A DNA stretch of 64,000 nucleotides. Source: Chthonomonadaceae bacterium. Lineage in GTDB: Bacteria > Armatimonadota > Chthonomonadetes > Chthonomonadales > Chthonomonadaceae. The notes below the pieces were generated by a model. The model did no database searches. It was given only the letters and a program-made list of their open reading frames with translations, and was not told the origin of the DNA. The position numbers and the translations under genes were made by a program. The DNA lies in NCBI GenBank assembly GCA_027459665.1, contig DAIDHN010000017.1, positions 1 through 64,000 of the forward strand, in the 5' to 3' direction. Positions within the stretch are counted from its first letter, which is position 1. The number at the start of each line of letters is the position of its first letter. Positions 1 through 64,000 of the stretch are shown in pieces.

Positions 1-81
1 CGGGTACTGTTCCCAGAGCCTTGTGCTGCCCTCTATGTCGGTAAAAAGCAGGGTAATGGTACCAGTCGGCCAGCCGGTCAT
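1..81 (-). CDS. Class III adenylate/guanylate cyclase domain protein (N-terminal fragment)
   Basis: Reading the minus strand from ATG at 81, 27 codons are visible before the window edge. They spell MTGWPTGTITLLFTDIEGST followed by RLWEQYP. This is the first strand of a class III nucleotidyl cyclase catalytic domain; the Asp in FTDIEGST is the first metal ligand. A strong Shine-Dalgarno (GGGGAGG) sits about 9 nt before the ATG. The fragment closely resembles residues 45-63 of the cyclase/STAND/TPR protein at 36800-39775 (FLMTDVEGSTRLWEEY), so the full gene is probably a second member of that regulator family. Everything beyond the domain start is outside the window. Confidence 0.8.
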   Translation of the reverse strand, partial: MTGWPTGTITLLFTDIEGSTRLWEQYP

Positions 82-225
82 GCGAGCTTTCCTCCCCCCG
101 GTAAAAGTGTACGCTTACTTTTTCACCGGTCAGCAGCACAAATCCTGCCTGGCACAACACATCTGCCACATCGCCATGGGGCAGGGTTGCAAGCCCGTTC
201 TAAACTGCCAAGGTTCACCCTCTGC

Positions 226-271
226 AGCCCGCTTGTGGGGGCTTAGCCTGGCAGAGCGGGGTTGCAACCTC
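226..271 (+). repeat. Dispersed double-hairpin repeat, copy 1
   Basis: A 46-nt element that matches copy 2 (2502-2547) at 42 of 46 positions in the same orientation. It has two adjacent inverted repeats: AGCCC...GGGCT, then GGTTGCAACC. It lies in the 275-nt gap between the truncated cyclase gene and the GloVer gene, both on the minus strand. It may act as a transcript 3' hairpin for the GloVer gene or be a small non-autonomous repeat. I see nothing else recognisable between 82 and 356. Confidence 0.7.
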
Positions 272-356
272 GCTGCAATGCATAACACGGTAGAAGGCAG
301 CACCAGCCTCTTGTTTAACCACAGCCAGAAAGGCAGTGCTGCCTCCATACCTGCTC

Positions 357-2183
357 TTATTGAGCGTAGAAGAAGAGCACTTGCTGCAGTGCGCCGCTGC
401 TATCGCTGATGTGCAGCACAAGCCTGCCCAAACCCATGTACGTATAGCCACTGAAGTTGAGCGTAACAGTCTCATTGCTGCCTGCCGGCAGGATAGTATT
501 GTACTCAGAAGCGACAGTGCCTGTTATAGTATTGCCTGCATGCACTGCACTTGCACCAGTCACTGCAATGCCGCTCACAGCTGCTGTACCGGTGTTGTTC
601 AGCTGCAGCACTATCTCCAAACCGCCCGAAGTCATAATGGTGCTCTGCACAGAAGCAGTAAGGCGCCCCTGGCCAATCAGCACGATCTTGCCTGCAGTAC
701 TAATGTCCATCAGGCTGTCTTGCACGGTTACCGTACCGTAACTGCCAGTAACCAGATTGGCAGGCAGCGAGGCAGTCAGTGTGCCAGCAGCGTAACTGGT
801 AGTGAGGGCAGTGTTGTTGAAATAGACGGTATCGTTTGCGCTCAGACCGGTGCCTGTTACAGTGAGCTGCTGAGCAGCTGAGGCAGCAAGAAAGTTGGGA
901 GATACCGAAATTATGCGCGGCCCAACGCGAAACACTGTGCCGCTGCCAGCTGTGCCGCCAGCGAAAGCAGTGCCGTACAGGCAGCCATGCACACCAAAGC
1001 CAAATGCACCAAAAGGGAACGCACCATCTCCGCTGCTGCCAGTAAAGGCGTAAAGCGGAGTGTACTTGTAGCTGCCGTTCTGCTGCTTCTTCAGCTCAAA
1101 TACAGCACCATGAGTATAAGGGCCGTTGGAGCTAGCAGCACCAAACACATCGCCTGCGCTGTTTTGTATCAGCCTGCTTTCAAAAGCGCTCCCTCCAAAG
1201 TAGTTTGCAGGGTTGTAGAGCAGAGTGAGTGTACTGCTGTAGCCGGTAGTGCTGGCAGGGTCGGGAGCAAGCTGCCACACGGTTCCAGAGTCACCTATGC
1301 CTCCAAAACTGCATTCTCCGATTAGGCTGCCGTCTGCTGCAAGCAATGGTCTGTAATTAGAGAGAATACCCTCGCTTTGGTCTGCTGCAAACAGGTGCAG
1401 CACTGTAACGGTGCTGCTGTAGCCGCTCTGGGTATTGGCAAGCTTGAATATTACACCATTTCCCGCCGCGCCATGCGTTGTAGTGCCGAACAAGTCACCA
1501 CTGCTGTCTATGGAGAGGCCGCCAACCGGTTGATAGCCTACTATACCGGTAAAGGAGAAGGAGTAGAGATCGGTCATGCTGCCGTAGTCTGTGCCTGTAT
1601 AGGGCAGTTCCCACACGGAGCCATAGCCGTTTTTGCCGCCAAATTGTGTTGTGCCAAACAGGTCTCCTTTTGCATCCAGGGTAACGCCGCTGGTGTTGCT
1701 GTTCAGTTGAGCCAATACCACCAAACTGCCGTAGCCTGTGCTGCCCATGCCTGTATAGGGCAGTTCCCACACTATACCCGGATTGAACAGAGCACTGTTG
1801 CCGATACCAGGAGGGCCATTGGAAGCAGAAACTGGCTGTGTTGTGCCAAACAGGTCTCCTTTTGCATCCATGGCAGGCACAGAAGGATTTGTCCCATCCC
1901 CGCTGTTCATAAACGAATAAAGCACCGCCTCCTCACCATCTGGCAAAACACGGAAAATGGTGCCAAACCCATTTGTACCTCCATATTCAGTGGTACCGAA
2001 GAGCGTGCCGGTACTGCTGGCAGTTACTCCTGTGGGGTTACCGCCATCCTGACTGGCTTGGAACTGGTACACTGTGGCATCGCTTTCGGGCAGAGAAGTT
2101 TGCGCATGGCAGAGCGAGGGCAGCACTGCCAAACCAATGGCCAGCAAAAACCTGGCTGATGAGTAAAAATGAGTATGTTGCAT
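357..2183 (-). CDS. Secreted GloVer-repeat protein with IPT/TIG-like C-terminal region
   Basis: A 608-aa protein with an N-terminal signal peptide (hydrophobic segment at residues 11-25, cleavage expected after CHA). About 400 residues of tandem repeats follow, with the pattern LFGTT.-GG-G-GTVF, typical of the choice-of-anchor 'GloVer' family of exported proteins. Residues about 425-500 resemble an IPT/TIG domain (begins ISVSPNFLAASAA). The last 100 residues form a beta-rich domain with no anchor that I can identify. ATG at 2183 is preceded by AAGGAC about 11 nt upstream. Two exact direct repeats (34 nt and 24 nt) lie inside the coding sequence. The function of the family is unknown; a surface or extracellular role is inferred from the signal peptide. 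Confidence 0.8.
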   Translation of the reverse strand: MQHTHFYSSARFLLAIGLAVLPSLCHAQTSLPESDATVYQFQASQDGGNPTGVTASSTGTLFGTTEYGGTNGFGTIFRVLPDGEEAVLYSFMNSGDGTNPSVPAMDAKGDLFGTTQPVSASNGPPGIGNSALFNPGIVWELPYTGMGSTGYGSLVVLAQLNSNTSGVTLDAKGDLFGTTQFGGKNGYGSVWELPYTGTDYGSMTDLYSFSFTGIVGYQPVGGLSIDSSGDLFGTTTHGAAGNGVIFKLANTQSGYSSTVTVLHLFAADQSEGILSNYRPLLAADGSLIGECSFGGIGDSGTVWQLAPDPASTTGYSSTLTLLYNPANYFGGSAFESRLIQNSAGDVFGAASSNGPYTHGAVFELKKQQNGSYKYTPLYAFTGSSGDGAFPFGAFGFGVHGCLYGTAFAGGTAGSGTVFRVGPRIISVSPNFLAASAAQQLTVTGTGLSANDTVYFNNTALTTSYAAGTLTASLPANLVTGSYGTVTVQDSLMDISTAGKIVLIGQGRLTASVQSTIMTSGGLEIVLQLNNTGTAAVSGIAVTGASAVHAGNTITGTVASEYNTILPAGSNETVTLNFSGYTYMGLGRLVLHISDSSGALQQVLFFYAQ

Positions 2184-2497
2184 TCAGAGTTGTCCTTCAG
2201 TTGTGTGTGTTGATTAGCGTACAGAACTACAGCGTCTAAAAAGTAGTTCTCAAGATATAAACATGGGCAAGATTCGTTCCACATGTCATGTTTTTCGCTT
2301 TTTTTGTAAAACCACAAAAAATTGATGTAGCAGAGGTGTTAGCGGCCGGTTTTTTTCTGGCCGGGCGGGTAATAACAGCACAGTGCATCTTAAATTCTCC
2401 CCAAAGCGGGGTGTTTTGCATCATACGGTTTAGCGTAATTTCCTGATGAAAAGCAGAGCACAACTGCACCATGGGGGTAAAAATCCATTATAATTAT
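2184..2497. other. Intergenic region upstream of the GloVer gene
   Basis: Non-coding gap between the isomerase gene (ends 2566, minus) and the GloVer gene (starts 2183, minus). It is locally AT-richer than its surroundings and includes a T-run at 2349-2355. It must hold the GloVer promoter on the minus strand, but I could not assign -35/-10 boxes with confidence. The small open frames here have no Shine-Dalgarno and no recognisable product. Confidence 0.5.
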
Positions 2498-2523
2498 GCT
2501 AAGCCCGCTTGTGCGGGCTTAGC
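2498..2523 (-). terminator. Perfect 11-bp hairpin downstream of the sugar isomerase-like gene
   Basis: GCTAAGCCCGC at 2498-2508 pairs perfectly with GCGGGCTTAGC at 2513-2523 across a TTGT loop. It follows the minus-strand gene ending at 2566, so it is well placed as its 3' hairpin. On the minus strand it is followed by an A/T-rich tract rather than a clean U-run, so intrinsic termination is likely but not certain. The hairpin overlaps repeat copy 2. Confidence 0.55.
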
Positions 2524-2547
2524 CTGGCAGCGCGAGGTTTCAACCTC
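2502..2547 (+). repeat. Dispersed double-hairpin repeat, copy 2
   Basis: The 46-nt partner of copy 1 at 226-271 (42/46 identical). It consists of a GC-rich hairpin followed by the palindrome GAGGTTTCAACCTC at 2534-2547. Several differences fall inside the second palindrome, which stays self-complementary in the core of both copies. That suggests the structure matters more than the exact sequence. Confidence 0.7.
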
Positions 2548-2565
2548 ATGGCACATCTGAGCGGG

Positions 2566-3420
2566 CTACCCCCTGCCGGGCATAATGCGCACCATTGCCT
2601 CGCCTGCGGCTTTCAGGCGTGCATTGTCATCTGGCAGGGCATTCAACTCCTTTGCAAATGGTTCAGGAATAACCGGGCCGTGGTAGCCAATGCTGCGCAG
2701 CGCCCCCAAAAACCCTGCAATATCAATCACACCAGTGCGGGCAGGCAGTTCACGCACGCCATCCTGCTGTTCATCTATAGCAATGCCAGCAGGCGCATCG
2801 TTTACATGCACCAGCACCACCTGTTCGGGGCGCAGAGCCTCTATTTGCGCCAGAGTGCTGTGCGAGGTGTACCAGTGCCAGCAGTCAAGCAGCACTCCTG
2901 TATTCGGCCCCATCTCTGCAGCCAGTTCCAGCATCCCCTGCATTTCAGCAATAAAGGGAAAGCGAAATCGGTCTTTCAGCGTTTTCGGTCCAAGAAATTC
3001 CAGCCCAAATCTGCAACCCTCTGCGGCAAGAATCTCTGCAACCGGCTTCAATCTTTCCAGATGAAAGCGGCGGTTCGCCTCAAATTCCAGCGTATCAGAC
3101 CCTGAAAGAATGTAAGTTGCCGTACGGTTGCATCCCAGCGAGGCGGCGAGGCGGGCGGCGGCGGGCAGCTTTTGCAGACCATCTTTCCATAGGTCCTCGC
3201 CTGCACGCCATTCCAGCGGCAGGCCAAACGCACCCAGCTCTATTCCCGTCTGCAGCAGCATCTCCTGCACACCGGCAACCCCCAATTCCTCCACAGCACG
3301 GCCCACCTGCCCCATGTTCGCTTCCAGCCCTTCAAACCAGCCTGTACGGGCGGCCTGCAGCGCATCTTCAAGGCTGGAAACACGCACGCCAACAGCACCC
3401 GGAGAAAGACATCGGTACAT
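2566..3420 (-). CDS. Sugar phosphate isomerase/epimerase-like TIM-barrel protein
   Basis: About 284 aa, resembling the xylose isomerase-like TIM barrel (AP endonuclease 2) superfamily. Diagnostic stretches are FGLEFLGPKTLKDR (the metal-ligand Glu strand), GVLLDCWHWYTSHS, VVLVHVNDAP and VIPEPF near the C-terminus. These carry the usual Glu, Asp/His, His and Glu metal ligands. ATG at 3420 has AGGAG 8 nt upstream. A longer open frame to 3489 lacks a site and is rejected. It lies 11 nt downstream of the small zinc-ribbon gene and is probably cotranscribed. Substrate unknown; sugar epimerisation or isomerisation is a family-level inference. Confidence 0.8.
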   Translation of the reverse strand: MYRCLSPGAVGVRVSSLEDALQAARTGWFEGLEANMGQVGRAVEELGVAGVQEMLLQTGIELGAFGLPLEWRAGEDLWKDGLQKLPAAARLAASLGCNRTATYILSGSDTLEFEANRRFHLERLKPVAEILAAEGCRFGLEFLGPKTLKDRFRFPFIAEMQGMLELAAEMGPNTGVLLDCWHWYTSHSTLAQIEALRPEQVVLVHVNDAPAGIAIDEQQDGVRELPARTGVIDIAGFLGALRSIGYHGPVIPEPFAKELNALPDDNARLKAAGEAMVRIMPGRG

Positions 3421-3431
3421 TGCAGCTCCTT

Positions 3432-3686
3432 TTACAAATCGGCAATAATCACCGAGTACTCTGCATTGCGCGCCCCGCAAATGTCGCATATCTCAACATA
3501 ACGCTCTGCACTGTCGCAGTCTGCATCGCCCTGGCGGTGAATCAATCCTCCACAATTGCACCGAATAGGAAAAACAAGGTCAAGCCGGTCGCAATGCGGG
3601 CAGTGTTCATTGCCCGGTTCGTGGTGCGCCAGCAGTGTATTGTGCAGCGCTCCCGGTTTGTCATCTGTATGATGTGAACGTTCCAT
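3432..3686 (-). CDS. Small zinc-ribbon-like protein
   Basis: An 84-aa protein with paired cysteines: CPHC near residue 28, CNC near 41 and CDIC near 69. This is consistent with one or two structural zinc sites. ATG at 3686 has a near-perfect Shine-Dalgarno (AGGAGG, spacing 5), which supports the short form over an open frame that begins at 3812. It is divergent from the M16 peptidase gene, with a 60-nt shared promoter region. I do not recognise a named family. Confidence 0.6.
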   Translation of the reverse strand: MERSHHTDDKPGALHNTLLAHHEPGNEHCPHCDRLDLVFPIRCNCGGLIHRQGDADCDSAERYVEICDICGARNAEYSVIIADL

Positions 3687-3746
3687 AACAGCCTCCTGAA
3701 TATTCTGAGTGCAGGAAAACATGCCATCACTGGTAAACTTGAATTC

Positions 3747-5066
3747 GTGAAGTACCAGTCTTTTTCCTTCCTGGCTATTGCGCTCCTGCTTGCAGGCGCC
3801 GTGCATGCACAACAGCGCACAGATACCGAATATACACGCCTTTCAAACGGAATGGGCGTGCAAATAGTTTCACGCCCTTCCGCTCTGGTAGCCGTTTCCA
3901 TACGCATACGCGCCGGTGCGCGCTATGAACAGCCGGGAGAACGCGGCTGCGCCCATTTTCTGGAGCATCTGCTTTTCGATGGTTCGCAGGGATACCCGCA
4001 GGGCGCTGCAGACAGCGCCATGGAAACCCTGGGCGGTACGCTGGATGCAGATACCGGGCCGGACTTCGTGCAGATCAATACAACAGTGCCGGCAGACAAT
4101 CTGGCCGCGGCTCTCGGCATACTGGCAGCGCTTGTGCAGCACCCGCTGCTGCTGCCTGCGGCAGTGGAGCGTGAACGCGCGATTATACTGGATGAGCTGG
4201 CCATGCGCCGTGACAACCCGACGCTTCTGGCAGAAAACGCATTGTACCGTGAAGCCTTTGCCGGTTCTGCCTACAGCCATTCCCCCGGTGGAAGCCCTTC
4301 TGCAATTTCGGTGCGCGCACGCGATACCATTTCAGCGTTTTATGCCCGCTGCTACCACCCCGAACGCACGGTGCTTGTGCTGGCAGGCAGTGTTCAGCCG
4401 CAACAGGCGCTGCAGGTAGTAAACCAGTATTTTGGAACCTGGCAGAATACAGCCCCTGTGCAGCCGCCCACTGTACATGCACCGCCAGTCTTCTCAGCGG
4501 CAGCCCCTGTCATACTCTCCTCCACGCTGCCGCAGGGCAGGGCGGCAGCGGCCTTTCGCGGGCCGCGCGCCTCGCACCGCTCCCTGGCAGCGGCGGCCAT
4601 GCTGGCAGCAGCTATTCTCAACCACAACCCCGACTTCGGGCTGCAAAGCATTCCCCTGCTGCAAAACCGCCATCCCCAGGCGCTGTATGCCCCGCGGCTG
4701 GGGCCAAGCCTGTTTCTGATTACCGCCCGCCTCAAACCAGATGATACCCTGCAAACCGCACAGCAGGTAGAGCAGGCGCTGCAGCAAAGCGTGCAGATGC
4801 TGCGCACGAGCATGCTGCTCAAACAGCCGCTGATACAGGGAATGGCGCAGGTGCTGGCAGACAGCAGCAGCGAAACTGAAACCGATGCCGGCATGGCGGA
4901 AATGTGGAGCCAGGCTCTGCTGACAGGAGGCGACCCGCCCGATCTGCTGAACCAGCGCATGCAGCAAATTACAGAACAGAACGCCGATACCCTGCTGGCA
5001 AATTACCTCACGCCCTCAAGGGCATGCTCTGTTTTGCTACTGCCCGCCCCGAGTAAACAGCCATGA
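3747..5066 (+). CDS. M16 family zinc metallopeptidase, active-type subunit
   Basis: A 439-aa protein with a signal peptide (LALLLAGAVHA-like, cleavage near residue 22) and an insulinase-type domain. The inverted zinc motif HFLEH is at residues 70-74, and the third ligand is probably Glu150 in ILDEL, the canonical 76 residues downstream. The second M16 domain is compact, as in the paired bacterial peptidases. The start is GTG at 3747 with no clear Shine-Dalgarno. A TAAACT box 8 nt before it would suit a leaderless transcript. It overlaps the next gene by ATGA, consistent with an active/inactive M16 heterodimer exported to the periplasm. Confidence 0.85.
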   Translation: MKYQSFSFLAIALLLAGAVHAQQRTDTEYTRLSNGMGVQIVSRPSALVAVSIRIRAGARYEQPGERGCAHFLEHLLFDGSQGYPQGAADSAMETLGGTLDADTGPDFVQINTTVPADNLAAALGILAALVQHPLLLPAAVERERAIILDELAMRRDNPTLLAENALYREAFAGSAYSHSPGGSPSAISVRARDTISAFYARCYHPERTVLVLAGSVQPQQALQVVNQYFGTWQNTAPVQPPTVHAPPVFSAAAPVILSSTLPQGRAAAAFRGPRASHRSLAAAAMLAAAILNHNPDFGLQSIPLLQNRHPQALYAPRLGPSLFLITARLKPDDTLQTAQQVEQALQQSVQMLRTSMLLKQPLIQGMAQVLADSSSETETDAGMAEMWSQALLTGGDPPDLLNQRMQQITEQNADTLLANYLTPSRACSVLLLPAPSKQP

Positions 5067-6409
5067 CCAATTCATGCCTGCTCTGGGCACTTTGCCCGCA
5101 CTGCACAAAACAAAAGACCGCAGCGCCCATGCTGCTGCTTCTGCTGCCTGCCTGCCTGCTCATATGCGCCCTGCCTTGCAGAGCGCAGGGCGGCGAACAA
5201 AAAGTGGTTTTGCCCTGCGGGGTGCGCCTGCTGCTCACGCCGCCGCAGCAAAGCCCTTACATAGCCCTCTGCCTGTTTGTGCACACCAGCCCGCCCGCAT
5301 CTGCGCAGCAAAACGCTGTTGCCGAAGTGGTATCGCGCGCAGTGTTCTACGGCGGTTCCGACTGGCTTGCAGGCTACTCTGAACTTGCGCTGCAGCAGGT
5401 AGGCGGCGAGCTGCAGATACTGCGCACGCCTCACTTTACAGAGTTCACCCTCCTCACCGTCCCTTCCAAACTCAATGATGCAGCAGAACTGCTCTGCGAG
5501 GCTACCATGCATGCGGGCTTTTCGGGGCAGGCTCTGCAAAAGTCGGTACAATCTATAGAGCAGTATCGCAGGCAGCGCCGCCAGTCATCATACCGCGAAG
5601 CAAAGCGCCTTCTGCTCAACGCAGTACAGCCATTTCCGCCTCCCGCTGCGGCACAACTGCGGCAGGTAACCTCACAGCAGGCCCGCCTCTATTATCTGCA
5701 CTGCTATACCCCGGCAAACATTGTGGTTTCAGCGGCAGGCAGCTATCAGCCTTCAGCCCTCATCACAGCCTTCCAGGCGTATTACGATGGCTTTCACCGC
5801 ACTTCTGTCTCACCTGCTGCAGCCTTAGACAGCGAATTTTCCACCTCCCCGGCCAGAAGGCTGCACGCTTCCCTGCCCGGCAGCGCAGCGTATGCCCTGC
5901 TTGCACTGCCTGCCCCCGAAGTATACAGCCCAAACTATGCAGCATACACCGTACTGACTGCCCTGCTGGGCGAGGGACACGCCTCTCGAATGTTTCTGAA
6001 CCTGCGCAACAAACTCGCACTGGGCTACCAGGCGCGCATTGAGTGGAGGCCCGAAAGAAGCGAGCCGGCCATCGCACTGCTGCAGTGGAACGGTGCGCAG
6101 CCCCCTGGCAGCAGAATGCAAATGCTGAGAAAGGAAGTAGAGAGCATTTTGCACAGACCACCTACCCAGGCAGAGATGAAACGTGCAGAAGGCATTGCCG
6201 CAGGCAATTTTTTGCGACAGCATGAACGGCTGCAGGAACGCGCCTTTTTTGCCGGCTGGTACGAGACCATGGGGCTGCCGCCTGCTTTTGACCAGCGCTT
6301 TCCAGCCCTTCTGCATGCGGTCACCGCTGCAGAGGTGGTGCAGCAGGCACAGAAATATTTTCAGCATCTCACCAGTTTGCTGGCCCTGCCGGCTTCCGCT
6401 GAAAACTGA
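5063..6409 (+). CDS. M16 family peptidase-like protein lacking the zinc motif
   Basis: A 448-aa partner of the upstream peptidase, starting in an ATGA overlap. It has an N-terminal hydrophobic segment (residues 17-35) and an M16 fold signature: GVRLLL near the start, then the ALPAPE and NYAAYTVLTALLGEG segments of the second half. At the place where HXXEH should be, the sequence reads AQQNAVAEVVSRAV, so it cannot bind zinc in the usual way. In known pairs of this kind the non-catalytic subunit supplies substrate-binding residues. The HFLEH protein next door is its likely partner. Confidence 0.8.
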   Translation: MTNSCLLWALCPHCTKQKTAAPMLLLLLPACLLICALPCRAQGGEQKVVLPCGVRLLLTPPQQSPYIALCLFVHTSPPASAQQNAVAEVVSRAVFYGGSDWLAGYSELALQQVGGELQILRTPHFTEFTLLTVPSKLNDAAELLCEATMHAGFSGQALQKSVQSIEQYRRQRRQSSYREAKRLLLNAVQPFPPPAAAQLRQVTSQQARLYYLHCYTPANIVVSAAGSYQPSALITAFQAYYDGFHRTSVSPAAALDSEFSTSPARRLHASLPGSAAYALLALPAPEVYSPNYAAYTVLTALLGEGHASRMFLNLRNKLALGYQARIEWRPERSEPAIALLQWNGAQPPGSRMQMLRKEVESILHRPPTQAEMKRAEGIAAGNFLRQHERLQERAFFAGWYETMGLPPAFDQRFPALLHAVTAAEVVQQAQKYFQHLTSLLALPASAEN

Positions 6410-6509
6410 TACAAAACAGCGGGGGCGGCGTCTAATGTAACAGATGCCGTAAAACATGCATCACTGTGCTTTTTTATTGGCTGTTGCAGTCATGCTGAAC
6501 AGACAGACG

Positions 6510-6525
6510 ACAACTGGCGTATAAT
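6510..6525 (+). promoter_or_regulatory. Shared promoter-like motif upstream of the redox operon
   Basis: ACAACTGGCGTATAAT, with a consensus -10 (TATAAT) at its 3' end. The same 16 nt with one change (TACAAT) occurs at 39791-39806 upstream of the PEP-CTERM-like gene. No good -35 lies 16-18 nt upstream. The extension before the -10 may take its place, or an alternative sigma factor may be used. Confidence 0.4.
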
Positions 6526-6646
6526 ACAGTTATAAGGTAATTACCGGCGCTGAGGCAAATCGAAAAAAATGCAGGGGCTGCCATGCTTTTCTTCTGTTTT
6601 GCCAAATCAGCTATATACCATTAAAAAGCAGGAGGCTTTTTTGTTC

Positions 6647-7573
6647 ATGAACCATCCGGCGTACTCTGGCGCCCTGTCTATAGCGGCTTTGTCTCTTTTT
6701 GCCCTAGCATGCTGTGCGCCTGCCGCCCATGCAGATGCACGCCAGGCCCTGCCGGCTTCTGCAGGAATTTACCACATTACGCATGCGCCTGTTGTCTATA
6801 CCCCGGCCAACCTCGAACAGCACATCGACGGCCAGTCGCAGGCCGTGCAGCGCTATGTGTTTCACACCTGTACCTATGGGGTATACGCCCCGCATGGCAA
6901 GGGAAACCAGGTGCTTACGGCCGACATCTACACCATGGGGTCTCCCCTGGATGCGTTTGGGTACTACAGCACCCAGCTGGCCCCCAGCGCAGGCAGGGTG
7001 AAGCATATTGCCCTGGGTGCATCAGGCTTTGCCATGGGCACCAGCGTCACATTCTGGAAAGGCCCCTATTACGTGCTGGTCACCAACGAGGCAGGGGCAT
7101 CTGCAAAAGGGGCCATGCTTTCGCTGGCCCGCCTCATAGCGGCACATCTGCAGGGCAGCTCGGCAGAGCCTGCTCTGCTGAAAATGCTTCCGGCAGGTGC
7201 AAAACCATACAGCCAGATGTATCAGCGAAGAGACGTGGCCGGCCAGAGCTTTCTTGTTAACGGGGTTACGGCGCGCTACCCTGCCGCCGGAGGCGAAGCC
7301 GCCCTGTTTGTGTGCCGCCTCACAGGCGCTGCTGCTGCCTTGCGCGCCCTCGAATCCTATGCCAACGCACTCAACAAGCCGTTTACACTGGCCCCCGGCG
7401 CGCACATTGTTCCCATAAAAGGCATGGGCACACACGCTTTCTCGGTAAAAACACGCTTCTCGGGGCTGGTAATAGCTGCAGTCAAAGGAGCAGACATAGT
7501 TGGAATACTGCGGGCGGCAAATTCTGTCGCAGCAGAAAAACTGGTGCGTGCCGCCCTGGTACGCGCACACTGA
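6647..7573 (+). CDS. DUF6599 family exported protein
   Basis: A 308-aa protein with a signal peptide (LSLFALACCAPAAHA, cleavage near residue 29). The mature part begins with the DUF6599 pattern YTPANLEQHIDG, followed by ADIYTMGSPLDAFGYYS and GPYYVLVTNE. ATG at 6647 is 11 nt from AGGAGG. An in-frame TTG at 6641 is better spaced (5 nt) and could be the true start, adding two residues. It is the first gene of a same-strand run into DUF362, polyferredoxin and aldo/keto reductases. The molecular function of the family is not known to me; location points to an envelope role next to a redox complex. Confidence 0.75.
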   Translation: MNHPAYSGALSIAALSLFALACCAPAAHADARQALPASAGIYHITHAPVVYTPANLEQHIDGQSQAVQRYVFHTCTYGVYAPHGKGNQVLTADIYTMGSPLDAFGYYSTQLAPSAGRVKHIALGASGFAMGTSVTFWKGPYYVLVTNEAGASAKGAMLSLARLIAAHLQGSSAEPALLKMLPAGAKPYSQMYQRRDVAGQSFLVNGVTARYPAAGGEAALFVCRLTGAAAALRALESYANALNKPFTLAPGAHIVPIKGMGTHAFSVKTRFSGLVIAAVKGADIVGILRAANSVAAEKLVRAALVRAH

Positions 7574-7631
7574 AAACAGACCGGCACAGAGAGGCTGCTC
7601 TCTGTGCCGCACCATACAGGGAGCAAAACCT

Positions 7632-8681
7632 ATGGCATCAGAACAAAAACCAGGTAAACCAGAACAGCGAGCCAGCAGAAGGCAGTTTCTGGAAATAGCC
7701 GGCGGCTCTGCGCTGGTAGGGGGCCTGTACGGCCTCACTTTCTTTGAACATGAGGGCTTTGCAAAACCTTCGCATATACGCCCGCCGCAAAAAGCCTCCG
7801 CCTCTACTCCCGATATCGTGGCAGTACAGGGCAATCCCGCTACCTACGGAGACATCACCGAACAAGCCATCAACGAACTGGGCGGCATAGAACAGTTTGT
7901 GAAAAAGGGCGACAGGGTGGTGATCTCACCCAATATGGGATGGATGAGAACACCCGACCAGGCAGCCACCACCCACCCCGCTGTGATAAGAAGGCTGGTC
8001 AAATTATGCGAAAGGGCAGGAGCCTCGCGCATTACCCTCATAGACTATGCCCTGGATGACTGGAAGCTGGCATTCAAAATATGCGGAGCCTACGATGCCA
8101 TACGAGGCACACGGGCCTCGCTGCTCTCGCCTACGCAGCCCACCATGTACAAAAAGGTGAATGTGGCCGCCGCAGTGCCCAACAAAACATCAGACGGAGC
8201 AGACTACGACCCCAGACACCACTACGACCGCATTCAGCAAAGGCTGCCACGCGACATTATTGAGGCAGACTGCTTTATTGTAAACCCCGTGGTGAAAAAC
8301 CATGAAGCGGCTGTCATTACCATCGCCATGAAAAAACTGATGGGCTGCATCTGGAACCGCAAGGACTACCACCGCTACGGCCTGCACCCCTGCATCGCCG
8401 AAATCAACATGTTTCTCAAGCCAACCCTGGTAGTCACAGATGCCACGCGCGCCCTGCAAACACGAGGGCCAAAAGGACCGGGCATTACCACCACTCCCAA
8501 CACTGTGGTGGCAGGCATAGACCCGGTTGCCCTCGACTCGTACTGCTGCAAATTTCTTACCGTAGAAAACATCACTCCCGATCAGGTGCAGCACCTAATT
8601 ATTGCAAACAGCCTGGGGCGCGGCCAGATAGATACATCGCAGCTCAATATCAAAGAGATAGACGGCGCACAGCCATCCTGA
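7632..8681 (+). CDS. Tat-exported DUF362 family protein
   Basis: A 349-aa protein with a twin-arginine leader (SRRQFLEIAGGSALVGG, residues 15-31). The DUF362 core includes VVISPNMGWMRTP, ITLIDYALDD and VVKNHEAAVITIAMKKLMGC; that last stretch is the family's most conserved segment. Many DUF362 proteins also carry ferredoxin cysteines; this one does not, and the Fe-S centres may be supplied by the polyferredoxin encoded 27 nt downstream. ATG at 7632 has GGGAG 8 nt upstream. A Tat leader suggests export of a folded, possibly cofactor-loaded protein. Confidence 0.85.
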   Translation: MASEQKPGKPEQRASRRQFLEIAGGSALVGGLYGLTFFEHEGFAKPSHIRPPQKASASTPDIVAVQGNPATYGDITEQAINELGGIEQFVKKGDRVVISPNMGWMRTPDQAATTHPAVIRRLVKLCERAGASRITLIDYALDDWKLAFKICGAYDAIRGTRASLLSPTQPTMYKKVNVAAAVPNKTSDGADYDPRHHYDRIQQRLPRDIIEADCFIVNPVVKNHEAAVITIAMKKLMGCIWNRKDYHRYGLHPCIAEINMFLKPTLVVTDATRALQTRGPKGPGITTTPNTVVAGIDPVALDSYCCKFLTVENITPDQVQHLIIANSLGRGQIDTSQLNIKEIDGAQPS

Positions 8682-8708
8682 ACACCACCTAGAGAGGATT
8701 AGGAAATT

Positions 8709-10859
8709 ATGTCGGATATATCTCGCGATATGCCCCGCATGGGCGGATGCGGATGCGGCGGAAGCGGATGCGGGTGCAGCAGCGGCAAACAACCCCGCGG
8801 CGTTATTCGCGTGGCGGATATAGGCGCAGCACGAGCCAAAACAGACCAGGCTGCCAACAGAGCAGAGGCGGCGCGCCTCGCAAAAATGGTTGTGGTACAC
8901 AAAGAAGAAGTGGGCGACGGCCCCTACGCGCGCTTTACCGCCGAACAGAAGCGGCGCATGCGCGAAGCGCCCGGCAACCCTGCCTCGCACCGCATTGTTC
9001 GCATAAGGCGCGCAGTGCAGATTGCTACGTTTATGCTGTTTGTGGCCTTCTTTCTGCTTACCACAGCTACTGGCGAAAACAAGTACGGTGTAGACAAAAA
9101 CTTCTTCATGCTGCTCGACTTTCTCAATACGCTCAAAAACACCATCGCCTCGCATCATCTCGCACTCTATGCCGTGGGGCCGGGCCTCTTTATACTACTG
9201 CTCACTCTGTGGGGAGGACGCATATTCTGCGGCTGGATTTGCCCGCTCGGTACTACCATAGATATTGCAGACCGGCTGCTTTACCGCAAGGGACGCATTT
9301 TCTACAGCAAAAAACGAAGCGAAACACGCAGGTTTAGAAACTACAAGTACATCTACCTGCTCACAGGGCTGGGCGCACTGGCATGGGGCATAGACATTCT
9401 TGCCTTCGGCGACCCTATCTCGCTCATTACACGCACGTTCACATTTGTGATCTATCCGCCAACTGCCTTCGTATGGAACGCCATTCTCAATTCTGCCGAT
9501 GCACCGCCCCTGCACATTGGGTCAGTTATTTACCGAATGGGGGGCAACCTCGACAGCCTGCGCTTCCCAATGACCCATTACTACAATGGCGTAGCGGTAA
9601 TGCTCATCTTTGTGGGCCTGCTGGCGCTTTCTGGGTACCAGGAACGCTTCTGGTGCCGCAATCTCTGCCCATACGGCGGTCTGCTGGCGCTCATATCGCG
9701 CATCTCCTGGCTTAGGCACTACATCAAAATGGATGGCTGCATTCACTGCAAAAAATGTGAGCTGCAAAGCCGCATGGGCAGCTACGAAAACCTCGACAGA
9801 AATGCAAAGGCAGCGCCGCAGCACAGCATCAGCGAATGCATTCAGTGCTTCCGCTGCGAAACCATCTGCCCCACCGACGTAATACAAATTCAGGCGCGCA
9901 TCCCTGCCTCTATCAAGGAAAAACTGCGCCTCGCGCCAGCAGGAGATGCCCCGCGCCCTGAACCGCAAACAGAAATAGACCTCGGCAAGCGCAGGGTAGT
10001 GGCTTCGCTGGGGGCAGGCATTCTCTGGGGAACACTGGTCAAAAGCAGCCCCAGCGAGTACCAGGGCATTATGCGCAGGTACAACCGCAATGAAAAAGCC
10101 ATGCGGCCGCCAGGCGCGCTGGAAGAAAGCGCGTTTGTAGCTGCATGCACCCGCTGCGCGGAATGCATGAAGGTATGCCCTACCAATGCACTGCAGCCTG
10201 CCACCTTCGAATTTGGGCTGGAAGGTCTCTGGACGCCAATGCTGATACCCTCTATTGGCCCTTGCGCTGAAAAATGCACATCCTGCGGAGACGTATGCCC
10301 CACAGGGGCCATCCGGCCATTTACCTGGCAGGACAAGCGATACAAAATCAAGATGGGGCTCGCCAATGTAGACAAATCTACCTGCGTGGCCTGGAACGGG
10401 GGGCGCGACTGCATTGTGTGCGCTGAAGTATGCCCCTACTCGGCAGTGGTTTTCAAGGATACATTCGACGATACGCTGCCCAAAGACCCTACCCTGCCCA
10501 TCGACCACAAAGACCCAATCACCGGCAAGGAAGACAACCGGGGGCGCACAAAACGCGTACCCACAGTAGATGAACGACTTTGCACAGGATGCGGCCTGTG
10601 CGAGTACCACTGCCCCGTGCTTCCAACCCATTCCATCGTCGTCTACTCTTTTCAGGAGGATAGAAGCTATCAGCCGCCGAAAGAAAACTGGTGGGACGGA
10701 TTTTGGCGCGGAGACTGGGACAAGCGCAAGGACGCAGGCAAGGATGCGCAGTACGCAGCAACCGCGGCAGAACTGAACAAACACATTGCGCTGCAGGGGC
10801 CAGCCTCTACAGTAAGCCCCGGCGCAGACTACAATCCAGACCCGCATCCGGGTCAATAA
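8709..10859 (+). CDS. Membrane polyferredoxin (NapH/CcoG-like) with Gly/Cys-rich N-terminus
   Basis: A 716-aa integral membrane iron-sulfur protein. Residues 12-25 form a Gly/Cys cluster (GGCGCGGSGCGCSS). About four membrane segments follow, interleaved with CGWICPLG and CRNLCPYG, the CX3CP signatures of NapH/CcoG/NosR-type electron carriers. Ferredoxin motifs then appear in order: CIHCKKC, CIQCFRCETICP, CTRCAECMKVCP, CTSCGDVCP, CIVCAEVCP and CTGCGLCEYHCP. That is enough for five or six Fe-S clusters. A second hydrophobic stretch (VVASLGAGILWGTLV) divides the ferredoxin parts. It probably moves electrons across the membrane for the Tat-exported neighbours. ATG at 8709 follows AGAGAGGATTAGGAA. 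Confidence 0.85.
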   Translation: MSDISRDMPRMGGCGCGGSGCGCSSGKQPRGVIRVADIGAARAKTDQAANRAEAARLAKMVVVHKEEVGDGPYARFTAEQKRRMREAPGNPASHRIVRIRRAVQIATFMLFVAFFLLTTATGENKYGVDKNFFMLLDFLNTLKNTIASHHLALYAVGPGLFILLLTLWGGRIFCGWICPLGTTIDIADRLLYRKGRIFYSKKRSETRRFRNYKYIYLLTGLGALAWGIDILAFGDPISLITRTFTFVIYPPTAFVWNAILNSADAPPLHIGSVIYRMGGNLDSLRFPMTHYYNGVAVMLIFVGLLALSGYQERFWCRNLCPYGGLLALISRISWLRHYIKMDGCIHCKKCELQSRMGSYENLDRNAKAAPQHSISECIQCFRCETICPTDVIQIQARIPASIKEKLRLAPAGDAPRPEPQTEIDLGKRRVVASLGAGILWGTLVKSSPSEYQGIMRRYNRNEKAMRPPGALEESAFVAACTRCAECMKVCPTNALQPATFEFGLEGLWTPMLIPSIGPCAEKCTSCGDVCPTGAIRPFTWQDKRYKIKMGLANVDKSTCVAWNGGRDCIVCAEVCPYSAVVFKDTFDDTLPKDPTLPIDHKDPITGKEDNRGRTKRVPTVDERLCTGCGLCEYHCPVLPTHSIVVYSFQEDRSYQPPKENWWDGFWRGDWDKRKDAGKDAQYAATAAELNKHIALQGPASTVSPGADYNPDPHPGQ

Positions 10860-10869
10860 GGAGCCTGTT

Positions 10870-11859
10870 TTGGAATACCGAAAAATGGGGCGCACCGGCC
10901 TTTTCGTCTCTGAATTTTGTCTGGGAACCATGCAGTTTGGCTGGACTGCCGATGAGCAGACCTCTTATGAGGTAATGGATGCATTTGTAGATGCAGGGGG
11001 AAACTTTCTCGATACGGCAGACATCTACACCAGCTGGGCGGGCGATGCTTCGTATGGAGGCAAAACCGAAGAGATTATGGGGCGCTGGATGAAGGTGCGC
11101 GGCAACCGGCAGAAAGTCGTGCTTGCCACCAAGGTGCGCGGCAGCATGTGGGAAGGCAGAAACGGGGAGGGGTTGAGCAGGGCGCACATACTGCGTGCCT
11201 GCGATGAGAGCCTCAAGCGCCTGCAAACCGACTACATAGACCTTTACCAGTGCCACTGGGCAGACCTGAATACCCCTGTAGAGGAAACGCTTTCGGCAAT
11301 GAACGATCTGGTGCGGGCCGGCAAGGTTCGCTACATTGGCGCTTCCAACTACCCGGCATGGCGCATTATGGAGGCGCTGGCTGCCAGTGACAAACATGGA
11401 TACGCACGTTTCGACTGCTATCAGCCCGAGTACTCGCTTATGGAACGCCAGCTGTTTGAATACGAGGCCATGCCTCTTTGCAAACACTACCAGATAGGGG
11501 TTATCCCCTACTCTCCCCTGGCGGCAGGCTTCCTCACTGGCAAATATCGAAAAGACAACACGCGTCCATCCAGCGTACGAGCCGAGGGGGTGCTGAAAAG
11601 CTATGGCAATGAGAAGGGATGGGCCGCCATTGAAGCGCTGGAAGAGATAGGCAAAACCCATGGCAAAACCGTGGCGCAAACCGCCCTGGCATGGATGCTT
11701 ACCAACCCGGTGATCACTGCCCCCATCATTGGGGCAAATACGGCAGCACAGCTGCATGATTCTCTTGGTGCAGCGGGCTACAGGCTGAGCGCCGAAGAGA
11801 TGCAGCGTCTCAACGACATTACCCGCTACCCTAAAAACTGGCGGCCAATCTGGGATTGA
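10870..11859 (+). CDS. Aldo/keto reductase
   Basis: A 329-aa cytosolic NAD(P)H-dependent oxidoreductase with the full catalytic tetrad: Asp and Tyr in FLDTADIYTS, Lys in VVLATKVRG and His in DLYQCHWAD. The C-terminal segment TAPIIGANTAAQL is the usual cofactor-binding loop. The start is TTG at 10870 with AAGGAG 7 nt upstream and only 10 nt after the polyferredoxin stop, so it is cotranscribed. The stop overlaps the next ATG (TGATG). Its physiological substrate is unknown. Confidence 0.9.
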   Translation: MEYRKMGRTGLFVSEFCLGTMQFGWTADEQTSYEVMDAFVDAGGNFLDTADIYTSWAGDASYGGKTEEIMGRWMKVRGNRQKVVLATKVRGSMWEGRNGEGLSRAHILRACDESLKRLQTDYIDLYQCHWADLNTPVEETLSAMNDLVRAGKVRYIGASNYPAWRIMEALAASDKHGYARFDCYQPEYSLMERQLFEYEAMPLCKHYQIGVIPYSPLAAGFLTGKYRKDNTRPSSVRAEGVLKSYGNEKGWAAIEALEEIGKTHGKTVAQTALAWMLTNPVITAPIIGANTAAQLHDSLGAAGYRLSAEEMQRLNDITRYPKNWRPIWD

Positions 11860-12239
11860 TGAAAGAGACAGCCGTCATAGCAGCGTGGTCTCCGCCCGAA
11901 TGGGCCTGCTGCAGCTTCCCGCTACCCGAGGCAAGCCCCGTCTGCCTGGAGATGCCCTGGCTGCTGGAAGCGCTAAACCAGCTAATTGAGGCGCGCACCG
12001 ATGCCGATACAACGCCTCTGCAGCGCGCCCTGCATGTTGCCCATATGCTGGTGACCATGCAGGGTACAGACGGCGCCTGGCCTGTGCGCTTCTGTCCGCG
12101 CACAGGCAAACAGGCAGGAAACGGACGCACCTATGCACCCGCCCTGCTGATGAAGCAGCTCAAACTTGTACTGCAAAGCACCGAGTTTACTGTAGCAGTG
12201 CAGCATGCCGAAGCGCATCAGCGCGCTTCTTCTGTCTGA
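11859..12239 (+). CDS. Small uncharacterised protein coupled to aldo/keto reductase
   Basis: A 126-aa product whose ATG overlaps the stop of the preceding reductase gene. I recognise no family. A central stretch, TMQGTDGAWPVRF, recalls the DG-W-P repeats of alpha/alpha-toroid enzymes, but one repeat is not enough to assign a fold. There is no signal peptide or membrane segment. Its tight placement between two aldo/keto reductase genes argues for a role in the same process. Confidence 0.55.
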   Translation: MKETAVIAAWSPPEWACCSFPLPEASPVCLEMPWLLEALNQLIEARTDADTTPLQRALHVAHMLVTMQGTDGAWPVRFCPRTGKQAGNGRTYAPALLMKQLKLVLQSTEFTVAVQHAEAHQRASSV

Positions 12240-12291
12240 TATGGGCCAGCGCCCTGTACAAACGCCCTTGTGGCAAAGGAGTGTGTTCAAC

Positions 12292-13335
12292 ATGCAGACC
12301 AACGAACAGATTCAACATCTGCAGCAGAAAAGCAAGGAAAAACCTATTTCACGGCGTGAATTTGTAAGCGCTCTCTCCATTGCAACGGCAGCAGGCCCCG
12401 GCCTCATTGCCGCAACGCTTTCGGGCATCGCGCTTACCAAAAGCCAGAGGGCAGAGGCAGCAGAAGCAGTGGTGGCCGCACTGGGCAAACTGCCCCGCCG
12501 CCCATTCAATTCGCATATGAAACATATGCTCATCACTCCTATTTCCATATCGCAAGACTGGAACCAGGAATTGTATGCGCCCGCACTGGCTCTGGGCATC
12601 AACTTTGTACACAAGGCAGGCTACTGGGGCCAGCTGCCCGATGCCTTCAAGGGGCTGGACAGAGAGTCGTATTACACAGACATTACCGTAGATACCACCA
12701 GCCCAGGGCATGACCCGGATGACTACGATGCTGCCTACAACCAGGTGGTGCAGTCGCTGCAAAGCAACGGCCTGAAATACTACGATATTTACCGCGCGCA
12801 CTTTGGCTGGCACAGCCCGGCAAGCTTTCAGAAGGGAACATCGTATAAAGTATTTCAGCGCCTGAAGCGGGAGGGCAAAGTGCGCCACTTTGGCGTATCG
12901 CAGCACCCTTACCACGGGCCAAGTGAAATTTATCACGACTACCCGCAAATGATACTGCCCGAAGTGCAGTCGGGCATTGTAGAAGCTATGCAGGTGTGGT
13001 ATTCGTACGGCACCTCTCAGGCCGTGCAGGATGTGTTTGCCAAGGCAAGCGAGGCAGGCGTAGGCATGACCGCCATGAAAATCTTCAGCAGGGGCGGCGG
13101 GAAAATGAGTGGTGATCCGCAAATGATGCAGAACATGCGTGCAGAAGGCAAGCCGGGACGCGCGCTTATGCGCTATGTGCTGAGCCAGAAAACCCCACAT
13201 GGCAAACCGCTGTTCAACACATGCGTTTCTGCGCTGGGCAACCTGCAGGTGTTTGAAGAAAACGTGGGAGGCGCAAGTTTGAAAATGGCCCTGGCCGATG
13301 GCCACGATGAACTGGTGCATGCACTCGAAGCCTAA
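12292..13335 (+). CDS. Tat-type aldo/keto reductase homologue with degraded active site
   Basis: A 347-aa protein with a twin-arginine leader (ISRREFVSALSIATAAG, residues 19-35) and an aldo/keto reductase fold (VFQRLKREGKVRHFGVSQHPY; DIYRAHFG retains the His). The catalytic Asp is lost: LGINFVHKAGYWG replaces the usual NFFDTA-Y. No Lys is seen where VVLATK should be. It may therefore be a binding or electron-transfer protein rather than a reductase. AAAGGAG precedes ATG 12292; an upstream open frame to 12205 lacks such a site. It is the last gene of the redox operon, with a strong terminator 18 nt beyond the stop. Confidence 0.75.
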   Translation: MQTNEQIQHLQQKSKEKPISRREFVSALSIATAAGPGLIAATLSGIALTKSQRAEAAEAVVAALGKLPRRPFNSHMKHMLITPISISQDWNQELYAPALALGINFVHKAGYWGQLPDAFKGLDRESYYTDITVDTTSPGHDPDDYDAAYNQVVQSLQSNGLKYYDIYRAHFGWHSPASFQKGTSYKVFQRLKREGKVRHFGVSQHPYHGPSEIYHDYPQMILPEVQSGIVEAMQVWYSYGTSQAVQDVFAKASEAGVGMTAMKIFSRGGGKMSGDPQMMQNMRAEGKPGRALMRYVLSQKTPHGKPLFNTCVSALGNLQVFEENVGGASLKMALADGHDELVHALEA

Positions 13336-13352
13336 ACGGCTCTTTCACACTG

Positions 13353-13398
13353 CGCCCCCTCCCGTCAGCCTGCAGCGGCTGGCAGGAGGGGGCGTTTT
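13353..13398 (+). terminator. Rho-independent terminator of the redox operon
   Basis: CGCCCCCTCC at 13353-13362 pairs with GGAGGGGGCG at 13385-13394. An inner AGCC/GGCT stem extends the hairpin, and TTTT follows at once. It is placed just after the stop of the Tat-type aldo/keto reductase gene. Confidence 0.85.
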
Positions 13399-13602
13399 GA
13401 TTTCTGCACCGCAGCAGCGAAGCATGCCGGCCGGCGCGGCTCTGCCCTGCGCCTCAAATGCCCAAATTCTACAATTCGGCAGGTGCAATACGCCATTTTG
13501 GGGAAGGAGTTTGCCGAAAGCACGCCGAAATTTCGTATCGGTATTGAGTTACAAAAAATGCGCATCACAAGACGCATTCAAAAATGCCAAGGAGGTTCTG
13601 AT

Positions 13603-14310
13603 ATGGAGGAACCAATCGTCGCATTGAGCATAGACTGTGTCTGTGCAATCCAGGGCAAATGCTACTCGGCGCAGCTGGTGGAAGCTGCGGAAAAAGCAGG
13701 CGTCCCCTGCACCTGGATGATCGGAGTGGCGGAACATGACCCCATGAGCAATCTGAAGCTCTACCACAACGAGTACTTTCACCGCATACCCGCATGGCAT
13801 GAAATAGGGCTCTACATTTCGTTCGATACAGGGTCTGGCAACACAGTAGACAGAGGAGACCTTATTCGCATTGGCAAAGACGTTCTGAAACAGTATTCCA
13901 TTAAGCCCACTGCCTACCGCGCAGCAAACGGCGACCTGGAAGCAGGCGACATTCAGGCGCTGGAAGACATTGGAATCATTGTAGATACTACCCCTGGCTC
14001 CAGCGCAGAACGCCCCCTGAATGCCCCCGCCACCCCCTATCACCCCTCTTCCACTCATCCGCATCAGCCCGGCGATGCAAAGCTCTGGGTAGTGCCTGTT
14101 GCAAATGCAAACGGTGTGCGCGGCTATCTGGATGAAGGCTTCGACAAGCTGAAGCCGGTCATAGAGGCGCATTTGCAGCAAAGCAGAATTCTGGTGCTGG
14201 GAATGCACGACTGCATCGACAACGCGCATGCGCTTACCCAAACAGTACACTATCTGCGGCAGCGCAAAGCCCGCTTTGTCACTCTTACACAGCTCGTATC
14301 CGAATTGTAG
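13603..14310 (+). CDS. NodB-like polysaccharide deacetylase fold protein, divergent
   Basis: A 235-aa protein. VALSIDCVC stands where NodB enzymes have the TFDD strand. AWHEIGLYISFD replaces the usual HEIG-H motif, and TAYRAANGDLEAGDIQALED matches the R-P/A-G-D strand of the family. A late HD pair (GMHDCID) may provide a metal ligand. The core fold is convincing but the standard Asp-His-His triad is incomplete, so activity is uncertain. There is no signal peptide. GGAGG is placed 8 nt before ATG 13603, whereas an upstream frame to 13483 has none. The DUF429 gene follows after 5 nt. Confidence 0.65.
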   Translation: MEEPIVALSIDCVCAIQGKCYSAQLVEAAEKAGVPCTWMIGVAEHDPMSNLKLYHNEYFHRIPAWHEIGLYISFDTGSGNTVDRGDLIRIGKDVLKQYSIKPTAYRAANGDLEAGDIQALEDIGIIVDTTPGSSAERPLNAPATPYHPSSTHPHQPGDAKLWVVPVANANGVRGYLDEGFDKLKPVIEAHLQQSRILVLGMHDCIDNAHALTQTVHYLRQRKARFVTLTQLVSEL

Positions 14311-14315
14311 CCTGA

Positions 14316-15176
14316 ATGGACGCGCTCTCTCTTTCACGAAACAGCGCGTCCTTCCCCTCAACAACCGCAGTTCCCCCTCTTTTTATAGGCATAGACCTGG
14401 CATGGGGCGCACGCGCCACAACCGCCGCTGCAACGCTGCAGATGCAGCAAAACGGCATGCTGCTCTGCACGGCACAAGAACAGGCGCTCACCAGCAACTC
14501 AGACATTGCCGAGTGGCTGCAGCGGCAGGATGAGGGCCAAAGCATGCTGCTTGGCATAGATGCCCCGCTGCGGGTTCCCAATCTGCAGGGCGAACGCCCC
14601 TGCGAAAGTATTTTGAGGCGCTGCTTTCAAAAGTATCAAGCAGGTCCGCATCCTGCCAACCGCACCCTCTTTCGCCATCGGGTGCGCGGTGAAGAGCTGG
14701 TGGCGCTGCTGTCTGAAAAAGGGTTTTCAGACAATCCTCACTTCTCGCGTAAAGAGCATCCCCTGCGGCGCTGCCTGGAGGTGTTTCCGCATCCTGCCCA
14801 CGTTGTTCTCTTTGGGCTGCAGCGCACCCTCAAGTACAAAGCCCGGCAGCACCGCTCCCTCGCTGAACGCATGGATGAATATGAGAGGCTGATAGAGGGG
14901 CTGAAGAGCCTGCAGCACTACACCCCTGCGCTGCAGCCGCCCGCCTGGCTGCTTACCCCCCGCCTCCTCAAAGGCAGCGCCCTCAAGCAGTACGAAGACC
15001 TGCTCGATGCACTGATGTGCGCCTATGTTGCCGCCTGGTATTATCACCATGGGCCGGGGCCGCTGTGCGCAGTAGCAGGCAGCTGGCAAACCGGGTACAT
15101 CATTACTCCCGCCACCCCAGAGCTGGCAGCATGTTTGCAGCAGGCGCAGCAAAACAGAACAGGTGTTGTGCCGTAA
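14316..15176 (+). CDS. DUF429 domain protein
   Basis: A 286-aa protein with the DUF429 landmarks: FIGIDLAW at residues 22-29, LLGIDAPL near 87, a CE..LRRCFQ segment, EVFPHPA near 165 and the C-terminal DLLDALMCAYVAAW. The fold is RNase H-like with conserved acidic residues, suggesting a nuclease or nucleotide-handling role that remains unproven. It begins 5 nt after the deacetylase-like gene and has no strong Shine-Dalgarno of its own, so translation is probably coupled. Confidence 0.8.
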   Translation: MDALSLSRNSASFPSTTAVPPLFIGIDLAWGARATTAAATLQMQQNGMLLCTAQEQALTSNSDIAEWLQRQDEGQSMLLGIDAPLRVPNLQGERPCESILRRCFQKYQAGPHPANRTLFRHRVRGEELVALLSEKGFSDNPHFSRKEHPLRRCLEVFPHPAHVVLFGLQRTLKYKARQHRSLAERMDEYERLIEGLKSLQHYTPALQPPAWLLTPRLLKGSALKQYEDLLDALMCAYVAAWYYHHGPGPLCAVAGSWQTGYIITPATPELAACLQQAQQNRTGVVP

Positions 15177-15286
15177 GCAGGTTTCAGCCGCAGCAGAAGG
15201 AAAAACAGAATGGCTGTAGAACTCTGCTGCTACCAGATCAAACAATACACAAAACACTGTGTCGAGCGCAAAAAATGAGGTGAGCC

Positions 15287-16531
15287 ATGTACCTGCCCTG
15301 CCTTACCCGCCGTGAATTTTCGCTGCTGATGGCTGCAATGCTGCAGCCGCCTCCCTCTTTGCCGCGCTACCAGGTTGGCCATGGCAGCCGCTGCAAAACG
15401 CTGGCAGACCTGCCGCCGCTTCAGCCCGGCGATGTAGTTGAAATGGCCCCCGGCATACACAACGGGCTGTTTAAGCTGCGCGCTTCGGGCACAGCCGAAC
15501 GCCCCATTGTACTGCGCGGGGCAGCTGAAGGAACCGCAGTGCTGGATGGCACAGGTCACACCGCAACCGGCGCCGGCGCTGTACCGCGGGCAGTGCTGCA
15601 AATTGAAGGCAGCTGGGTGCGCATAGAAAACCTTGCCTTTCGCAATGCGCGCAATCTGCAGGGCAATGCTGCAGGCATACGGGTAACCGGTGCAGCACAC
15701 ACAACGCTGTTTCGCTGCAGCATAATGCACTGCGACATGGGCATTATGAGCGACAGCAACGATATGCTGCACATAGAGCAGTGCGAAATAGCCTTCAACG
15801 GCAGCCCGCAGTATTTTAACGGCTATTCACACAACCTCTACCTGGGCGGCAATCGCACAAAAATTCGCTTTTGCAACATTCATCATCCGGTGTGCGGCAT
15901 GAATGTAAAAACCCGTGGCCGCTTTACTGCCCTGCTGTACAACTACATAGCAAACTCACAAGAAGGCGAGCTTTCGCTGGTAGATGAGCAAGACACAGGT
16001 CTGCCGTACAGCAATGCCCTGCTGCTGGGCAATGTGGTGGTGAGCAGCAGCCGCCGCACGGGAAATGACTGGAAGTTTCTTGATTTTGGGCAGGATATGG
16101 GCAGACCCCACAACGGCACGCTGTTTCTGATACACAATACCTTTGCAGCAGGCAGCCCGCACATACAGTTTCTGCAGGCAAGCTCTGCGCAGGCGGGCAT
16201 TGAAGCGCACAACAACATTTTTTACGGCAGCAGCCAAATTGTAAGAAAAGCACCTGGTACAGTGAGCGGCAGCCACAACTGGCTGCCCGAAAACACGCCT
16301 CCTTCAGGTCTTACAGAGTGTGTATTCGGCGTGCGGCCCGGTTTTGAAAACCCTGCCGCACACAACTTTCGCCTCATGCCCGGTTCGCTCTGTCTTACCG
16401 GTGCACAGCCCGCTGCCTGGCAGGATGAAACAGGCTCGTACCGGTCGGGGCGGCAAAGGTATATATTTCAGCCGCCGTCGCACTTCAGACGGCTGCATGG
16501 CCCTGTTCACTTTTTGGGGGCCTTGCCATGA
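15287..16531 (+). CDS. Secreted right-handed beta-helix protein
   Basis: A 414-aa protein with an N-terminal TRREFSLLMAAML segment resembling a short Tat leader. Parallel beta-helix repeats follow: VRIENLAFRNA, IRVTGAAHTTLFRCSIMHCD, MLHIEQCEIAFNG and ALLLGNVVVSSS. Such folds are typical of polysaccharide lyases, epimerases and carbohydrate-binding surface proteins. No lyase catalytic residues can be assigned from sequence alone. It starts 110 nt after the DUF429 gene, with GAGGTGA 6 nt before the ATG. Confidence 0.75.
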   Translation: MYLPCLTRREFSLLMAAMLQPPPSLPRYQVGHGSRCKTLADLPPLQPGDVVEMAPGIHNGLFKLRASGTAERPIVLRGAAEGTAVLDGTGHTATGAGAVPRAVLQIEGSWVRIENLAFRNARNLQGNAAGIRVTGAAHTTLFRCSIMHCDMGIMSDSNDMLHIEQCEIAFNGSPQYFNGYSHNLYLGGNRTKIRFCNIHHPVCGMNVKTRGRFTALLYNYIANSQEGELSLVDEQDTGLPYSNALLLGNVVVSSSRRTGNDWKFLDFGQDMGRPHNGTLFLIHNTFAAGSPHIQFLQASSAQAGIEAHNNIFYGSSQIVRKAPGTVSGSHNWLPENTPPSGLTECVFGVRPGFENPAAHNFRLMPGSLCLTGAQPAAWQDETGSYRSGRQRYIFQPPSHFRRLHGPVHFLGALP

Positions 16532-16600
16532 AACGCATCACAGTGATGCAGCCGTTTTGCCCCCATAGGCATTCATCCTGCACGCTGGCTTACAAGCCCA

Positions 16601-17164
16601 ATGGGTAGCCTCAGCATACACCCCGGCTGCCAGCCCGATGCCGGCCCGCAGCGTCTGTTTTTTGCACTCTGGCCGTCAGAGAAAATACGCGCCGACTTGC
16701 TGCATTACCGGCAGCTCTGGAGGTTTCCTGCCTCTGCACGACTCACCCCCCCAGAAAAGCTGCACATAACCCTGCTTTTTCTACCCGCTGTACCCGCCCA
16801 TCTCATACCCGCACTGCAGCAGAATGCACTCTCGGTGCGGCACGCCGCTGCGGCGCCATTTGCACTGTCTCACAGCGGCATATGGAGCAGCAGCGGCATT
16901 GCCTGGGCCGGTCCGGCCCAGGTTCCGGCATGGCTGGCAGCGCTGCAGGTAGATATGGCAGAGGGCATGGCAGCCCTTTTGCCGGCACGCCAGCCTCAAA
17001 AGTTTTCCCCCCATGTCACCCTGGCCAGAAAGGCGTACGGGGCGGAAGCGCCCCATCACTGCATACCGCCAAACTGGCATTCCTGCTGCATCGCACTGGT
17101 GCATTCCTGCCTAAAAACAGGCAGGTACACGCTTCTGCAGCAATGGGAACTGCCTGCCCTGTAG
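16601..17164 (+). CDS. thpR: RNA 2',3'-cyclic phosphodiesterase
   Basis: A 187-aa 2H phosphoesterase. It has the N-terminal QRLFFALWPSEKIR strand and the two catalytic H-x-T-x motifs, HITL at residues 55-58 and HVTL at 138-141, with PQKFSPHVTLAR as the family signature around the second. It opens 2',3'-cyclic phosphates on RNA ends, historically described as 2'-5' RNA ligase. The ATG at 16601 lacks a clear Shine-Dalgarno, and the first 15 residues precede the conserved core. Confidence 0.9.
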   Translation: MGSLSIHPGCQPDAGPQRLFFALWPSEKIRADLLHYRQLWRFPASARLTPPEKLHITLLFLPAVPAHLIPALQQNALSVRHAAAAPFALSHSGIWSSSGIAWAGPAQVPAWLAALQVDMAEGMAALLPARQPQKFSPHVTLARKAYGAEAPHHCIPPNWHSCCIALVHSCLKTGRYTLLQQWELPAL

Positions 17165-17327
17165 CGAGGGCAGCATTTTGCTGCACGCTTCAGCCTGTAA
17201 ACAGCCCCTCTGCTTTTGCCAATGTACAGTACGGTGCATGCCTAAAAATGGTCACTGGAACAGAGACACAGGTTCAATAAAAAATTCTATCAGATTCGCA
17301 CAGGCACTCACCGTGTACTTTTGCCGG

Positions 17328-17357
17328 TTGACACTATTCGGCTTATGGGGATACAAT
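17328..17357 (+). promoter_or_regulatory. Sigma-70-type promoter of purF
   Basis: TTGACA at 17328-17333 and TACAAT at 17352-17357, spaced 18 nt, about 85 nt upstream of purF. The leader between them and the ATG shows no purine-riboswitch core that I can recognise. The rest of 17165-17327 holds no gene that I can support. Confidence 0.75.
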
Positions 17358-17442
17358 GTAGTGCCTTTCCCTGAAACTGCCGGGGCGCAATCGCACTGCC
17401 GGCTCAGCATTAACACGGCCCTGCCGTGACGGGAGTACACCC

Positions 17443-18975
17443 ATGACACAGGCAGCGTCAAATTTTTTGCCGATCTGTGCAAGAGATGTAGACGAGTTTG
17501 AAGAACGCACAGACAATCCGCGTGAGGAATGCGGAGTTTTCGGTATATTTGCTCCCGGTCAGGAAGTGGCCCGCATCTGCTTTTTTGGGCTGTTTGCCCT
17601 GCAGCATCGAGGGCAGGAAAGCGCAGGCATAGCGGTTTCTACCGGCCAAAAACTCTATCTGCACAAGGAAATGGGGCTGGTTACGCAGGTATTTGATGAG
17701 GAAGATATACGATCGCTGCAGGGCATGAGCGCCATTGGGCACACCCGCTACTCTACCACAGGTTCCAGCGTACTCTGCAATGCCCAGCCCCTTTTAGGCA
17801 CATCGCTCACAGGTGACATTGCTGTCGCCCACAACGGAAACCTGGTCAACACCGCACAGCTTCGTGCAGAACTGGAAGCCGAAGGCGCGGTATTTGAAAC
17901 CACCAACGACAGCGAGGTAATTGCCAAGCTGCTTGTTTCGCTGCACCGCGGATGCATTGAAGAAACAGTGCAGCAGGCCATGCAGCGCCTTCACGGAGCC
18001 TATTCGCTGGTGGTGCTTACCCCCGATACCCTGCTGGGAGTGCGAGACCCTAACGGCGTGCGCCCGCTCTGCCTGGGAAGCATTGGCGACGGTCAGTATG
18101 TAATTGCCTCTGAAAGCTGTGCGCTGGGACCGGTAGGGGCAGAATATGTGCGCGAACTAGAACCCGGCGAAATTGTGGCAATAGACCGCCATGGCCTGCG
18201 GGAACTGCAGGGAATGCCCGAAAGCAGGCACGCCACCTGCCTGCTTGAATTTATCTACTTTGCCCGCCCAGATTCCATGCTCTACAACCGCTCGCTGCAT
18301 GCTGTGCGCAGACGCATGGGGCATGAACTGGCCAGAGAACATCCCTGCCCCGATGCCCATGTAGTGGTGCCTATTCCAGACACAGGCATTCCGGCGGCGC
18401 TTGGCTTTGCAGAGGCGGCCCGCATACCCTACGGCGAGGGGGTAATAAAAAGCCGCTACATACAGCGCACCTTTATACAACCCAGCCAGCACATGCGGGA
18501 AATGGGCGCGCGCATGAAGTACACCCCCCTGAAAGAAACACTGGCGGGCAAGCGGGTTGTTATGGTAGACGATACCATTGTGCGAGGCACTACCACCGAC
18601 AAACTGGTGCGCATGATGTTTGATGCCGGCGCCACAGAAGTGCATGTGCGCATTACCGCACCGCCTGTGCGATTTCCATGCTACTACGGCATAGACATGG
18701 CAAACCAGAACGAACTGGTTGCCGCCCGCCTGGAAGTAGAGGAAATAAGACGCCTCATTGGGGCAACCTCGCTGGGATACCTTTCACTCGACGGGGTCAA
18801 AAGGGCCATTGGCCTGCACCGCAATCACTATTGCAGCGCCTGCTTCGATGGCAAATACCCCATTCCGGTGCCGCAGGATGTTCGCATATCAAAACTGCAG
18901 CTTGAACAAAAACGCATTGCAGTGGGCGCATACCGCGATGGCGGCCCGGACGACGGCTCGCCGGAAGAAGACTGA
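17443..18975 (+). CDS. purF: Amidophosphoribosyltransferase
   Basis: A 510-aa enzyme for the first committed step of purine synthesis (PRPP plus glutamine to phosphoribosylamine). It is an Ntn-hydrolase type with a 29-residue propeptide before Cys30 in EECGVFGI. The glutaminase domain has FALQHRGQESAG and GHTRYSTTG. The PRPP loop is VVMVDDTIVRGTT. Cysteines in FPCYYGID and HYCSACFDGKYP match the 4Fe-4S ligands of the Bacillus subtilis-type enzyme. GGGAG lies 7 nt before the ATG. An unknown gene and purM follow on the same strand. Confidence 0.97.
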   Translation: MTQAASNFLPICARDVDEFEERTDNPREECGVFGIFAPGQEVARICFFGLFALQHRGQESAGIAVSTGQKLYLHKEMGLVTQVFDEEDIRSLQGMSAIGHTRYSTTGSSVLCNAQPLLGTSLTGDIAVAHNGNLVNTAQLRAELEAEGAVFETTNDSEVIAKLLVSLHRGCIEETVQQAMQRLHGAYSLVVLTPDTLLGVRDPNGVRPLCLGSIGDGQYVIASESCALGPVGAEYVRELEPGEIVAIDRHGLRELQGMPESRHATCLLEFIYFARPDSMLYNRSLHAVRRRMGHELAREHPCPDAHVVVPIPDTGIPAALGFAEAARIPYGEGVIKSRYIQRTFIQPSQHMREMGARMKYTPLKETLAGKRVVMVDDTIVRGTTTDKLVRMMFDAGATEVHVRITAPPVRFPCYYGIDMANQNELVAARLEVEEIRRLIGATSLGYLSLDGVKRAIGLHRNHYCSACFDGKYPIPVPQDVRISKLQLEQKRIAVGAYRDGGPDDGSPEED

Positions 18976-19016
18976 CCGCATTACTGCCGCGCCCGCAGCA
19001 GCAGCATGGTTTTGCT

Positions 19017-19047
19017 CTGACAGTTATCTGCATGCGCTGCGTATACT
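19017..19047 (+). promoter_or_regulatory. Possible internal promoter before the purF-purM middle gene
   Basis: CTGACA at 19017-19022 and TATACT at 19042-19047, with a long 19-nt spacer, in the 113-nt gap after purF. It could give purM and its upstream partner transcription independent of purF. The spacing is suboptimal. Confidence 0.35.
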
Positions 19048-19088
19048 GTAATAAAGAGCAAAGCAATTTGCAATACCGGAGTACGCTT

Positions 19089-19841
19089 ATGAATTATCTA
19101 CAGGCCAGCAAAAAAACAGAACCGGCACAGTGGCTGCTTCTGGGGGTTGGCGTGGCGGCAGCGGCAGCAGCGGCACGCATTTTTTCGGTACAGCGCATCT
19201 GTGGCGCGCAGATGCTGGCAGACGCCCTGCTTCATACCGACCCGCTTCAAAACACGGTGCGGGCAGATATGAGCCTGCCAGAAGAAAAACTGGCGGCATG
19301 CGCCGGCTACCTGGCAGCTGTGGTTTTTGCCGCCGCCCATTCAGGGCTGGCAGGGGGGGTAGATGACTATGCCGGTCAGGTGCGAAACGCAACACATTCT
19401 TACACCGAAGCAGCTGCCACCGTACTTACCGAATCTACTTCACCCGATCAGGTGCTTACCTACACTGTTCAAATCCCCGGCGTGGGAGAAGTGCGGGGTT
19501 CGCGCACGCTTTCGGCCATTCACTTTCGCAGCGGCCTGCCCATGCGCTCTGCGCCAGATACCATGCAGATCACTCTGCAAGAAGACTATGTGGCGCAGAT
19601 AGAAAGCCTGTTTTGCATGCAGGAAAACCTGCTTACCGGCCAGGCAAAGCCCTATGGCAGCGCAATCCTGCGCGACAACAGGGGCACGGTAGGACGCTTG
19701 TACATAGCCCCCAATGGAGGCGTAAGCGGGGCAGTTACGCGAGATGCTCGCGTGGTAGGCAGGCTGGAAGGCACTGCGCCCTCTGGCATGGTATTTCGAC
19801 CGCACCTGTTGAACAATGCAGATGAGGAGAACCGCCCTTGA
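19089..19841 (+). CDS. Uncharacterised single-pass membrane protein, coupled to purM
   Basis: A 250-aa product with one N-terminal membrane anchor (WLLLGVGVAAAAAAARIF, residues 14-31). A soluble region follows that contains a VLTYTVQIPGVGEVRGS strand. The last third has short beta-like repeats (GSAILRDNRGTVGRLYIAPN), reminiscent of a beta-solenoid or polymer-forming strip. I recognise no family. Its TGA overlaps the TTG start of purM by TTGA, so the two are translated together. ATG 19089 has a weak GGAG site; an upstream ATG at 19032 would lengthen it by 19 residues, but has no site. Confidence 0.6.
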   Translation: MNYLQASKKTEPAQWLLLGVGVAAAAAAARIFSVQRICGAQMLADALLHTDPLQNTVRADMSLPEEKLAACAGYLAAVVFAAAHSGLAGGVDDYAGQVRNATHSYTEAAATVLTESTSPDQVLTYTVQIPGVGEVRGSRTLSAIHFRSGLPMRSAPDTMQITLQEDYVAQIESLFCMQENLLTGQAKPYGSAILRDNRGTVGRLYIAPNGGVSGAVTRDARVVGRLEGTAPSGMVFRPHLLNNADEENRP

Positions 19842-20881
19842 ACCGCCCCATCACAACTTACAGGGATGCAGGCGTAGATATTGATGCCGCAAACGAAGCG
19901 GTACAGCGCATGAAACAGCATGTGCGCACTACCTTTACCCCCGACGTACTAACCGATGTAGGAAGCTTTGGCGGGGTTTTTTCGCTGGGGAGCCTGGCAG
20001 CATACCGCGAACCTGCCCTGGTCTCCAGCATAGACGGCGTGGGCACCAAGGTAAAAATTGCCTCACAGGCCAGCCGGCACCGCAACATTGGCCATGACCT
20101 GGTGAACCACTGCATCAACGACATACTTGTGCAGGGAGCCAGGCCGCTTTTCTTTCTCGATTATTTCGGCACCGGGCGTTTGCAGCCCTCTGTAGCAGAA
20201 GAGCTGGTGCAGGGGCTTTCTGAAGCATGCAGGGCTGCCAGCTGCGCCCTGATTGGCGGTGAAACTGCCGAGATGCCCGGCCTCTACCCTGAAAACGAAT
20301 ACGACCTTGCAGGCTGTATTGTGGGCGTGGTGGAACGCGAGAAGATACTGGATGGCAGCAATGTTCGCCCAGGAGATGCCGTGGTGGGTCTGGCCTCCAG
20401 CGGGCTGCATACCAACGGCTACTCGCTTGCGCGCCATGTGCTGCTGGAGGGGGCAGATGCCCTGTCGCTGTTTGAACCGGTTGCCTCGCTTGGCTGTACG
20501 CTGGCCGATGCGCTGCTTGCTCCGCACCGCTGCTATGCGCCTTCTCTGCACCCGCTGCTTGCAGAATTTGATGTGCATGGCATTGCGCACATCACGGGCG
20601 GGGGCTTTTACGACAACATACCGCGCATAGCGCCCGCCAACTGCTGCGTGCAAATAGACAGACGCAGCTGGTTGGTTCCCCCTGTTTTCACACTCATACA
20701 AGAGCGCGGCAACGTGCCAGACCCCGAAATGTTTAGAACCTTCAACATGGGCATAGGCATGGTGGTCATTCTGCCGGCCGAACAGGCAGCAGAGCTTTCC
20801 GATCGCTTATCGCAAAGCGGCTGCCCCTCCAGCATCATCGGTTCAGTGCGGCAGGGTGTGCATGAAGTGGAGATTGTATAG
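19838..20881 (+). CDS. purM: Phosphoribosylformylglycinamidine cyclo-ligase (AIR synthetase)
   Basis: A 347-aa enzyme of the purine pathway, converting FGAM to AIR with ATP. Signatures are SSIDGVGTKVKIA near residue 64, HDLVNHCINDILVQGA near 86, LIGGETAEMPG near 138 and GLASSGLHTNGYSL near 184. ITGGGFYDNIPR is the late conserved loop. The start is TTG at 19838 with GAGGAG upstream, overlapping the preceding gene by four bases. Confidence 0.96.
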   Translation: MNRPITTYRDAGVDIDAANEAVQRMKQHVRTTFTPDVLTDVGSFGGVFSLGSLAAYREPALVSSIDGVGTKVKIASQASRHRNIGHDLVNHCINDILVQGARPLFFLDYFGTGRLQPSVAEELVQGLSEACRAASCALIGGETAEMPGLYPENEYDLAGCIVGVVEREKILDGSNVRPGDAVVGLASSGLHTNGYSLARHVLLEGADALSLFEPVASLGCTLADALLAPHRCYAPSLHPLLAEFDVHGIAHITGGGFYDNIPRIAPANCCVQIDRRSWLVPPVFTLIQERGNVPDPEMFRTFNMGIGMVVILPAEQAAELSDRLSQSGCPSSIIGSVRQGVHEVEIV

Positions 20882-20907
20882 CAGGCGCCGCCTTACACCA
20901 AACGGCT

Positions 20908-22416
20908 TCAGCTGTTTTGCGGCTTGCGGGTATAGCGGTGTTTTACGCCTGCAGGAAAGTACTCTGAATGCCCGGCAGGGTAGAGATTTACCTGCGGCAG
21001 CATGCGATTGGGGGGCACATAGGCTGCAAACTCGCTGTTGAGCCGCATCAGCTGCGCACAAATTTCCTCGGCAATGCGGGCTGCCTTTCCCTCTTCCGGC
21101 TGTTCGCCTTGAGTTAGTTCCACTGCTATTTGCAGGCAGGCATTGCGGTCGGCATCCTCTCTGGTTTCCAGCACAAACCTGCCCGTCACCATGCTGCTCA
21201 CCTGCTGCTGCTCTAGTGCCACGCTAATGTTTTCGGGGTAAATATTTGCGCCATAAAAGCTTACGGTGAAATCTGAGCGGCCAAACACCCAGACAAAAGG
21301 CATATTTCGCGCCCCGCGCATGCCGGGCAAAAACTGCTGCATAGGCTGAAACCCAAAATCGGCCAGCGCACTCAACATCTCTTCATGTTTCATAATGCCG
21401 CCGGTATCAAGTATGTTGTACCGTACAAGCGGTATGCCGTTTTGCCCCGAAAAAATAAGCTGGCCCCCCTCCGTTTCAAAATAGCGAACAGCCGGGTCGT
21501 ACTGCATAAGGGCCGGCAGCCTGGCTTCGCCAAAAATCTGCCTTGCAGCGGACGGGTTTTGCGCCAGCCAGCGCCTTATGCAGATAGAAAGGGGCGTTTC
21601 GCACCCCAGCACGCCGGCGTCTGCGGTGCCGTACAGGGCAGCAGAGTCGTAGAGCCATTCTTGCGAACCAAGCCTGGTTCCCATCAGTGTGCGCCACTCT
21701 TCGCTAAATACTTCGCCCGCCAGCACCCAGCGCACCCGGTAGTTTTGCCAGTCTACGCCCCGCGCCCGTCCCTCGTCTACAACCCCTTTCAAAAAAGGCG
21801 GGTACCCCAGCAGAACTGTCTGGTTGAAATAGGGGCCAAGTTCCTGCACTACCCTAAATATTTCTTCTCTGTTTGTACCGGGCGTCAGGGTAGTTACCGC
21901 ATACCCTTGCGCAGCCAGATGCCTGCAGCAGGCCGCAGTAAACATCCCTCCCACCCATGTGCCCAGTGCAAAGCATACCACCGCCAGGGTAGAGCGGGTA
22001 TCTGCCTGAAAGCTGTCGTAAAAAATCTGCTCAAACCGGCGGGCAATCACCAGCTCATCTTCCAGGCTGCGGGGCCAGAAACAGGGCTGCCCGGTAGAGC
22101 CAGAAGAAACCGACACCATATCGCATTCTTCCAGCTTCCCATTTCTGCAAAGCTGCGGCAGCTTGTGCTGCAAAATGTAGTTCTGCTTGGTGAGCACAGG
22201 CAGCAGGGCAAAATCCTGCAGGGTCTGAATATCGGCAGGGTTGATTCCCATATCATTCAGCAGCTGCCTGTAGGCAGGCACACACGCTGCAGTGCTGTGA
22301 AAAAGAGCCAGTGCAGCTTCTTCAGAGGCAGCGCCGGTTTGCAGCACGTTTTGAAGTGGTGTATGCAAAAAGGCAGAAAAGGCAGCTTCTGTGCCATGCC
22401 TGTTGTTTTTCATCAT
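20908..22416 (-). CDS. AMP-forming acyl-CoA ligase, phenylacetate-CoA ligase (PaaK) family
   Basis: A 502-aa adenylate-forming enzyme. SVSSGSTGQP (residues about 104-113) is the ATP-binding P-loop. LLGYPPFLKGV, WVLAGEVFSEEWRTLM and LYDSAALYGTADAGVLG match the PaaK core, and the C-terminal FTVSFYGANIYPENI segment is family-typical. It is somewhat longer than PaaK (about 430 aa). ATG 22416 overlaps the glnD stop by ATGA, with AGGAG upstream, so it is coupled to glnD. The acid substrate is not predictable; no paa genes are nearby. Confidence 0.85.
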   Translation of the reverse strand: MMKNNRHGTEAAFSAFLHTPLQNVLQTGAASEEAALALFHSTAACVPAYRQLLNDMGINPADIQTLQDFALLPVLTKQNYILQHKLPQLCRNGKLEECDMVSVSSGSTGQPCFWPRSLEDELVIARRFEQIFYDSFQADTRSTLAVVCFALGTWVGGMFTAACCRHLAAQGYAVTTLTPGTNREEIFRVVQELGPYFNQTVLLGYPPFLKGVVDEGRARGVDWQNYRVRWVLAGEVFSEEWRTLMGTRLGSQEWLYDSAALYGTADAGVLGCETPLSICIRRWLAQNPSAARQIFGEARLPALMQYDPAVRYFETEGGQLIFSGQNGIPLVRYNILDTGGIMKHEEMLSALADFGFQPMQQFLPGMRGARNMPFVWVFGRSDFTVSFYGANIYPENISVALEQQQVSSMVTGRFVLETREDADRNACLQIAVELTQGEQPEEGKAARIAEEICAQLMRLNSEFAAYVPPNRMLPQVNLYPAGHSEYFPAGVKHRYTRKPQNS

Positions 22417-25094
22417 GGCTCCTGTTTAAGCGGCAGCGGCTGCAGCAGCGCCTCCAGCAAATGCAGCACCTGTTTTTCAGGCAGGCGGCGCAGATTGCGC
22501 ACATAAAATACAGCATGTGCCGCCCCCTGCCAGGTAGAAACCCGTGCGCTTTCCACATCCCATCCAAGCTGCGCCAGCGCCATGGCCGGCCAAGCAAGCG
22601 CTCCCTGTTCATCTGGCCCGGCGGTTTCTATTACGGTATGCTGGTCTGAAAGGTCATTGCGCACCTGCATTACTTCCACTGGAGTAGGGGGTGTTACACT
22701 GCTCCATGCAGGCGGCGCATCGGGGGCCAGCGCTGTCAGCAGGGCGCGCCTTACTTCCTTTTGCTTGCCCGGCAGCAGCTGCCTGCCCCTGTGGTCGAGC
22801 CAGAGCGAGTCGAGCGCAATGCGGTCGGCCGGGCTTACACGGGTAGCTGCCTGTGCGCCATGCACCACAAGCCCAGCCTGCATCAGCGCATAGGCAATGC
22901 GGGCAAGCAAACCAGGGCGGTCTGGCGCGCAAACTGTGAGTTCGGTGTATGATGTTCTGGGAGAGTTGAGAAAATCTATCACAATCTCCCCTTCCCGCAC
23001 GCGCTTTACAAAGCCAATGTGCAGCGCCATCTGGCTGGGCGGCTGGTTGAGCAGATAGCCTGCCGGCATCGACTGCACATGTTCCTGCACAATTTCGGCA
23101 GGCAGGTTGTGCAGAGAAAGATCGCGCTCCAGTCGTTTTCGGGCGCGTGCCAGCCCTGCTTCTTCCGCTGCATCCTGCATGCCCGAATTCATCATATCAA
23201 GAGAGCGCAGCCACAGTTCCCTCAAAAAATGCCCCTTCACCTGCGTCCACACTCCTTCTCCTACCGCGCAGGTATCGGCGTAGGTAAGCAGGTAAAGCAT
23301 GTTGAGGCAGTCTTCATGCGGCACTACGCGCACAAATTCCTGTATGGTAGAGTCTAGGTTGAGGTCGCGCAGGCGTGATGTTTCTGCCATCAGCAGGTGC
23401 TGCCTTACCAAAAAAGCAACTTCGCCGGTAGCTTCCTCGCTCCAGCCCATTCTCCCGCACACAGTGTACGCAAGCTGCTCTCCCCCTTCGGCATGGGGTA
23501 TATCCGGGTTGCTTTTGCCGCAGTCGTGCAGCAGGGCGGCCAGCATGAGTCTTTCGGGATGAGGCATTTCTTCCAGCACGCGCCGCATTTCCAGCGCCTC
23601 TTCGCCTTCTGTTCGGGTGAACTGCAGTATCTGTTCCAGATTGCGCACCACGTAGAGAGTATGCTGCCCCACGGTGTAATCGTGCGCCGAGTCATATGGA
23701 ATCAGGTTCATAAGGCCGGCAAATTCCGGCAGTATCCACTCCAGCACCCCCAGGTCAGCCATTTGCTGCAGCACTGGGTACGCCTTTCCGGTTCTGGCCA
23801 GCATACGCGAAAAACACTTTCCTGCCGAAAGCGCGTCGACAGGCGGCGGACCCGTTTGAGCCATGTTTGCCGCCCTTCTCTGCAGTGAATGGCTCAGCTG
23901 CAGATCATACCGCTGTGCAAGCTCAAACGCCCACATCATCCAGTCAGAGCTGTCTGTTTCCAGTGCGCCGTTGGCGGGCACAATGCGTTTGCGCCGGCTG
24001 TCCAGCCCAATGCCAAGTATGAGTCGGCTTTGTTCGGTGTGCTCCATTACCTGGGCAGTAAACCTTCTTATCAGTGCAAGGCAGCTAAACAGATCTGCCA
24101 TAAATTTTTCTACCGGTGCTGTGCCTGCCGTGTCTGCATACCCCATCAGGCTTGCGACTGCTTCCTGCCTGGTTACGCTGAGCTGATCGAGTTCGCTGCC
24201 TGCCAGCGCGTGCAGGCAGTTTCTGGTTTGCAGCAGCATTTCGCGTGCTGTTCCCAGCTGCCCCGTCTGCTGCAGCGGTATATCCATTTCTGCGGCAACA
24301 GCATCCCATGCCCTCTGGCCGCGCACCCTGGCGGCTACCAGATGTCCGCGCGCCTGCACCAGCCAGACCAGGGTGTGCAGGTCACGCAGTCCGCCCGGCC
24401 CTTCTTTCAGGTGCGGTTCTACCTGGCGGCAGGTTTCTCCCCACCGCGCCAGCATTGCCCTGCGCTCTTCCAGCTTGGTGAATATAAAATCAGTTGCGTT
24501 GAAAGCCGTCCAGTAAGCGTCTTCAAACTGAATGAACAGGCGTTCGCTGCCTGCAATGAGCCTGGAATCGAGCAGACCCGAAATAGTTTTGTGGTCGAGG
24601 GTCGGGCAGTCTTCCATCAGTCGGTAGGCGTAGCCTACTTCCAGTGCGCAGCGTTTCATGCCAATGTCCATCAGGGCGGCAAACATGTACCGCAGCACCA
24701 GATCGGTACGCGGGTCGCCATCCCGCTGTGGAATGAATGTGATGTCTATGTCTGAAAACGGGGAGAGTTCGCGCCTGCCATATCCTCCTGTTGCTACAAT
24801 AGACATGGGGAGGGCTGCAGGGTCGAGTGAAGCCTGTGTGCAGGCAAGCTGAAAAAGTCGTCGAATAACTCGGTCCATCAGGTCAGAGTAGGCATGCACC
24901 ATGGCAAAACCGCCTGGAGCAAGGCCGTCGGGCTGCAAAATTCGCTGCTGCAGCAGGGCGCGCTCTTCCCGCAGGTATTCGCCCAGTTCATCTGGGCTGG
25001 CCAGCCCTTCCAGCCTTGCATCCATCGGCACAGCGGGCTTTGTCAGCGAGAAGGTGGCGGGGATGGCGTTGTCACGCATTTTTTTTGTGCCCAT
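22413..25094 (-). CDS. glnD: [Protein-PII] uridylyltransferase/uridylyl-removing enzyme
   Basis: An 893-aa nitrogen sensor. The nucleotidyltransferase motif GGYGRRELSPFSDIDI is at residues 103-118. The HD hydrolase domain has TVGQHTLYVVRNLEQI and LLHDCGKS. Two C-terminal ACT domains sense glutamine (TVCAPDRPGLLARIAYAL; TAGPDEQGALAWPAMAL). It uridylylates and deuridylylates PII according to glutamine level. The catalytic motifs look intact. No glnB or amtB is in the window. The gene begins 1 nt after clpS and ends overlapping the AMP ligase, so it sits in the middle of a three-gene operon. Confidence 0.95.
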   Translation of the reverse strand: MGTKKMRDNAIPATFSLTKPAVPMDARLEGLASPDELGEYLREERALLQQRILQPDGLAPGGFAMVHAYSDLMDRVIRRLFQLACTQASLDPAALPMSIVATGGYGRRELSPFSDIDITFIPQRDGDPRTDLVLRYMFAALMDIGMKRCALEVGYAYRLMEDCPTLDHKTISGLLDSRLIAGSERLFIQFEDAYWTAFNATDFIFTKLEERRAMLARWGETCRQVEPHLKEGPGGLRDLHTLVWLVQARGHLVAARVRGQRAWDAVAAEMDIPLQQTGQLGTAREMLLQTRNCLHALAGSELDQLSVTRQEAVASLMGYADTAGTAPVEKFMADLFSCLALIRRFTAQVMEHTEQSRLILGIGLDSRRKRIVPANGALETDSSDWMMWAFELAQRYDLQLSHSLQRRAANMAQTGPPPVDALSAGKCFSRMLARTGKAYPVLQQMADLGVLEWILPEFAGLMNLIPYDSAHDYTVGQHTLYVVRNLEQILQFTRTEGEEALEMRRVLEEMPHPERLMLAALLHDCGKSNPDIPHAEGGEQLAYTVCGRMGWSEEATGEVAFLVRQHLLMAETSRLRDLNLDSTIQEFVRVVPHEDCLNMLYLLTYADTCAVGEGVWTQVKGHFLRELWLRSLDMMNSGMQDAAEEAGLARARKRLERDLSLHNLPAEIVQEHVQSMPAGYLLNQPPSQMALHIGFVKRVREGEIVIDFLNSPRTSYTELTVCAPDRPGLLARIAYALMQAGLVVHGAQAATRVSPADRIALDSLWLDHRGRQLLPGKQKEVRRALLTALAPDAPPAWSSVTPPTPVEVMQVRNDLSDQHTVIETAGPDEQGALAWPAMALAQLGWDVESARVSTWQGAAHAVFYVRNLRRLPEKQVLHLLEALLQPLPLKQEP

Positions 25095-25095
25095 G

Positions 25096-25395
25096 CTATT
25101 CCTGTTTCACTTCTACCTGTATTCCAATAGTTCGTATAATAGAGGCGGCCCTGTTGCATTCCTCTTCAGAGGCGTGATGCACCACTGATTTACCCAGATT
25201 GTCTATTTCCCAGGTTTCCATTTCAGCTTCATCCCTGGTGCATTTTGTGGCACGCATCAAAATGGCAATCACCTGCGGGTAGGTGTTGTACTCATTGTTG
25301 TATACAATCACCACCCATTCTTCCGCTCCACCGTTCCAATTTTCCTGCTGCGTTTCTTCCGGCGATATATGAGGCAAAACTGTTTGTGAGGCCAT
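25096..25395 (-). CDS. clpS: ClpS-like Clp protease adaptor with altered degron pocket
   Basis: A 99-aa protein with a ClpS fold: EEWVVIVYNNEYNTYPQVIAILM, then EAEMETWEIDNLGKSVV and a C-terminal helix-strand. In classical ClpS the pocket residues are N-D-D on the first strand and His in the H-x-x-G motif. Here the first strand reads N-N-E, and Asp replaces the His (IDNLGK). Start choice is uncertain: ATG 25395 leaves the usual short N-terminal tail, while ATG 25416 adds seven residues. Neither has a strong Shine-Dalgarno. The family delivers N-degron substrates to ClpAP; this member's specificity may differ. Confidence 0.8.
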   Translation of the reverse strand: MASQTVLPHISPEETQQENWNGGAEEWVVIVYNNEYNTYPQVIAILMRATKCTRDEAEMETWEIDNLGKSVVHHASEEECNRAASIIRTIGIQVEVKQE

Positions 25396-25530
25396 AGGCG
25401 TTTTGTCTTTCAGCATGCAGTGGCAGTGTTTACAGGGTAAGCATACCATACGCGCTTTCAAAACCAGCGGCTGCACCCTGCAGCGCGGTGGCTCAGGCTG
25501 TTTGCACCTGCCTTTTACAGCATGTTTTAA

Positions 25531-25560
25531 TTGACACTTTCTGCTGCCCCGTGGTATCAT
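25531..25560 (+). promoter_or_regulatory. Sigma-70-type promoter of tRNA-Arg
   Basis: TTGACA at 25531-25536 and TATCAT at 25555-25560, with an 18-nt spacer. This puts transcription start about 8 nt before the tRNA 5' end. def and fmt may be transcribed from the same promoter. Confidence 0.75.
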
Positions 25561-25574
25561 TTTGCAGAGAATGC

Positions 25575-25647
25575 GCGCCTGTAGCTCAGCGGATAGAGCG
25601 TCTGCCTCCGGAGTAGAAGGCCGCAGGTTCGATCCCTGCCAGGCGCA
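25575..25647 (+). tRNA. tRNA-Arg (CCG)
   Basis: A 73-nt cloverleaf: acceptor GCGCCTG/CAGGCGC, anticodon stem TCTGC/GTAGA with loop CTCCGGA (anticodon CCG, reads CGG), and T arm GCAGG-TTCGATC-CCTGC. CCA is not encoded. Confidence 0.95.
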
Positions 25648-25694
25648 CTGCTATCAATCTGAACCAACAATCAGAATACACTACAGGAATACGC

Positions 25695-26264
25695 ATGTCT
25701 GACCGGCCCCGACTGGATGATACTCTGAGGCCGCCCCGTGAACTGGAGGCGGCCTGGCAGGCACAACCCGATATTGTAAAACTGGGAAACAGCGTACTGC
25801 GCAAGGTAGCCAAACCTGTGCGCAGGTGTACAAAAGAAACCCAGCAGCTGGTTCAGCGCATGACTGCCATTATGCGCGCTGCAAACGGGCTGGGGCTTGC
25901 CGCACCGCAGATAGGCGTATCTGAACGGGTATTTATTTACGATGCAGGCGAGGGCGATGGCGTGCAGGTGCTGATCAACCCGGTAATACAAAACCGCAAG
26001 GGAGAACAGATCGACCCGCCGGAAGGCTGCCTCTCTATCCCCGGCCTGGAAGGTGTTGTGCCCCGCGCCATGGAAATTAGGGTGAAAAGTTTTGATGAAC
26101 GCGGCAGACCTGTTTCTAAACGAGTTTCTGGCCTGGAAGCGCGCATCATACAGCATGAGCTGGATCATTTGGACGGCGTTTTGTTTATAGACAGAGCCGA
26201 CCCGGAAACGCTGGTATGGCGGCTTGATGACGATGCACCCGACAACGAGGCGCTGCGTGAATAG
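25695..26264 (+). CDS. def: Peptide deformylase
   Basis: A 189-aa metalloenzyme that removes the formyl group from nascent N-termini. All three motifs are present: GLGLAAPQIG (residues 65-74), EGCLSIPG with Cys112, and QHELDHLDG with His154, Glu155 and His158. The first 25 residues are a slightly extended N-terminus. It overlaps fmt by 8 nt, the common def-fmt arrangement, and starts 47 nt after tRNA-Arg. Confidence 0.96.
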   Translation: MSDRPRLDDTLRPPRELEAAWQAQPDIVKLGNSVLRKVAKPVRRCTKETQQLVQRMTAIMRAANGLGLAAPQIGVSERVFIYDAGEGDGVQVLINPVIQNRKGEQIDPPEGCLSIPGLEGVVPRAMEIRVKSFDERGRPVSKRVSGLEARIIQHELDHLDGVLFIDRADPETLVWRLDDDAPDNEALRE

Positions 26265-27222
26265 CCCAAAGTCTCTGAGGGTAGTTTTCTTTGGGACGGC
26301 GGACTTCGCCGTCCCTTCTCTTGAGGCGCTGGTACAGGCAGGCTTTGAGATACAGGCGGTAGTTACCCAGCCCGAAAAGCCCCACGGACGCGGCCTGCAC
26401 GCAAGCCTTTCTCCCGTGGGGGCAGCGGCACAGCGTCTTTCGCTGCCTCTGCTGCAGCCCAGGCGCGTGCGTTCAAAGGCATTTATAGAGCAAATGCGCG
26501 CACTGGCCCCGCAGGTATTTGCACTTGCTGCCTTTGGCCAGATTCTCCCCCCCGACCTGCTGCAAATTCCACCGCTTGGCCCCATCAACCTGCACGGTTC
26601 CCTGCTGCCCCGCCTCAGGGGGGCAGCGCCTATTCAGCACGCCATTCTTACAGGAGAAAACATCACCGGAGTTACCACCATGTGGATGGAGCCTGCGCTG
26701 GATACAGGTGATATTTTGCGGGCTTGCGCCATGCCCATTTCCCCTCAGGATACAGCAGCTGCACTCACCCAAAAACTTGCAGGGGCAGGGGCAGACCTGC
26801 TGGTGCATACGCTGCACGACTTGCAGCAGGGCACGGCAGAGCGCGTACCGCAAAATCATCTGCTGCATACCCTTGCCCCTGCGCTCACACCCGAAGACGG
26901 TTTTTTACGATTGAATGAAACCGCAGCTCAAACCTCTCTTCGTATTCGAGCGGTATCGCCAAAACCAGGGGCAGTGCTGATGGCAGCAGGAAAACGCCTG
27001 AAAATATGGAGGGCAGAAGCAGTAGCAGAGCTTGTCAGCCAGAAACCGGGCAGCGTGCTGGATATAGAGAAAAAAGGAGACGGCCTGCAAATTGCACTGG
27101 CAGAACAAAGCGTGCTGCGCATTGTAGAAGTGCAGCCGGAAAACGGAAAGCGGATGTCGGCAGCGGCATGGGCGCGCGGCGCGCGCATAAACATAGCCGA
27201 CAGGCTGGAAAGTCTAATGTAA
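26257..27222 (+). CDS. fmt: Methionyl-tRNA formyltransferase
   Basis: A 321-aa enzyme that formylates initiator Met-tRNA. VVFFGTADFAVPSLEAL opens the formyltransferase domain. PINLHGSLLPRLRGAAPIQ holds the catalytic Asn and His, and the Asp lies in PALDTGDIL. The C-terminal OB-like domain follows. I chose GTG 26257, inside the end of def, with GAGG 7 nt upstream. This puts 6 residues before the conserved strand; an earlier ATG (26224) has no ribosome site. Confidence 0.95.
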   Translation: MNSPKSLRVVFFGTADFAVPSLEALVQAGFEIQAVVTQPEKPHGRGLHASLSPVGAAAQRLSLPLLQPRRVRSKAFIEQMRALAPQVFALAAFGQILPPDLLQIPPLGPINLHGSLLPRLRGAAPIQHAILTGENITGVTTMWMEPALDTGDILRACAMPISPQDTAAALTQKLAGAGADLLVHTLHDLQQGTAERVPQNHLLHTLAPALTPEDGFLRLNETAAQTSLRIRAVSPKPGAVLMAAGKRLKIWRAEAVAELVSQKPGSVLDIEKKGDGLQIALAEQSVLRIVEVQPENGKRMSAAAWARGARINIADRLESLM

Positions 27223-27224
27223 AA

Positions 27225-27260
27225 CTGCCCTGCAATGCCTGTGAAGACAATACAGGGCAG
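27225..27260 (+). terminator. Hairpin after fmt
   Basis: CTGCCCTG (27225-27232) pairs with CAGGGCAG (27253-27260), immediately after the fmt stop. No U-run follows directly, so this is a weak terminator or a processing hairpin. The cold-shock gene converges from the other side. Confidence 0.35.
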
Positions 27261-27327
27261 GCAGCTCGATCTTGAGATACAGGGAAAACCTCTGCGGGCT
27301 TTTTAACTGTGCACTGTGAAAGGCAGT

Positions 27328-27528
27328 TCAGGAAACAGCTGTTACATTGGAGGCTTGGGGACCTTTCAGACCGTCCACAATCTCAAATGAAACTTCCTGT
27401 CCTTCTGTAAGGGTTTTAAAGCCTTCTTTCTGAATGGCTGAATAATGCACAAAGATATCTTTGCCCTCCACAGTTTCAATAAAGCCATACCCTTTGGCAT
27501 CATTGAACCACTTCACCTTACCGTTCAT
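27328..27528 (-). CDS. Cold-shock domain protein (CspA family)
   Basis: A 66-aa single-domain RNA-binding protein with both RNP motifs, KGYGFI and IFVHYS, beginning [14 protein letters not shown] 27528 is 9 nt from a full AGGAGG. An in-frame ATG at 27537 abuts the Shine-Dalgarno and is unlikely. It probably melts mRNA structure at low temperature, or is constitutive like many Csps. A near-consensus promoter lies 55 nt upstream, predicting strong expression. Confidence 0.95.
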
Positions 27529-27582
27529 GTGTTGCATCCTCCTGGCAATAATGCGCAAAACAGTCCCTTACCGGGACGCGCA

Positions 27583-27611
27583 AGTATAACATTATGGTAT
27601 TGTATTGTCAA
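27583..27611 (-). promoter_or_regulatory. Near-consensus promoter of the cold-shock gene
   Basis: On the minus strand, TTGACA (27611-27606), a 17-nt spacer, then TATACT (27588-27583). Transcription would start near 27576, giving a leader of about 48 nt. Confidence 0.85.
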
Positions 27612-27824
27612 TGCTATCTTTGTAAATCATCTGCATAACAGCAAAACCTCAGTTTGTAACATTGCTTAACCACTCAAGTTTGAGAAAAATACATCCGACA
27701 ATACCTCGTTGCAATGCCAGGTGTTGAAAGCAATATATCAGCGGTCAAGACTGCCGTAGCCAGGCCCGTTCCCGGATGCTTCCACTCTCATCGATGCATT
27801 CTCATCAACCTTATGGAGGTTTCT

Positions 27825-29747
27825 ATGGAACTGACCTCACGCGCAGTTGCTGCTGTAGATATAGAGCAAATGGAAAAACAGGCAGACCGAATTTTTGTGC
27901 CGCTTTTATGGGGGCACGCTCTCTTCTCGCTGCTGCTTGCTTTCTGGTATCACACTTTTTTGCAGACTATCACCGTAGCCGTGCCTACTGCACTGCTTGT
28001 GCAGTGGATGGTGCGCAATCATCCGGGTAAAACCATTACGCGCTGTGTGGTGGGAGCTGCCCTTATGGTTTTCTCGGCGCTTTACATTTCACAGGCACAC
28101 GGCATGACAGAAATGCATTTTCATGTGTTTGCTGCCATGGCATTTCTGCTTGTTTACCGCGACTGGCGCCCAATAGTTACTGCCGCCGCAACCATTGCAG
28201 TGCACCACCTGCTGTTCACCCTGCTGCAAACACTGCATGTGCCTGTATACATCTATACCACGGCTCTGAATGCGTGGATGCTCACCATTATTCATGCCCT
28301 GTTTGTTGTTTTTGAAGCCAGCATACTTGTGCTGCTGGCGCAGCAGATGCGGGCAGAATGGAATCATCAGCAGGAAGTAAACCTGTACCATCATGAAATG
28401 ACAAAAGTGGCGCGCAGTATAGCAGCAGGCGATCTGAATTGTACAGTAACACCCTTGTGCGAAGAAGATTACCTGGGTTGTGCCTTTGCAGAAATGCTTG
28501 CCACACTGCACAATTTGCTCACATCGCTGGCTGACCAAAACGAAACCATTACGCTCACTAGCAAAACAATGCAGGCTACTTCAGAACAGGTAAACAACGC
28601 CGCCGAACACATTGCAGCCACCATGCAGGGAGTAGCAGGTGCAGCAGCACTTTCTTCACAAACCAGCGGGCAAATGGCGCAGGCAAGCGAACAGCAGGCA
28701 GCAGGAGCTACCAGAGCAGCAGAAGCTATGGACACGCTGATACGCACCATTCAGGAGATAGGCAAGGTTGCCGAGGAGCAGGAAGCTGCGGCCAGCGATA
28801 TGCACTTCTCTATTACTGAAGCTGCCGACACCATGAAACAGGTGCTGGAAGTGGCCAAACAGGTAACCCAGAGCGTACAGCAGTCTCAGCAGTATGCAGA
28901 AAAAGGCGGAATATCGGTGCGTGAAACAGTGGCTGGCATGAGCCGCATTCAGGATCAGGTAGCTACCTCTGCAGAAAGAGTGCAGCAGCTGGATGTGCGC
29001 GGCCAGGAAATTGGCGCCATTGTAGAGACCATCAACCAGATTGCCGACCAGACAAACCTGCTGGCGCTGAATGCTGCCATTGAGGCAGCACGCGCCGGAG
29101 AACACGGACTGGGATTTGCGGTGGTTGCCAACGAGGTACGCAAGCTGGCCGAGCGTTCGACCAGAGCAACCGGAGAAATTGCGGCGCTGATTGAGAGCGT
29201 GCGCAACATGGTGGCAGAAGCAGTGCAGGCAATGGAAAACAGCAGGCGCGAAGTGGCAGAGGGCGTATTGAGAAGCGAGGAGGCAGGAAGCGCTCTCAAG
29301 CAGATACAGGTTGCAGCGTGTGAAGTTGCACAGGAAGTAGATCATCTGGTACGCTCTGCAGCCGATGCCGGCATAAAAGTGCAAAAGCTTACCGGTTCGG
29401 CAGATATTCTGCAGAATGCTGCGATGGAAAATGGCAGGCATATGCTGGAAATACAAAATGGGGCAGGAGCGGTATCTGATGTAATTACCATGGTTGCCGG
29501 CATTAGCCAGGAAACAGCAGCCGGCGCTGAGGAAATGAGTGCAGTAGCTGCCGAGGTTTCGAGCGGTGCAGAGCAGGTTGCATTAGTGCTTGCAAAGCAG
29601 CGCACCGATATTGCCGGGCTAAACGATATTGCAGATGACCTTACGCTGCGTGTAGAGGAAACGATCGAACTAATGCAGCGCTTTCAGTTGAAAGAGGTAA
29701 AAGAAGAGAATTATTCTCCCCCAACCTGGGAGCAGTTGGCAGCATGA
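27825..29747 (+). CDS. Methyl-accepting chemotaxis protein with polytopic His-rich membrane sensor
   Basis: A 640-aa protein. About six N-terminal membrane segments (residues 24-200) carry clustered histidines ([26 protein letters not shown]) instead of a periplasmic sensor domain. A linker leads to a complete MCP signalling domain with the hairpin tip around [24 protein letters not shown] lies 7 nt before ATG 27825. No che genes are in the window, so it must work with a distant array. It is ATGA-coupled to a thioredoxin-fold gene; a heme- or metal-binding redox sensor role is possible but is inference. Confidence 0.9.
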
Positions 29748-30367
29748 GCGCAAACGGCAAAACAGCACTGGCTATTGCCTGTTGGGCTGGGCTGGTGTGC
29801 GCCAGCTTCTGGCAGTACGATGCATCTTACCTGCTGCCTGTTTCCCGCCCTGCCGGAGCGGCCCTGCCACAACAGCAGCAGAACAAGCTTGCACCGGCAG
29901 CCTTTCTCAAGGGCGTCTCCGGCACGGCGGCGCTGCAATTGGGCAGGCAGCCCATTCTGCTCAATTTCTGGAACCCAAACTGTATCTGTTCGCAGCTCAA
30001 TGAGCCGGTTGTACGCAGCCTCGTAAAAACCTATGCTCCCGATGGGGTGCAGTTTGTTACCATTGTAGAATGCAGCAGTGGAGAAAGCCACAGCGCCCTG
30101 CTGGCATGGAATGCGCGCCGCATGCCGCATATGGCGGTTGTGTTAGACCCTGGCGGAAAAATTGCCCGCCAGATGGGGGTATGGGCTACGCCGGGAGCGG
30201 TGCTGCTGAATGCGCAGGGCAGAGTAGCGTATACGGGCGGGTACAATATTGCCCGATTTTGCCATGCCCTTTCTACCTCCTGGGTAGCTATTGCTCTGCG
30301 GGCGCTGGTGCAGCACAAACCGATACCGCACCCGGTAACTCCTTATTACGGCTGCCGCATTCCGTAA
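29744..30367 (+). CDS. Membrane-anchored thioredoxin-fold protein
   Basis: A 207-aa protein with a hydrophobic N-terminus (residues 7-23) and a redoxin-type core: [17 protein letters not shown] has a C-x-C in place of the usual C-x-x-C. Later parts include [35 protein letters not shown] with the cis-Pro, and VAYTGGYN. The C-x-C arrangement with N-P-N-C resembles the DUF6436/TlpA-like periplasmic group. It overlaps the MCP gene by ATGA, a suggestive pairing of redox protein and chemoreceptor. Confidence 0.7.
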
Positions 30368-30388
30368 AAAGCAGCGCCCTTCAAACAG

Positions 30389-30423
30389 AGGCCAGAGCAG
30401 AGTAACATACCCTGCTCTGGCCT
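30389..30423. terminator. 12-bp hairpin between convergent genes
   Basis: AGGCCAGAGCAG (30389-30400) pairs perfectly with CTGCTCTGGCCT (30412-30423) around an 11-nt loop. It lies between the plus-strand thioredoxin gene and the minus-strand HlyD gene and could serve both. There is no strong U-run on either side. Confidence 0.6.
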
Positions 30424-30487
30424 GCTTGCAATACACAGTACTCAAACTGAACCAGCGGTTTTCTGCCGTGCCGGGCAGGCGCCCTGC

Positions 30488-32116
30488 TCAGCGAGTTTTT
30501 ATGATCAGGGTAGCCGACAATCCTGCTCTCAGCTTGTCAAGGTCGGCCTGTTTCGGATCAAACACTACCTTCACCGGCACACGCTGCACTACCTTCGTAA
30601 AGTTGCCCGTGGCATTGTCGGGAGGCAGCAGCGCAAAGGTTGCGCCTGTGCCCGGTGAAATAGAATCTACATGCCCGGCAAAGGTATGGTTTGAAAAGGT
30701 GTCTACTTCTATTTCTGCGCTCTCGCCCGGATGCAGATGCGCCAGTTTGGTTTCCTTGAAATTCCCCACCACCCACAGGTCGTTGTCGGGTATAACAGCC
30801 ATCAGCGGCTGGCCAACAGCTACCTGTTCACCCAGCTGTACCGACTTTGCACTTACATGCCCGGCAACAGGCGCATAGATGCGTGTGCGCTGCAGGTTGA
30901 TTTCTGCAGTATGCAGTGCGGCTTCTGCCTGCAATATGCGCGCTTTGGCGGTAGCGGCATTTGCCTGCTGCACCAGTACCTGCCGGGGCGCAGTAAGAGC
31001 CTGCTGCAGCTTTCCCCTAGCCTGGGCATCCATTCCTCTTGCTGCATTCACGTTTTGCTCTGCAGCCAGGTATTCTGCTCGGGCCTGCTTTTTCGCACTG
31101 TCTGCGCTGTTCACCTGACTGCGCGATGCAGCCAGGGCGGCAGCGGCCCGCGTTACTCCTGCCTGATCTGCCTTCACCGCTGCACGTGCCGCAGCCAGGT
31201 CAGCCTGCTGCTGCACCACCACCGCCAGGGCCGCCTGAACCCCCTGGCGTGCACTTTGCAAATTGGAAGCCGCAGCTACCGCACGAGTATGTATGGCATC
31301 ATACTGCTGGGCGGCTATGGCATCTTCCTGCAGCAATATGCGGTAGCGTTTGTCATTTTCTGCCGCATTGGCCGCATCTGCCTGGGCAGCTGCTGCTGCA
31401 GAGCGTGCTGCTGCAGCCTGTGCCACCGATGTTTGCAGCGCCGCCTGATGAAACAAAACGTTCTGCTTTGCTTTCTGCAGCGCAGCCTGACTCTGCGCCA
31501 GCTGCGCTTTCGCGCCCTGCACCCCTGCAAGCGCGCTTTGCACTGCTGAGCCAGCCAGCGCAATGCCCGACTGTGCACGAAGGGCATCGGCGCTGGCGGC
31601 AGCAACAGCGCTCTGCGCCTGCGAAACCCCTCCCTGAGCCTGGGCTATTTCAGCGCTGCCCGATGCCTGGGTAAGGCCAACCCCTTCTCCTGCTCCTTTG
31701 GCGGCAGCTTCTGCCTGGGCAAGGTCTGCCTGCGCCTGCGCAACTGCTGCCAGGTAGGTAGAATCGTCTATCTGTGCCAGCAGCTGCCCCTGTTTCACAT
31801 GGTCGTTGTCATTGACATAAATTTTGTTTACGCTGCCCGATACCTGCGGGGTAATCTGCACCACATGCGAAGTGATATAGGCGTCATCGGTAGTAATATG
31901 GTTTTGGCCAAATACATATGCGCGGTAGCCGTAGACAGATGCCGCAGCCAAAACTACAATGAAAACAATAATGCCAGCTGTATTCGGCTTTTTTCCTACG
32001 GGCTTGCTGCCAGCATCCGATGATGCAGAAGGTGCGACTGTATTGTTTGATGCACCCTTGTCAGCAGGCTCGGCCGGGCGGCTAAGAGTTTTTGTATTGG
32101 CACTGCTTTCTTCCAT
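30488..32116 (-). CDS. HlyD/EmrA family membrane fusion protein
   Basis: A 542-aa periplasmic adaptor. It has a Ser/Pro-rich cytoplasmic N-terminus, a membrane anchor (AGIIVFIVVLAAASVYGY), a first biotinyl-lipoyl half (VVQITPQVSGSVNKIYVND) and a very long Ala/Gln coiled coil of about 250 residues. The second lipoyl half follows (TRIYAPVAGHVSAKSVQLGEQV), then a beta barrel. The coiled coil is longer than in typical EmrA (about 390 aa in total). ATG 32116 is 7 nt from AAGGA. The gene follows marR by 35 nt; no MFS or ABC pump and no outer-membrane channel is adjacent. Confidence 0.9.
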   Translation of the reverse strand: MEESSANTKTLSRPAEPADKGASNNTVAPSASSDAGSKPVGKKPNTAGIIVFIVVLAAASVYGYRAYVFGQNHITTDDAYITSHVVQITPQVSGSVNKIYVNDNDHVKQGQLLAQIDDSTYLAAVAQAQADLAQAEAAAKGAGEGVGLTQASGSAEIAQAQGGVSQAQSAVAAASADALRAQSGIALAGSAVQSALAGVQGAKAQLAQSQAALQKAKQNVLFHQAALQTSVAQAAAARSAAAAAQADAANAAENDKRYRILLQEDAIAAQQYDAIHTRAVAAASNLQSARQGVQAALAVVVQQQADLAAARAAVKADQAGVTRAAAALAASRSQVNSADSAKKQARAEYLAAEQNVNAARGMDAQARGKLQQALTAPRQVLVQQANAATAKARILQAEAALHTAEINLQRTRIYAPVAGHVSAKSVQLGEQVAVGQPLMAVIPDNDLWVVGNFKETKLAHLHPGESAEIEVDTFSNHTFAGHVDSISPGTGATFALLPPDNATGNFTKVVQRVPVKVVFDPKQADLDKLRAGLSATLIIKTR

Positions 32117-32151
32117 TCCCAAATCCTTTCATTGCACCTGTCGCCACTCCC

Positions 32152-32712
32152 TCAGGAGGCAGTGGTTTCTTTCTGTTGTTGCTTCATCAGGTCTATGCTG
32201 CCCTGATGAATGCTTTGCTGCACATTCAGCAGCAGGTGGGTAAGATTTACAGTTTCTTCTTCTGTAACATATTTCATCAATGCCTCTACATTGCGCCACT
32301 TCTGTGGCAGCAGCCAGGCTATCGTAGACAGTGCATGGGGTGTAAGAGTAGCCAGCACAACCCTGCGATCGGCAGGACATGCCTTTCGCTCAACCCAGCC
32401 GCCGCGCTCAAGGCCGTCTACCAGCTTGGTAATGTTGGTGCGAGTTACACTCATCTGTTCGCCAATTATATGCATGGGAAGCCGATGTTCGGGTGCGGCA
32501 TAGAGTACAACCAGCAAATTGTACTGTGCAAGCGAAAGACCGTGCGGTGCAAGCAGGCAGTTGCTTACCTCTTGCAGCAGCGCAGAGGTGCGCAGCAGGT
32601 GTACAACGCTTTCAACAACAGGAATACTCTCTTCCATGCCGGCAGGTGCAGACCGCTCCAGACGCTCTCTCACTTCCTTCTGCCACAAACGCGGATGCAT
32701 AGAACTCCCCAT
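32152..32712 (-). CDS. MarR family transcriptional regulator
   Basis: A 186-aa winged-helix regulator. LSLAQYNLLVVLYAAPEHRLPM and the recognition helix GEQMSVTRTNITKLVDGLE are followed by the wing DRRVVLATLT. AGGAG is 6 nt before the ATG. It heads a two-gene operon with the HlyD-type adaptor, the usual MarR-emrA layout, and probably represses its own promoter from the inverted repeat described at 32747-32816. Confidence 0.92.
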   Translation of the reverse strand: MGSSMHPRLWQKEVRERLERSAPAGMEESIPVVESVVHLLRTSALLQEVSNCLLAPHGLSLAQYNLLVVLYAAPEHRLPMHIIGEQMSVTRTNITKLVDGLERGGWVERKACPADRRVVLATLTPHALSTIAWLLPQKWRNVEALMKYVTEEETVNLTHLLLNVQQSIHQGSIDLMKQQQKETTAS

Positions 32713-32746
32713 GCCTCACTCCTTTATGCCAAACACATCTCCAATA

Positions 32747-32816
32747 ATTTGTCAACTGGTTTATTATACTCTGGTAAATTGTTGCATGGTTCCAATTTCG
32801 CAAAAGATTGACAAAT
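32747..32816 (-). promoter_or_regulatory. marR promoter region flanked by 9-bp inverted repeat
   Basis: ATTTGTCAA (32747-32755) and TTGACAAAT (32808-32816) are exact inverse copies. Between them the minus strand has a consensus TATAAT (32768-32763). The -35 is poor. Two half-sites bracketing the promoter suit a MarR-type or looping repressor. Confidence 0.5.
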
Positions 32817-32851
32817 GTTAAAGCATTGCCTGTTCGGCAGAGGCGCCCAGT

Positions 32852-33556
32852 CTATATTCTATATCTGAGGTAAAGTTCTCCAGAATCCATGTACACAGAA
32901 ACAAGCGAGGCGCGGCAAAACTGGCCGGGCGGAAATCCTTCTCCTCCCATAACCGTAGCAAGGTGCGCCCCGCCCTTCAGCTTAGGGGTGAGGGTAAGAA
33001 AGAACTCATCTGCCAGCCCCTGCCTGATTATGGCGTCGTTCAGCGCGCCGCCGCCTTCGCAAAGCAGTTTTTGCACCCCATGCTTCTGCCGCATCTGCTT
33101 CAGCGCAGCGGCCAAATCTACCGAATCGTGCCCTGCCCGAATTTGCAAAGGCGGCAGGCTGTCTGCCTGCAGGTTCTCTGGAATCAGCGCATATGCCAGT
33201 TCGGGGCTGTCGGTGAAGAAACGGTTTTGCAAAGGCAGGTTTCCCGACAGGGTTGCCACATAGCGGCGAATATGCGGCGGGTAGATTACATTTCCGGCGC
33301 GCAGGGTGGCGGCTCCTACCAGCGCTGCATCGGCATTTTGCTGCAAACGCCTAAACAGCAGCTGGTCGGTGGCATCTCCTACGCCAGCTGCAGTGCCCCC
33401 CGGTTCTCCCACCACAATTTTTCCATCCAGCGTAGCCGCCATATTGATAAAAACATAGGGGCGGTCTGATGGAGCGGGAGGCAGGGTGAGACGCAGGTAA
33501 AGCATTTCAGGCGAAGGCTTGTCCAACGTTGTGTCTAGCAGGCATACCAGAGACAT
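32852..33556 (-). CDS. RibD C-terminal domain (dihydrofolate reductase-like) protein
   Basis: A 234-aa NADPH-binding reductase fold. VFINMAATLDGKIVVGEPGG is the substrate strand, AALVGAATLRAG is the nucleotide loop, and LLCEGGGALNDAI with FFLTLTPKLKGG forms the C-terminal half. The deaminase domain of true RibD is missing. It starts 7 nt after the CrtI-like gene and ends the operon. A role in riboflavin synthesis is not supported by any rib gene nearby, so the substrate is open. Confidence 0.85.
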   Translation of the reverse strand: MSLVCLLDTTLDKPSPEMLYLRLTLPPAPSDRPYVFINMAATLDGKIVVGEPGGTAAGVGDATDQLLFRRLQQNADAALVGAATLRAGNVIYPPHIRRYVATLSGNLPLQNRFFTDSPELAYALIPENLQADSLPPLQIRAGHDSVDLAAALKQMRQKHGVQKLLCEGGGALNDAIIRQGLADEFFLTLTPKLKGGAHLATVMGGEGFPPGQFCRASLVSVYMDSGELYLRYRI

Positions 33557-33563
33557 TGGGGCC

Positions 33564-35111
33564 TCAGGCTTTCAGGGCCGCATCGGGTTTTGGTTTGGCG
33601 CTGCCGGCAGAGGCAGGAAAATCTTCCAGCACGCAATCGGCAGCTATCTGGCCAGACATCAGCACCATAGGTACGCCCGGACCGGGGTTTACGCTGCCCC
33701 CTGCCCAGTAGAGGCCGTTGATCAGCGAGCTGCGGTTTGCGGTTTTGAAAGCTGCATTCAGTCCTCGCTGCGTCACCACTCCATAAATGGCTCCCTTATT
33801 TACCCCGTACATTTTTTCCAGGTCTTGCGGGGTAATGGTATGCGAAACCTCTATCGATTCCCGCAGCCCTTCCAAGCCGCTATTCTCCAGCTTGTCGATG
33901 ATTACTTCCCGGTACCGTTCGGTTTCTGTTTCCCAGTTAAACGCATCGGTTATGTAGGGGCAGTGTACCAGCACATACAGCGCGGTACAGCCCTCAGGCG
34001 CTACCGACGGGTCGGTAATGTGCGGCACTGCCAGGTAGCAGGTAGGGTCTTCGTGGGGCACTTTTCGTTCATAAATATCGCGAAATTCAGCATCGCTGTC
34101 TGCAGAAAAGAAGAAGCAGTGATGCCTCAGCTGAGGCCACTGTCTGCGGCATCCCAGGTAAAGCACTATGCCGCTGCAGGCGGGTTCCAGCTGCTTTGTG
34201 TTGCTGCGCAAGTACTCTGCTGCAGCCGGGGTGGCCAGCATGCTTTCGAGGGTGCGCACAATATCTGAATTTGCAACCACCGCATCAAAGCGTTCTGCCG
34301 CTCCGCCCTCAGGCGTTACCCCCGTCACTTTACCGTGTTCCACATCTATTCTCTCAACTGCGGTGCCAAGCCGAACATCCACCCCCAGTTCGCCACACAG
34401 TGTTTGAAGGGCAGCGGCAATGCGGCAGGTGCCGCCCATGGGGTACCAGCAGCCCAGCCCTATCTGCACCCAGGCTATGAGGCAGAGTATGGCCGGAGAC
34501 ACAAACGGCGAAGACCCCACGTACTGCACAAAGTGTTCAAAAAGCTGCGCCAGCCTCTGATCATGAAAATGCCTTCGTACTGCCTGATGCATGGTGGTAA
34601 GCGGATCCATTTGTATGGCGAGGCTAAGCGACTGCAGGTTGGCAGGGTTGGCTTTCATCATGTCGCGCAGCCCTCCATACGACTTCCAGTAAAACCACTT
34701 GTCTGAAATAGCGTTCATGCGCTGGCAGTATGCTATAAACTGCAGGTAAGAGGTAACTTCACCGGGTGCAAATCGAAGCAGTTCTGCAGTCATCTTCTGC
34801 AGCGATGAATAGAGGTCAATACTGCTGCCATCCGAAAAAAACGCTCTCCACTGCGGGTCGAGGTCTACCATCTGCAAATAGTCATCCGGGTTGCGGTCGA
34901 TGTCATAAAAGAGGCGTTTTATAACATCGGGCTTGGTGATAATGGTTGGCCCCATATCAAACGTGTATCCATTTTTCTCAAACGCCTTCATTTTCCCGCC
35001 CAAATGAGCGTTTTTTTCAAAAAGAGTTACCTGGTGCCCCGCATGGGCAAGCTTCACTGCGGCCGCGCAGCCCGCCAAACCACCTCCCACCACTGCAATT
35101 CTATACGTCAT
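33564..35111 (-). CDS. CrtI/CrtN-type carotenoid desaturase or oxygenase family flavoenzyme
   Basis: A 515-aa FAD-dependent protein. The N-terminal dinucleotide fold VVGGGLAGCAAAVKLA is followed by FEKNAHLGGKM and FDMGPTIITKP. The C-terminal AGGSVNPGPGVPMVLMSG is the phytoene-desaturase signature. ATG 35111 with GGGAG gives the standard start; the frame to 35162 is rejected. Its first 11 bp overlap the aldehyde dehydrogenase gene. Desaturases and the CrtP oxygenase share this fold. Pairing with an aldehyde dehydrogenase favours the terminal-oxidase branch. Confidence 0.88.
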   Translation of the reverse strand: MTYRIAVVGGGLAGCAAAVKLAHAGHQVTLFEKNAHLGGKMKAFEKNGYTFDMGPTIITKPDVIKRLFYDIDRNPDDYLQMVDLDPQWRAFFSDGSSIDLYSSLQKMTAELLRFAPGEVTSYLQFIAYCQRMNAISDKWFYWKSYGGLRDMMKANPANLQSLSLAIQMDPLTTMHQAVRRHFHDQRLAQLFEHFVQYVGSSPFVSPAILCLIAWVQIGLGCWYPMGGTCRIAAALQTLCGELGVDVRLGTAVERIDVEHGKVTGVTPEGGAAERFDAVVANSDIVRTLESMLATPAAAEYLRSNTKQLEPACSGIVLYLGCRRQWPQLRHHCFFFSADSDAEFRDIYERKVPHEDPTCYLAVPHITDPSVAPEGCTALYVLVHCPYITDAFNWETETERYREVIIDKLENSGLEGLRESIEVSHTITPQDLEKMYGVNKGAIYGVVTQRGLNAAFKTANRSSLINGLYWAGGSVNPGPGVPMVLMSGQIAADCVLEDFPASAGSAKPKPDAALKA

Positions 35112-36693
35112 ACAAGTTTTCTCCCTCTTGTGCATGCAAATGGGCATCTGCCGCTGCATCATAAAATGGCTGGCTCGCTGGCTGCTCTTCCATCACTTCT
35201 TCCGGCCGGCGCCACCCTATCAGCGCCTGGGTCAGGCATCTCAGCATACCTGTATCATATCTGTTTATCTGCAGCTCTACAATCGATTCAAGAATAGGAA
35301 GGGCAGCAGTTTTATACGGAAACAAATGTCGTTTTATTCCCCCCGGTTTTTGCGCGCTTATCACTTTGCGCCTCACCCACGGCTCCAGGCCGGCAGCGCC
35401 CCTCAGGGTGCCAAAGCCGCTGGCTTTCATCCCTCCAAAAGGCAGACTGGGGTCTGCGGCCATCAGCAGAGTTTCCCTGTTGATACCCACCATGCCTGCC
35501 TGCAGCTGCATGGCCAGGCTTCTCCCTCTCTCACGGTTGCGCGTCCACACCGAAGCTCCCAGTGCAAATGCGCATCGGTTGGCCATGGCTACCGCCTGCT
35601 CTTCGCTTTCTACCACGCATACACACAGCACCGGGCCAAAAAAATCTTCTTTCATCACGGGCATGTCTGGTGTGCATCTGGTCAGCAGCGCCGGGGTGTA
35701 GTAATATCCTTCTCCGGGCTGTTTTTCTCCTCCGCACAGCAAATTCGCTCCTTTGTCGAGTGCATTTTGCACCAGCATGTTTGCACGTTCCCGCATTTCA
35801 TGGGTGCGCATGGGGCCATAGTCGCGGCCGGGGCGCAATGCGCGCATATGCAGTGCGCATTCACTAAGAAAAGCATCTGCAATGTGCTTATGTACAAAAA
35901 AACGCTGAGGCGCCACACAGCTCTGCCCGGCATTGCAGCAGCGTGCCCACACCGCGCTGCGTGCGGCATCTGCTGCATTGGCATCGTGGCACACAATGGC
36001 CGCATCATTGCCCGAAAGCTCCATTACCGAAGGAATGCCCCTTGCGGCAAGCCGGCCTAAAATAGCGCGCCCTGCCGCAGCGCTTCCGGTAAAAGCCAGC
36101 CCCTGTATGAGAGAGTCGCAAAGTGCAGCGCCTGCAGAAGCATCGCCAGTGATGAGCTGCACTGGCAGGTCAGCCTGCTGCACCAGATGGTAGAGCGCCA
36201 GAGCGCTGCCGGTCGCCAGTTCAGAAGGTTTCCATACCACCGCATTGCCCGCGGCCAGCGCCCATGCCATGGGGGTAAGATCGAGCAGCAGCGGGTAGTT
36301 CCAGGTGCCAATCACTCCCACTACTCCCAGCGGCGCTGCCTGCTGCCAGGCATTTTTTGCACCGGGCACCGGGCAGGGAGCCAGCAGACGGGGTGCATGG
36401 CGCCCCAGCCACTGCAGTGCGCGCAGGCAGGGCAGTATCTCGGCTCCATATGCCTCCTGGCGGGGTTTGCCTATTTCAGAACAAACCGTGTCGGCCAGGG
36501 TGTCTGCTTCCTGCGCTATCAGGCGGCGCAGCTGCAGCAAGCGGGCGCACCGCTGATGCACCGGCAGCAAACTCCATTTTTCCTGCTGCACAGCAGCATT
36601 GGCAACCGCCGATGCGGCTTCCTGCTCTGTTGCAACAGGATAGATGGCAGATACCCTGCCTGTACAGGGGTTATAAGAGTGAAAGTGATTCAT
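35101..36693 (-). CDS. Aldehyde dehydrogenase, probably carotenoid-aldehyde specific
   Basis: A 530-aa NAD(P)-dependent dehydrogenase. GVIGTWNYPLLLDL, AGNAVVWKPSE, Glu in VMELSGNDA and the nucleophile Cys in NAGQSCVAPQR are all present, as is EDFFGPVL. A C-terminal extension of about 80 residues follows the usual end and may be a membrane-associating tail. ATG 36693 starts the conserved N-terminus; an open frame to 37056 runs into the opposite gene. It overlaps the CrtI-like gene by 11 bp, as in carotenoid-acid operons, in which AldH oxidises the terminal aldehyde to the acid. Confidence 0.88.
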   Translation of the reverse strand: MNHFHSYNPCTGRVSAIYPVATEQEAASAVANAAVQQEKWSLLPVHQRCARLLQLRRLIAQEADTLADTVCSEIGKPRQEAYGAEILPCLRALQWLGRHAPRLLAPCPVPGAKNAWQQAAPLGVVGVIGTWNYPLLLDLTPMAWALAAGNAVVWKPSELATGSALALYHLVQQADLPVQLITGDASAGAALCDSLIQGLAFTGSAAAGRAILGRLAARGIPSVMELSGNDAAIVCHDANAADAARSAVWARCCNAGQSCVAPQRFFVHKHIADAFLSECALHMRALRPGRDYGPMRTHEMRERANMLVQNALDKGANLLCGGEKQPGEGYYYTPALLTRCTPDMPVMKEDFFGPVLCVCVVESEEQAVAMANRCAFALGASVWTRNRERGRSLAMQLQAGMVGINRETLLMAADPSLPFGGMKASGFGTLRGAAGLEPWVRRKVISAQKPGGIKRHLFPYKTAALPILESIVELQINRYDTGMLRCLTQALIGWRRPEEVMEEQPASQPFYDAAADAHLHAQEGENLYDV

Positions 36694-36799
36694 GCTACAT
36701 GATGAGAGTGAGAAGTTTCTCTTCTGATACGCACAGAAACAGTATAAAATACTCTTGTAATCACCTTTATCTCTGTGAGAAACAGGCTGGAGAAGAAAA

Positions 36800-39775
36800 A
36801 TGGCAGGAATCAACGTAATGGAAATTGAAACAACCAATACTACATGCCCTCGAGGGAATGATTTTTTTTCTATGTCTGCCTCTGCGCCTCTATCAGAAAC
36901 TAATACAGATACCCAGAACAGTCGCACATTAACAGCAACTTTTTTGATGACTGACGTTGAGGGAAGCACACGTCTGTGGGAAGAATATGCCTTACAGATG
37001 CAAAAAGCCCTTGCCCGGCATGATGCCATTGCAGAAAAACTGCTTTCAGAAAACAATGGCAGACTGGTAAAAAGCCGTGGAGAAGGCGACAGTCTGTTTT
37101 GCGTTTTTACTTCACCTGTAGACGCGGTGAATGCTGCCTGGGCGCTGCAGCAGGCTTTTCAAACAGAAAACTGGCCAGAAGAAACCAGGCTGAAGGTGCG
37201 AATGGCTGTTCATACAGGCGACGCAGAATTCCGTGAAAGAGATTATTACGGGCCAGTAATCAACCGCTGCGCCAGGCTGCGTTCTATTGCACATGGCGGC
37301 CAGGTGCTGATTTCCTCTTCCACTTTCGCCATGGTAGAACAGCACGTTGCCACCCCGCTTTTTCTGCGAGACATGGGGCTGCACCACCTGAAAGACCTGC
37401 AGCAGCCCGAGCATGTATGGCAGTTGTGCCACCCGGAATTCATTTCCGAATTTCCGCCGCTCAAATCGCTCAACGTACAGCAAACCAATCTGCCCCAGCA
37501 GGTCACCACATTTGTAGGGAGAGATACCGAGCTTGTACGCCTGCATTCTATGCTGGAAAAAGCGCGCATGGTTACAATCACCGGTTCTGGCGGGGTGGGA
37601 AAAACACGCATGACTCTGCAGATGGGTGCGGAGGTTCAGGAGCAGTTTACCGACGGCGTATGGCTGATTGAGCTGGCGGCTATTGCAGATGCCGGTCTGG
37701 TAGCAAAAACCATTGCCAACACCCTCAACGTTCGGGAAGAACCAGGGCAGCCGATGCAGCAGTCTCTGGAAAATGCACTGCGCGAAAAATCTATGCTGCT
37801 GATTCTGGATAATTGTGAGCACCTGCTTGCCGAATGCAGCCGAGTACTCAACGGTCTGCTTCGCGTCTGCCCCAAAGTAAAGGTTCTGGCAAGCAGCAGA
37901 GAGGGCCTGGGCATTCAGGGTGAAATGCTGTTTCGCATTCCCTCGCTCAGTGTGCCCATGCAGGGCGAATCTCCTTCGCCTGCAGCGCTTATGCAGTACG
38001 AAGGGGTGCGCCTGTTTGTCGACAGAGTGCAGGCTGTGCTGCCCGCTTTTGTGGTTGATGAAACAAACGCAAAACCGCTTGCGCAAATATGCAGCCGTCT
38101 TGACGGCATTCCGTTTGCACTGGAACTTGCTGCCGCAAGAGTGCGCGCCATGTCGGTAGATCAGCTGGCAGTGCGCCTCAGCGACAGATTCCGCATACTC
38201 ACAGGCGGCAGCAGAACAGCGCTGCCGCGCCAGCAAACCCTGCGCGCCCTGATAGACTGGAGCTACAATCTACTTTCTGAACAGGAACAGATACTGCTGG
38301 GCCGTCTCTCGGTTTTTTCAGGTGGATGGCAGCTTGAAGATGCAGAGGCTATCTGCACAGGAGACCCCATTGAAGACTGGGAAGTGCTTGACCTGCTCAC
38401 CTCGCTGGTAGATAAAAGCATCGTGGTGTTTGAAGACAGGTCGCAGGCGGGGCGCTACCGACTGATGGAGAGCATCAGGCAGTACTCTCTGGAACGCATG
38501 GCGAACAATGAGCAGCATGCCGATTTTAGACTGCGGCATGCAGTACACTACCTGAGCCGGGCGCAGGAATGGAACAAAGCCATAGAGCAGTTTGGAGAAA
38601 ATCAGCAAACCGCGCTGCTGCACCTGGGGCAGGAACTGAATAACCTGCGTTCTGCCATGGACTGGGTGGCAGAGCAAAACCAGGCAGAAAGCATGGCTGC
38701 ATATGCACTGGCCCTTTCGCGGTTTTTTCTGATGACGGCTTCTTATACCGAGGGAACACAGCGCCTCGACACGGCCATAGCCGCAGCACATACTGTAAAC
38801 ATGGAATCTGAACAGGCTGAGATGCTGATGCAGCGCGGCAGATTTGCATTTTACATGGCAGATAATCAGGGGGCGCGGCAGTATTACACAGAAAGCCTGC
38901 AGCTGTTTCAAAAAATGAGCAACCTGAAAAGACAGATACCGCTTCTGAATAACCTGGGCAATGTTGCCTGGGCAGATGGAGATTTTGAAGCCGCTGAAAA
39001 TTTTTACAACCAGGCGCTCATGCTTGCACGCGAAGAAAAACTTGCTGCCTATGAAGGCACCATGCTGAGCAATCTGGGTGCGCTTGCAAGCGATAAAGGA
39101 GAGTTTGTAAAGTGCATGCAGCGTTTTGAAGAAGCCATCAACCTGCACAGAAAAAACGACAACGCGCGGCTGTATGCAGAAGCCCTGATGAATTATGCAG
39201 AAGCGCTGCGCAGGCAGAAAGAAGCAGGCAGCGCGGTGAAACGCCTGCAGGAAAGCCTGGAAATTTTTCTCAATCTGGGTTTGAAACAACAGTCGGGAAT
39301 CTGCTCTCTCTACCTGGCAGGAGCGCTGATGGATTTGAATGAACTGGAGCAGGCAGAAAGCTGCATTCAGGATGGACTGCAGCAAGCCAGAGAAATTGAA
39401 GACCTGTGGGGCACCACCCTGGGCCTCTCGCATCTTGGCCAAATAGAGGCCCTGCGAGGAAACACTGTGCAGGCAGCTGCATACTTTCTGCAGGCAGTAA
39501 ATTACCAGCAGGAACATGCCCCTCAGAACAAGCAGCGCCTGGCAGAACTGCTGCACACCGCCGCAGAACTGCTGCATAACGACGGCAGCATAGAGCAGCA
39601 ATACCTTCTTTTGTGCGCTGCTATTGATTTGTACGGCGATTCAAACTCTTTCACATGTACTTCTGCCAAAGCGCTGCAGCATAAGTGGCGCGAACAATTG
39701 GGAGAAGAAGCCGCCGCCCGTTTGCAGCAGGAGGTGCAAACCATTACGCCCAGAACTTTGCTGGAACGGTTTTAG
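36800..39775 (+). CDS. Adenylate/guanylate cyclase - STAND ATPase - TPR regulator
   Basis: A 991-aa signalling protein. The class III cyclase domain (residues 45-190) keeps the metal Asp pair (Asp52 in TDVEGST, Asp97 in GEGDSLF), a Lys91 and Asn155, so it may be active. An NB-ARC-like ATPase follows with Walker A TGSGGVGKT (261-269) and Walker B SMLLILDNCEH. From about 580 to the end come tetratricopeptide repeats (LNNLGNVAWADGDFEAAENF). The layout suits a ligand- or partner-gated oligomerising switch that makes cAMP. GGAGAAG precedes the ATG, and a possible TATAAA box is at 36743-36748. The gene stub at the left edge starts with the same domain. Confidence 0.9.
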   Translation: MAGINVMEIETTNTTCPRGNDFFSMSASAPLSETNTDTQNSRTLTATFLMTDVEGSTRLWEEYALQMQKALARHDAIAEKLLSENNGRLVKSRGEGDSLFCVFTSPVDAVNAAWALQQAFQTENWPEETRLKVRMAVHTGDAEFRERDYYGPVINRCARLRSIAHGGQVLISSSTFAMVEQHVATPLFLRDMGLHHLKDLQQPEHVWQLCHPEFISEFPPLKSLNVQQTNLPQQVTTFVGRDTELVRLHSMLEKARMVTITGSGGVGKTRMTLQMGAEVQEQFTDGVWLIELAAIADAGLVAKTIANTLNVREEPGQPMQQSLENALREKSMLLILDNCEHLLAECSRVLNGLLRVCPKVKVLASSREGLGIQGEMLFRIPSLSVPMQGESPSPAALMQYEGVRLFVDRVQAVLPAFVVDETNAKPLAQICSRLDGIPFALELAAARVRAMSVDQLAVRLSDRFRILTGGSRTALPRQQTLRALIDWSYNLLSEQEQILLGRLSVFSGGWQLEDAEAICTGDPIEDWEVLDLLTSLVDKSIVVFEDRSQAGRYRLMESIRQYSLERMANNEQHADFRLRHAVHYLSRAQEWNKAIEQFGENQQTALLHLGQELNNLRSAMDWVAEQNQAESMAAYALALSRFFLMTASYTEGTQRLDTAIAAAHTVNMESEQAEMLMQRGRFAFYMADNQGARQYYTESLQLFQKMSNLKRQIPLLNNLGNVAWADGDFEAAENFYNQALMLAREEKLAAYEGTMLSNLGALASDKGEFVKCMQRFEEAINLHRKNDNARLYAEALMNYAEALRRQKEAGSAVKRLQESLEIFLNLGLKQQSGICSLYLAGALMDLNELEQAESCIQDGLQQAREIEDLWGTTLGLSHLGQIEALRGNTVQAAAYFLQAVNYQQEHAPQNKQRLAELLHTAAELLHNDGSIEQQYLLLCAAIDLYGDSNSFTCTSAKALQHKWREQLGEEAAARLQQEVQTITPRTLLERF

Positions 39776-39790
39776 ACACTGAAATGTTGA

Positions 39791-39806
39791 ACAACTGGCG
39801 TACAAT
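39791..39806 (+). promoter_or_regulatory. Second copy of the ACAACTGGCGTA promoter-like motif
   Basis: ACAACTGGCGTACAAT, one base different from 6510-6525. It is 194 nt upstream of the PEP-CTERM-like gene and just after the cyclase gene stop. The distance leaves room for a long leader. Confidence 0.35.
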
Positions 39807-39832
39807 AACAATACTGTATCTGGTAAAATCAC

Positions 39833-39860
39833 CTATTTTTTCGCACAACACAAAAAATAG
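39833..39860. terminator. AT-rich hairpin after the cyclase gene
   Basis: CTATTTTTT (39833-39841) pairs with AAAAAATAG (39852-39860) around a 10-nt loop. It is AT-rich and lacks a GC core, so it is a weak terminator candidate. It lies downstream of the motif at 39791. Confidence 0.35.
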
Positions 39861-40000
39861 TTAATATTTATAGGCAAATTCACTAGAATGGAACAAATCT
39901 TGCATTATTATATATGTAGAGCTTACAGTTCAGCCTTTCATCTCTGCCGGGTTACCAATACAAGACAATACCATACTGTTACTGCGGGAGAAATTACACT

Positions 40001-40687
40001 ATGCACTTGAGGAAACACGCACTTGCACTGGCCGTTGCTTTGGCAGCAGCGGCTATGCTTTCAGGACGAGCAAATGCCTACACTCTGTTTGGAGACGGTT
40101 CTGGCACCGCCACCGCCCAGTTTCATATTCCCACTTCTCTAGACCCTTCCAGCCTGACCATTACTTCGATCAATGTACTCTACTCAAACTACGTTGATAC
40201 CAGCGGCAAGTCTCAGCCAATTACCGGCGGCACGCTTCTTAATACAGGTTCCAATAACAACTACGGACTTCAGATTCTGGATGGCGTTACCGGGCCGGGC
40301 AACTTGACCCAGCCTATTCGGGCTTTGCAAATCTGTTTCAGCTATGGCGGTTCAATTTCCCTTGACCCTGTTTCCGACCCTAACATCCCCAACCCTCTCA
40401 CTGGCAAGCCCTATGTTCCCTGGAGCATTACAGGCAAGATTGTAAATGGGCAGGAATGTTTCACCATGACACAGGTTCCGGGTTCAGCCGACCTCGATTC
40501 CAACGCATTTTATGCTCTTTTTCAGGCACAAAGCAACGACCCCACTTTCGCTACTGCTCCTGTAACTATACAGGCTATTCCACCCCCTGCGGCCCCCGAA
40601 GCATCTACCTGGCTTGGTTTGGCAGGAATGCTGGCAATGGGAGGCATTTGTTCAAAAAGGTATCGCCGCAGACAGGCATCCTGCTGA
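40001..40687 (+). CDS. PEP-CTERM-like exported protein
   Basis: A 228-aa protein with a signal peptide (LALAVALAAAAMLSGRANA). A beta-rich domain of about 180 residues has no recognised family. The C-terminus, APEASTWLGLAGMLAMGG then CSKRYRRR, fits the PEP-CTERM sorting signal: a P-E-x-S/T motif, a hydrophobic stretch and an Arg cluster. Such tails are cut by exosortase. No exosortase or EPS locus is in the window. GGGAG is 9 nt before the ATG. The substrate or surface role is unknown. Confidence 0.8.
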   Translation: MHLRKHALALAVALAAAAMLSGRANAYTLFGDGSGTATAQFHIPTSLDPSSLTITSINVLYSNYVDTSGKSQPITGGTLLNTGSNNNYGLQILDGVTGPGNLTQPIRALQICFSYGGSISLDPVSDPNIPNPLTGKPYVPWSITGKIVNGQECFTMTQVPGSADLDSNAFYALFQAQSNDPTFATAPVTIQAIPPPAAPEASTWLGLAGMLAMGGICSKRYRRRQASC

Positions 40688-40721
40688 ACAGCAGCATATG
40701 CGGGGCAGGTATAATGCAGGC

Positions 40722-41906
40722 ATGAAAAAAATACTGCTTGTGCCAGATGGTGCTGCCGACCTGCCCCTGCTTGAACTCAACGGACGCACTCCGCTGGAAG
40801 CGGCCCATACCCCAAATCTCGATTCACTGGCCCAACACGGTTTTACAGGCGCAGTGCAGGTAACGCCTTCCGATATGTATCCAGGCAGTGATGCTGCCAA
40901 TATGGCTCTGCTGGGCTACAACCCTGTGCAGTACTACACCGGACGCGGCCCCGTTGAGGCCGCCGCCATGGGCATTGAGCTGGGGGAGCAGGATGCTGCC
41001 CTGCGGTGCTCCCTTATTTCTACAAATGCCTCGACTCTGCTCGACTATAGTTCGGGGCACATACCTACCGAAGAGGCGCTGCTGCTGATTGATTTGGCAA
41101 ACCAGCATTTGTGCAAGCCTGGCATGCGCCTGTTTCCCGGAATATCGTACCGCCATATTTTGCGCTGGACAAAAGGCCCGATACACACCGTAACAGCCCC
41201 GCCTCATGAAAACATGGGAAGGCCCCTCAGCGAGATACTGCCTGCAGGCGAGATGGAAGCAGAACTGCGTGCGTTTATTGAAGCTTCCTTTCAGCTGCTC
41301 GACCCGCTGCCATACAACAAAACCCGGCGCGAAAATGGGCTGCCGCCCGCCAACATGCTCTGGCCCTGGTCCCCCGGACGCACTCCCCTGCTGCCGCCAT
41401 TTCAGCAGATGCGCGCATGCAGCGGCGCCCTGATAGCAGCAGTAGATGTGGTGCGCGGGCTTGCCAGGCTGGCCGGGCTGGAGGTAGTGGATGTACCAGG
41501 TGCAACGGGCTACTTTGATACCAACTACAAAGGAAAAGGCGAATATGCGCTGCAGGCGCTGCAAAAGCACGATTTTGTGTGGGTGCACGTAGAGGCCCCC
41601 GATGAAGCCGGCCATGCCGGCAGTGCAGAAGAAAAGGTGCGCGCCATTGAAAACTTTGACCGGTATGTGGTGGGCACTCTGCTCAACGGGTTGAACGGAA
41701 CAACGCCTTACCGTCTGCTCTGCGTGCCCGATCACATGACTCCGGTTGCAACGCGCAAACATGCTGCAGGGCCGGTGCCCTACCTGTTTTATGACTCTCA
41801 ACACCATCAAAACAGCGGTACGCCCTGGGATGAAAGGGTGATTGCAAATGGGGGCGTACTGGAGCCGAACGGATACCAGCTGATAGAACGCCTGTTTACT
41901 GCCTGA
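40722..41906 (+). CDS. apgM: Cofactor-independent phosphoglycerate mutase, archaeal type
   Basis: A 394-aa alkaline-phosphatase-fold enzyme interconverting 3- and 2-phosphoglycerate. LLVPDGAADLPL opens the metal site. SDMYPGSDAANMALLGYNP holds the phosphoserine region. VHVEAPDEAGHAG and VPDHMTPVATRKHA complete the metal ligands. ATG 40722 has only a weak GCAGG site, and a consensus TATAAT ends 7 nt before it, so the message may be leaderless. An upstream frame to 40614 overlaps the PEP-CTERM-like gene and is rejected. Confidence 0.93.
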   Translation: MKKILLVPDGAADLPLLELNGRTPLEAAHTPNLDSLAQHGFTGAVQVTPSDMYPGSDAANMALLGYNPVQYYTGRGPVEAAAMGIELGEQDAALRCSLISTNASTLLDYSSGHIPTEEALLLIDLANQHLCKPGMRLFPGISYRHILRWTKGPIHTVTAPPHENMGRPLSEILPAGEMEAELRAFIEASFQLLDPLPYNKTRRENGLPPANMLWPWSPGRTPLLPPFQQMRACSGALIAAVDVVRGLARLAGLEVVDVPGATGYFDTNYKGKGEYALQALQKHDFVWVHVEAPDEAGHAGSAEEKVRAIENFDRYVVGTLLNGLNGTTPYRLLCVPDHMTPVATRKHAAGPVPYLFYDSQHHQNSGTPWDERVIANGGVLEPNGYQLIERLFTA

Positions 41907-41948
41907 AGCTGTTGTTTCGCCCTGCATTTGCACACAGGGCGAAACAGG

Positions 41949-42734
41949 CTATCGATCTGTTCCAGAAATCGCAGCGCTCCCTGGCAGTGTTTCTGACTTG
42001 TCTGGATTGATAGTGCTGGCTACCGTTTGCGACGCCCCGTCTTCCACTACGGCTGTAATGCCTGCAATAATTGTGGGGTTGCCTGAATCGTCGGTGCCGG
42101 GAACAACACTCACATTGTCATCGGTTCCCAGCGTTGCCACCCCGCCATCCAGTATGAGGCTGGGAAGTATAGGCAGCACATTCCCCTTGTCGTCCAGCGC
42201 TTCTGCCGTGTATGCGGTAGAGCTGCCGCTGCTGGCCCCCGGCACCAGCAGCACCTTTGCGATAGTGCTCAGGTTGAAGGTGGTTGGAGGCAGCGCTGCA
42301 ATCACGCTGGTTCCGCGGTTGTTTGCAAGCAGGAAGCTAAAGTTCTGCTGTTGCAAACCCGCACCGGAGGGCGGACTGATACTCACGGCTACATTGTTGT
42401 TTACTGTGCCTGTGGGCATGCCGTTCACAGAAAAAACGCCTTTAGAGTCGGTGTACACCCGGTAGGTATAGGTTCCCTGTGCAGGTATGGTGGTGACCAG
42501 GGTGACGAGGGCATTTGGTACAGGTGTATGAGTGCCGGCAGCCTGCACTACCTGCCCTGCCACCACAGAACGGCCCGGCGGAATGCTGCCTCCTGTAAAT
42601 GCAGAAACACCTGCGCAGCCTGTCAGCAGGGTGGCGAGCGCCAGGCACATGAGCCATTTTAATTTTTTTGCATTCCCCAAGTTCAAGGGGGAATGCATAC
42701 CGTCAAACTGCGGTTTCCCGTTTTGTTGCATCAT
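41949..42734 (-). CDS. Lipoprotein with carboxypeptidase-regulatory-like domain
   Basis: A 261-aa protein with a basic N-terminus and the lipobox ATLLTGCAG (Cys at about residue 41). VVAGQVVQAAGTHTPVPNALVTLV and TDSKGVFSVNGMP then resemble a carboxypeptidase-regulatory/CnaB-like beta-sandwich. The rest is low-similarity beta sequence. It starts 4 nt after the HTH-TPR gene stop on the same strand and is probably cotranscribed with it. Function unknown; envelope anchoring is the clear prediction. Confidence 0.7.
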   Translation of the reverse strand: MMQQNGKPQFDGMHSPLNLGNAKKLKWLMCLALATLLTGCAGVSAFTGGSIPPGRSVVAGQVVQAAGTHTPVPNALVTLVTTIPAQGTYTYRVYTDSKGVFSVNGMPTGTVNNNVAVSISPPSGAGLQQQNFSFLLANNRGTSVIAALPPTTFNLSTIAKVLLVPGASSGSSTAYTAEALDDKGNVLPILPSLILDGGVATLGTDDNVSVVPGTDDSGNPTIIAGITAVVEDGASQTVASTINPDKSETLPGSAAISGTDR

Positions 42735-42738
42735 AAGG

Positions 42739-44508
42739 TCAGGGGGTCTCCATACGATTGTTCAGCGGCGGCCAGCCGGTTTGTTCCAGCATTGCATCTG
42801 CCTCCGCAGCGCGATTGTCGGACTGTAACAGGCGCAGCAGTTTTATATACACACCCATACAGGTTTCGTTTTCCAGCAGTGTGTCTTCCATACCTGCTTC
42901 TCTCAGTTCGTCCCGCAGCGTCTCAAGCTGCTGCACAGCTTCTCTCAAATCGTTTTCGGCTTCCCTGCTCAGGGCTGGGTGCAAATCTGCCCGCACCACA
43001 AGCGCCTGCCAGAGGGCTTCTGCAAACCCTGTTTCACGTGCCAGCAGAACAGCGTTTTCCACTCTTTGCACTGCATCGGCGCGTGCGGGGGCGCATCTGA
43101 CGCTCAGGGTAAGCGCTGCCGATTCCAGGTGCCTCGCGCCCAGTTTTTGCGAGAGCTGCAGTGCGCGTTCTGCCGCTTCCAGGGCTTCTGCAGAAGCATT
43201 GTCCAGCAGCAGCAGGCCGCCCAGTCTCAACCGGCACTCTGCTTCGGCTCGTTCCAAATGCAGTGCGCGGGCAACTGCCAGCGCCTGTTCCAGATGATAG
43301 CGTGCCTCGGTGCGCCTCTGGTTAATGCCCGCATAGGCATCTGAAAGAGCGATTTGCGCGTACAGTTCTACCAGCCTGTCGCCCCGTGAAAGCGCAGCAG
43401 AAAGCGCTGTTTTGCCTTCTTGCAGCGCTTGTTCGTAAACTCCTGCGGCAGAAAGCGACAGCGAAAGCCAGGCCCTGCCCATCGCCTCGCGCCGCAGATC
43501 TTCTACAAACCGCGCCAGCTGCGCCAGGGTAGCAAATCCGTTGCATGCCTGTGCCAGGTGGCCGGTATGAAAATCGCACCATGCCAGGTTGAAGCGCGCC
43601 TCTAAAAACTGGTCTGCATTGCCCATTGCTTCTGCATCGGCCATGCACTTTTTTGCCAGTGCGCGTGCTCCAGCAAAATCTCCACCATCCATATAGACGT
43701 TGGTGCGGTTGGCGTTGGCATACACAATTCCCAGGTCTGCCTCTTTTTGAGAAATAGTTCCTGCTGCGGCAGCCTCCTCCAATAACAGGGCAACCTCGTC
43801 AAAGCGTTCCATGGCATGCAGATAGTCGCCATGCTGTTCATCTATAGCTCCCAGCGCCAGCAGGCCGCGCCATCGGTCGCGGGGAGGGTTGGAAATTTGC
43901 GATACTGTTTCGTACTGTTCCCTGGCTTGCGCAGTGGCTCCCTGTGCAAGAAGTGCGTTGCCCAGGCTTTGCCGGGCTGCACGCTCGCGTTCTGGGCTGC
44001 CGGTTTCACGGGCAAGCACAAGGGCGCGCTGAAGTTCCTCAGAGGCACGCAGGTATTCGCCTATTGCCAGCAGCGACTGCCCCAGACGCTCCTGTGCATC
44101 TGTTTGCGCAGCCCTGTCGCCAAGCTGTGAGGCAAGCAGAACAATGCGCTCACAGGTTCCGGCAAGTGCGCGTGGGTCGGGGGGGCTGGCCTGCGCACCG
44201 GCAAGCTGCTGCAGAGCCTGCAAGCTCTCTCCCATCCTCTGGGCGACATCTGATACAGCAGGAGCAGGTACGGCAGCAGGAGCAGGCTCTTCTTCATAAA
44301 AATAGGTGAGTGAAACAGAACAGAAGCGGGCAATTTGCTGAAGTTTATCAGGCTGCGCCAAAGTGCTTCCCGAAACATACTGGTAGAGAAGCGCACGCGA
44401 ACAGCCAATGCGATTGGCAAGCTCTTCAATAGATATGCCTGCCCGTTCTACAGCGCGCTGAATGCGCTGCCCCTGTTCACGTTTTCCCTGGCGGGTGCTG
44501 AGATCCAT
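42739..44508 (-). CDS. Helix-turn-helix regulator with TPR array
   Basis: A 589-aa protein. The N-terminal 65 residues form an XRE/Cro-type HTH (SIEELANRIGCSRALLYQYVSG). An Ala/Pro linker follows, then about ten tetratricopeptide-like helical repeats to the C-terminus (ARQSLGNALLAQGATAQARE; LLALGAIDEQHGDYLHAMER). The organisation recalls peptide-sensing TPR regulators, although those are usually shorter. The region upstream (44570-44605) is AT-rich with short palindromes, a plausible self-binding site. The downstream lipoprotein gene is a likely target or partner. Confidence 0.8.
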   Translation of the reverse strand: MDLSTRQGKREQGQRIQRAVERAGISIEELANRIGCSRALLYQYVSGSTLAQPDKLQQIARFCSVSLTYFYEEEPAPAAVPAPAVSDVAQRMGESLQALQQLAGAQASPPDPRALAGTCERIVLLASQLGDRAAQTDAQERLGQSLLAIGEYLRASEELQRALVLARETGSPERERAARQSLGNALLAQGATAQAREQYETVSQISNPPRDRWRGLLALGAIDEQHGDYLHAMERFDEVALLLEEAAAAGTISQKEADLGIVYANANRTNVYMDGGDFAGARALAKKCMADAEAMGNADQFLEARFNLAWCDFHTGHLAQACNGFATLAQLARFVEDLRREAMGRAWLSLSLSAAGVYEQALQEGKTALSAALSRGDRLVELYAQIALSDAYAGINQRRTEARYHLEQALAVARALHLERAEAECRLRLGGLLLLDNASAEALEAAERALQLSQKLGARHLESAALTLSVRCAPARADAVQRVENAVLLARETGFAEALWQALVVRADLHPALSREAENDLREAVQQLETLRDELREAGMEDTLLENETCMGVYIKLLRLLQSDNRAAEADAMLEQTGWPPLNNRMETP

Positions 44509-44956
44509 AAATACGCTTTCTGATGCGTGCCGGCCGGGGGGCCTGAGTGGGGGGAACAGACCGAAAGCAATCGTATTCTATAATATTCTGACATATTGTA
44601 TCATACATTCATCCTGATTGCAAGCAAAAGGCAAGAGTTGTAAGAGTTCATGAGTGGTGAAAGTAATTTTTGTGCGGTATTTTTACTCGCACAGACTGTT
44701 GCCTGTAAAATTTTCTATTTGTCAGCCCGCACCAACGCTCTGCTCACCGGTTCACCTCACCCCCTTGACCTGCTGTTGCACGGGGTTTCACCCCCGTGGC
44801 ATGCGCCGGGGGTGAGGTATACTGTGCGCAGGGGTAAAACTTGTTCACCTGCCATGCTTTGCAGCCGCTGAAAAAACGTTCAAATACTTCCTGCAAGCGC
44901 TTGACATATCAGCGCAGGTTCTGCATGATAGAGTAGACATAATACAGGTGGCTACC
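44509..44956. other. Intergenic region with nested hairpin
   Basis: A 448-nt divergent gap between the HTH-TPR gene (minus) and the membrane protein gene (plus). It contains an AT-rich tract at 44570-44610 (probable minus-strand promoter) and a large nested inverted repeat at 44755-44817. A TTGACA lies at 44901-44906, with only a poor -10 17-19 nt downstream. A 73-codon open frame at 44650 has no ribosome site or protein-like composition. Confidence 0.6.
44755..44817. repeat. Nested inverted repeat (cruciform-like)
   Basis: The outer arms CCTCACCCCC (44755-44764) and GGGGGTGAGG (44808-44817) pair exactly. Between them CACGGGG (44779-44785) pairs with CCCCGTG (44792-44798). The inner palindrome, a G-run/TTTCA/C-run pattern, resembles the second hairpin of the repeats at 226 and 2502 in design rather than sequence. 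It could be a terminator, a protein-binding site or a mobile hairpin repeat. Confidence 0.6.
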
Positions 44957-46189
44957 ATGCTCAAGAATATTCAAATTGACGGCCAGAGCATCATTCGCGT
45001 GCTTGACCAGCAGAAGACTGAAGCTGCTGATCAATGCCATGCTGATATGCTTGCCCAGGCAGTTTGCTGGCTTGAGCAATTCTGGGCTGTTGAGCAGCGC
45101 CAATTAAAGCATGCACAGCATCTCATTCGATGGAATACCATTGTGCAGCTTCTGCTTGTGGCCTTTTTCATTTACCTATCTTTTGTGAACTCATCTATTC
45201 GCATGTTGGCAGGTGGAATCGCGCTGGCAGTTTTTGGCTGCCTTCAGTACATAGTGTTGCTGATCAGAATCATCTCAACAAAGCGTTATAACAAGCAGAT
45301 GATTGATACGGTCACACAGATTACCAGTTATGTTTTTAAAAATGCAGATCAGTCTACTCTGCCTGTAATGATTAAGTTGTTGTTTGATTTATATCTCTGC
45401 CCAATTCCACGCAGCGCTTATCTTGCGCGCACACTGCCTGGCAATGCAAACACTCGTTTTCAAAACATTGTTGAATCGATGAGAGATTCTGATCAAACAG
45501 ACGACAGTATACTGCCTCTCTGTGAAAAAATTATTGCTGGTATGCTGACTAACGCTGGCAGTGTTGAAAAAGATGCAGAGAAATTTTTTGTTTTGCGCGA
45601 CCTGGCGGCAAGGTACGGTAATGAATATACTATTCAACGCTTCAATACCGCCCTGGCCAGCTGTAGCGCTGCTTCTGAGAACAGCATGAACGTTACAGAA
45701 ACGGGAGATGACAGAAACAGCACGTTGATGAAAGCCGGACACAGACCTTCCTTGTTTCGCAGCGCTCGGCGAATTTACCAGAGATTGCGGTATGATTTGC
45801 TGCCTTCAGCATACATCACCTCTTTTGATATGGCGGCTTTTTGTATTTATATCAGCTTTTATGGTGGTTCACTTTATCATGCTTGCAAAAAAATAAGCGC
45901 CTATGACCATTCCATGAAGTGGATGGCAGCAAGTGAACATCTCGCCCAGGCAAACAAACTGAGTGGTGCATACAAAGCAGCGCTGAAATCTATTCAGTAC
46001 GAACCGAAGCAATCCGCTGGTTATGAGCTTGCCGGCTGGATTCTTATGCATGAGGGCAGGTATGCTGGCGCAATAAGACAGTTTGAGTTTGCAAACCACT
46101 TTTTACCAGACAATGATACACAGCGACGCATTGCGCAATGCAAGAAGCTCATGAAAAAACATAAACCATTGCGTAACAAAACTAGATAG
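44957..46189 (+). CDS. Uncharacterised two-pass membrane protein with C-terminal TPR-like region
   Basis: A 410-aa product. Two adjacent membrane helices (TIVQLLLVAFFIYLSFV and GGIALAVFGCLQYIVLLI) lie near residues 60-105. The loop is about 170 mostly polar residues. Residues 280-400 contain helical repeats like AALKSIQYEPKQSAGYELAGWILMHEG is read in pieces: a TPR-type pattern. I start at ATG 44957, 6 nt from AGGTGG; a GTG at 44948 overlaps that site. Base composition and codons (AAA, ATT and TTT frequent) are AT-richer than neighbours, suggesting foreign origin. No family recognised. Confidence 0.7.
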   Translation: MLKNIQIDGQSIIRVLDQQKTEAADQCHADMLAQAVCWLEQFWAVEQRQLKHAQHLIRWNTIVQLLLVAFFIYLSFVNSSIRMLAGGIALAVFGCLQYIVLLIRIISTKRYNKQMIDTVTQITSYVFKNADQSTLPVMIKLLFDLYLCPIPRSAYLARTLPGNANTRFQNIVESMRDSDQTDDSILPLCEKIIAGMLTNAGSVEKDAEKFFVLRDLAARYGNEYTIQRFNTALASCSAASENSMNVTETGDDRNSTLMKAGHRPSLFRSARRIYQRLRYDLLPSAYITSFDMAAFCIYISFYGGSLYHACKKISAYDHSMKWMAASEHLAQANKLSGAYKAALKSIQYEPKQSAGYELAGWILMHEGRYAGAIRQFEFANHFLPDNDTQRRIAQCKKLMKKHKPLRNKTR

Positions 46190-46503
46190 CATATGCCATT
46201 GATCTAAATTGTGATGTAACAATGGCTTACTCATCTCACTGTAGAAAACTGATAACAACCCGTTTGCCCGAGGCTCCCCTTGATGACTGCAGCATACTGA
46301 TTCGATTTTGCCTGAACACAGCATGCTTCTCAACAGGCCAGCAGGAGATAGTACAAGCAGAAAGGGGGTTTTGTTTTTTTGTGCCCCATGTACCAAACAG
46401 TCTCTGGCGCACCGCCCAAATGCTAAAACCTTAGTCGAAATCAGCAGGTACCAGGGGGCAAAGGCGCCACAGGCCGCTGCATGGCTGCTCTTATGCTGCC
46501 AAA
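46190..46503. other. Intergenic region between convergent genes
   Basis: A 314-nt gap. GCCATTG (46195-46201) pairs with CAATGGC (46220-46226), a likely 3' hairpin of the membrane protein gene. The rest, including a T-run at 46370-46380, contains no supported gene. It shares the AT-richer composition of the gene to its left up to about 46260. Confidence 0.5.
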
Positions 46504-47034
46504 TTAAAGCAGCGGCAGCGCCATCAGCACCGAAGCAATGGTTTTGGCATCTATAATCTCACCGCGATAAATCATCTGCGTAAGCGTCTCAATGGGCAAA
46601 GCCTCCAGAAGCAGGCGCTCATCTGCATCCATCTGCAGGGCATCGGGGATGAGTTCTGTTGCCAGATAGGCATAAATACGCTCGGTTGAGTATCCAGGCG
46701 CAACAAAAAAAGACCCCAGCGGATGCAGCTTCCCTGCTCTGTACCCGGTTTCCTCGCGCAGTTCACGGGCTGCACACACCTCTGGCGCCTCGCCTGGCTC
46801 ACGCGTGCCTGCAGGCGCTTCCAGCAGCGGGCCATCTGCCGGCAGCCTGTACTGGCGCACCAGCAGCACACTGCCCTCCAGCACCGGCACAATGCATACC
46901 GCGCCTGGGTGGTTCACCACTTCGCGCTTCGACTCGGTGCCATCGGCCAGCCGAATGCTTTTCACTTGTACATGCAGTACTTTGCCCTGAAAAATTTCTT
47001 CAACGCCCGTCACTGTTTCTGTAATGTCCATCAT
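46504..47034 (-). CDS. Nudix hydrolase, ADP-ribose pyrophosphatase type
   Basis: A 176-aa protein with a full Nudix box (Gly76, Glu82, Arg90-Glu91, Glu94-Glu95, Gly97). Upstream it has VLLVRQYRLPADGPLLEAPAG, the substrate-specifying stretch of ADP-ribose pyrophosphatases. It probably hydrolyses ADP-ribose or another nucleoside diphosphate sugar. ATG 47034 overlaps the stop of the ABC ATPase gene (ATGATG; the second ATG at 47031 is equally possible), with AGGAG upstream. A metabolic link to the transporter is not obvious. Confidence 0.92.
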   Translation of the reverse strand: MMDITETVTGVEEIFQGKVLHVQVKSIRLADGTESKREVVNHPGAVCIVPVLEGSVLLVRQYRLPADGPLLEAPAGTREPGEAPEVCAARELREETGYRAGKLHPLGSFFVAPGYSTERIYAYLATELIPDALQMDADERLLLEALPIETLTQMIYRGEIIDAKTIASVLMALPLL

Positions 47035-48017
47035 CTCTCCTGTGTTTCCACCAGGTGGCAGGCCGCTTCATGGTTTTCCCCTGCACTTCTCAGCGCCGGT
47101 TCGGTTTGTGCGCATTGCGGCTGTGCCAGCGGGCACCTGCTCAGAAATCGGCAGCCGCTGGGCAGCCGCAGCAAACTGGGCACAGAACCTGATATAGCCT
47201 GCAGGGGCTGGCGGGGCGGTGTGCTGGGACCTGGCACAGCCTGCAGCAGCCCTTTGGTATAAGGGTGGCGGGGGCTGGCGAACAGGGTGCGCACCGGTGC
47301 GCGTTCTACAATGCGCCCTGCGTACATTACCGCTACATCGTGGCAGTTTTCGGCCACCACGCCCAGGTTGTGGGTAATCAGCAGCAAAGCCGTTCCTGTT
47401 TCCTGCTGCAGCTGCCTCAGCAGCGCAAGTATCTGCGCCTGCACAGTAACATCCAGTGCAGTAGTGGGTTCATCTGCAATCAGCACCTGCGGCCTGCCTG
47501 CCAGCACAGAAGCAATTAGAATGCGCTGCCGCATTCCTCCCGAATACTGGTGCGGGTAGCTGGCAAGCCTTTTTTCCGCCTCTGGAATAGCCGCCTGCTG
47601 CAGCAGGCGCACCGCTTCTGCTTTGGCCTCTGCCCCCTTCAGTCCCCTGTGTATGCTGAGGGTTTCCAGAATGGGGTCGCGCACAGGGTACAGAGGGTCG
47701 AGGCTTGTCATCGGTTCCTGAAACACCATGCCAATTTTGCCGCCGCGCATAGTGCGCATCTCTTTATCACTCAGTTTCAGCAGGTCGGTTCCATTCAGCA
47801 GCACTTCGCCGCTCACAATTTTACCAGGCGGCTGCACCAGGCGCATCAGCGAGTAGCCAGTAACGCTTTTTCCACATCCGCTTTCTCCTACAAGCCCCAG
47901 CGTGCGGCCGCTCTGTATAGAAAAACTGATGTTGTCTACTGCAGTAAGCAGCCCTTCTTCTGTGGCAAACTGTGTGGTAAGGCCGCGCACTTGCAGCAGA
48001 GGTGCAGGCTGGTTCAT
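47031..48017 (-). CDS. Oligopeptide/dipeptide ABC transporter ATP-binding protein
   Basis: A 328-aa ATPase of the OppD/DppD type. Walker A is [10 protein letters not shown], the Q-loop region is [17 protein letters not shown], the signature is YSGGMRQR, and Walker B is [12 protein letters not shown]. The C-terminal oligopeptide-type extension carries cysteines ([14 protein letters not shown]) that in homologues may bind an Fe-S cluster. It overlaps the permease gene by ATGA. Its usual OppF/DppF partner ATPase is absent here. Confidence 0.93.
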
Positions 48018-49114
48018 CGCATCCCCCTGGGGTCAAGCGCATCCCGCAGGCCGTCTCCCAGCACATTCCAGGCAACAACGGTAACAAAAATCAGCAGGCC
48101 CGGCATAAGTATCCATGGGTACTGGGTAAGCGCTTCCAAATTTTGAGCCGAAGAGAGCATGTTGCCCCAGCTGGGGGTAGGTTCGCGAATGCCAAGCCCC
48201 AAAAAACTGAGGCCCGCCTCGCCCAGAATGTAGGAGGGTATGGCCAGGGTAGCGCTCACAATAGAATAGGTAGTGGTTTCGGGTAGAATGTGACGCACAA
48301 TAATGCGCAGCGGCGACACGCCCAGCGCTTTTGCCGCCTCTACAAACGGGCGTTCGCGCGTGGTAAGGGCTATGCCTCTTATAACACGCGCCAGCCCTGC
48401 CCAGCCCACCAGGCTGAGTATGGCAATAATGAGAATATAGCTTTCTCCTGATGGCATGCCCGGGGGCAGCAGAGCGGCCAGTGCCAGCAGCAGGTAGAAG
48501 CCCGGCACAGCCAGCAGAACTTCTGTAAAGCGCATCAGCACATTGTCGGTAATGCCGCCGTAATACCCCGAAATGCCGCCAATAAGCAGCCCCAGTGCAA
48601 AAGTAATCGCTATGCCAATCAGCCCAACACTCAGCGAATACTGCGAACCATACAGCAGCCTGCTAAGCAAATCGCGCCCCAGCGCGTCTGTGCCCATAAG
48701 AAACACAGGGTTTTTGCAGCCAAACAAATGGAGGCTCACCGGTAAAATGCCAAGCAGTCTGTAGCGCTCTCCGTGTACAAACAGGCGCAGTGGAGCCAGT
48801 GTGCCGGGCAAATCAATACAGCGGTGGCTGGGGGTAAGCATGGTAGCAGGCACTTCGGGCCAAAAGGTATGCTGCCCCTGGTTGTTGCGCCACACAAAAT
48901 GAGAAGGGGGATGATAATAGAGAGCAAGGTTTTGCTGCACAGGCGAGTAGGGTGAAAGAAAGGGAGCAAAGAGGCCCAGCAAATGCAAGAGGGCCAGCAG
49001 GCCCAAAGCGCACAATGCAGCCCGGTTGCGTCGCAGGCGTCTCCAGGCAATCTGCCGCGGCGTAAGGGCGCGCACATACACAGTTTCACTTGCAAGAGGT
49101 GCGGATGCCGCCAA
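48014..49114 (-). CDS. Oligopeptide/dipeptide ABC transporter permease, DppC/OppC type
   Basis: A 366-aa inner-membrane permease. It has an N-terminal helix (ALCALGLLALLHLLGLF), then a long periplasmic insert and five further helices. The EAA loop is VEAAKALGVSPLRIIVRHILPE. DALGRDLLSRLLYG is the DppC hallmark. I chose TTG 49114 because AAGGAG sits 6 nt before it. An in-frame TTG at 49138, touching the previous stop, is also possible. No DppB-type permease or solute-binding protein is adjacent. Confidence 0.9.
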   Translation of the reverse strand: MAASAPLASETVYVRALTPRQIAWRRLRRNRAALCALGLLALLHLLGLFAPFLSPYSPVQQNLALYYHPPSHFVWRNNQGQHTFWPEVPATMLTPSHRCIDLPGTLAPLRLFVHGERYRLLGILPVSLHLFGCKNPVFLMGTDALGRDLLSRLLYGSQYSLSVGLIGIAITFALGLLIGGISGYYGGITDNVLMRFTEVLLAVPGFYLLLALAALLPPGMPSGESYILIIAILSLVGWAGLARVIRGIALTTRERPFVEAAKALGVSPLRIIVRHILPETTTYSIVSATLAIPSYILGEAGLSFLGLGIREPTPSWGNMLSSAQNLEALTQYPWILMPGLLIFVTVVAWNVLGDGLRDALDPRGMR

Positions 49115-49138
49115 CAGCTGCTCCTTTCCAGCCCTCAA

Positions 49139-49546
49139 TCAGGCCGCCGCTCGCTCCAGTATAGTCTCTTTGAGGCAGGCTCCATTCGCCACTACCTGCA
49201 TTCCCCATGCCTGCGCCCTGTGAATGGCAGCTTCCGACTCGCTTCCAGGCTGCATCCACACATAGCGTATGTTGAGGCGTGCCGCTTCCTGCAGCAGAGC
49301 TTCGGTGATTTCCGGCTGCGTCACAGTGACCAGGCATTCTATCTGTTCGGGCACATTGTCGAGTGCGGCATAACAGGGGTCGCCTGCAATCTGTTCTGCA
49401 TTCGGGTTGAGGGCGTAAACGGTTTTGCCGCTGCTGCGCAGAGCAAGATAGAGCTGATGGCTTTCTTTCTCTTCACTGCGAGATGCGCCTGCCACAGCAA
49501 ACACCTGCAAAGCAGCAATCTGATCTATCAGGGCGCGTAATGACAT
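49139..49546 (-). CDS. CoA-binding domain protein (YccU-like)
   Basis: A 135-aa single Rossmann domain: VFAVAGASRSEEKESHQLYLAL, then VYALNPNAEQIAGDPCYAAL, IRYVWMQPGSESE and VVANGACLKE. It matches the CoA_binding_2 family, which binds CoA or acyl-CoA without a known reaction. GGGAGG is 7 nt before the ATG. It is the first gene of the operon with the permease, ATPase and Nudix genes. Confidence 0.88.
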   Translation of the reverse strand: MSLRALIDQIAALQVFAVAGASRSEEKESHQLYLALRSSGKTVYALNPNAEQIAGDPCYAALDNVPEQIECLVTVTQPEITEALLQEAARLNIRYVWMQPGSESEAAIHRAQAWGMQVVANGACLKETILERAAA

Positions 49547-49762
49547 TCACGACCTCCCTTTTGGTTTGTGAATACTCTCTGCATGAGTGTAGCACAAAAG
49601 GGCTGTTTTGGTGCCTTTCAGCCCGCCGCCTGAGTGCGGGGCAGGGCAAAAAAAGCTCTGTTGAAATAAGCGGCGCTCTTCATGCTGCAGTTTTCGTATA
49701 CGAGTACAATTCCATTCTGTTCATCCATAAATTCGTAGTGCAACAGTATCGGGTTTGCGGGT

Positions 49763-50845
49763 ATGATGTTTAGAAAACTCCAAGATCGCTGGAATACACA
49801 AGTGAACAATAAACCCCTTTTTCGTATTGCTCTGCCCTCTCTGCTGGCAGCGCTGTTTTTGAGCGGATGCAGTTTTTTGCACACGCCTGTAGCGCGTCCA
49901 TTTGTGGCGCATCTGGCTCATGTGTACATGCCTGTTTCCAAACCAATGCCTCTTACCAAAGCGCAGCTCAAACGCATTCGCCCCAACGAAGACGGAATGG
50001 TGATGATTCTGGAGTACCACAACATTCTGCCTGTTTCACGCAGCCCTTACACCAGCACAGTGCAGCAGTTTCGCAACGACCTGAATACGCTTTACAAACT
50101 GAACTACCGCCCTGTCAGCATGAGCGACTACCTAAACAACCGCATTGCGCTGCCCGCAGGCAAATCGCCGGTAGTACTCACATTTGACGATGCAGATGCA
50201 TCGCAGTACCGCATGCTTCCAGATGGAAAAACAGACCCCAGCTGTGCAGTTGGGGTGCTGGAAGCCTTTCACAGCCTGCACCCTGACTGGGCGCTGCGAG
50301 GCACTTTTTTTATTGTGCCCGGCTATGCCTTTGGCAATCGCGACCAGAGGGCGGAGAAACTGCAGTCGCTGCTCAAAATGGGCTTTGAGCTGGGCAACCA
50401 CACCATTACCCATCCGCAGCTCAGTCACCTTTCCAACCAGCGTGTGCAGTGGGAACTGGCAGAGTGCGCCGCACAGATAAAAGCTCTGGCGCCATCGGCA
50501 CGGGTAAATACCCTTGCCCTGCCGTATGGCGTAGCCCCCCGTGACCGCGCACTCGAACTGCACGGCAAATGGGGCAAACTGGTCTACCACAACCGCATTG
50601 TGCTGCTGGCTGGCGCCGACCCTGCCCCGGCCGTGATAGACCGCCGATTCAAGCCCCAGGAGGTTCCCCGCGTGCAGCCCGTGCCTGGCGTGTGCGGCCT
50701 TGATTTCTGGCTGCACTTTTTTCGCAATCATCCCTCGCGACGCTATGTAAGCGATGGCGATGCAGACACTACCACCCTGCCGCGTTCGCTTGCACACCAT
50801 ATCTTAAAAGCACGCTTGAACGGCTCAAAACTGGTTCTCTACTAA
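49763..50845 (+). CDS. Lipoprotein polysaccharide deacetylase
   Basis: A 360-aa NodB-homology enzyme anchored by a lipobox (FLSGCSF). Metal motif 1 is VVLTFDDAD and motif 2 is ELGNHTITHPQLS. The later strands (TLALPYG; LVLY end) complete the fold. It should deacetylate an envelope or extracellular polysaccharide outside the cytoplasm. Two ATGs (49763, 49766) are possible, and the Shine-Dalgarno is poor. A perfect palindrome TCGTATACGA and a TACAAT box at 49705-49710 lie upstream. The rest of the 216-nt gap before it holds no supported gene. Confidence 0.88.
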   Translation: MMFRKLQDRWNTQVNNKPLFRIALPSLLAALFLSGCSFLHTPVARPFVAHLAHVYMPVSKPMPLTKAQLKRIRPNEDGMVMILEYHNILPVSRSPYTSTVQQFRNDLNTLYKLNYRPVSMSDYLNNRIALPAGKSPVVLTFDDADASQYRMLPDGKTDPSCAVGVLEAFHSLHPDWALRGTFFIVPGYAFGNRDQRAEKLQSLLKMGFELGNHTITHPQLSHLSNQRVQWELAECAAQIKALAPSARVNTLALPYGVAPRDRALELHGKWGKLVYHNRIVLLAGADPAPAVIDRRFKPQEVPRVQPVPGVCGLDFWLHFFRNHPSRRYVSDGDADTTTLPRSLAHHILKARLNGSKLVLY

Positions 50846-50870
50846 ACAGCAGACTGCTAACAGAAAACCA

Positions 50871-50898
50871 AAGGCGGCATGGCGGCATGCCGCCTTTT
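50871..50898 (+). terminator. Rho-independent terminator of the deacetylase gene
   Basis: AAGGCGGCATG (50871-50881) pairs with CATGCCGCCTT (50886-50896) across GCGG and runs into TTTT. It lies 26 nt after the stop codon. Confidence 0.88.
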
Positions 50899-51005
50899 AG
50901 CTCTAACTACTGCAGCATAATAGCATACAGTGAATACTGCTGGAGCATTGCCGCTGTACTCTTTGCGCCCTCACATTACTGCTGCCAGCAAATAATGCCC
51001 ATCAG

Positions 51006-51046
51006 CCACAAGGCGCTGTGCAGTTTGCACAGCGCCTTGTGGTTTT
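51006..51046. terminator. 16-bp perfect hairpin between convergent genes
   Basis: CCACAAGGCGCTGTGC (51006-51021) pairs perfectly with the 16 nt at 51027-51042 around AGTTT. TTTT follows on the plus strand. It lies 26 nt past the stop of the sigma/GGDEF gene (minus), for which it is the natural 3' hairpin, though the U-run is on the other strand. Confidence 0.75.
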
Positions 51047-51067
51047 GAAACAATGTATTATTGCAAG

Positions 51068-52432
51068 TTAGGCAGCTTTTTTCAACGCCTTCAGCGAAGA
51101 GGCGAGCATATTGTGCGCGCTCTCCAGCAGCATGCCAGACTGGCTTTGCTGCGGATAGTGCGCGCAGCCAAAGCTGTACCAGAGCGGGCACTGCCCCTTG
51201 TTCCAGCCCTGCTGCTGCAGCCATTCGCTCAACCTTGCTTCCAGCCTGGTGCGCACTGTATGCACATGTGTACCGGTGCCAGGCAGAATGAGGGCAAAAC
51301 TGTCTGCTGCATAACGGGTAACTATGTCGTAGCGGCGCACCCCTGTGCGCAGCATATTTGCAGTGCCCCGCACCGCCTCATCCGCACGCAAAGTACCGCC
51401 CAGCCTGGTAAACTCCTGCAGGCCGCCCAAATGCACAAACAGCATGGCAACTTCTTCATTCATGCGTGAGGCGCGCCGCAGCTCCTCTTCGAGGCGCATT
51501 TCAAAATAGCTGCGGTTGTACAAACGAGTTAAATCGTCTACAATACCGGCAGGGTCTGGAAACAGCTTGTCTTCCACCTGCTGCCGTACGCTGGCCGCCA
51601 TCTCCCAGCCTTCTCGCGCCTCTTCGATAGTGAGAATTTTTTTCAGTTTTTTGGTCGCATTGCGCAGAAGATGCGACACATAGTTGCCTGAAATTCCCAG
51701 CATGCGGGCTATTTCGGTCTGGTTCAGGTCGTGAAAGTAAAACTCCATCAGCACCTGCTGCTCCAGACTCTTCAGCTTGCCTATAGCGCTTTCCAGCACA
51801 ACCCTGTCTTCGAGAGGCATTTCAAAGCGTATCGAAGCCTCTTTGGGCAGACTGCGGTCTATGTCTACCGAATTGCTGTCGTCGTCGGTATCCGTTCCGC
51901 CATCCAGCGAAGTGACCTTAAAAACCTCCCGGTTCATCATCAGTTCGCTCACAGCCTCTTCTGTCATACCCATGGTCTGCGCGATTTCCTCGCAGGTAGG
52001 AGTGCGGTGCAGCTGCTGAGAAAGCGTTTCGGTTGCCCGAGTCATGCGCTGATTCAGCTCCTGCAGCCAGGCAGGCTCCTTGATGATCTTTCCTTTATCA
52101 CGCAGGTAGTGTTTTATCTGGCCTATAATAAAATGCGTGGCGTAGGTAGAAAACTTTACATTGCGAGCAGGGTCATACATCTCAATGGCCGATATCAGCC
52201 CTATGTATCCTTCCTGCGCCAGGTCTTCTACTGGTTCAAATCCACCTGAGAAACGCCGGGCAACCGATTCCACCAGATTGGTGTACTGCTGCACCAGCAT
52301 GCCGCGGATTTGAATGTCCCCGGTTTCTTTATAGACCATCAGCAGGCGAAGAACCTCGGCTTCGGAGCGGCGTGCAGGCATGCGCGTCTCTTTGCCCCTG
52401 CTTCCACCTGGATTCTTGTCTTCTGTTGGCAT
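51068..52432 (-). CDS. Sigma-70 family factor fused to a degenerate GGDEF domain
   Basis: A 454-aa fusion. Residues 45-120 are sigma region 2 (LAQEGYIGLISAIEMYDPAR, FSTYATHFI). Residues 120-185 are region 3. Residues 205-268 are region 4 (LEQQVLMEFYF, then NQTEIARMLGISGNYVSHLL). This is the SigB/F/G-like order without region 1.1. Residues 297-454 form a GGDEF fold starting DDLTRLYNRSYFEMRLEEEL. The signature is AADSF (375-379) and the metal Asp strand reads FVHLGG, so it cannot be a working cyclase. The c-di-GMP I-site R-x-x-D is kept (Arg366-Asp369), exactly five residues before the signature. No anti-sigma gene is adjacent. ATG 52432 follows TAGGAA. Confidence 0.9.
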   Translation of the reverse strand: MPTEDKNPGGSRGKETRMPARRSEAEVLRLLMVYKETGDIQIRGMLVQQYTNLVESVARRFSGGFEPVEDLAQEGYIGLISAIEMYDPARNVKFSTYATHFIIGQIKHYLRDKGKIIKEPAWLQELNQRMTRATETLSQQLHRTPTCEEIAQTMGMTEEAVSELMMNREVFKVTSLDGGTDTDDDSNSVDIDRSLPKEASIRFEMPLEDRVVLESAIGKLKSLEQQVLMEFYFHDLNQTEIARMLGISGNYVSHLLRNATKKLKKILTIEEAREGWEMAASVRQQVEDKLFPDPAGIVDDLTRLYNRSYFEMRLEEELRRASRMNEEVAMLFVHLGGLQEFTRLGGTLRADEAVRGTANMLRTGVRRYDIVTRYAADSFALILPGTGTHVHTVRTRLEARLSEWLQQQGWNKGQCPLWYSFGCAHYPQQSQSGMLLESAHNMLASSLKALKKAA

Positions 52433-52596
52433 ATATTTCCTATCCAGCTGCCTTCGTTCCCATCGTACGCGGCAGACAGTTCCTGTCCCATCCTCCCTGA
52501 AGTTGCGATGAATACGCTCATCGGGGACACCTGATTATTGCCAGTTTTGGCAGCAAACTGAAGAGAAAAGCAAACCTGTTAATATTGCTGGAATTA

Positions 52597-54288
52597 TTAT
52601 TCGAGAAACTGAAACCGCTGGGTCAGTGCATCTTCCTGTCCGGCCTGGCTCTGCAGCATCTGCTGCGCAAAAGCCGCGTAACGCACTGCAGCAGCATGAT
52701 TTGGCGAACGCTGCAGCACTTTTTTCAGCTGAAACAGCGCATCGCCATAACTGCCTGCCTCATAAGCCTCCATTGCCAGGGCATACAGTTGGCTAACCTG
52801 CAGCGCAGCCAGCTTTTCTGCCCTTGCCTGGGTAGGTGCAGCATGCTGCGCATGTTCCAGCATAGCCAGTGCGCCGCTCCAATCCTGCATTTGCTCCAGC
52901 CTTGCGGCTTCGGCATCTGCTTCTTCCGCCTGCCTGAGTCGGTTTTGTTTCAGCTGCACGCGGGCTTGCAGGCAGGCATCCTGCGCCTGCAGCGCCTGCA
53001 GCAGAAGCTGCTCCTGCTCACGCAGGTCTGCAGCGCTTTCTGCAAGCGCCAGGCATTTTTGCGCCCATGCAGTACGCGCCTCCTGCAGGGCAGCGGCCAG
53101 CTGCGGTGATTCAGGTTCTGCAGCAAAGGCTTCCTGCAACAGATTCAATGCAGCCTGCGGGCTGCCTGCCTCCAGCATGATGCGGGCAGTGCTGAGGGCG
53201 CTTTGCACATATTGTTCGTAAATTTGCATACACTGCATGGCATTTTCTACATCGGCAGGGTGCTGCTGCAGATGCCTGCGCAGCAGCAGCAATGCACCAC
53301 CCCTGTCGCTCTGGGCAAGCAATTCCTGCACTCTGACTTCTACCTGCTCATTCTGCAAGGCCGGCGTCTGCTGCCTCCCTGCCTGCAGCTTGAGCATGCT
53401 CACCAGCCCACCTCTGCGTGAAACAGCAAGATAGCCTCCGCCGGGCGAAAGAGCGATGCCTGTAACAGCCTCTTCGCATTGCAGGTGCGTTTCGTACTGG
53501 CCCGTTTCATCTAGCAGCACAAGGTTCTGCTGCACATCATGTTCTTCACTGCACAACACTGCAGCTGCCCTGTCGGCGTTTGCAGTAACCGCCAGCAAAT
53601 GCGCCGTACCACCCGGAAACGCGCTCCAGATGCGTTTGCCCTGCGAATCTATCAGGCCAATTTCGCCGCCGCGGGTTGCATATACTGTTGCTTCAGCCTC
53701 TTCTGTACAGGCCAAAGCACATACCGGCGCCTCAAGCCCAAAGCGCCACACCTCTCTGCCATGCACATCGCGCAGGGCAACCCGCCCATCTTCGCTGCCT
53801 TCAGCAGCAAACAGCCCGTTGCCGCTCACAGCCACGCACAGCGGCACATAATCTAGGTCTATCGCCCAGAGCAGGTTTCCCTGTATGTCTCCCATTGCCA
53901 GCCCAAAGGCAGAGCCTGCCACATTTGAATAGGCTGCCACAAACTGCATGCCGTTTCTGCTGAGAGAGGCATCTTGTGTGAGAAATCTTTTTTCGGGCAG
54001 AAAACGCGCTTTTTCCCCATTTCTAAACAGGTAAAACGAGTCGGAGGTTCTTCCCAAACAGCGCCCTGTAAGCGGCGCAACGTCAAGCTTCAGCAGGGTT
54101 TCTACCGAAATGCTTCCCTGTTTCACGGGGCTGCCCTGTTCGGGCAGAAGAAACAGGTCATGCGTGCGAGGTTCGAGAGGACGGGGCAGGGCGAGCAGCA
54201 GCTCTCCCCCGTCTTGCAATGAAAAAGAAGAGACTGGGTAGCCCCCCCTCAAACGCTGTTCCCAAAGCAAGGCAGTACTAAATGACAT
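52597..54288 (-). CDS. WD/PQQ-like beta-propeller - TPR protein
   Basis: A 563-aa cytosolic-looking protein with no signal peptide. Residues 1-320 form a beta-propeller of WD40/PQQ-like blades (GLFAAEGSEDGRVALRDVHG; GIALSPGGGYLAVSRRGG). Residues 330-560 are helical with TPR-like units (NLLQEAFAAEPESPQLAAAL; AMEAYEAGSYGDALFQLKKV). Together with the Ycf46 ATPase and NHL protein it forms one operon, starting 11 nt after the NHL stop. A scaffold role is inferred from the two repeat types. Confidence 0.75.
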   Translation of the reverse strand: MSFSTALLWEQRLRGGYPVSSFSLQDGGELLLALPRPLEPRTHDLFLLPEQGSPVKQGSISVETLLKLDVAPLTGRCLGRTSDSFYLFRNGEKARFLPEKRFLTQDASLSRNGMQFVAAYSNVAGSAFGLAMGDIQGNLLWAIDLDYVPLCVAVSGNGLFAAEGSEDGRVALRDVHGREVWRFGLEAPVCALACTEEAEATVYATRGGEIGLIDSQGKRIWSAFPGGTAHLLAVTANADRAAAVLCSEEHDVQQNLVLLDETGQYETHLQCEEAVTGIALSPGGGYLAVSRRGGLVSMLKLQAGRQQTPALQNEQVEVRVQELLAQSDRGGALLLLRRHLQQHPADVENAMQCMQIYEQYVQSALSTARIMLEAGSPQAALNLLQEAFAAEPESPQLAAALQEARTAWAQKCLALAESAADLREQEQLLLQALQAQDACLQARVQLKQNRLRQAEEADAEAARLEQMQDWSGALAMLEHAQHAAPTQARAEKLAALQVSQLYALAMEAYEAGSYGDALFQLKKVLQRSPNHAAAVRYAAFAQQMLQSQAGQEDALTQRFQFLE

Positions 54289-54299
54289 AGAAAGCGGCG

Positions 54300-55232
54300 C
54301 TACTCCCAGGCGAAGCGCAGAATGCGATGATTGAGCGTATCACTGAGATAGATTTCGCCGTTTGGCCCCAGTGCTACTCCACAGGGCTGCTTCAGAGGCC
54401 CCAGTTTGCGCATGGGCTGCTCTACAGTCTCTATAGAAACAGCATCGGGTGAAAGCACATGCAGGCGGCTGGCCCCGCTTTCAGCAATGTAGAGTCTTCC
54501 TTCCTTGTCTACCGCAGTTTGCCGGGGCTGCGAGAGGTTTCTAAATTCGCTTACGGCACGCACTTTCTGCCCTACAGGGCTGTAGCAGGTAACATCCCGC
54601 GTTTTTTCATCTGTAACATACACGTTTTTTCTTTCATCGCAGCAAAGCGCTATCGGCCGCAAAACGCCCTGGCTGCGGTCTAGGCGCAGCAGCATCACAC
54701 CGCTTCTGGCATCTACGCAAAGCACTCGTGAGTTGCCGGTATCTGCAATCCAGCATCGGCCGTCGCCATCAAAGCATACTCCCGATGGCCCCAGAAAGCC
54801 AGTGAAGGGCCGATCAAATTCGCCGGTGATTCTGAAGGCGGCAATTCGCTGATTGCCCTGGTCTGCCACCAGAAAAAAGCGCCCGTCAGGGTGCGGAGCC
54901 ACTGCCACCGGCCCCATCAGCTGCCCCATGCCCTGCCCCGGCCCGCCATACAGCAGCACATCTCCGTTGAGAGCTATGCGCTGCACCCTGTGGTTGCCCG
55001 TATCTGCCACATACAAGTTGCCGTACCCATCTACGGCAATACCGGCAGGGTTCATAAACTGGCCTGCTTCCCGCCCCGGCTCGCCAATTACCTCCTGTAT
55101 TTTGAGGCGTACCGACTTGCGGGCAGAAGGCTCCTGTTCTGCAAGAGAATCCGGCATGCCCTCCGACTGCTGTGCAGCAGGAGCTTTCGGCGGCGCATCG
55201 CCCAGTTCCAGAAAATCAAAACGGTCGCTCAT
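54300..55232 (-). CDS. NHL-repeat beta-propeller protein
   Basis: A 310-aa protein. After a charged 50-residue tail it has NHL repeats, each with the motif DxxGNLYVADTGNHRVQR or similar (WIADTGNSRVLCV, YLSDTLNHRILRF). It forms a six-bladed propeller for protein or RNA contacts. There is no signal peptide, so it is intracellular, unlike many NHL proteins. Its ATG overlaps the Ycf46 stop (ATGA), placing it second in the operon. Confidence 0.88.
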   Translation of the reverse strand: MSDRFDFLELGDAPPKAPAAQQSEGMPDSLAEQEPSARKSVRLKIQEVIGEPGREAGQFMNPAGIAVDGYGNLYVADTGNHRVQRIALNGDVLLYGGPGQGMGQLMGPVAVAPHPDGRFFLVADQGNQRIAAFRITGEFDRPFTGFLGPSGVCFDGDGRCWIADTGNSRVLCVDARSGVMLLRLDRSQGVLRPIALCCDERKNVYVTDEKTRDVTCYSPVGQKVRAVSEFRNLSQPRQTAVDKEGRLYIAESGASRLHVLSPDAVSIETVEQPMRKLGPLKQPCGVALGPNGEIYLSDTLNHRILRFAWE

Positions 55233-56839
55233 TGCCCTTCCGGCTTCTCTTCTTCAGCGGCTTCCGAATTCTCTGCAGAAGCGTTCCGGTTTTTGTTCAC
55301 GCCTGCTTTTGCTACCAGCAGGTTCTCCATAATGGCATCCATATCTTCTGATTTGGCCTCAGAAGCCGGGCGCGCTCTCAAATTTGCCCACTCTCTCAGT
55401 TCTTCTATTCTCTCTCTCATGGTAACAGAAAGAGGCACGGTATGTGCTGCAGCATCTATCAGCGAATCTGTGGTCATTTCGCTGGTTTCATCAAACGCAT
55501 CGTAAAGCGCCTCTACTACCACAGCCTCTATTTCCGCCCCAGAAAACCCCGGGGTGGCCTCTGCCAGTCTGCTGATGTCAAAGTCTTCCGGCCGGCGGTT
55601 CCGTTTTCTCAAGTGAATGCGAAATATCTGCATGCGTTCTTCCAGCGCGGGCAGGTCTATAAAAAATATTTCATCAAACCTGCCCTTGCGCAGCAGTTCG
55701 GGGGGCAGAGACGTGACATCATTTGAGGTAGCCACCACAAAAGCAGACGCCTGCTTGTCTTGCATCCAGGTAAGAAAAGTGCCAAACACGCGGCTGGTGG
55801 TGCCCCCATCTGATATGCCTGAGCTTTGTGTGCCAGAGAACCCTTTTTCCAGTTCGTCCAGCCAGAGTATGCAGGGTGCAACCGATTCTGCCACCCGAAT
55901 TGCCTTGCGCATGTTTTCTTCCGACTGGCCCACAATGCCGCCAAAAATACGGCCTACATCCAGGCGCAGCAGGGGCAGACGCCAAAGTGCGCCTATTGCT
56001 TTGGCAGAAAGGCTTTTGCCGCAGCCCTGTACACCCAGAAGCAGTACTCCGCGCGGGGTAGGCAGACCAAATTCGCGGGCTTTTTCTGTAAAAGCAACCG
56101 TCCGCTTTTCCATCCAGTCTTTCAGCAAATTCAACCCGCCCACATCGTTTGGGCTTTCGTTGAACGGGTAGTACTCAAGTATGCCAGACTTGCGAATGAT
56201 CTGTTCTTTTTCGCTGAGAATTACATCTACGTCAAACCGGTGCTTTTCAATCAGCGATTTTGCAAATACGTTTTCGGCTTCCATGGCAGTCAGGCCCTGG
56301 GCCGCTTTCAACACCTGGTCGCGCTCCAGATCGCTCATTTTGCAGTCTATTTGCGGGTTGTCTCGCACAGCCTGTATTACTTTTTCCAAAATCATATCCA
56401 GGTCTTTGTAATCTGGCAGGCCGTAATCTACCACCGCAATTTCTTTTTCCAGTTCTGCGGGCAGCTTGAGCATCGGGGAGAGAATGACGAGGGTTTTGTA
56501 AGAGGTCTTGAGTGCAACAGTGAGATCGCGCAGCCTTCTGGTTACCGTAACATCTGAAATGAAGGCATGGTAGTCTTTCAATACAAACAGCGCCTGTTCC
56601 CGCGAGTCGCTCACCGCATCCAGCGCAGCCAGAGGGTCGCGGGTGGCCGCATCTCTATTGTTAGGGTTCGATACCATCCCCTGCGTCACCGTCCAGAGAA
56701 AAAGTTTTTTTCCTCTCTCCTGTGCAATTCGGCGCAGCGCCTCTTCTACGCGCTGTTCTTCCCAGGACACAATGTAGATAATGGGATAGCGGGCGCGTAT
56801 AAGCGTTTCAAGTTCTTTGTCTACCACAGAAGTTGCCAA
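55229..56839 (-). CDS. Ycf46-type AAA ATPase
   Basis: A 536-aa protein. The N-terminal domain (residues 1-230) contains the Ycf46-typical YPIIYIVSWEEQRVEEAL and a P-loop-like remnant (ALFVLKDYHAFI). The C-terminal AAA domain has Walker A LLGVQGCGKS, Walker B CILWLDELEK, sensor-1 ATSN and the arginine-finger region LLRKGRFDEIFF. It ends in an acidic tail. Cyanobacterial and plastid homologues are implicated in photosynthesis or CO2 regulation; bacterial roles are unclear. The start is TTG 56839 with GGGGGAT upstream. Confidence 0.9.
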   Translation of the reverse strand: MATSVVDKELETLIRARYPIIYIVSWEEQRVEEALRRIAQERGKKLFLWTVTQGMVSNPNNRDAATRDPLAALDAVSDSREQALFVLKDYHAFISDVTVTRRLRDLTVALKTSYKTLVILSPMLKLPAELEKEIAVVDYGLPDYKDLDMILEKVIQAVRDNPQIDCKMSDLERDQVLKAAQGLTAMEAENVFAKSLIEKHRFDVDVILSEKEQIIRKSGILEYYPFNESPNDVGGLNLLKDWMEKRTVAFTEKAREFGLPTPRGVLLLGVQGCGKSLSAKAIGALWRLPLLRLDVGRIFGGIVGQSEENMRKAIRVAESVAPCILWLDELEKGFSGTQSSGISDGGTTSRVFGTFLTWMQDKQASAFVVATSNDVTSLPPELLRKGRFDEIFFIDLPALEERMQIFRIHLRKRNRRPEDFDISRLAEATPGFSGAEIEAVVVEALYDAFDETSEMTTDSLIDAAAHTVPLSVTMRERIEELREWANLRARPASEAKSEDMDAIMENLLVAKAGVNKNRNASAENSEAAEEEKPEGQ

Positions 56840-57094
56840 AATATCCCCCTTTGCGCACTGGCTGCAGTACTGCTGGTTACATGCCTATTATACCTGCTAT
56901 CTACGCCGCCAAACCGTTTGCCATGCACATGAGAAGCATCTGTATTGTCTGCAGCAAAATCTGCTGCTTCACTGCAAACCAACTCTGTAGTATGTATTGG
57001 CAGGTTACAATTGGCATTCAGGGTATTTCGGCCCTGTTTTGCATCTGCACAACTTGATTTGCACCTGTTCTTTTCCAACGACGAAGGCTTGAAC
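56840..57094. other. Intergenic region upstream of Ycf46 operon and tRNA-Ser
   Basis: A gap between the divergent Ycf46 operon and tRNA-Ser. It should contain the Ycf46 promoter on the minus strand. I could not assign its boxes, and the small open frames here have no ribosome sites. Confidence 0.5.
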
Positions 57095-57122
57095 TTGACT
57101 ATTTCACCCCGGTCATGATAAA
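57095..57122 (+). promoter_or_regulatory. Promoter of tRNA-Ser
   Basis: TTGACT at 57095-57100 and GATAAA at 57117-57122, with a 16-nt spacer. Transcription should begin about 13 nt before the tRNA. Confidence 0.6.
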
Positions 57123-57141
57123 ATTGGAGGGTTACCGAACT

Positions 57142-57230
57142 GGAGTGATGTCCGAGTTGGTCTAAGGAGCACGACTGGAAATCGTGTAATGGTCAAAAAC
57201 CATTCGAGGGTTCGAATCCCTCTCACTCCG
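57142..57230 (+). tRNA. tRNA-Ser (GGA)
   Basis: An 89-nt class II tRNA: acceptor GGAGTGA/TCACTCC with discriminator G, anticodon stem CACGA/TCGTG with loop CTGGAAA (anticodon GGA), and a long variable arm TAATGGTCAAAAACCATT. CCA is not encoded. Confidence 0.95.
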
Positions 57231-57233
57231 TTG

Positions 57234-57255
57234 TTTCCCCCGTTCGGCGGGGAAA
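57234..57255 (+). terminator. Short hairpin between tRNA-Ser and PIG-L gene
   Basis: TTTCCCC (57234-57240) pairs with GGGGAAA (57249-57255), immediately before the AGGAGG of the next gene. It may be a tRNA 3' processing stem or an attenuator for the downstream operon. No U-run follows. Confidence 0.4.
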
Positions 57256-57268
57256 AGGAGGCAACCCC

Positions 57269-58783
57269 ATCGCAAGAATACAGGGCCGCCTGCGTTTCAT
57301 ACTTTGCACTGTTTTGGTTATGATTGCCATCCCCTGTGTGTACATGGGGGGGGCGGCGCTCTGCATTTTAATGCGCGAAAGGCGCGCCAATGCAGACCTG
57401 GTTTCGTTGCGCCTGCCCCGCCTGCAGCCTCCGGGCGCGCACACCCGCCTGCTGGTTTTCTCTCCGCATCCCGATGATGATACGCTGGGCTGTGCTGGTT
57501 TGATGCAGCAGACCCTGGCGCAGGGCGGCACTGTAGAGGTAGTTTTTCTCACAAACGGCGATGCGTTTCGCACAGCTGTAGAGTGCATGACCCACCGCAT
57601 GAATGTTACCCCCGCCGACTACCTGCGCTTTGCCGACCTGCGACAGCAGGAGTCGCTGCGCGCTCTGCAGCATCTGGGGGTGCCCGCCCAAAACATTCTC
57701 TTTCTTGGCTACCCAGACCGGGGTTCCATGGAAATATGGAACAGGCACTGGAATGCATCTTCGCCCTACACTTCTCCGTTCACGGCCAGCAGCCATGTGC
57801 CTTACCCCCGCGCATGGCGGCAGGGGGCGCCTTACTGCGGCACCGCTCTGCTGGGGCAGATCGAGCAGGTAATGCGTCAGTACCGCCCCACGCTCGTTAC
57901 CGTCACGCACCCGCAGGATGCCCATGTAGACCACGAGGGGGCCTCGGTGTTTGTTACCTGTGCGCTGCAGCTGCTGCGGCTCTCGCCTGCCGATTCAGAA
58001 TGGGCGCAGAAAGTCCGCCTGCGGTATTTTCTGGTACACCGGGGAGACTGGCCAGAGCCGCAGGGGGTCTACCCCTCGCTGCCTCTGCTGCCCCCCCGCC
58101 CCATGGCTTTTCTAGATACCACCTGGAAATGCCTGCCGCTTACCCATGCAGAAATTTTGAAAAAACTGCAAAGCATAGACCTGTACAAAAGCCAGACCGC
58201 CATGATGGGGCGCTTTTTGCGTTCTTTTGCACGACGCACTGAAATCTATGGCGAGCTGCCCCGCCAAATGCTTTTGCCGGGTTCATCAAAAAACCTGCCC
58301 GTTACGCCCCGCTCTGCCGCATGGAAAAATATAGCCCCCACTCTGCTCAACCCGCTGCGCGATGACGTGCTGAGAGCAATGAATGGCTCTGCAAACATAC
58401 GTGCATTGTATGCCTGCAGAAGCAAAAACACCCTGGCAGTGCAGGTAATGCTGCGCGACCCGGCAGCAGTACGCTACCTGTATCACATTACCCTGCGCCC
58501 CATAAATGCCGCAGGGCAGTCGGGCAGCCGCGATTTGCAGGTTGTTGTCAGCCCGCGCACAAAAAAAATCAAAAACGGCATCATCATTCGGGTCAGAGGG
58601 CGCCGAATCCTCTTTCTCATTCCCTGGCGGCTGCTGCAAACTCTTTCTCCACATGGCATAGACCTGCTTAGCCTGAGCGCGCGCACCACCCTAGCTACGG
58701 TGCCCATCGATAAAACCGGCCCGCGCATACTGCTCTGCAAGCCTTTCCCCTCCGGGCAGCAAAAACTGCCTCCAGGCATTTAA
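57269..58783 (+). CDS. PIG-L/LmbE family deacetylase, membrane-anchored, probable AUC start
   Basis: About a 504-aa enzyme. A basic N-terminus and membrane segment (RFILCTVLVMIAIPCVYM) precede the PIG-L domain with FSPHPDDDTLG and the distal metal His pair in HPQDAHVDHEG. Such enzymes deacetylate N-acetylglucosamine moieties of lipids or thiols. The C-terminal 180 residues form a beta-rich extension. Start choice is unusual: AGGAGG at 57256-57261 is 7 nt before an in-frame ATC at 57269. The first standard starts, TTG 57314 and ATG 57320, have no ribosome site and cut into the anchor. An ATC start is inference; gene callers would use 57314. nadD follows 8 nt later. Confidence 0.8.
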   Translation: MARIQGRLRFILCTVLVMIAIPCVYMGGAALCILMRERRANADLVSLRLPRLQPPGAHTRLLVFSPHPDDDTLGCAGLMQQTLAQGGTVEVVFLTNGDAFRTAVECMTHRMNVTPADYLRFADLRQQESLRALQHLGVPAQNILFLGYPDRGSMEIWNRHWNASSPYTSPFTASSHVPYPRAWRQGAPYCGTALLGQIEQVMRQYRPTLVTVTHPQDAHVDHEGASVFVTCALQLLRLSPADSEWAQKVRLRYFLVHRGDWPEPQGVYPSLPLLPPRPMAFLDTTWKCLPLTHAEILKKLQSIDLYKSQTAMMGRFLRSFARRTEIYGELPRQMLLPGSSKNLPVTPRSAAWKNIAPTLLNPLRDDVLRAMNGSANIRALYACRSKNTLAVQVMLRDPAAVRYLYHITLRPINAAGQSGSRDLQVVVSPRTKKIKNGIIIRVRGRRILFLIPWRLLQTLSPHGIDLLSLSARTTLATVPIDKTGPRILLCKPFPSGQQKLPPGI

Positions 58784-58791
58784 GCACATCG

Positions 58792-59415
58792 ATGAAATTG
58801 GGAATTCTGGGCGGCACATTCGACCCCATTCACTACGGACACCTGTTTGTAGCAGAAGAGGCGCACGTGCTGTTTGGGCTGGAACAAGTGTGGTTTATTC
58901 CCAACGGAATGCCCCCGCACCGTCCGCTTCACACTGTCACCCATTCCAGGCACCGTTACTCTATGGCCCTCATTGCCCTGCACAACAACCCCGATTTTGT
59001 CTGCTCGCCCATGGAAATACAGCGGTCGGGGCTGTCGTATACGGTAGAAACGCTGCTGCGCCTGAAAGTAGAACGACCCGGCGACGAATTTTACTACATT
59101 GTGGGGGTAGATGCAGTGGCAGACCTGCTAAGCTGGCACAGGCACGAAGAAATAGTCAGAATGGCAAACCTGATTGCAGTCACCCGCCCAGGTTACCCGC
59201 TGGCAACACTGCAAAAAAAGCTGCCCGCAGCGTATCTGCAGCGCATTCTGCCCCTCAACACCAGCTCTCCAGCTATTTCTTCTACCTTCATTCGTGAACG
59301 AGTGCGAAAAAATTTGCCTATACGCTATCTCTTGCCCGATGGCGTAGTAAACTATATCTACCAGAACCGGCTCTATATAGAACCGGCAGACCCCGGTACG
59401 GGAGAAAATGAATGA
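58792..59415 (+). CDS. nadD: Nicotinate-nucleotide adenylyltransferase
   Basis: A 207-aa enzyme that makes deamido-NAD from nicotinate mononucleotide and ATP. GILGGTFDPIHYGHL is at residues 4-18, VWFIPNGMPPHR at 33-44, and SSTFIRERV is the late ATP motif. It overlaps rsfS by ATGA, the classical nadD-rsfS arrangement. Confidence 0.95.
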   Translation: MKLGILGGTFDPIHYGHLFVAEEAHVLFGLEQVWFIPNGMPPHRPLHTVTHSRHRYSMALIALHNNPDFVCSPMEIQRSGLSYTVETLLRLKVERPGDEFYYIVGVDAVADLLSWHRHEEIVRMANLIAVTRPGYPLATLQKKLPAAYLQRILPLNTSSPAISSTFIRERVRKNLPIRYLLPDGVVNYIYQNRLYIEPADPGTGENE

Positions 59416-59906
59416 TTGATCCAGACAGTATTCTAATGCAGCAGCTGCAGGAGGAGGCCGGCGAAGAGTGGGAGGAAGAAGAGGAGCAGGAGGCACTGGC
59501 AGACACCGCCATGTCTTCACTGGAAAAACTGCATCATATTGCACAGGCAGCCGATTCACTCAAGGCCGAAGAGATAGCAGCCCTCGATCTGCGGGAACAT
59601 ACCATTATTACAGATTTCTTTTTGGTATGCACAGGAAAATCTTCTATACAGATACGCTCTATAGCAGAACGCATTGAAGAAAGACTGAAAGAACAGGGCG
59701 AGCGAAAACTCCGCATGGAAGGCTACCAGGAAGCTACCTGGATTTTGATGGATTACGGCGACGTAGTGGTACATGTAATGGCTGCAGAACAGCGGGCCTT
59801 TTACAAACTGGAAGAGTTCTGGGCAGCTGCCCCGCGCATTCCCCTCAACCTCATGCCGGAAAACAGCCGGCAAAGCGAGCAAAGCCATGAGTCAGACCCC
59901 CTCTGA
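59412..59906 (+). CDS. rsfS: Ribosomal silencing factor RsfS, with acidic N-terminal extension
   Basis: A 164-aa protein. From residue 36 the core reads SLEKLHHIAQAADSLKAEEI, then ITDFFLVCTGKSSIQIRSIA and WILMDYGDVVVHVM, the RsfS signature. It binds uL14 and blocks subunit joining in starvation. The 34 residues before the core are unusual: strongly acidic, with a run of Glu (residues 15-26). ATG 59412 is coupled to nadD. An internal ATG at 59511, just before the core, is an alternative start that would remove the extension. Confidence 0.92.
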   Translation: MIDPDSILMQQLQEEAGEEWEEEEEQEALADTAMSSLEKLHHIAQAADSLKAEEIAALDLREHTIITDFFLVCTGKSSIQIRSIAERIEERLKEQGERKLRMEGYQEATWILMDYGDVVVHVMAAEQRAFYKLEEFWAAAPRIPLNLMPENSRQSEQSHESDPL

Positions 59907-60735
59907 TCCGCTGGAGCAAAGGCGCAAACTGGAACATGACCTGATGCGCCTGGGAGTATCGCCCGACGAAATCAGGCGGCTGCTCGATGCCGACTCTACT
60001 GGCATAGACCCGCCTGTAACACAAGCAGCGCTGCCATCTGGCAGCACGCCGGATGACATAGTGCGCATGGCACGGGCAAAAGAGGCGGCGCGATTGGCGG
60101 GGATACTGGAAAAAGCCGAGAAAAGCGTTCTCAATGTACCCGAATTTAGAGATGCCACCCCAGAAGAAACACGCAAGGCAGAGCTTCTGCTGCGTGAGGC
60201 AGCCCTGCTGCGCCGCAGACAGCAGTACAAGCAAGCAGACGCAAAATGCCGAGAGGCGCTGCAGCTTTGCCCCCGAGAAAGCAGCGCACTGGAACTGCTG
60301 GGAGATTTGTATCAGGACAATGCACAGGTTGAACTGGCGCTGGCAGCCTACAAACGCGCTGTACAGGCCGACCCGAAAAGAAGCGCAGCAGAAAAAAAGT
60401 ATGCCGACCTGATTGCCATGCAGCAGCGATGGGACATGCTGGAACAGGAAGAGCCAGACAGAAACCCGCGCTATGCCCTCTTTCTCAGCCTGCTGCTGCC
60501 CGGCGCGGGGCAGTGCTACAACACCGAATACGCCAAAGGCGTGGTACTGTTTGTACTAGATGCCCTGCTTTTCTGGATGCTTGCCTACTCGCCCATGGGC
60601 TTTACAAAACAGGCAGGTACGCATACAAGCCTCTATGTAAGCCTGGGCATTACCACAGCCATCTACCTGTGGGCTACATGGGATGCAGTGAATGGCACAA
60701 AGCCGCGACACGGTAAAAGCGGCTGGGACGTTTAA
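59887..60735 (+). CDS. TPR protein with C-terminal TM2-like membrane domain
   Basis: A 282-aa protein. Helical residues 1-110 include a QRRKLEHDLMRLGVSPDEIR segment. Two TPRs follow (ALLRRRQQYKQADAKCREAL; ALELLGDLYQDNAQVELALA). Then come two or three membrane helices: YALFLSLLLPGAGQCYNTEY recalls the TM2 domain, VVLFVLDALLFWMLAY, and a last helix. It overlaps the rsfS end by 20 bp, so it is translationally coupled. Function unknown. Confidence 0.7.
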   Translation: MSQTPSDPLEQRRKLEHDLMRLGVSPDEIRRLLDADSTGIDPPVTQAALPSGSTPDDIVRMARAKEAARLAGILEKAEKSVLNVPEFRDATPEETRKAELLLREAALLRRRQQYKQADAKCREALQLCPRESSALELLGDLYQDNAQVELALAAYKRAVQADPKRSAAEKKYADLIAMQQRWDMLEQEEPDRNPRYALFLSLLLPGAGQCYNTEYAKGVVLFVLDALLFWMLAYSPMGFTKQAGTHTSLYVSLGITTAIYLWATWDAVNGTKPRHGKSGWDV

Positions 60736-60748
60736 GAAGGAGACTACA

Positions 60749-61906
60749 ATGAAAATACATGAACATCAGGCAAAAGAATTGCTCGCCCGATCTGGCGTAC
60801 CCGTGCCGCGCAATGCCGGTATAGCGGTTACACCTCAGCAAGCAGCGCAAAAAACTGAAGAGCTGGGGGGCAAAGCCGTTGTGAAAGCGCAGGTGCATAC
60901 CGGAGGCAGAGGCAAGGCAGGCGGAATCAAGGTAGCACAATCCCCCGCCCAGGCGGAAGAAATTGCTCAGCAGATGCTGGGCATGCTGCTTAAAACACAC
61001 CAGGCGCCGCAAGGGCTGCGAGTGGAAAAAGTGCTCATAGAAGAGCCGGTTGTGATTGTAAAAGAGATTTATGCCGCTGTTGCACCCGACCGCAACACAC
61101 GGCGCAACATCATTATTCTAAGCGCAAAGGGAGGCATGGACATAGAGGCGGTTGCTGAAGAAGACCCCGATGCCATTGCCCGCCTGGAAGTTGACCCGCT
61201 GGAAGGCGTGTGCGACTACCAGCTGCGCGCCCTGTGCCAGCAGGCAAACATAGATGCTTCGCTGGTAAACCGCGTGGCCGCATTTTTGAAAAAACTGTAT
61301 GAGGCTTTTCTCGCCAACGATGCCTCTCTGGCCGAAATCAACCCGCTGGCGCTTACCGAAGACGGCAGGCTGCTGGCAGCAGATGCAAAGTTCGACATAG
61401 ACGACTCTTCGCTGTTTCGGCATGCCGGCCTGGCAGTCTGGGCGGAAGGCAATGCCGAAGACCCCCTGGAAGCAGAAGCTGGCAAGCAGGACATTGCCTA
61501 CGTGAGGCTGGGCGGAGATGTAGGCATTATCTGCAACGGGGCAGGGCTTACCATGGCTACTATGGATGCAGTGCAAAGGGCCGGCGGAAACCCGGCCGAC
61601 TTTCTGGATGTAGGCGGCGGGGCACAGGCCGAGCGAGTAAAAGCCTGCCTGGGCATTGTGCTTGCCGACCCCAACGTAAAGGGGGTGCTGATCAACATTT
61701 TCGGCGGCATTACCCGATGTGATGAAGTGGCCAAAGGAGTGCTGCAGGCTGCCGACTCGATGGAAATCACCGTACCTATTGTAGTGCGGCTGGCAGGCAC
61801 CCGCGCTGAAGAAGGCGCACGCATTCTCGAAGGCTCCAGCCTGATACCTGCCGCCACCATGCAGGAAGCCGCTGCGAAAATTGTGGCGCTGGTGCAGGCT
61901 GCCTAA
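60749..61906 (+). CDS. sucC: Succinate-CoA ligase (ADP/GDP-forming) beta subunit
   Basis: A 385-aa TCA-cycle subunit. KIHEHQAKELLARSGVPVP begins the ATP-grasp domain. GGRGKAGGIKVA is the nucleotide loop. LAEINPLALTEDG and GAGLTMATMDAVQRAGGNPA follow, and INIFGGITRCDEVAKG is the CoA-ligase signature. AGAAGGAG precedes ATG 60749. Normally sucD follows at once; here rsmB begins 2 nt later and no alpha subunit is in the window. Confidence 0.95.
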   Translation: MKIHEHQAKELLARSGVPVPRNAGIAVTPQQAAQKTEELGGKAVVKAQVHTGGRGKAGGIKVAQSPAQAEEIAQQMLGMLLKTHQAPQGLRVEKVLIEEPVVIVKEIYAAVAPDRNTRRNIIILSAKGGMDIEAVAEEDPDAIARLEVDPLEGVCDYQLRALCQQANIDASLVNRVAAFLKKLYEAFLANDASLAEINPLALTEDGRLLAADAKFDIDDSSLFRHAGLAVWAEGNAEDPLEAEAGKQDIAYVRLGGDVGIICNGAGLTMATMDAVQRAGGNPADFLDVGGGAQAERVKACLGIVLADPNVKGVLINIFGGITRCDEVAKGVLQAADSMEITVPIVVRLAGTRAEEGARILEGSSLIPAATMQEAAAKIVALVQAA

Positions 61907-61908
61907 CC

Positions 61909-63258
61909 ATGTCCTCTCTGCCGCAGCAGCAAGGTATGCGCGCACTGCAGGCGGCACAGCAAATTGCCGCCCTCTGGCGCAAACAGAGTGGAGATACCCC
62001 GGTAGACCGTCTGGTTACCGGGGGGCTGCGCGAAAAACGCAGCCTGGGTTCGCAGGAACGGCGCGATGCCGCCGAACTGGTGTTTGCCTATGTGCGCTGC
62101 ATGAGAAAAGTGCAGGCCATGCTGCAAACCCTGCAGATGGCAGATACAGCTGAAAACGGCATTGCTCTCATTGCAGAGCAGCAGGGCCTGCACACCGGGC
62201 TTTTCACGCCTGCAGCAGTTGCAGAAGCAGAACAGGCTCTGCCCACACCGCAAACCCCGCTGGAGTACATTGCGGTTACGCTCTCTTTTCCCGATGAGCT
62301 GGCACGCGAGCTGCTGGCCATTTTTCCGCCGCAAGAGGCCATACAGGCGGCAGAGGCTCTTAATCAGCGCGCACCCACCACCCTGCGCATACATCCGCAG
62401 CGCACTACAAGAAATACCATACTAAAAGCAATTCCAGAGGCAGTGCCTGCTTCTTATTCTCCCTGGGGCGTTCACCTGTATCATCGGGTAAACATTTACG
62501 ATCTGCCTGGCTTTCGCAAAGGCTGGTTTGAAGTGCAGGAAGAAGCCAGCCAGCTAGTAGCGCTGCTCGCCAACCCCTCACCGGGGCAGACTGTGGTAGA
62601 TGTAGGGGCCGGAGCAGGCGGCAAAACCCTGGCGCTGGCGGCGCTTATGGAAAATCAGGGCCGCCTGATTGCACTCGACAACAGTGCGAAACGGCTGCAG
62701 GAGATGCAGCGCCGGGCTGCCCATGCAGGAGTAACCTGCACAGAACAGCTTGCCCTGGAAAGCAGTCACGACGGCTGGTGGCTGCCCGCACGCGCCGCAC
62801 AACGCACGCTTTCACGCCTGCAGGCAAAGGCGCACTGCGTACTGGTAGATGCCCCCTGCACGGGCAGCGGGGTGCTGCGCCGCAGACCAGATGCCAGGTG
62901 GCGGCTGGGCAGCGTAGAAGCCTGTGCCGGCATTCAGTACAATTTGCTGCAGCAGTCTGCCCAGCTCACTGCACCGGGAGGCATTCTGGTGTACGCCACC
63001 TGTGCAATAGAACGAGCGCAAAATGAGGAAGTGGCCGAACGCTTTCTCAATTCCGATTTTGGCCGATGCTTCACTGCTGTTTCACCGGCAGAGCGTTTGC
63101 GGGAGGCAGCTGAAAAAGCGGCACGCATGGGGGCGAAAGCAGAACAAAATACCTCAACGCCATGGGAAACTGTGGCAGAGTGTGATTTTTTTCGCACCTG
63201 GCCGCACAAAAATGGGATGGATGCCTTTTTTGCGGTATGTATGAAACGTAACATGTAG
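61909..63258 (+). CDS. rsmB: RsmB-like 16S rRNA (cytosine-C5) methyltransferase
   Basis: A 449-aa enzyme. An N-terminal NusB-like helical domain (residues 10-135) precedes the Fmu/NOL1/NOP2/sun catalytic domain. The SAM motif is VVDVGAGAGGKTLALA. Motif IV is VLVDAPCTGSGVLRRRPDARW with the releasing Cys. Motif VI is VYATCAIERAQNEEV with the nucleophile Cys. The C-terminus ends in WPHKNGMDAFFAV, a family hallmark. It starts 2 nt after the sucC stop without a strong site of its own. Confidence 0.92.
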   Translation: MSSLPQQQGMRALQAAQQIAALWRKQSGDTPVDRLVTGGLREKRSLGSQERRDAAELVFAYVRCMRKVQAMLQTLQMADTAENGIALIAEQQGLHTGLFTPAAVAEAEQALPTPQTPLEYIAVTLSFPDELARELLAIFPPQEAIQAAEALNQRAPTTLRIHPQRTTRNTILKAIPEAVPASYSPWGVHLYHRVNIYDLPGFRKGWFEVQEEASQLVALLANPSPGQTVVDVGAGAGGKTLALAALMENQGRLIALDNSAKRLQEMQRRAAHAGVTCTEQLALESSHDGWWLPARAAQRTLSRLQAKAHCVLVDAPCTGSGVLRRRPDARWRLGSVEACAGIQYNLLQQSAQLTAPGGILVYATCAIERAQNEEVAERFLNSDFGRCFTAVSPAERLREAAEKAARMGAKAEQNTSTPWETVAECDFFRTWPHKNGMDAFFAVCMKRNM

Positions 63259-63287
63259 TAAAGTCAACTATTATCGGGGAGAAACGC

Positions 63288-64000
63288 GTGGAAACCGCAG
63301 AGGTATGCAGCAGGCAGGCCATGCAGTGGCTGGCTATGGCAGAGCAAATGGAAAATGCATCGCCAGGTAAAGAGATAGAATGCCTGCAGAAGGCGCGCAT
63401 CTACTTTGCTGAAGCGGCACGCATTCTGCAAGACGACTACTCGCTCTCGGCCTCTGTGCAGCAGCATGCTGATACCTGTCGAAAATGCGCAGAATGGATG
63501 CAGCAGCAGGGCGATCTGCCCGGAGCAATTGTTGCATGGCAGGAAGCGGCAGATATGTACCGCCTTTTGCCCGGCAGCGAAGCAAAAACTCAGAATTCAC
63601 GGTGTGTGCAGCTTGTTATGCAGGGAATGATGCACCTCAAACAAAACCCTCTCACCCGCCTTTCACTGCTGATTGCACACCACGAAAGGCGCATTCTGCA
63701 ATGCTACACGCAAACAGCGCCCAGCCTCTGCCTGGCAGAAAACACTCGGCGGCTGGCAGACCTGCTCATGCGCAGCCAGATGCCGCAGGAAGCGGAAGAA
63801 AATTACACTAAAGCCATAGACTTCTGCCTGCAGCTGCCGCCTGAAGAAACACCATACTGCCAGGCGCACTGCCGCCACAAACTGGCCGACCTGCTGCTGA
63901 ACTACCGGGAGGCTCCCGAACAGGCGGCAGCACAGTATCGGCAGGCTATTGCGTTGTATCAGCAAATTCCAAATCTCTCGCAGATGCAAACGGCTGCGCT
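63288..64000 (+). CDS. TPR-like helical protein (C-terminus outside window)
   Basis: An open frame from GTG 63288 to the window end, 237 codons, with GGGGAG 6 nt before the start. The sequence is helical and repeat-like: CLQKARIYFAEAARILQDDY, GAIVAWQEAADMYRLLPGSE, AEENYTKAIDFCLQLPPEE and ALYQQIPNLSQM. This matches a tetratricopeptide array. No other domain is visible yet. It begins 29 nt after rsmB. Several TPR proteins in this window have attached enzymatic or DNA-binding domains, so the missing end may matter. Confidence 0.75.
   Translation, partial: METAEVCSRQAMQWLAMAEQMENASPGKEIECLQKARIYFAEAARILQDDYSLSASVQQHADTCRKCAEWMQQQGDLPGAIVAWQEAADMYRLLPGSEAKTQNSRCVQLVMQGMMHLKQNPLTRLSLLIAHHERRILQCYTQTAPSLCLAENTRRLADLLMRSQMPQEAEENYTKAIDFCLQLPPEETPYCQAHCRHKLADLLLNYREAPEQAAAQYRQAIALYQQIPNLSQMQTAA

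Follow-up and report, generated by a model that had tools for sequence, protein, structure and literature searches.

A conserved sigma factor-GGDEF fusion of the Armatimonadota with a putative c-di-GMP receptor of its own

Known c-di-GMP receptors and group 3 sigma factors

Among complexes of a sigma factor with its anti-sigma factor, the RsiG-WhiG pair of Actinobacteria is reported to be the only one known as a target of c-di-GMP (PMC8325347). The c-di-GMP-controlled WhiG of Rubrobacter counts type IV pilus genes among its targets, and their promoter is TAAA/GCCGATAA (PMC8325347). The sigma-GGDEF fusion of the Armatimonadota considered here resembles the (RsiG)-(c-di-GMP)2-WhiG complex in joining c-di-GMP to a FliA/WhiG-type sigma factor, with control by c-di-GMP predicted in the case of the fusion, and the promoter motif of the Rubrobacter pilus genes also precedes sigma-GGDEF and pil genes in part of this phylum. 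The receptors differ considerably, in that RsiG is a separate coiled-coil anti-sigma factor unrelated to GGDEF domains, whereas the fusion is predicted to sense c-di-GMP through a GGDEF domain in the same chain as the sigma factor. Because the receptor is carried in this way, and in another phylum, the fusion would represent an independent solution.

Each half of the fusion has better-known relatives. PopA and PelD, like the fusion, combine a dead active site with a retained RxxD I-site (PMC10333796, PMC12564702); they control proteolysis and exopolysaccharide export, and neither is fused to a transcription factor, unlike the protein discussed here. The diguanylate cyclases PleD, WspR, and DgcB share with the fusion their fold (TM about 0.8) and the I-site residues, but the fusion has lost the catalytic residues and its output is a sigma factor. 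Nearest to the sigma half are the SigB/SigF/SigG factors that are governed by RsbW/RsbV partner switching (TIGR02980), and the stand-alone paralogues found in the phylum do have RsbW-type neighbours. The fusion departs from this group in the lack of an adjoining anti-sigma gene, in its C-terminal GGDEF domain, and in its helix-turn-helix (HTH) sequence (SCNYVSH against SQMHVSR). Both the receptor type and the sigma type are known. In the open-access literature searched, no earlier description of the two joined in one protein was found, in keeping with an earlier note on this DNA, whose author knew of no characterised fusion of this kind.

A sigma-GGDEF fusion conserved across the Armatimonadota

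The sequence analysed (the window) is a stretch of 64,000 nucleotides from a member of the Chthonomonadaceae. As the earlier note had claimed, one of its genes encodes sigma regions 2 to 4 followed by a GGDEF domain (Table 1); the coordinates proved right and Pfam agrees, with all four domain matches exceeding their curated cut-offs, and the strand, which had gone unstated, is the minus strand. The sigma half comprises regions 2, 3, and 4 without region 1.1, as in group 3 sigma-70 factors of the SigB/SigF/FliA type. Its nearest model is that of SigB/SigF/SigG (TIGR02980), at 188 bits under the curated cut-off of 234, followed by that of FliA/WhiG (TIGR02479), at 127.6 bits under the cut-off of 189.6. 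Within the HTH of region 4, residues S248 and N250 to H254 are invariant in an alignment of the window protein and 79 homologues (alignment A2).

Table 1. Features of the fusion gene in the window and related features at other loci (L, locus).
Feature	Position	Strand	Basis or remark
Sigma-GGDEF fusion gene	51068..52432	(-)	ORF and translation, Pfam; 454 aa plus stop
Sigma-70 region 2	52088..52297	(-)	Residues 46-115; Pfam PF04542, 67 bits
Sigma-70 region 3	51872..52060	(-)	Residues 125-187; Pfam PF04539, 50 bits
Sigma-70 region 4	51638..51787	(-)	Residues 216-265; Pfam PF04545
Long helix, sigma region 4 to GGDEF	51563..51688	(-)	Residues 249-290; AlphaFold2 model m3de510b4a239
Degenerate GGDEF domain	51095..51541	(-)	Residues 298-446; Pfam PF00990, 79 bits, E = 4e-22
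R313 and E317, same helix face as R320	51482..51496	(-)	Invariant, 108/108 homologues
R320, secondary I-site arginine (PleD R313 position)	51473..51475	(-)	108/108; aligned with PleD
Primary I-site, R366-x-x-D369	51326..51337	(-)	108/108; aligned with PleD RxxD
Degenerate signature AADSF	51296..51310	(-)	Residues 375-379; GG[D/E]EF intact in 0/108 homologues
R396, third primary I-site residue (PleD R390 position)	51245..51247	(-)	108/108; aligned with PleD
C-terminal Ala-Ala, candidate ClpXP-type degron	51071..51076	(-)	92/108 homologues; 10/632 background proteins
Type IV pilus cluster (secretin, pilB, pilT, pilC) immediately before sigma-GGDEF, as at 50 other loci	L061:1099-9314		
Perfect TAAA-N15/16-GCCGATAA before sigma-GGDEF	L065:7909; L066:7940; L067:7907; L069:1844		
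Perfect TAAA-N15/16-GCCGATAA directly before pilC-sigma	L091:6608		Other family
Stand-alone SigF-like paralogue and RsbW-type gene	L173:6269-7466; L174:5489-6712; L178:6925-8737		L178 also RsbV-type

The search for this architecture elsewhere that had been proposed returned sigma regions 2 to 4 plus GGDEF in all 80 members of A2. Since the architecture recurs in each of these and RxxD in all 108 aligned homologues, the fusion is real and chance is excluded; a sequencing or assembly artefact was likewise ruled out, as the fusion recurs as an open frame in genomes of many groups. A match to the fusion occurs in 164 of 251 sampled genomes of the phylum (E <= 1e-45), a count that may include a few stand-alone paralogues, and 45 of 61 related genomes match at E <= 1e-30, some of them through the stand-alone paralogue. 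The best 80 of 317 matches in the genome collection bear Armatimonadota names or are bacterial bins, and include Chthonomonadaceae, Fimbriimonadales, Capsulimonadaceae, and Zipacnadia among other groups. To judge from these sequences, the sigma-GGDEF architecture is conserved across the Armatimonadota and is no local oddity.

A dead active site with a complete I-site

The GGDEF domain shows the signature AADSF, preceded, as had been observed, by the motif R366-R-Y-D369 and the five residues IVTRY. It lacks the hallmarks of an active diguanylate cyclase, with H334 and G336 standing in place of the metal aspartates and the signature degenerate in 108/108 homologues. The strand that carries the metal positions, which the earlier note had taken to be gone, is still there (modelled at residues 328-336); it is the aspartates themselves that were replaced. 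Furthermore, nearly every homologue has lost the metal aspartates, the conserved lysine and asparagine of the substrate site, and the GG[D/E]EF loop, and acidic residues at both metal positions are kept in only 4 of 58 non-redundant fusions. By comparison, a set of 37 further GGDEF domains taken from the same genomes, one of which is a fusion (L157), keeps the catalytic positions.

Exactly six columns of the GGDEF domain are invariant among the 108 aligned fusions, namely R313, E317, R320, R366, D369, and R396, and the same six are invariant in the 58 non-redundant sequences (below 70% identity). The inhibitory site (I-site) of PleD consists of R359, D362, and R390 at the primary site and of R313, contributed by a neighbouring domain, at the secondary site. 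In a profile search against PDB sequences (PleD 1w25), four of the six invariant columns correspond to these residues, so that the alignment with GGDEF structures suggested earlier places RxxD, the later arginine, and the helix arginine on PleD I-site positions. The last two, R396 and R320, are further parts of the same site that had been overlooked. The probability that four columns named beforehand would all land among six of 157 by chance is about 6e-7.

Part of this conservation is inherited, since active cyclases of the same genomes frequently carry the I-site residues as well (33-34 of 37 for the R, D, and R; 27 of 37 for the R320 position). What distinguishes the fusions is the retention of the I-site while the rest of the domain decayed. 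At the level of sequence, the presence of R366, D369, and R396 in 108/108 homologues together with the dead active site is what is found in degenerate receptors of the PopA/PelD type.

An AlphaFold2 model of the GGDEF domain alone (pLDDT 92, pTM 0.86) has an intact GGDEF fold; the PDB entries that match it best are GGDEF domains too, several of them with c-di-GMP bound (TM of 0.80 to PleD 2wb4, 0.80 to DgcB 6ttr, and 0.79 to GcbC 5euh). The geometry of the I-site was assessed from homology and topology. The full-length model (pTM 0.44) leaves the mutual orientation of the sigma and GGDEF halves unfixed, and in it a single helix runs continuously from sigma region 4 into the linker.

Loss of the fusion together with other GGDEF genes

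The genome of the window has 12 GGDEF, 2 EAL, and 3 PilZ matches, indicating an active c-di-GMP economy. Genomes with the fusion (n=37) encode 2-35 other GGDEF domains (median 9), against 0-9 (median 2) in those without it (n=23). In statistics uncorrected for the tree, the difference is significant by Mann-Whitney test (p = 8e-9; 8e-7 at genus level), and, within the same order and among complete genomes only, fusion presence is associated with the other-GGDEF count (Fisher p = 4e-5). Presence was taken from match lengths in the search of relatives, with G012 left out (contig edge) and G053 counted as lacking the fusion. Some fusion-lacking genomes keep 5-9 GGDEF genes (G025, G028, G030, G031, G045, G050, and G058). 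PilT is present in 61/61 genomes, which rules out type IV pili alone as the explanation for presence or absence of the fusion and indicates that loss of the sigma factor follows loss of the messenger and not of the pilus. This co-loss, the invariance of the whole I-site, and the phylum-wide loss of the active site strongly support the proposal made earlier that the GGDEF domain, though dead, has been kept as a c-di-GMP receptor.

The genome G053, which has only two GGDEF domains, encodes a sigma factor related to the fusion that has a short basic tail where the GGDEF domain would be (L180:7422-8489), possibly a natural loss of the sensor.

Pilus genes, promoters, and the C-terminus

A pilC homologue is a conserved neighbour of the fusion in 51 of 80 loci, and in 50 of these it lies directly upstream on the same strand, with a median gap of 94 bp. 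Fuller loci also feature a secretin gene, pilB (MshEN plus T2SSE), and pilT upstream of pilC. The MshEN domain of one such PilB (L061:3745-5478) is another possible c-di-GMP receptor, in which the first arginine of the motifs is replaced (by P and S). In the Chthonomonadaceae, the family of the window, the pilus linkage is absent and the fusion gene has been relocated. Upstream of it in the window, on the same strand, lie genes for an AAA ATPase, an NHL protein, and a propeller/TPR protein (52597-56839), homologues of which are also found near the fusion in L042, L044, and L046. Several families additionally encode a stand-alone, SigF-like paralogue without GGDEF, located downstream of RsbW-type genes; a pilBTC set lies near this paralogue in G038, and two pilT genes in G049.

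The perfect motif TAAA-N15/16-GCCGATAA occurs about 100 bp before sigma-GGDEF in four congeneric species. If one mismatch is allowed, such sites stand before 8 of 267 pilus or sigma genes and before 3 of 1291 others (p = 7e-5, or 0.005 with the congeners taken as one); pilB in L079 and L201 is among the genes so preceded. No FliA/WhiG-type site is present at the window copy, and the motif is absent in the family of the window; in 14 genomes with the fusion and 6 without it, the type IV pilus loci contain no perfect site and few one-mismatch sites. A promoter of the SigB/SigF type, GTTTA-N12..15-GGGTAT, was also considered and showed no enrichment over shuffles. The motif suggests FliA-type specificity and autoregulation of the fusion sigma in part of the phylum.

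The fusion also ends in Ala-Ala, as ssrA-like C-termini do. This ending is shared by 92 of the 108 fusions (48 of the 58 non-redundant ones), with Val-Ala in 7 more of the 108, while the residues just before it are unalignable. Among other proteins of the same loci the frequency is 1.6%, in a background that excludes one fusion (L066). The tmRNA tag of the window's genome is ANTQQYALAA, and the Ala-Ala end of the fusion is a candidate ssrA-like ClpXP degron. Because this end is nearly invariant, proteolysis is a serious alternative or addition to promoter gating.

Proposed mechanism and alternatives

The reading that we consider probable is of a SigF/FliA-like sigma factor that brings its own c-di-GMP receptor, in the form of a one-time cyclase domain whose catalytic function is gone but whose I-site is complete. 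Intercalated c-di-GMP dimers would bridge two GGDEF domains, held by R366, D369, and R396 on the first and by R320 on the other, and the ligand would dimerise or re-orient these domains. This change would be transmitted along the unbroken helix that leads out of sigma region 4 and would alter the engagement of RNA polymerase or promoter, and the ligand may also alter the access of ClpXP to the C-terminal Ala-Ala. The direct gating of promoter binding without an anti-sigma factor that the earlier note put forward would be one form of such control; effects on RNA polymerase binding or on protein stability would be others. The protein would likely serve to transcribe the type IV pilus genes and its own gene from FliA/WhiG-type promoters under the control of c-di-GMP, and a link to type IV pilus expression probably exists. 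As to the sign of control, activation by c-di-GMP has a slight edge over inhibition, since lineages without c-di-GMP dropped the sigma factor instead of keeping it constitutively on.

An alternative is that c-di-GMP sets the amount of the sigma factor and not its binding to promoters, with a rearrangement of the GGDEF domain hiding or presenting the Ala-Ala degron to ClpXP. This has the strong excess of Ala-Ala ends over background on its side, even with the residues before them unalignable, as well as the ALAA end of the cell's own tmRNA tag and the precedent of PopA, a degenerate I-site GGDEF protein that works with ClpXP (PMC10333796, PMC12564702). The logic would be similar to that of PopA-CtrA, but within one chain. 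On the other hand, about 15% of the fusions lack Ala-Ala and such ends could serve another role, and as a full replacement for promoter gating this reading seems rather unlikely. It is compatible with the sigma factor carrying its own receptor, as both can hold together, and gating of promoter binding and control of stability are the two plausible outputs of the receptor.

The remaining alternatives are less probable. SigF relatives are usually under anti-sigma control, and a separate anti-sigma factor might dock on the ligand-bearing GGDEF domain in a c-di-GMP-dependent manner, as in RsiG-WhiG. The RsbW-type (once RsbV-type) genes that precede the stand-alone paralogues of the phylum are consistent with such an arrangement, but no anti-sigma gene adjoins the fusion in its conserved neighbourhoods, and the genome of the window contains no RsbW-sized stand-alone anti-sigma factor of the HATPase_c_2 type, its two matches sitting in frames of 597 and 780 aa; this makes a separate partner improbable. 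Dead GGDEF domains can serve as interaction modules, and the long helix predicted before the domain would suit a mere dimerisation or scaffold function with a vestigial ligand site. A vestigial site should drift as the active site did, yet the I-site residues are the fixed ones, and the fusion is lost together with other GGDEF genes, which leaves this explanation with a slimmer chance still. That the domain continues to bind GTP or to make c-di-GMP is scarcely credible, for the fold is retained but the lost catalytic residues rule out an active cyclase or GTP sensor.

Implications for c-di-GMP signalling in the Armatimonadota

Beyond the proposed sigma factor with its own receptor, a more extended proposal is tentative, falling somewhat short of even chances: the Armatimonadota would possess a one-protein route from messenger to promoter, in which an I-site GGDEF sigma factor has its gene within the type IV pilus operon, transcribes that operon from FliA/WhiG-type promoters, regulates its own gene, and is removed by ClpXP through Ala-Ala upon a change of ligand state, the whole having arisen independently of RsiG-WhiG, which came to act on the same pilus targets in Actinobacteria. 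The I-site, the promoter motif, and the Ala-Ala end give clear predictions, each of which is separately testable. If true, a sigma factor carrying its own receptor would connect c-di-GMP with transcription in the most direct way, and would also provide a compact part for synthetic biology. Such a link would be conserved across a phylum with little genetics, and would show that c-di-GMP, FliA-type sigma factors, and type IV pili have converged.
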